Source of the DNA: Polyrhizophydium stewartii
Lineage: Eukaryota; Chytridiomycota; Chytridiomycetes; Rhizophydiales
Assembly (NCBI GenBank): GCA_027604665.1
Contig: JADGIZ010000135.1
Span: forward strand, 1-23,603
Direction: 5' to 3'
DNA length: 23,603 nt
Notes under the pieces: model-generated
Told to the model about the DNA's origin: nothing
What the model saw: the letters and a program-made list of their open reading frames with translations, nothing else
Databases searched by the model: none
Shown: one piece after another, positions 1-23,603 of the stretch
Layout of the letters: each line of letters starts with the position of its first letter
Position numbering within the stretch: position 1 is the first letter of the stretch
Position numbers and translations under genes: made by a program

Positions 1-1480
1 CCCAATATAGGGCTTCGCCGCGCCTTGTCTTTGCTTCATTCCATGCCGCACATATGGCGCGCACTACCGGCGCAACATCTCCGCCCCCCTTCAAAAAAAA
101 AAAAAACCGGCGCAACATGCAAAGCGGACTCGGCCATGTAGTGGAACACCTGGTTGTACGAGTTCACGATGCCTAATGCCCCGTTTGTCACGAAAGCGCC
201 ATCTTTGACAACTGGCAGTGGCTTTCCGGAGTTGAACAGGTCGCCGCGCTTTGCCTCGATCGCAACAATCATCTGCCCGCCGTTCGGGGTCGTGAAAATG
301 AACGCGATGTCGCACATGAGGCCACGGTTCCTGAGCCAGTCCACCTCAGCCACCACGCCGCTGGTCTGGCCGAAAAGCAGCGCGATGGCCTTGAGGAGCA
401 CCCTGACTCGTTCCTTGATTCCCGCCTCTTTGTCCAACAAGCATGCAGTGCGGAGCGATTTGGAAATGAGCCAGATTGCACTGGATCAGACGCAGAGCAT
501 CAGTATCCGCCTGCACACGTGACGAGCAATGCACAACTCACTCGTCTGCAGCTGGCGTCACAACAGAGCCTGCGTTGCTGATCGTGTGGTGGATGCGGTT
601 GATCAGGGTGTCTTCTGCTGCGTTGCCTGCGTTGCCTGCGTCGCCAGTGTTGGAACTGGTGCTCGTCGCAGCGTGTGTGGTGCCAGATGTGTCAAGCTGC
701 GGCGCTGTGCTCGCGGTGGGCATATTGAGCTCCACTTTGGAGAACTGGAGCAGATCAGTCTTCCGTTGTCCCTTTGCAGCATTGTTTGACTGGGCATTTT
801 CTGCTTCCGTGCTCTTTCCTGATCCGCCAGACGCCAAGACTTGAGCGACTCGGTCTTTCGACGAGCCCTTCCCCGAGCTGGCCTTTGCTAAGGCTCGGCC
901 AGAAGCGACTCTCTTCAAGTCTGGCGCCGTGCCGCTGTCAGCCAGCTCGGATCTCTTTCTGCCCTTTGGCGAGCCCTCGCTCGCAGCGACTGTTGTTGAT
1001 TCCTGTGTCATGGCATCAGTGGCTGTGTCTTGACGTGGCTCGTTTGTCCCTTTGCGAAAGTTCTCCAACACATCGTGAGGGCAGACTGCATAATATGCCG
1101 ATGCTTTGCGTCAGCAGCAATATGAAGCGGAGGCGGAATTGATTTGAGCGAGCCTCACAAATCGGCGTCATGACACTGAGTTGCAGATCGAGGGCCTTTG
1201 TGTGGTCGGCACGGGCAATGCTACCGACGACGGTGTTGGCTGCGAACGGCTCGCGGCCTCGACACCACGTGTCTGTGGTGTACAGCGTGGGTCCATCTGC
1301 GCAGCGCTTGCCAATGCACTTGATCCAGTTGCTGCTGACTGAATCCAACGCAATGATGTCGAGCAAGCCGGCGACATTCGTGGTCGAGTCGACACGAAGC
1401 TGCAGCTTGTAGCCATAGAGGTACTTGACAAAGACGACGATTTCTCTGGCGGGCTGCGGCAACGACGAAGGGATATCCAT
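1..1480 (-). CDS. Crinkler-like protein, ubiquitin-like header plus PD-(D/E)XK nuclease-like domain, 3' end disturbed
   Basis: Three exons on the minus strand: 1480-1159, 1085-542 and 480 leftwards. Introns are 1158-1086 (GTGAGG, TGCTGAC, GCAG) and 541-481 (GTGAGT, ATCCAG). The ATG at 1480 follows an in-frame stop. Residues about 12-100 resemble ubiquitin (opening VFVKYLYGYKLQLRV, then an IGKR..ADGPTL stretch), as in headers of Crinkler/CR-type effectors. A Ser/Ala/Thr-rich linker of about 180 residues follows. Residues about 300-400 carry E334, D346 in CDIAFIF and E364-x-K366 in IVAIEAKRG, the spacing of a PD-(D/E)XK nuclease core. As read, a stop at 38-36 gives 436 residues, but the last codons are set by a poly(A) duplication (see repeat). 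Without it the frame stays open to the edge, so the gene is probably longer and cut by the window or damaged. Family assignment is inference from domain order; a non-effector nuclease is possible. Confidence 0.55.
66..118. repeat. 13-bp direct repeats flanking a short poly(A)-ended insert
   Basis: ACCGGCGCAACAT occurs at 66-78 and again at 106-118. Between them lie 27 bases ending in a run of A (93-105; the next A belongs to the second repeat). This is the shape of a target-site duplication around a tiny poly(A)-tailed insert, and also of a simple 40-bp duplication with a homopolymer. The 40-bp unit is not a multiple of three, so it shifts the minus-strand Crinkler-like frame. Confidence 0.7.
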
Positions 1481-1572
1481 CACGACGTCCTTTGAGCTGA
1501 GTGGCTTCTGCTTGTCGGCCGATCCTGTTGCCTGCCGCAGCGACTGTCATGGATGTGTGGGGGGCATTTTCC

Positions 1573-1578
1573 TTTATT
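1573..1578 (-). terminator. AATAAA poly(A) signal
   Basis: The minus strand reads AATAAA here, between the stop of the coiled-coil gene (1861) and the ATG of the Crinkler-like gene (1480). It fits 3'-end formation of the coiled-coil transcript. Confidence 0.45.
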
Positions 1579-1860
1579 TTCTCATTTGGCCATTTTCCAG
1601 TGTTTCCACCGGTAGCCATAATACATTCTTTGGAGCCCCAACTCGCGGCCTGACAGCGACGACGCACGCGACGTTGCATCTTGAACGACGTGCATCTCGC
1701 CCGCGGCGGCGGTAGATGCATGCGAGGCATCTGCAGCGTCATCAATGTCCATTGACGACTCTTGCTCGCCGACGCCCGTCACGACATCTTGCTCGCTCGG
1801 CGTCACAAGCTCGTCTTGCGCCGACACATCCATCTCGCTTGATGCCGAGCGAGCTGCGAA

Positions 1861-3227
1861 CTATACCGCGGCACCATCCGTGACGATCTCGGCCGAGCTG
1901 TCCCGCACTGCAAGTGTGTGCTGTGCTCTTGATTGCGCGGTGCTGGCGGCCAAGATGCTGTGATCCGGCGACCCTGCATGCCAGTCAGCGTCTGCAGCGT
2001 TGAGGTCGCTCCAAACACGTCGGACTCACTGCTGTTGGCGGACTTGTGCTTGACCAGAGTGCAGTAGAACGATGAGATTCTCTGCAAGGCGAGAAGGCTT
2101 TCTATCGAAGGATCTTCTCGCAGAAGTTTCCAATAAAGTTCGGAAAAAAAGCCAGCCTCAGACTGCTTAAAGTCCCCTAGACTATTGCGCTCGAAGTACT
2201 GTTCTCGCCAGTCAACAAACTGACAAAACAGCAGGATGAGATGCTTGGTCTTGATGCATAAACAGCAGTCGCATGCCATCGGGCGGCAGTGCGCATAAAC
2301 AGGTCAGCAAGCCAATGCGAAGTGCCGTCAACAACAGCTCGATGGACTGCATACTTTTCGATGAGCTTCGCGCGAACTGTCCAGGTGCATCTGAGCTACA
2401 ATAGGCCTAAACGCTTCAGGAAGCAAGTCCGCTTCGGCCCGGCGCTCTTGCAGCTGCAGCTCCAAGAGGCGCCGCTGAGAATTCTGCAGCTTCTGCAGCA
2501 TTTCAAGCTCGCTTTGCTGCGCTTCTTTAAGATATTCAAATGCGGTCTCGGCTGATTTGTATGAGCTGAGAAAGAATCCTTGTGCATTCTGAAGCTCCAT
2601 GCTCTCCGGTTGCAATTGAGACGTCACATTGCCGAGCTGCGTCGTCAAGTTATTGAGCTGTTTCCATGCGGCGTTGAGCTGCTGCCGCTCAAACTGGAGT
2701 CTCTTTTGCAGTATTGGGTGTTCTGGAGTTGCATCTAGCATATCAAAGACGGCAAACACGCGCTCTTGAGCATGATCAATTTCCTGTTTTGCGCGATCGA
2801 GCCTCTGATAGAGCCTCTGCTTTGCTTCGCGATGCTCTTGCTCTGCGCGATCGAGCCTCTGTTTTGCTTCGCGATGCTCTTGCTCTGCGCGATCGAGCAT
2901 CGTCTGGGCTCGCCGGTGATTTTCTCGATCAAGCTCGACCTGCTGCTGAGCGATGTTGTATTCGACCTGTGGGCGCCGTAATTGAAGCAGCTCGTCTCTA
3001 ATCATCTGCGTGAGGAGGGACTCTGGCTGCTGCGACGGAGGCTGCTGCTGCTGCTGCTGAGAGGGTTGTGACGGAGGCTGCTGCACAAGCTGGCGGCCAG
3101 GCACGGCTGTTTGCATTGGCACTGCAAAGGATCGCTGCGAAGGTATCTGCACAGTCGGCAGCTCGGTCGCTTGCGCGTGCGGCTCCGCATGGTGACCGGG
3201 CGGCCGGTCTTCATTCCGAGGGGTCAT
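1861..3227 (-). CDS. Gln-rich coiled-coil protein of unknown function
   Basis: Three exons: 3227-2355, 2249-2030 and 1973-1861, with introns 2354-2250 (GTATGC; first AG after the branch motif) and 2029-1974 (GTGAGT, CGCTGAC, GCAG). They sum to 401 codons plus stop. An in-frame GTG 17 codons upstream makes the ATG at 3227 the likely but unproven start. Residues 1-75 are Pro/Gln-rich with a run of six Gln. Residues about 80-285 form a long charged coiled coil, including two identical copies of DRAEQEHREAKQRL. Exon 2 codes for a more globular, aromatic-rich stretch (FVDWREQYFERNSLGDF). I do not recognise a family. The same frame stays open for about 90 codons after the TAG at 1863-1861 (see findings), so the gene may be truncated. 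A gypsy relic sits just upstream and could have removed a 5' exon. Confidence 0.55.
2821..2900. repeat. 42-bp tandem repeat inside the coiled-coil exon
   Basis: A 42-bp unit beginning TTTGCTTCGCGATGCTCTTG starts at 2821 and again at 2863, nearly identical. A partial third copy of the GCGCGATCGAGCCTCTG segment lies just before it. On the minus strand it codes for the doubled 14-residue heptad-like unit of the coiled coil and keeps the frame. Confidence 0.8.
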
Positions 3228-3420
3228 GTGTTGTGTGGAGACGAGGCGAGCAAGTGGAGACGGCGTCTCGCGGCGCACGTGTTTTGGCTATTTCTGGCGC
3301 TTCCTTGCGCTCGGTGGCGCCTTGGAACAGCACGCCAGGTTCAGCCGCACCGCAGCGCCGCCTGCAGGCAGCGTCTGTGGGCTCAGCAGGCCCGGAAGGT
3401 GGGCGTAGCTCTGGCTGCGC

Positions 3421-3795
3421 ATGCTACCCGGCATCAGCTTCGGCAGGCAGGGCGGCAGCACGATGTTCATTCTCGAGATCGTTCTGGACTCGAGTGACTT
3501 GCCAATATCCATCTGTGGCAGCTGTCGATCCGCAAGAGCAGGAGGCGATCGAAGACCTCGTCGTCAACAACCTCGAGAAGGGACTTGTCCGCGAGTTGTT
3601 GTCGGTGTTCAATACACCGATCCTGTTTGTGTGCAGCAAGAGCGGCTCGCTCCGCCTGCGCATCAAGTGTCGCTTGCTGAGCCTGCTCGCCAGTCGCGAC
3701 TCACATCCCCTGCCGCCGATCCCCCTGACACTCGAACAACTGAGCAATGGGACTGAGCTCTCGCACCTTGGCGTGCCCTCGGCGTGCAAAACAGC
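3421..3795 (+). pseudogene. Ty3/gypsy retrotransposon reverse-transcriptase relic
   Basis: In frame 1 about 3421-3510 resembles the region just before gypsy reverse transcriptase (FILEIVLDSSDLPI, like the usual H-x-I-E-L...PP motif). The frame then shifts by one. From about 3505 frame 2 reads YPSVAAVDPQEQEAIEDLV, then NNLEKGLVRE, NTPILFVCSKSGSLRLRI, HPLPPIPLTLEQLSNGTELS and HLGVPSACK. These line up in order with the gypsy landmarks: E-L-x-A-L-x-E-x-L, N-L-x-K-G-F-I-R-x-S, P-V-L-F-V-K-K-K-D-G-S-L-R-L, H-P-L-P-x-I and F-S-K-L-D-L-R-S-A-Y. The catalytic YxDD region, integrase, RNase H and LTRs are not seen. At least one frameshift and loss of the D-Y-R and L-D-L residues mark it as dead. Confidence 0.75.
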
Positions 3796-3943
3796 CAGCC
3801 AGCACCTCAACCTCCCACTCCCTTCGCCGAGGCTTCGTTTTGTAACACCAGGACAGGATTTCCATCTTCAAAAATGAGACATGATTGTTTGTGGCGTTGG
3901 AAGGAAACAAGCATCAAGATGGGTCTGGCTGGAGTCCAGCCGT

Positions 3944-6900
3944 CTACGCGGAGTACGGGTTGCCATCATGGTAGCTGCACACAATTGTTGAGCACGCCCG
4001 TCTTGCAACACAACCTCCCAAACCGATCGACTTACATCACTGTGTTTGAAAGCCTGTCAAGGCAGGCAGGCCGGGTCGCAATCTTGTTGTAGCTCAGATT
4101 GCTGTGGCCGAGAATCAGCAAGGTGCGGATGCTTTCCAAATGTTGTCGCTGCAGCTCACAGTGTCCGTAGCTGCTGCATCTCGCCCAAATCGTCCGGTAG
4201 ATCGACAAGCAAATTGCTGCTCACAAGGCTGCGCACCTGTCGCATCAGCATCTGGAAAGCCACAAAACAAAGCTACATGACGCGCTTACAGGTGCTCGAG
4301 CATCCTGAGATTCGATATGCCCTCTGGAAGCTGGACAAGCAGATTGCTGTTGAGATCGCTGTTTTGCAAAGGGGGCACGTCAGACACACTGAAGCCGGAT
4401 TCTAAGCCGCTGCAATCACCCACAGCTGCTTGAGTCTTTCGAGCTGCGCGGTTGACGGCGGTAGACTGGAGAGTTGGTTGCTGCTCAGATATCTGCACAA
4501 AAAGCACGTCAGATGAGCCGAGGTGCAAAGCTCTTCCAGGCGGACGCCACGCACAGCTCTTGGATGGACTTTAGCCGACCAAAGGCTTCAGGAAGGCTTT
4601 GAAGCCCATTAGAGCCAAGATGGCTTCGGATAAACATATCAGCAGCTGTATCCATGTGCCGCGCGAATGTGCGGTTGCAACGCACAGTCTGACAAGCGAC
4701 TTGAGCTCGATAAACGAGTCTGGAATGCTGGTACGGCGGTTGTCAAAAAGGGATCTGCAAATCCGCCATGTCAGCCCTTCCAACAGCGTAAATCCGACAC
4801 CTGCTTGCGATTCTGACAAGAATTTGAGCTGTCTGAGCCGGCCAAAGGACTTTGGAAGCTCAGTCAGCTGATTCTCGTCCAAAACCCTGCAGTCGCGCGC
4901 GTAAGCCACCAACCGCAGATAAGCTGCAAACGGATGAGACCCACAGGTTCTCCAACTTGCAGATGGAGCCAAACGATTCTGGTAGACTCTCAATTGAGTT
5001 TCCGGCGAGATCGCTGCAAGCACCAGATATCAGTTTCAGGGCCAATACATCAAAGATTCAACAATCCGAGGCTTACAGCATCTTCAGATGCACCATCCCG
5101 CCAAGGGACTCGGGAAGGCCTTGCAGCCGACAGTATGCGAGAGACCTGAGCAGCAGCATGCTCAGTGGTGCATGCGCACTTGGCGAGAGAGCTGCACTTA
5201 CAGCTGTTTGAGCCGATTGAGCCGCCCAATCTGATCCGGAAGCTCTCCGAGTTGATTGCCGCTCAAATCCCTAAAAGGAGCGTGTGTCAGCTTTGCCAAG
5301 AACAGAAAACATACATCGCCGCTTCTGCGCACAGTTTTGTGAGTTGCATGAGGTCGATGAACGATTGCGGCAGGGCAGAGAGTTGATTCGAGCTTAGATT
5401 GCTGCAGATTCATAGTCGGCCTTCAATGGACACTCGAGATGGCAACCATGCAAGCAGCCTCACAGATCTTTGAGATGTGCGAGCTTGCCAAAGCCGGCTG
5501 GCAGGCTCTCCAACTGATTGTGCTGCAAATCTCTGCGGAGCAGCTTCAGCATAAGATATAACCGCCTGTTTCGACAAAACTGCTGCTTACAAGTCTGCGA
5601 GTTGCACCAGCTTGCAAAGCGAATCGGGCAGCACCTTCAACCTGTTGTGGGGAATTGTGCTAATCGGCGCACCATAAGTCACGCATTAGCATTGCCCTCA
5701 AGTGGGAAGCTCGGCAGCCTAAACCTACAGCTTCTCGAGGTGGGCAAGGTCGCCAATGCTTTCAGGCAGCTCGTTGATGCGGTTGCCGTCAAGGTTGCTG
5801 CATTGGCCGAGTTAGCAGCAGCAAGTATCATTAACTCGACATGTCCAGCACGGCATACAGCTCGGTAAGATTGGCTAGTCGTCCAATGTCAGCGGGCAGG
5901 TCGGAAATGCCCGAGTCGCCATTGAGCTGCTTTGTGTGCGATAGATTCCTGCCCAAAGTGCCGAGTCAACATGCACACTGCAAGCTATCGCCTACGGCAG
6001 CTTGGTCGGACTCACAAGATTCGCAGGCTCTGCATGCTTGTGATGGCTATGGGGAGCTTCTCGATCTTGCAGTCAGAGAGGTTGCTTGAAGCACAGGCTG
6101 ATGTCAGAATCAGATGCTGTGCTGCAAGCAAGAACACGCGTATCCTACAGAATCTCGAGCAGCTGCATCTCGCCGATTTGCTCGGGCAACTCCTTGATGT
6201 TGTTTCCTGACAGATTGCTGCACATGGACGTCAGTCCTGCCGTGGCGGATGCATGGCCTTATGGCTGCGCATGAAACGCACAGAATCTTGAGCTGTTTGA
6301 GGCTTGCGAGGGCATCTGGGATCTCATCCAGCCCGCAGCCAGAGATGTCGCTGTTGTGCTGCTGTCAGCACACAGTCAGTGCCTGCAAATCAGCCTGGCG
6401 ATCACAACTTACAGCTCGACAAGCTGTGTGAGCTTCGAAATGCGAGTTGAAATCGGTCCCCTGAGCTTGTTCTGGCCGATACGCCTGCGCCGCGTGCTGT
6501 CAGCCCGTGAGCAGTGACGTCGCGCACCAATATGCACGCACAAGGACGTCAGATTGCGCAGTCCAAACAGCTTGGCAGGTATCTCGCCGTGGAGCTCGTT
6601 CTGGTCAAGCCAGCTGCCACCCGGTTGGTCAGCAGTGCAGGCAGCATGTCGCTCGCAGCCAAACGCAACTCACAGCGTCCTGAGCTCAGTCAGGCGACCC
6701 AGATCCTCAGGAATGCCGCCAGAGATTCCTGAGGCTGTGAGACGGCTGCAGCACAAATCAGCACCGCCCGTAGCAGCCTCCCAAGGTGCATGGCGCGCAA
6801 GCGTACACTCACAGGGCAGTCAAGTTGTGCTCGGCGTCCCAATCGAGTCGCCATTTGACCGTGCTGCGCTGCGTTGTTGTGTCAAATATAAACACAAGAT

Positions 6901-8993
6901 CGCCGTGTGGGTTGTTGCTGCTTAATGTAATGCCGCTATCCCTGGTCCAGTCTGGGAACGCAGCACAGAGAAGCTCAATGTCCGATGCACCGGGACGGGC
7001 GAGCTCAGGCTCTGCAGAAAATGAAAAGGGTCAGCGATCCCTCGAAAACAGAGGCATGATTATGCAAAACGCACCCATCTTGAGCTTGTTGTTAAGCCTG
7101 GAGATAAACTGGTCCAGGTTCGGGCGGATGTTCGGAATCTGCATTTTAGCTTGAATGAATAAATCGAATAGCTGCCTGTCAAATCCTTCTGGATTGTCAA
7201 GATATGAGGTTCTGACTTGGGCTGGCTCCTTGCCAAGCACGATCGACAGCGCCATGACGCCGAACGAGAAAATATCATGCTTCGCATCTGGCTTGGATCC
7301 AGCCTTGGATGCCTCCGGGGCGGCAAATGCATCCGCGTTGGAATCGGTTTTGCTGGGCTTGCCGATTCCGACAGCTGGCACAATCAGCACCTTGGTGACC
7401 TGGATCTCGCGCACATCATCGACCATGCGCTCCTTGATTTCTGCGCTCAGACATCAACCCGCTGTCAGCAATGTGGCGCGCAAGCGGCTGAATCGTGACC
7501 TACAGCATCTACGCACCAACGCGCACATGGCGCATGGTCAAGCTGCCGTGCACAATCGGCGCATCTGGAGCTTGCTCGTGCAGGTACTTGAGCCCGCGCG
7601 CGATGCGCAGCAGGATTCTGAGCTTGTTGTCCTGGCTGAGGTCAGGATGATCTTTGACAAGCGACTCGAGGTCGTACTCGACGAACGGAAGAGCAATGAA
7701 CGGCCCGCGGACCGTCTGTTTGTCCTTGGCGAGGCAGATGCCCGTGAGCTGCAGCAGGTTCGGGTGGTTGGCGTTGAACCAGCGGTGCGCCTCGGCTTCG
7801 AGATCGTCCTCGCGGCCCTCGATGCCGTCGTGGAACTCCTTGATCACAAACGGACTGCCATCCATCTTGGCCTCGAACACGCGGAACGAGCCCGACGAGT
7901 CGAGCGGCTTTGGCGCAATCATGAAGTCGTCGTGCCGCAGCAGCAGCGTGCGCGGGCGGAGCAGTCTGCAGCAGCGGCGAGTGCACAGGTTAGCGGCGCA
8001 CGACAGGCAGACGCGCGGTGCGGCACAAGTTCACGCACGCAAGCATCTTGTCGGCCTTGACATCAATGATGTTGAGCTGCTCAGCCATGCGCATCAGCAT
8101 CATGGCGCTGTCGACCTGCATGGCAAGCGACAGCAGCTCCTTGATCTTGCCAAGCTTCTTGCGCAGCGACTCGACCTGCGCGGCCATCTTGGTGCTGGCG
8201 CCACCCAGGAGCGCACGCCATGTCTTTGCGTCGGCTTTGGCGCGCTCGACAGCCGCGTTCGCCTCCTTGAGTAGCGCGACAAGGTCGCTGCACTTGCTCT
8301 GCACATCGGCCGAGAACCACTGGTTGGCCATTGGCGCAATGATCGCCTTGATCTCGCCAAGGGCGTCGCAGAACGCCTGCATAATCTTGGGTGCATCGCG
8401 GCTGTCGCCGATGTTCTTGAGGATCTTGTCGATGATACCGATGGCGATGCCAAGGCCCGGCACGGGCACAAAGTCGGCGGCGACCTTGGCGACATTGACA
8501 ATGGTCGAGGCGATCTCGAGGCCATTCGCAGCCAGAAAGCGCGTGGCAGCTTTGACGCCTTTGGAGCCAGCATCGCTTGTTTTGGCTATGAGTTGAGCAA
8601 ACTCAACAAGCGTGCTGGCCTTGTTGAGCGCGCTGCCGATCTCGCCGGCGCTCGGGACTGATATGCTTGGATCGACATGCTTGACAAGCGTGTCGAGTAC
8701 CGTGGCGATAGTATCCTTATTCTGCAAGCATGTGCACGGCGATGGTCAGCACTGAGATCGAGACGCATATGGACAACACGCACGCAGCGCACCTCGGATG
8801 CAGCTCCGACGCCCGACTTGACGGCCTTGAACACATTCTCCAAGGCAGGGTCAGATGAGACCTTGGCCGGCGGTTTGTCGTCGACTTGCTTGGCAGCTTC
8901 GGCGGCAGCTTCGGCGTCCATGATGCGGCCGCGCAGATCAAAGCATGAGTCGACGATGTCGTCCATGGCACGCTGGATGTCGCTGTTGGACAT
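3944..8993 (-). CDS. MLKL/HeLo-like helical bundle - pseudokinase - 21 LRR protein
   Basis: Exons: 8993-8793, 8721-8039, 7965-7517, 7440-7075, 7011-6813, 21 LRR exons between 6745 and 4036, and a last one 3974-3944. They sum to 3405 nt, a clean 1134-residue frame. Residues 1-294 are helical, with PVPGLG at 153-158 and WRALL at 235-239, typical of MLKL N-terminal/HeLo-like four-helix bundles that permeabilise membranes in regulated cell death. Residues about 310-560 are a kinase fold: Lys337 (FVIKEF) and a helix-C Glu are kept, but the glycine loop is poor, HRD is HGS (434-436) and no DFG is visible before the APE at 485-487, so it is probably catalytically dead. Residues 567-632 form a linker like a plant LRR N-cap, then LRRs to the end. 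A role as ligand-triggered cell-death or immune protein is inference. An upstream exon from the ATG at 9358 (to about 9139, joining at 9082) may extend the N-terminus. Confidence 0.72.
4036..6745 (-). repeat. Array of 21 one-repeat LRR exons with phase-2 introns
   Basis: LRR exons (minus strand): 6745-6674, 6613-6542, 6484-6413, 6350-6282, 6217-6149, 6084-6016, 5948-5859, 5797-5729, 5659-5591, 5532-5464, 5401-5333, 5270-5202, 5145-5077, 5013-4945, 4886-4818, 4754-4686, 4623-4555, 4492-4424, 4358-4290, 4228-4160, 4101-4036. The first three are 72 nt and carry the plant-type G-x-I-P consensus (ISGGIPEDLGRLTELRTL). The others are 69 nt with SHOC2-like L-P-x-x-x-x-x-L, except repeat 7 (90 nt) and repeat 21 (66 nt). 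Every intron is phase 2 and splits the same leucine codon; introns are 56-69 nt. Symmetric exons can be gained or lost without frame damage, which suggests growth by exon duplication. Confidence 0.88.
7075..7965 (-). other. Pseudokinase domain within the LRR protein
   Basis: Two exons (7965-7517 and 7440-7075, intron 7516-7441) code for the kinase fold. Visible subdomains are: loop DSSGSFRVFEAKMDG; VAIK-like FVIKEF; NHPNLLQLTGICL; hinge PFIALPFVEYDL; catalytic loop VHGSLTMRHVRV in place of HRDLKxxNxLL; APE in FAAPEAS; subdomain IX DIFSFGVMALSIVLG. The HRD aspartate, the loop asparagine and the DFG aspartate are all replaced. MLKL itself couples a four-helix bundle to a pseudokinase, which is why the pairing here matters. 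Confidence 0.75.
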
Positions 8994-9138
8994 GGCCGGG
9001 TCGGCGCGGACAGCCCTTGCGGCCCTGTCGAGCAGCGCAAGCAGTTGGTCGCGATGCTGCTGAGGATGGTCGGCGCGGGGTTCAAGCTGCAACCGCGTGC
9101 CATGGCACCAGCCGCGGTAGGCATGCTCGCCTCCTGCA

Positions 9139-9358
9139 GCACGGGCTCGACCTGGCCAGCACCGTCACGGGGCTGCGGGTGGGCGGACCCTGCTGGAGGG
9201 TTTTCTGAAGGCAAGGGCTGGGCGGGACCGTCGTCGTCTTGGATCGTGATGCACCATGGCAGGCAGAAGACGTTGCTGCGCCTCGTGCGCGGCTGCTTGG
9301 GCGTCGGCAGTGCGGCAGGGGCGGAGCTTTCGGGTTGGCCGTCGTTGCTGCTGTCCAT
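9139..9358 (-). other. Possible 5' exon of the helical-bundle/LRR gene
   Basis: From the ATG at 9358-9356 the frame reads a Pro/Ser-rich segment containing RRSNVFCLPWCITIQDDDG. A 56-nt intron (GTGCTG donor near 9138, GCAG acceptor near 9083) would join it in phase 0 to the frame ahead of the ATG at 8993, where a helix (DQLLALLDRAARAV) precedes MSNSDIQ. No convincing branch motif is seen, so this exon is tentative. Confidence 0.3.
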
Positions 9359-9782
9359 GCGGGAAAGCGACCCTTGCGTCGATGTCGGCTGGTGTCGATG
9401 TGGCGCGGAGCGGCAAGACGAGCCCAAGCAACACACCCGATCCTCACCCGCCGGTCCGCACATGCTGCCTCTCGTGCGGGCATTCCATCCACAGCGTAGG
9501 GCTGCGTTCCGCCCTGTCTGACCGCAGGCAGCGTCAAGGGGAAAGCCGTCAAGGTTGTGCCTTCAGGCCATCTGCTGTGTCCTCCATGCGCACGTTCCAA
9601 GAGTTACTAGTTGCGAGTCAGCTCGCAAGTACAATAGCCGGGATCGGTGCGTCTGATCTGGATCTGCAGCGCACGCATGCTCATGCCAGGCGCGGCGACA
9701 TCGCGCGATGGTGGTGGAGGCGTCCTTGTGCGGGCACGACTTCTCGCAGCGTGAGCGAGTTTTCGCTCCACCAAAGTCAGGA
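9359..9782. promoter_or_regulatory. Divergent intergenic region, candidate bidirectional promoter
   Basis: About 420 bp separate the farthest plausible start of the minus-strand LRR gene from the ATG of the plus-strand leader-peptide gene. It holds a perfect 7-bp inverted repeat, TTGCGAG-TCAG-CTCGCAA, at 9611-9628. No clear TATA box is visible. Open frames through it have no recognisable protein. Confidence 0.3.
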
Positions 9783-10324
9783 ATGCTCGCGAGATCAGTC
9801 GTGTGTGCCGCGCTGCGCTCTCACGCCGCAGGCCCCGCCGCAGTACTGCGCGCGGCCGGCCCCGCGGCAGCGAGGGCGCAGGCCGCCTATGCTTCCGCCG
9901 CTGCCTACGCCGCGTCGTGCGGGCCGGCTCCCGCCGCAGCGCCGTTCTCGTCCGCCGCAGCGTCGTCGGCTCCGGCTTCTGCTGCCGCTTGCACTGTGAG
10001 TGCATGTCATGGCCGAGTTGCCCAGCAGGCCGGCGGGATCGGCGGAGACGGCGAAGACTTGCGTGCCTCGATGCTTTGGTCTTGCTATCTCCCCCGCGCG
10101 GGTTCGCCTGCTCGATCGTCCCCGCCCGACTGATGCAGGCGGCGCCGAGATGGAAAGGGAGTCGGCGCTCGGCTGGCTGACGACTCTCTCTGCTCCCTCT
10201 GCCTGCGCTGCGCCATGCACTCTCCAAGACCCGGCCGCCGACGATCCCAGAGGCGCTGGCCAGCTCGATCCGCACACGCATGCTGTCGCATGTTCTGAGC
10301 CTGAGTGCCGAGGACGACGATGGG
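9783..10324 (+). CDS. Putative nuclear-encoded mitochondrial protein, 3' part unresolved
   Basis: The ATG at 9783 opens an Ala/Arg-rich, acid-free leader (MLARSVVCAALRSHAAG onward, about 70 residues), typical of a mitochondrial targeting peptide. A GTGAGT donor follows at 9996. The next convincing acceptor is at 10228, the first AG after a GGCTGACGA branch motif. It joins in phase 0 to a 96-nt exon (10229-10324) coding for a helical segment, RPPTIPEALASSIRTRMLSH and on to an acidic AEDDDG, followed by GTATGA. Further exons before the AATAAA at 10704 are likely but not assignable. Family not recognised. Exon 1 composition alone could arise by chance in GC-rich DNA. Confidence 0.38.
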
Positions 10325-10703
10325 GTATGACAAGGTGTTGGTTGCATCTTCTTGAACTCGCCGCGAGCCTGTTGCATGGATCGAGGTGCGAGCTGCGGTG
10401 CAGCCTTGCTGCCGGTCGGCATGCTGAGAGGGCTTCCCAGCCCAACCTTGGGTGCTGTGCGCGCTGCGCCGCGGCTCAAGACGCCGGCGTCCACCCCCAT
10501 CCCCATCCCACTTCAGCACGCAGCTGTTGATGGCTAAAACGGTTGCGTGCGTGCATTCACAAGTAGGGCTGATCTGAAATGCGCCTTGCGCAATCTCCCA
10601 TTAAGCTGAAGCAACTGCTCGAAGATAATATGCGTCAGGAAGGTCAGCGCTCACCTCGTCCAGCTCGCCGATGGGTCTGTCTGGGCTCGTCGTCCAAGCC
10701 CCT
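10325..10703 (+). other. Unassigned stretch, probably 3' exons of the preceding gene
   Basis: Several short open frames exist on both strands but none gives a recognisable protein or a clear chain of splice sites. A plus-strand frame near 10579-10645 (SPIKLKQLLEDNMRQE) looks helical and could be a terminal exon of the leader-peptide gene. Nothing else is supportable. Confidence 0.25.
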
Positions 10704-10709
10704 AATAAA
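10704..10709 (+). terminator. AATAAA poly(A) signal
   Basis: AATAAA lies in a locally AT-rich patch on the plus strand, downstream of the putative mitochondrial-protein gene and upstream of EMC3. It is a plausible 3' processing signal for the former. Confidence 0.4.
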
Positions 10710-11223
10710 GGATTTGAACAAAGATAAGGCAGCTGATGTCGGCAGGCAGTGTGGATGCAGCAGCGACTCGCATCCGCGGAGAGCTGCCCGGCACGCTCAA
10801 CCGGCGCGCAGGGCAGGCCGCAGCCGACCATGCGCTCCGTGCCCGTTTTGTGACTTGGACGAGGATCGAGATGAGCGCCGACAGGTCCGTTGCGCGATCC
10901 ACAGTGCGGCGTGGGTCTGACGGGCATGTACGGGCCTGGCGCACGCGGGCGGGCATGTGTGCGAGGCTTCCCAGACGTCTTGGGGGTCTCTGCGCTGCAC
11001 CGTGCCTCGTCGCCCCCGGCCGCAGCACCCGCCCCGTGTCCGCTCGTCTGCTGCCTGAGGCGTGCTTTCTTGCCGGGGCTTGCGAGCTGCCGAGGACGTC
11101 AAGGAGGCCCGCCAGCCTCACCTGCGCGTATGCTGACATGACCTGGTACGCCTGCCCGCTGCTCTCACTTTGGCGCTGCCTGGATGCAACGGCTGCTGGT
11201 TGGGGCTCTGCATCCGCAGACAG

Positions 11224-12229
11224 GAAATCTACCTCGACCCGGCCATCCGCAACTGGGTGCTCCTGCCCATCATGCTCGTGATGGTGCTCGTCGGCCTGCT
11301 CCGCCACCACGCCACGCAGCTGCTGCAGTCGACCCCAAAGGCCAACATCAAGCAGCTGCGCGAAAAGTGCGTGCCTGCGTCCGACCCGCCGGTGCATCTG
11401 CCTCGGCCTTGCTGACGGGCGTGCGCTGCCGACCTCGCCGCCAGCGCCTCGCTCATGCGAGCCCGCATGCTGCGCTCGCCCAACGCCTTTGAGCTGCCGC
11501 ACTCGTCGTTCGAGTCGCGCAAGGCCTTCTTCACAAAGGCGTTTGAGAAGGGTGTCTATCTCAAGACGCCCGTCGTCGACAACAACGGCCAGCCGCCCAA
11601 CCCAATGTCGGACCCCGGCGCGATGGAGCCGATGATGGACATGCTCAAGAAGAACATGGCCATGATTGTGCCGCAAACGCTGATCATGAGCTGGGTCACG
11701 TTCTTCTTCACGGGCTTTGTTCTGAGTGCGTCTGCCTGTCCGCAATCGCGCCTGTACCTCACGGTCTGACCGGCTTGCTCGCGCAGTCCGCCTTCCGTTC
11801 CCCCTGACGCTGCGCTTCAAGGCGATGCTGCAGCGCGACATCCAGACTGCGGATCTGGACGTCACCTGGGTCTCTGCGCTGTCGTGGTACTTTTTGAACT
11901 TATTCGGCCTCCGCAGCATCTTCACGCTTATTCTGGGCAACGCAGACTGTGAGTTTTGGGGCGATCCGAGCGTTGCGAATGGATTGCGTTTTGCTGATCA
12001 GCCCTGTTCTCGGCCATTGGCGACAGCCGCCGATGGAATGCAGGACATGCAGCAGATGCAGATGGGTGCCCCGCAGCTGCAGCCGCCGGCCGAGGTCGCC
12101 AAGACGTTCCAGAGCGAGAAGGAGTTCCTCGAGCTCACGGTGCACTCGTGGAGCATCGAGAGCGCGGACGAGCGGCTTCTCCGCCAGTACGGCAAGCTGC
12201 CTGCGGAGACCAAGTCCAAGAGTGCCTGA
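11224..12229 (+). CDS. EMC3: ER membrane protein complex subunit 3
   Basis: EMC3 is the Oxa1/YidC/Get1-superfamily core of the ER membrane complex, which inserts tail-anchored and multipass helices. Exons: 11224-11366, 11445-11725, 11787-11948, 12027-12229; introns 61-78 nt; frame consistent, 262 residues. Visible landmarks are [20 protein letters not shown] (first membrane helix), [57 protein letters not shown], then [13 protein letters not shown] and [18 protein letters not shown], all as in human and yeast EMC3 (about 250-260 residues). The first exon carries only the start Met and perhaps a few residues. Candidates are ATG 10736 (spliced at 10751) or ATG 10871 (spliced at 10885 to the acceptor at 11217); neither is proven and both need introns longer than 300 nt. 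Confidence 0.92.
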
Positions 12230-12946
12230 TCACTCAGCGCGCGACCTCTTGCTGCTGCTGCCGCCGCGATGCGGCCTTCACCTCAGATGCTCGAGATTCA
12301 TGAAAATGAAGCCCAAGAATCCCACGAAACGCGTCCTCAGGGCGGCGTCTGCGACACGAAAAACTCGCGGCGGCAGGCAGAGGCTCCACGCACTTTCTCC
12401 GCACATCAGCAATGGCGAGTGACGCTGCCGGCCGCCGGCGCCGCGGCGACACGGCCCGCCACCAGCACCCGCCCCGCAGCCAGCACCCGCCACGCGCGCA
12501 CGCACGGACGCATGCGCTCCGACTGCCGTCCGTGCGCGCGCGCGCGCGTCCGTCCATGCATCCATCCGCCCATCCGTCCATCCATCCATCCGCCCGCTCC
12601 GCTTGGCCGCCAGCATCAGCCGACACTGGCACCGCGCCGCAGCGACACGCCCGGCAAGCCTGCCCAGGATGCGGCCCGTACCTCATGCGGCCGTTTCTGC
12701 TCTGCTGCTGCCTGCCGGATGGTCGCAGTCTGCGGGCTGGTCACACCCTGCGGCAGTGCGACGGCGACCGCAAGGCGCTGAAGCCGAGCGTGTGCAGCCT
12801 TGGCCTGCGTGCACTGGCTGCGGCAGCGTTGCGGCAGTGCTGCGACGACGCCTGGGATGCGGCCGAGCGAGCGGGCGCATGGTTGGAGGATGCGGCCTGA
12901 TGCGATTGGACTGCAGGCTGGCTGCGGCTGGGCTCCCGTGTCGCCC
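12230..12946. other. Intergenic region with low-complexity repeats
   Basis: This covers the EMC3 3' UTR, the spacer and the RPS28 5' region. It contains a CG run and a CATC-type microsatellite (12534-12596). Possible RPS28 first-exon ATGs are at 12410, 12719 and 12879. No other gene is seen; long frames here are GC-rich and lack recognisable domains. Confidence 0.5.
12534..12596. repeat. Alternating CG run followed by a CATC/CCGT microsatellite
   Basis: Bases 12534-12548 are alternating G and C. From about 12549 to 12596 the sequence is built of CATC and CCGT/CCGC tetramers. Alternating CG is a Z-DNA-prone sequence; the tetramer tract would slip readily. Confidence 0.8.
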
Positions 12947-13002
12947 ATGTCGCCTGTGTGTGTTGCCCACGTGCGGTGCTGACACGCAGCCGCCTTCTGC
13001 AG

Positions 13003-13293
13003 GACGCTTCTAAGGCTTCTGCCCCCCGCCTCGCAAAGGTTGTCAAGGTTCTCGGCCGCACTGGCTCGCGCGGTGGCGTGACCCAGGTCCGCGTCGAGTT
13101 CATGGACGAGAACAACCGCTCGATCGTCCGCAACGTCAAGGGCCCCGTCCGCGACGGCGGTGCGTATCTGCACCCTCGAGGGAAGGCTCCTGCCGCGTGT
13201 CGACTCGGATTGCTGACGCTCGGTGCTCGTTGGCCGTCTGCAGACATCCTCACCCTGCTCGAGTCTGAGCGCGAGGCCCGCCGCCTCCGATAA
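13003..13293 (+). CDS. RPS28: 40S ribosomal protein S28 (eS28)
   Basis: Two secure exons, 13003-13159 and 13244-13293, with intron 13160-13243 (GTGCGT; GCTGACG; GCAG). They code for 68 residues with the invariant eS28 blocks [31 protein letters not shown] and [12 protein letters not shown]. The family is 67-69 residues, so exon 1 supplies only the start Met or a few residues. Candidates: ATG 12947 plus two codons with a 47-nt intron (12956-13002), or a bare ATG at 12879 or 12719 directly followed by GT. Introns right after the start codon are common in fungal ribosomal-protein genes. The acceptor TTCTGCAG at 13002 is strong. eS28 binds the small subunit near the mRNA exit channel. Confidence 0.95.
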
Positions 13294-13479
13294 ACAGCCC
13301 GCCGAGTCTCTGAATGAAGGATCGGCGTCTTGTGCAATACCCCTGCCCGCGTGTATGCCGTGAGCCGTGTCTGTCCGCCGCGATGCGGCCGTGTGTGTCG
13401 CCAGCTTCCAGCGAGCATCGAATCTCGCGATTCTCTTGCTGCGCCAAGCCCCGGCGCCCAACTTGCCCGAGGCATCGGA

Positions 13480-15821
13480 ATGACGATTTCAAAGATCAAC
13501 AAGGCGCTCAAGCCGTTCAACACAGGCGACATCAAGGTCCTTCTGCTCGAGGGTGCGTGCATCCAGCCTGGCGCCGCTGCAGCGTCTCGGTCGCGGCACC
13601 GCCCACGACCACGACTCCCATGCTGCCGGCTGCGGGAGGCCGACCAGCGACGCCAGCGGTGCTCGCTGACACGTGTCGCCACAACAACACTCGCCTGCGC
13701 CGTCCCGCCTGCCGCCGCGGCCCACGCCGCTCCGCCCGGCCGCATGCCCTGCAGGCGTCAACGAGACGGGCGTCAAGATCCTCAAGAACGCCGGCTACCA
13801 GGTGCGCCGCCTCCGCCCCGCCGCTCCACCTCGCCCCGGGGGCAGCGCGCTGCGAGGGCGATGGTGCAGCGATGGAGCGACGATGGCGCTGACTCTGATT
13901 TGTCATTCCCCCCACCACCACCAACATCCCCCGCACCGCGCTGATCGGCGACCCCGACGCACCTTGGGTGCCGCCTGCCGCCGCTCGCTGCGTCGTCGGC
14001 TGCGATCGGCGGCCAGGTCGAGACGTTCGCCAAGGCGCTGCCCGAGGAGACGCTCAAGGAGAAGATCAAGGACGTGCATGCCATCGGCATCAGGTGCGCT
14101 TCGCACGCCCCCGACCCCGCATGCGGCCGCGGCATCGCACTCGCCATCTCTCTGCGGCTGCCGCGATGGCAGCGGGGCACTCGACCGCTGCGAGACGCCG
14201 CATGCTGATCCGGCGCGATCCCGCGACTTTCTCCGAAATTGCGTCATCCTGGGTGATATTCCGGGCTCATCTCCGCTCGCCGCCGCCCCCCACCCCCACA
14301 GGAGCAAGACGCAGCTCACGGCCGACGTGCTCAAGGAAGCAAAGAAGCTGATGGCGATCGGCTGCTTCTGCATTGGCACGAACCAGGTCGATCTCGAGTA
14401 TGCTGCCGCGCACGGCGTGAGTGTGCTGCTCCACGACCGCGGTGAGGTGTGCGATGCCTCTTGTGCATGGCTGACACGCATCCTTGCGCGGAACGCAGAT
14501 CTCTGTCTTCAACTCGCCTTTCAGCAACAGCCGCAGCGTTGGTGCGCTGGCGCTGCTCCCGTGCTCGCGCGGGACTTGTGCTGACAAACTCTCGCAGCCG
14601 AGATGGTGATTGCCGAGATCATTGCGCTCTCGCGCCAGCTGGGCGACCGCAACACCGAGATGCACAACGGCACTTGGAACAAGGTGCGCCAAGCAGATAA
14701 TGCAAGCCATGTCTGGCTCATTTGCGGATCTGCATTCTGACAGCTGTGCTGCCTCCAGACGGCCGCCTCGTGCAAGGAGATCCGCGGCAAGACGATCGGC
14801 ATCATCGGATACGGCCACATTGGCAGCCAGCTGTCCGTGATTGCCGACTCGCTGGGCATGTCGGTCATCTTTTACGACATTCTGCAGATCATGCCGCTCG
14901 GCACGGCAAAGCCTGTCGGCTCGCTCGACGAGCTGCTCAAGACGGCCGATTTTGTGACGCTGCATGTCCCCGAGACGGACGAGACCAAGGACATGATTGG
15001 CGCCCGAGAGATTGGCCTGATGCGCAGGGGCTCGTATCTTATCAACGCCTCGCGCGGCACGGTCGTTGACATCCCCGCCCTCAAGGAAGCGCTCATGTCG
15101 GGCCACCTCGCCGGCGCCGCCGTGGTGCGTTGCTGGCTTTGCTGTCCTGGCCGCATCGCATGCTGTCCCGGATGCTGAGATGCGACTGACAATTCGCCGC
15201 ACAGGACGTCTTCCCCGTCGAACCCTTCACGAACGGAAAGAACTTTGCAACCGAGCTCATTGGCTGCCCCAACACGATTCTGACGCCGCACATTGGCGGC
15301 TCGACCGAGGAGGCGCAGTCGTCGATCGGCATCGAGGTCGGCTCGGCGCTGACGCGCTTCATCAACACGGGCTCCACACTCGGTGCGGTCAACTTCCCCG
15401 AGGTCGATATTCGCTCGCCGTCGACCGATGCCAACACGGCGCGCATCATCAACTGCCACCAGAACGTGCCCGGTGTGCTCAAGGCGAGTCTGCGCGCACT
15501 TTTGGGGCTCGTGCCTGCAGGACAGCACCGGCTGACGCCACGCGCTGGGCACCCCTCCGACAGCAAATCAACCGCATCCTGTCCGAGTTCAACATCGAGA
15601 AGCAGATCTGCGACTCCAAGGGCGGCGTCGGATACCTGCTTGCGGATATCGTGGTTGACAGCGAGAAGGATCTCGCCAGGATATACGAGAGCATTTGCGC
15701 TGTCCAGGGTGAGCGTGCTGTCGGGGCTTGCGGTTGCAGTGTCGGCAGAGTCGCTTCTGGTTTGGTCGCTGACAACGACCAAATGCCCGCAGAGAATATT
15801 GTCACGCGTCTTCTGTATTGA
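13480..15821 (+). CDS. SER3: D-3-phosphoglycerate dehydrogenase
   Basis: This enzyme oxidises 3-phosphoglycerate to 3-phosphohydroxypyruvate with NAD+, the first step of serine synthesis, in the cytosol. Ten exons: 13480-13552, 13755-13801, 14017-14093, 14302-14416, 14499-14541, 14598-14683, 14759-15124, 15205-15483, 15564-15708, 15793-15821; 1260 nt, 419 residues. Seen: FNSPFSNSRSVAEMVIAEII, the Rossmann motif G164-Y-G-H-I-G169, Arg246 in NASRGTVVD, Glu275 in DVFPVEP, His298 in TPHIGGSTEEAQ, and a C-terminal ACT domain from about residue 360. The shape matches fungal SER3/SER33, with an N-terminus about 50 residues shorter than yeast. Introns 1-3 are 202-215 nt, the rest 56-84. Intron 8 (15484-15563) has a GC donor. 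The gene converges on CEP120. Confidence 0.96.
15484..15563 (+). other. GC-AG intron in the phosphoglycerate dehydrogenase gene
   Basis: The homologous protein is continuous from VPGVLK to INRILSEF only if the exon ends at AAG|GCGAGT and resumes after CCGACAG, in phase 0. No GT donor nearby keeps the frame. GC-AG introns are the known minor class of U2 introns and favour strong donor pairing, as here. Confidence 0.7.
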
Positions 15822-15899
15822 GAGCAGCGCACGCGATGAAAGTGCATTCACAATGAAGGGGCGAACATGATTTGCTGAACTGGTTGCCTCGCATCATCC

Positions 15900-15905
15900 T
15901 TTATT
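15900..15905 (-). terminator. AATAAA poly(A) signal of CEP120
   Basis: The minus strand reads AATAAA 81 nt past the CEP120 stop codon. It sits between two convergent stop codons only 164 nt apart, so the two 3' UTRs probably overlap or abut. Confidence 0.6.
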
Positions 15906-15985
15906 CAACCGATCTGCAGCTGGACAAATGCCTGCTCTCTACACTCGCGCCGGGATGGCATGTGGACGCAATACCCAGCAGGCCG

Positions 15986-18900
15986 CTATTTGATCCCGCG
16001 GTCGATGCTCACGGGCGACGCCATCAGCCCTGCAATACGCGCATCAAACTCGCGCATGGTCTCGTCGTCGCGGCGGTAGATGCCCGTCGCAAGGAGGCGG
16101 TCGCGCTCCTTGGTCAGACGCTCAATCTCGGCGCTCGTCGCTGGGTCCATGGCCGCAGGAGGTCCTGCGCCGCTCGGGTCCTTGACCGCACTCCGCGAAC
16201 CGCCGGCGGCAGTGGCAGCGGCGCCCGCAGGCAGCCCCGCGCCGAGGGCCATCAGATCGCGCTTGGCCGACTCGAGCGACGCCTGCTCCGCGTGCACGAG
16301 TCCGAGATGCTCCTTGGCCATGATCTGCACGCGCATGCGCTCCAGGTCCTTGCGCTCATTGAGCAGCCGCTTCTCGGCCTCGGCGCTCGCCCTGCCGCGC
16401 TCCTTGGCCAGCTCGGCAAACAGACGCCGCAGCTCGGCCTTGTAGTACTTTTTGCTCTTCTTGAGCGTATCAACAAGCCGCTCGAGACCGGCCTTGGCCT
16501 CGATCGCATTGGCGAGCTCGACGCGCAGCGCCGACTCGGTAGACCCGGCCATCGCGCGGCGCAGCTCGGCCATTTCGGCGTCGAGCGCGCGGTACCGCGC
16601 CTCCATCTCGTCGCGCTCGCGCAGCGCCTTGGCACGCATCGAGTCGGCCTCGACCGCGCGCGACTTTTCCATCTCGACGCGGTGCCGGAACTCGTCCTGC
16701 AGCCGCCGCGTGGCGTCGCGCGCCTCGTCCAGCTGCCGCTGCACCTGGCGCTCGAGCTCGTCGCGGCGCCGGGCGAGATCCGCCTCGCCCGCGCGCACCA
16801 CCTGCTCGCGCGCCTCCAGATCGCGCGAAAGCGTCTGCATCTGCGCCTCGAGCTGCTTGTAGTCCTGCAGCTTGCGCTTCAGAAGCGCCTCGCGCTCGCG
16901 GTCGCGCTGCTTCCACTCTTGCGCGAGCCGCGCCGTCAACTGCGCCTCGCGCTCGGCAAGATACCGCTTGAACTTGATCTCCTCTTCCTGCCGCCACAGC
17001 TCGAGCTCGAGCGCGACGCGGTACTCTTGCGACTCGTGGATGCTCGACAGGGCGGGGGTGCCCTCGCGCGGCGCACTGCCGCCAGGCACGCCGAGCATGC
17101 CGCCGATCTGAGCAGCACCGTTGCCGCCGCCGCCGGGCTTGCTGCGCTGAGGCGGCGTGGCGGCATCGGTGCCTTGGAACCGCAGCCCCGAAAGATACGC
17201 GGCCGTCGCGCGCGCATCCGACGCAGCAGCGACGCCAGCGCCTGTGATGCCCGACCCCGTCGGCGCGGGCGGTACCTGCGCCTGACGCGGTGCGTGCTGC
17301 CTTGGCTGCATCGGCTCCGGAGCGACGGGCGGGGCGACCCGCGGCTGCCCAGCAGGCGACACATCCGCATCGGGCAGCTCCTCGACAGGGCCAAAGTCCT
17401 CAAGCGCGAGCACCACGCGCAGATCCGCGACGCGGTTGTACGCCTTGGCGGCTTCGCCCGTCGACATCACGGGCACAAACATGTCGACACTCTGGATGAC
17501 GATGCGCTGCTCGCTGGATCTGGCCGCAGGCGACCTTCCAGCCCCGCTTGATCCCGCCACGCCCGCCGCGCTGTGCACCTTGTCCGCGGCCAGCACCGGC
17601 GCCAAGTCGACCGACGCGTTGCCGAGCAACACATCGCGAGTGTTCTCGTCCCTGTGCCACATCTCGACAATCAGCGGCACGGCGTCCAAGTACGTCGAGA
17701 GCCTTTCGGGGCTCATGACAAACTCGAACGCGCAGAACGAATGCGGGAGCAGCTCCTCGTTGGGAGTGCGCTGGATGTGCGTCGTCGGGTGCGTCAGGAT
17801 CGGCGACGCCGTGCCAAAGGGTGTGTAGGCGTACTTGAGATACACGTTGGCCGACTTGATCTGCACATCGCGCAGCGAGCGCAGCTCGATCGAGAAGCGG
17901 AACTGGTGCCACGGCGCAATCGTGCTGCGCGGCGGCGGGGAGCCCGGGGATCGCACCGTCGAGGCGTTCAACGCAGGGACGCTTGCCATGATCGGCCGGG
18001 TCGATGGATCTGGCGCGGTCGGCGGCTCCCCCATGCGCACGTCTGCAAAGCGCTGATCGTCTGGCACAGGCGGAGCCCGCGCGGATGCAGGTCTGGCTGG
18101 TGCTCCTGCTGCGGATGCTGCTGCTGCTGCGGATGCTGCAGTGGCAGCTGCCATCTGTGCTGGAACGACCGGCGATGCAGCCCGCACCGACGCAGGTGCG
18201 GTCGCCGCTGCCCCTTGATCCCGCGGTGCCGTCGTGGCCGCCACCTCTCCGACAGATAGCGCTGAGATGGGCCTGCGCTGGTCCTGCGCCGCAGCGCCGA
18301 GCGAAAGGGCCATCGAGACGCCGATGCTCGGGGCGATGCCTTGCGCAGACAGCGGCAGCTCCTCGCGAGCATTGTAGAGCGGAAACACCTTCTCGATGAT
18401 GGCCATGTCGCTGGCCGTGTCCTCGAGCAGCGGCGTGAGCGGCACGTCGGCGAAGCCCACAACACGGCTGTCGTGGCACAAGTACATGACGATGTGGGCC
18501 ACCTCGCGGAAAAAGGTGCGCAGGTCGTCGAGCGAGGCGCGGAAGCGCACCGAGACGCGCTCGGCGGGGAAGTTTGGGCTGGCGAGGTCAAAGAAGCGGT
18601 GCGTCATGATATCGTTTCCAAGGAACGTGTAGTAAAAGTAGAAGCCGCCGTTGGCCGTGGGCTGCGGCGCCGGGTCTGCATCGTCGAGCAGGACAGAAAG
18701 ATGCTCGGCAAAGGCAATTGTGATCCAAAAGTTGAAGAACATGGCGCCGTCGCCGACTTGGTAGAAGCCGTCGCTCTTGAGCTCGATGGGCACCGAGGTG
18801 TAGTTGGCGAGCGCGGTGCGAGTGCGCTGGGCGCTGACGTTGCTCATGCCAGCGACGGCTCCAGGTGCTGCGGTGGCGCCGAGTCCCGATGCCGACCCAG

Positions 18901-19636
18901 ACGGCGCAAGTCGGCCTCCGTCGCGGCGAGCCGACGGTCGTGTGCCAGGCCGCGCGCGGTTGGCAGCACCGCCAGCGCCGCCAAGCGCAGCGTCTGCAGC
19001 GAGCTCGGCAGACATGGCGCCGGCTGCTGCGCCGGCCTCCTGCCTGGGCTGCACCGTGAACGACAGGCGGATCTCTGGCCGGAACGCAGGCGGAGGCGCA
19101 GCGGGCTGCTGCTGCGTCTTGCTGTGGACGAGCCCGAACCAGCGCTCCGGGAACGGCGGCGGGCCCTGCGTGGCCGCGCGCAGGTCGAGCATGACGTAGC
19201 CCAGGCTGTCGCGCTTGTTGGTGGCCGAGTCGATGGCGTAGCACACCAGCTTGAGCGACGCACGCTGCGAGCGAAGGAAGCTGAGCACCTTGGACTCGAC
19301 GTCCCATGCGAGCTCTGTGTCCCAGATGGGCGTGGGCGTGTGGTCGGCGGGGTCGGTGGTCAGTATCTCGCTGTTGAAGCGGCACTGGATGTACAGCTTG
19401 GAGCTGGGCTTGCGCTGGAAGTTGCGGCCTGCGGGGTGTGCAGCCGACACGGCGGCCGTGTGTTGTCAGCATGTGGCGGCACTCGGGAGCGCTGCGTGCA
19501 GGGGGAGCGGCCGCGGTGGCAGGCGGCCGCAGCATGTGCGGGGCGCGCCTGCGCCTGCGCCTGCGCCGGGGGCGGGGGCGGGGTGCGCACCCTCGAGCAC
19601 GGTGACCTGGACCGTGTACTGCCCCGACCGGGCCAT
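15986..19636 (-). CDS. CEP120: Centrosomal/basal-body protein CEP120
   Basis: CEP120 drives centriole elongation, appendage formation and ciliogenesis. Exon 1 (19636-19591) codes for MARSGQYTVQVTVLEG; intron 19590-19429 (162 nt); exon 2 is one uninterrupted 3443-nt frame; 1162 residues against 986 in human. C2-A spans about 5-140, with a strong CEP120 signature (FNSEILTTDPADHTP, ELAWDVESKVL, KLVCYAIDSATNKRDSLGYV). A second C2/DUF3668 region spans about 213-385 and a third C2 about 523-690, joined by Ala/Pro-rich linkers. A long coiled coil covers about 815-1080 (EIKFKRYLAEREAQLTARL, KKSKKYYKAELRRLFAELA), matching the vertebrate C-terminal dimerisation region. The frame and start are well supported because exon 1 supplies the missing first beta strand. 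Its presence indicates a flagellated fungus. Confidence 0.94.
19543..19567. repeat. GCGCCT hexamer repeat in CEP120 intron 1
   Basis: Nearly four copies of GCGCCT run through 19545-19567, followed by a G-rich run to about 19582. All lie inside the 162-nt first intron of CEP120, which may explain why it is longer than most introns here. Confidence 0.75.
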
Positions 19637-19678
19637 ATCTGCAAATGCGGGAAGGATGCGATATTTCGGACGTGTGCT

Positions 19679-20995
19679 TCATTGCACCGGCCGGACAGAC
19701 GCCTCGGCATCGGCGTCCCCCTCGGCGGCGGCGTCGAGCTCTTCCGCAGGGGCTGAGACTGCCGCCTTGTGTATCATCATCAGCGCCAGGATGAGCGGCA
19801 GATGCACCAGGCTCGAGAAGAACAGCTTGCGCGCGGAGCCGTCGGTCGAGTCGCGCCAGAAGCGGAACGCGCACCACGCCATGTATCCGTTGACGAGCGA
19901 CGAGTCGAGCAGGAACCAAGGCGTGACGATGCCGAGCGCATAGACGGCGTACGACAGCGGAAACAGCACGAGCGAGTAGCGCAGAGCAACGCGGGCATTG
20001 AGCCCCGGATCGACGACCGACATCATGCGGTAGCCGGCCTTGGAGTAGTCCGGCCGCAGGTTCCACGCCAGCGCGTTGAAGTGCGGGAACTGCCACGCAT
20101 ACAGGATGGCGCCGAGCACCCACGCGCCGAGCTCGAGGCCGCCCGTGCACGCGGCCCAGCCCATCATGGGCGGGATCGCGCCGACGATGCTGCCGGCCCA
20201 GGTGTTGGCAATCGACGTGCGCTTCATGGGGGTGTAGATGCATGTGTAGATGATGATGTTGAGGCCGCCCAGGAAGGCCGTGATGGGGTTGACGAGGGCG
20301 TACAGCATCGCAACGCCCGTGACGCCCGAGGCGGTGCCGGCCATGAAGGCGTGCGCGGGCGACATGCCCTGGCGCACCAGCACGCGGTTGCGGGTGCGCG
20401 CCATCTGGGCGTCGTACGGCGCCTCGACCCACAGGTTGATGGAGTTGGCGGACGCGACGCACAGCGCCGTGCCGACGGTCGTCCACACCAGGCTCGCGAC
20501 GCTGGTGGCGCCCGGCGCCATGGCGTAGCCCGCCATGGTCGTGAGGACCACAAAGGCTGACAGCTTGGCCTTGGTCAGGTCTTTGTAGAACGACAGCTGG
20601 AAGTCGGGCTCCAGCTTCCATCGCAGGTGGACGTCTGCGTCCGGCTCGAGCGGCTGATCGGTCGGCGCGCCGGGTGCGGCCGGCGCCTGCACCTGTGCTT
20701 TCGGCGCCGCTTCAGCCTGCGCTGCCGGCGCAGCAGCCGCCGCCGATGGGCCTGTTGCCGGCCCCGCGGCGGCCGCCGAGGCCAGCGCTGCGGATGGCTG
20801 AAGCACGACCGCACGGTGTGACGTGTTCGCGCGGGTGGTGTGCATGCGGGGCCGCGCTGCGACAAGCAGCAGCGGCAGCAACGGCGGGCGGTGCGCGGCG
20901 GTCGCGAGGCGTGCGGGGGCGAGCGCGGGCAGCGGCCGCGGTGGTGTGAGCGGGCAGCGCCATGCGCGGGGCAACGCCGCCGCTGTTCTCAGCAT
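19679..20995 (-). CDS. COX10: Protoheme IX (heme B) farnesyltransferase, heme A synthesis
   Basis: COX10 transfers farnesyl to heme B to give heme O in the inner mitochondrial membrane, needed for cytochrome c oxidase. Single exon. The ATG at 20995 starts an Arg/Ala-rich presequence (MLRTAAALPRAWRCPL) and gives 438 residues; the frame is open further upstream but without leader character. After a low-complexity Ala/Pro stretch, the UbiA prenyltransferase core begins near residue 125 (LSFYKDLTKAKLSAFVVLTT). The polyprenyl-binding motif is N187-x3-E191-x3-D195 in SANSINLWVEAPYDAQMART, as in eukaryotic COX10. The second conserved block reads WQFPHFNALAWNLRPDY then SKAGYRMM at about 301-325. Several hydrophobic helices are visible. 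The stop lies 42 nt before the CEP120 ATG. Confidence 0.96.
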   Translation of the reverse strand: MLRTAAALPRAWRCPLTPPRPLPALAPARLATAAHRPPLLPLLLVAARPRMHTTRANTSHRAVVLQPSAALASAAAAGPATGPSAAAAAPAAQAEAAPKAQVQAPAAPGAPTDQPLEPDADVHLRWKLEPDFQLSFYKDLTKAKLSAFVVLTTMAGYAMAPGATSVASLVWTTVGTALCVASANSINLWVEAPYDAQMARTRNRVLVRQGMSPAHAFMAGTASGVTGVAMLYALVNPITAFLGGLNIIIYTCIYTPMKRTSIANTWAGSIVGAIPPMMGWAACTGGLELGAWVLGAILYAWQFPHFNALAWNLRPDYSKAGYRMMSVVDPGLNARVALRYSLVLFPLSYAVYALGIVTPWFLLDSSLVNGYMAWCAFRFWRDSTDGSARKLFFSSLVHLPLILALMMIHKAAVSAPAEELDAAAEGDADAEASVRPVQ

Positions 20996-21572
20996 CGACG
21001 CAAAGTGCTCCAACACAAAAACGCATCCGCCTCGGCCCCAAATCGGCGTGCACCCCACCACCGACTCGCGAGGCCCCAAGGGCATGCGTAATAAAGTGGG
21101 GGCTCCACCCCTCTTCAACACACACACAAACAGCCCACCACCGACGTGGATATCGCTTCCTGGATATTCGCAATCGTCGCTGGTTGTTCTCATGCTGCTC
21201 AAGGGCAGCCCGAATCGCCAGGAAAGGTCGCTTCTTGGGCGAGCTTGTGCGACTCAACACGAACGAGCATCGAGTCGCGCTCGGCAAGCCAGCGAGAGCT
21301 AGTTAAGAGATGGAGCAGGATTGATGATGCCGCCGGTGCTCATCAACCATTTCATTCGCTGCTCAGTTTGGTCTCATCGCTTTCTCGCACACGATCACGA
21401 CCCGGTTGTTATCGGGCGTCGCAAGAATCGTCGCGGTGCTTGTACTGTTGCGGCGTTTGAAGAGTGCGCCGCATGCAGCATATGCCAGCTAGCTTGGGCA
21501 GACCGACCGCTCGCCCGTCTCCCCGGCTTTGTCGCAGATCCGGTCGCTTCGCAAGTTTACCCGCCGACAGGA
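20996..21572. promoter_or_regulatory. Divergent COX10/TFB1 intergenic region
   Basis: The 577 bp between the two divergent start codons must hold both promoters. It includes a short CA run at about 21118-21128 and a plus-strand AATAAA at 21090-21095 that matches no gene end. Short frames here have no recognisable protein. No TATA box is evident. Confidence 0.45.
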
Positions 21573-23603
21573 ATGTCGTTCTCGTGCCCAGCGTCGTTCC
21601 GCAAGCGCGACGGCGTGCTGGCGGCGGGGCCGCGTGCGCTCAAGTGGACCGACGGCGCGGCGGGCACTAGTGCCGAGCCCGAGCTGCTCATCCCATATGA
21701 GGCCATCAAGGGTTCGTCACGCCTTGCGGGCAGGGCGAGGTCCAGCCGCCGAGGCGAGCGCTGACGAGCAATCGGACGGCCGTCTGGGGCGGCACCTGGT
21801 CGCGGCTGGCGCACGACGCAGCCCAGCTGGTCAACACCCCAGGCCCGTCGGGCAAGGTCCTGCTACAGCTGTCGCTTTCGCCGCCCGGCAGCTCGGCCGC
21901 CGAGGTGCTGCGCAAGTTGACCTTCACGGGGCCGAGCGCCGAACAGGACCGCGACCGCATCACCGGCGTGGTCGCGACGCACATTGCGGCCAACCGGCAG
22001 CGCGCGGCGGGCGGGCAGCCGGCGGCCGCTGCGGCACCGACAGCGTCGGCTCCCGCAGCAAGCGGCGCCGCGCCGCCGAGCGCGGCAGAAGCCCAGCGGC
22101 CTCGTCTGACGGCGAGAGATATCCAGGCGAGGAAGGATCTGCTTCTGCGCAACAAGGAGCTCGCGCGGCTTCACAAGGAGCTCGTCATCAGCGGGCTTAT
22201 CAGCGAGCACGAGTTCTGGGAGAGCCGCAAGGTGCGTATAATGGCGCACATGTCCGGCATCTATGCTCTGCTTGCTCACGCCCCCGGCTGGCAGCAAACC
22301 ATTGTCAACCAAGAGTGGCAGGCGACCCAGAAGCGCGGCACGTCGTCGAGCTCGCTCGTGGACATCAAGCCGTCTGCCGAGGGCGACGGGTCCGAGATCA
22401 AGTACAAGCTGACGCCCGAGATCATCCACTCGATCTTCCTGCAGTACCCGGGAGGTGCGGCGGCCCGCGCCGCGAAACGTGCTGCGCAGACCGCGGCTGA
22501 CGTGCGGTGCCGGATGCGGCGGCAGTGCACCGAGCGTACAAGGACCATGTGCCCGAGAAGCTTTCCGAGAAGGAGTTCTGGTCCAAGTACCTGACGTCCA
22601 AGTACTTTCACCGCAACCGCACGACGGCGGGGTTATCGCGCGACACCAAGGATCTGTTTGACGAGTACATGCAGGACGACGAGAACGGTGTGTCTGGAGC
22701 CGGCCAGAGTGCGCGATGTAATCGCTTGGGATGTGTGCGGTTGCTGATCTGGGTTTATCTGCGGTCGGCCAGACTCGACGCTCAACCCGCAGGGGCTCAA
22801 CTTCTCGGCGCGAAACCAGCTGATTGATCTAACCACGACGGCCGAGGACCACGGAGAGGTGCGATTGCACGACGTGGCTGCGGCAACAAGGAAGTCTTGC
22901 TGACTGCTCGCGCGGGCGGCTGTGCAGACGGGCAACCGGCCAGATCTGACGATGCGGGCAGGGTCTGTGCGGACGTCACTGCCGCTGATCCGGCGGTTCA
23001 ACCGACACTCGACGCTGATCCTCAAAAACGCTCTGTGGGCGAGCGATCTGATGCGCCCGCGCAATCATGCAGCCGTGCTGACGCGAGGCTGGGACGTGCG
23101 TGTGTGCAGCGGCAGCACTGTGACGAGCGAGCCGCCGAGCGCGGCCGAGTCCAAGGCACTGTTTGACAAGGCACGCCGGCCGTGTTGCGAGCGTGCGGGA
23201 GAGGGATTGTCTCGGGCTGACGCTGGATCCGCGAGCAGGAAACGGTGCTCGACGACCTGCAGCCGGTGCGCGAGAGCCGGCTGGCGCTGCTCAGCATCCA
23301 GGACCCGTCCAAGTACTTTGGGTCTCTGATCCAGCAGTCGCGCGGGGCGGACGGCACCGGCGTCGCGGGCGAGGTGCGTGACTGCAGCTGCGGTGCACGA
23401 CCGCCGTTGGGTGGCTGACGATCGGGTTGGCGCTGCGGCGGGGCAGGCGCTTCGCGCGTTTGGCGAGCGGATCCAGGGCTGGACGCTGGGGATCTCGCAG
23501 CTGCAGTTTGCGGCGTGCCAGTCGGACGCGGGCTTCCGGCAGGTGACGGAGCTCGGACGCAAGCGGCGGCGGGTCGATGCGGCGGGCAGCACTGGGGCGG
23601 TGG
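21573..23603 (+). CDS. TFB1: TFIIH subunit Tfb1/p62, 3' end beyond window
   Basis: Tfb1/GTF2H1 is a core TFIIH subunit for RNA polymerase II initiation and nucleotide excision repair. Exons: 21573-21711, 21822-22231, 22295-22454, 22526-22687, 22773-22858, 22928-23034, 23110-23170, 23239-23373, 23447 to the edge; the eight complete exons give 420 codons in frame. The N-terminus is a PH domain (SFRKRDGVLAAG, LVNTPGPSGKVLLQLSL). Two BSD domains follow: LVISGLISEHEFWESRK with LVDIKPSAEGDGSEIKYKLT, then AYKDHVPEKLSEKEFWSKYL ending in SKYFHR. Further conserved blocks are LPLIRRFNRHSTLIL, then VLDDLQPVRESRLALLSI and QDPSKYF. Intron 23035-23109 is a multiple of three and lacks stops, so an unspliced reading is possible. 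Intron 23171-23238 seems to be GC-AG. Confidence 0.93.
23171..23238 (+). other. Probable GC-AG intron in TFB1
   Basis: Conserved Tfb1 sequence resumes at ETVLDDLQP after GCGAGCAG. The only donor that keeps the frame from LFDK is AAG|GCACGC, phase 0, with a GGCTGACG branch motif inside. Nearby GT sites lead to a wrong frame. The alternative acceptor three bases upstream cannot be excluded. Confidence 0.55.

Follow-up and report, generated by a model that had tools for sequence, protein, structure and literature searches.

A chytrid gene family combining a candidate MLKL-like helical head, a pseudokinase and leucine-rich repeats

Gene structure

The window, that is the whole stretch of 23,603 nucleotides analysed here (Polyrhizophydium stewartii, contig JADGIZ010000135.1), contains a predicted gene on the minus strand (9358-3944), with 28 exons encoding 1,224 codons followed by a stop. 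All 27 introns of the model are of the GT...AG type. The product is composed, in chain order, of a basic N-terminus, a helical domain, a pseudokinase, a cap and 21 leucine-rich repeats (LRRs). Its features are the following:

9152..9358, minus strand: exon 1, N-terminus with basic-aromatic stretch RTRRSNVFCLPWC; donor and start codon predicted
8793..9056, minus strand: exon 2, first helical segment HRDQLLALLDRAARAV...; similar sequence at seven other loci
8039..8721, minus strand: exon 3, main helical domain with PVPGLG, WRALL and the MLKL_N-like part (Pfam)
7517..8576, minus strand: shared cassette of helical exon (3' part), intron 3 and kinase N-lobe exon (blastn)
7966..8038, minus strand: intron 3, 85-93% identical in four paralogues
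7517..7965, minus strand: exon 4, pseudokinase from N-lobe to catalytic loop, with the FVIK lysine and HGSLTMRH
7075..7440, minus strand: exon 5, pseudokinase C-lobe, without DFG
6813..7011, minus strand: exon 6, linker and LRR cap (DIELLCAAFPDW...WRLDWDAEHNLTAL)
4036..6745, minus strand: exons 7-27, each with one LRR (21 in total), every exon in phase 2
3944..3974, minus strand: exon 28, final residues YHDGNPYSA and stop

The public record HK105_001153 of P. stewartii matches this gene in a truncated annotation of 786 amino acids. A preliminary description of the locus had proposed a single gene with an MLKL-like head, a pseudokinase and LRRs; the one-chain model with 28 exons bears this out, with the kinship of the head moderately supported. 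The start codon given there has to be replaced by one 90 residues further upstream, because exon 2 has similar sequence at the seven other loci and the public paralogue protein P0003 carries the inferred exon 1-2 junction. The motifs PVPGLG (153-158) and WRALL (235-239) are both present as described, in the numbering of P0001, to which the full model adds 90. By eye, CAG followed by CAC, CAT or CGC marks the exon 2 acceptor at six of the seven similar loci as well as in the window, C660 being the exception. Exon 1, with its predicted start codon and donor, is the least certain part of the model. Similar basic-aromatic stretches occur in some paralogues (KRRSYFRLFRR in C57, KRGGVFKLFGR in C409); the exon sequence itself is not conserved, its piece N0 giving no match to the paralogues at E<=0.01.

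Pseudokinase and leucine-rich repeats

The window protein matches Pfam PK_Tyr_Ser-Thr at E 3.9e-11, and its kinase part finds plant receptor kinases from E 3.1e-11, followed by MLKL pseudokinase chains from 8.3e-8. As noted before, the kinase fold lacks HRD and DFG: the catalytic loop reads IVHGSLTMRH, with HGSLTMRH in place of HRD....N, and no DFG follows. The lysine of the VAIK position is retained (FVIK), so that the protein shows the MLKL-type combination of a kinase fold with the VAIK lysine and without HRD and DFG. All 17 public records in the alignment, a set that includes certain genes in two versions, keep the lysine and have the HRD aspartate replaced; DFG is absent from the aligned stretch of every record, P0012 lacking part of the later region.

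The LRRs are matched by Pfam LRR_14 at E 3.5e-60, and the 21 repeats counted previously correspond to 21 exons (sixteen of 69 nt, three of 72, one of 90 and one of 66), every one entered in phase 2. The first three are 24-residue repeats (GGIP, GEIP, GPIS), the later ones mostly of 23 residues. The number of LRR exons across the family loci ranges from about 9 to 40, as counted by a script; the script for LRR-unit identity proved over-stringent for repeats of the IP type. Amino-acid change was not in excess in the LRRs of exons 7-11 compared with C253 (pN 0.030, pS 0.045).

A NACHT or NB-ARC switch, whose absence had been pointed out, gave no match in the window protein at E<=1, and NCBIfam returned just LRR and kinase matches, all below their cut-offs. 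No strong hydrophobic segment is present in the window protein, the highest 19-residue hydropathy being 1.64. Judged by hydropathy, by HGS and by the missing DFG, the active kinase of LRR receptor kinases and their transmembrane helix, located between LRRs and kinase, are both absent, and the window protein is probably soluble and intracellular.

Helical head

The Pfam MLKL_N profile matches the exon 3 piece at E 3.4e-5 with 23.8 of the 27 bits of the cut-off; assignment of the head to the HELL type likewise stays under the cut-off. The similar stretch covers residues 131-215 of the 231-residue piece and only positions 45-126 of the 142 of the profile. When the whole assembly was scanned in six frames, the window head reached 24.1 of 27 bits and seven MLKL_N matches were obtained. 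Five of these, which are not independent of each other, belong to the LRR-pseudokinase family and stay below the cut-off; the sixth, above it, is located after a kinase array; the seventh (C123) was taken as false, since it reads by eye as a dynein heavy chain. One of 14 control genomes had an MLKL_N match at E<=1. MLKL_N was found at E<=0.1 in 9 of the 17 public records (best E 2.8e-4), none being above the cut-off among the matches listed for them.

Other comparisons gave fainter signals. A profile of 11 helical domains, compared with 177,635 distinct PDB sequences, had chains of At5g66900 as its top hits, without significance (E 0.23). A 142-residue piece, compared with the PDB as a single sequence, found Rtt103 (E 0.022) and further proteins first; we judged these hits to be chance. 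The Foldseek check proposed earlier was made on a poor structure model of exon 3 alone (pLDDT 53) and gave 307 matches at E<=10, none at E<=0.001; FAT domain and catenin helical bundles among them were set aside. Neither HeLo nor HeLo-like is among the Pfam families listed for the 17 records and for the window protein. RPW8 matched at a single site of the assembly (C541, E 0.06), outside the LRR-pseudokinase family. Because MLKL_N stays below the cut-off yet is specific in the whole-assembly scan, we regard the kinship of the head with MLKL as moderately supported, not proven.

Family and segmental exchange

A search for the same domain order elsewhere, as the preliminary description had advised, was successful. 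The helical, kinase and cap blocks follow each other in the same order at nine loci of the assembly, including the window, with LRR exons behind them. The order recurs in a second genus, in the separately annotated BC831DRAFT records of Entophlyctis helioformis. Because it is kept at nine loci and in another genus, the architecture of the gene is not due to chance. The family has been found so far in these two chytrids; protein searches with alignment A4 (9 of 11 cut rows; A5 holds 11 of 17 rows) and with the head of C474 brought in four further records, all of these two species, besides the protein of C474 itself and five plain kinases. The family tree comprises 15 of 21 records, six being excluded (three as second versions, three as partial), and is drawn without the unannotated loci C253, C57 and C218.

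Exons 3 and 4 and the intron between them are common to the window and four paralogues, and the blastn blocks of C161 and C57 both begin at 8576. Later introns, the C-lobe and the LRRs have diverged in three of these four. Exon 5 is diverged between most paralogues and 98% identical to C253. Such a conserved cassette with diverged later parts, newly described here, looks like a signature of segmental exchange. Amplification and segmental exchange are more usual for recognition families.

The same assembly contains 34 places that match exon 4 at E<=1e-8, several of them with intact catalytic motifs. Compact helical-head kinases form runs on C623, C562, C418, C649, C311 and C518 and occur also on C474; their heads adjoin kinases with HGD and DFG motifs. 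C575 and C310 combine a head of the compact type, an intact kinase and an LRR cap, the last recognised by eye in an open frame of C310. The C623 head matches PF17111 (listed as PigL_N), presumably the former Helo_like_N, at E 0.045, below the cut-off. Between window-type heads and the above-cut-off heads of the C623 type, hhalign gave 2% probability, and 12% (P 0.0023; reversed control P 0.052) when repeated with more rows, a likeness that is suggestive only.

Discussion

With MLKL of animals and plants, the window protein shares a helical head with MLKL_N likeness and a pseudokinase that keeps the lysine and has lost HRD and DFG. It differs in its LRRs, of which we know none in MLKL, and in a head similarity that stays under the cut-off. 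Plant LRR receptor kinases also join LRRs to a kinase fold, and CC-NLRs join them to a helical head; unlike both, the window protein has the order head-kinase-LRR, no transmembrane segment by hydropathy and no NB-ARC.

Fungal HELL domains are described in proteins with a kinase or pseudokinase (PMC12881547), that is with head and kinase fold in one chain, an order that the window protein fits. In the accessible part of that article no LRR is mentioned with them, while the chytrid protein carries a sensor of 21 LRRs. No published fungal LRR fusion of the HELL-kinase type was found in the literature searched, itself accessible in part, which to that extent agrees with the earlier remark that no fungal system with this order has been described. 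As far as the available portion of their paper goes, Soanes and Talbot (2010) reported four genes with LRRs and a kinase in Batrachochytrium dendrobatidis, without a transmembrane region (PMC2939053). They resemble the window protein in uniting both domains in one chytrid protein lacking a membrane helix; compared by description only, they differ in that no helical head is named for them there. No Batrachochytrium protein was listed in a protein search with the window protein. Fungal NLRs with HeLo/HELL heads likewise carry an executioner-type head and a repeat sensor in one chain, as outlined in the accessible parts of two articles (PMC9815663, PMC10197012), and differ by a NACHT or NB-ARC domain and mostly WD, TPR or ankyrin repeats, in place of which pseudokinase and LRRs stand here.

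Considering the observed gene structure, the order of the domains, the lost catalytic motifs, the lack of a strong hydrophobic segment, the family and the segments common to its copies, we propose, with about an even chance of being right, that the window protein is a soluble intracellular receptor, in which a head similar to the MLKL/HeLo superfamily is held by the pseudokinase, governed by the LRR sensor and triggers regulated cell death. The LRR solenoid would bind a non-self or altered-self ligand. The pseudokinase, which has lost its catalytic motifs and may still bind nucleotide, would relay the change. The helical head, aided by the basic N-terminus, would then move to the membrane or join compact helical-head kinases, and regulated cell death would be the outcome. 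Judged from its sequences, the family looks like one of fungal immune or self-recognition receptors. We put forward more tentatively, as possible though somewhat doubtful, that it belongs to an NLR-like, NOD-free innate system of chytrids, with an executioner cassette kept uniform by gene conversion, a sensor rebuilt from one-exon LRR modules and a necroptosis-like network formed with the compact helical-head kinases.

A rather unlikely alternative, still to be taken seriously, is an LRR-pseudokinase scaffold whose head serves as a dimerisation or adaptor module and which acts without cell death, in ordinary signalling for growth, development or stress via active TKL kinases. The many related kinases, several catalytically intact, offer potential partners, and the PDB, Foldseek and hhalign results are weak enough to leave the kinship of head and MLKL unproven; the specificity of MLKL_N in the whole-assembly scan and the amplification with segmental exchange argue against a scaffold. 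It is improbable that the LRR-pseudokinase is a sensor or decoy and that the compact helical-head kinases serve as executioners or as activators, in the way that RIPK3 activates MLKL: those heads do adjoin HGD/DFG kinases, and C575 and C310 join head, intact kinase and cap, but by hhalign the two types of head can hardly be compared. That splicing in the preliminary or the present model joined neighbouring separate genes is hardly credible, although the public annotation truncates the gene and seems to split one paralogue (P0019/P0020), since the order is kept at independent loci and in another genus, and the junctions agree with P0001 for exons 2-6 and with P0003 for exons 1-2.

The available parts of the sources present fungal immunity in terms of NLRs whose sensors are mostly WD, TPR or ankyrin repeats (PMC9815663, PMC10197012), report LRR receptors as almost absent from Fungi (PMC2939053), and describe P. 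stewartii as a saprophytic relative of Batrachochytrium (PMC12204190). A family in which an MLKL-like head and LRRs flank a dead kinase would, in an early fungal lineage, tie execution of the necroptosis type to sensing by LRRs. If the proposal of a NOD-free system is true, Fungi would have LRR-based intracellular immune receptors, and MLKL-type heads would have been joined to LRRs independently.

Gene structure and domains of the window protein

The minus strand from 9358 to 3944 carries a single gene model whose 28 exons comprise 1,224 codons, with GT...AG introns without exception. It codes for a basic N-terminus (exon 1), a helical domain or head containing PVPGLG (exons 2-3), the kinase N-lobe and C-lobe (exons 4 and 5), a linker with the LRR cap (exon 6) and 21 LRR exons, each entered in phase 2. 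The start at 8993 given in the preliminary description is internal: similarity of exon 2 runs upstream of it at seven other loci, and the exon 1-2 junction recurs in P0003, the public protein of a paralogue. The public record of the gene itself is P0001 (HK105_001153) of Polyrhizophydium stewartii. It shows 100% identity to the window protein over the searched part (96% of residues 70-640) and agrees with it by eye up to the end of exon 6, then lacks the LRR exons. The accessible text of PMC12204190 describes the species as a non-pathogenic, saprophytic relative of Batrachochytrium dendrobatidis.

Pfam recognizes the LRRs (LRR_14, E 3.5e-60) and the kinase (E 3.9e-11). The kinase fold does lack HRD and DFG, as had been noticed: HGSLTMRH replaces HRD....N and DFG is absent, with the VAIK lysine kept. 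All 17 aligned public records retain this lysine and replace the HRD aspartate by S, N or A; some pairs among them resemble two versions of one gene, and P0012 is without part of the later region. Peak 19-residue hydropathy is 1.64, near PVPGLG (up to 1.92 in relatives), and because no clear transmembrane helix is found in the window protein by this measure, the LRRs are probably intracellular.

The other window genes were assigned by family matches; those besides the Cep120 frame show no visible link to the LRR-pseudokinase:

11416-12226, plus strand: EMC3/TMCO1
14741-15175, plus strand: D-2-hydroxyacid dehydrogenase
15989-19465, minus strand: open frame matching Cep120 (DUF3668) and C2, as suits a flagellated fungus
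19682-21253, minus strand: UbiA-type prenyltransferase, COX10-like
21701-22591, plus strand: BSD-domain protein, match just under its cut-off

A family of paralogues in two species

Helical, N-lobe and cap blocks follow in the same order at nine loci of the assembly; the C-lobe block has no match at contigs C114 and C218.

LRR exons in chain at the nine loci, counted by script
Window: 21
C253: 11, 9 of them scoring well
C409: 26
C161: 40, counted up to where the stretch ends
C57: 25
C660: 30
C512: 20
C114: 11
C218: 21

Public records add two more P. stewartii genes (P0005/P0006 and P0007/P0008). Their best identity to the ten loci compared is at most 77% (P0005) and 49% (P0007), far from identical, and therefore the assembly may be incomplete. 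Nine family records come from Entophlyctis helioformis (P0009-P0016, P0018). A tree of 15 proteins, in which C114 has a long branch and unsure placement, puts the two species on opposite sides of one branch (100/99), which indicates amplification or homogenisation within each species. Protein searches, which rely on shared short words and scored about 8,000 candidates in each of two runs, gave no head match in any third species among the matches listed.

Several copies have peculiarities of their own. Two helical-domain matches with overlapping query ranges lie about 3 kb apart at C218 8995-12868, suggesting an insertion or partial duplication. At C660 (6220-6897, minus strand) a TGA interrupts the helical match and the gene is seemingly split into two proteins in public annotation, possibly a pseudogene or an annotation problem. 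Identical LRR units within P0010 of E. helioformis suggest recent repeat amplification. The cap also matches C454 (E 2.4e-7, with a kinase match besides), C117 (E 1.8e-5) and C176 (E 5.0e-4), possibly more distant LRR-kinase genes.

Probable segment exchange between copies

Compared with C409, C161 and C57, the window gene is 78-88% identical in exons 3-4 and 85%, 92% and 92%, respectively, in intron 3; identity falls to 39-72% in exons 5-27 and to 31-61%, about alignment noise, in introns 4-27. Local scores of intron 3 are 51-62 for these three and C253, versus at most 23 for shuffled sequence; they are at noise level in C660, C512, C114 and C218, as are those of introns 4, 5, 6, 9, 13 and 16 for C409, C161 and C57. 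With C253 the window shares an alike block that spans intron 2 through exon 12, its introns being 92-100% identical, and that breaks off sharply at intron 12 (39%). The presence of such similar introns beside unlike ones points to a process, gene conversion or unequal exchange, that would homogenise head and N-lobe and leave C-lobe and sensor to diverge. The comparison of synonymous with amino-acid change gave no sign of positive selection.

Compact kinases with helical heads

The C474 protein, 447 aa long (public HK105_203849), is without LRR. Its head is a homologue of the window family's (hmmsearch E 9.1e-23, with the open frames from 13 fetched stretches as the target set), and its kinase shows the motifs HGDLSTSN and NFN. 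Exon 4 of the window gene matches 34 places of the assembly at E<=1e-8, with runs on C623 (4), C562 (3), C418 (3), C649 (3), C311 (2) and C518 (2). The fetched stretches hold 40 kinase-matching open frames, including six rows from an overlapping C623 copy; among distinct frames the catalytic motif is HGD....N in 11, HGN in one and HRD in one, the rest lying outside the search pattern, and a DFG string occurs in 15, one of them apparently by chance. Heads of a second, C623 type lie on the same six contigs as the runs, and on C623 they alternate with kinases (positions derived by hand). C575 and C310 each carry on one strand a head of this type together with an intact kinase and a cap (by eye on C310), kinase and cap in a common open frame and the head in a different one; we infer one gene at each place.

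Probable kinship of the head with MLKL

The head is probably akin to the MLKL/HeLo superfamily, to judge from profile comparisons. Pfam MLKL_N stays below its 27-bit cut-off both in the full window protein (E 5.1e-4, 20 bits) and in the isolated helical piece (E 3.4e-5, 23.8 bits). Searching all 12.86 Mb of the assembly in six frames gave seven places at E<=1. C623 exceeds the cut-off (27.3 bits), and five are members of the window's family (20.9-24.5 bits; window 24.1), which as paralogues are not independent tests; the seventh, C123 (17.6 bits), reads by eye as dynein. One of 14 control genomes had a match at E<=1 and none exceeded the cut-off. MLKL_N matches nine of 17 public records at E<=0.1 (best E 2.8e-4); P0019, seemingly one half of a split paralogue, gives E 0.11, and the C474 protein has no match. 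Among eight C623-type heads one passes (28.0 bits), five do not match and the remaining two are weak matches, with E 0.039 and 0.044. When a profile of 11 heads was searched against PDB sequences, chains of At5g66900, which we take to be the CC-RPW8 protein NRG1.1, held the top two ranks at non-significant E values (0.23 and 0.3); three of the 18 rows at E<=10 belong to this protein. Against the kinship count the other proteins that come up when a single head is searched against PDB, the colinear but weak alignment of window-type with C623-type heads, and the poor quality of one structure model of the head.

Relation to described systems

In the possibly incomplete assembly, NB-ARC has no match at E<=0.01 and NACHT one place over cut-off, on C7. 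According to the accessible parts of the sources, fungal HELL domains occur in proteins with kinase or pseudokinase (PMC12881547), MLKL-family proteins among early-diverging fungi are reported from Glomeromycotina only (PMC8778642), and LRR receptors are almost absent from Fungi, B. dendrobatidis having four LRR-kinase genes without transmembrane regions (PMC2939053). No description of the head-pseudokinase-LRR architecture was found in the literature searched, which scarcely covered subscription journals and preprints.

The anatomy, the family and the shared segments are direct observations. For function we give even chances to a scheme in which the LRRs would sense, the pseudokinase would serve as a latch, the head would act at membranes and the compact kinases may take part.
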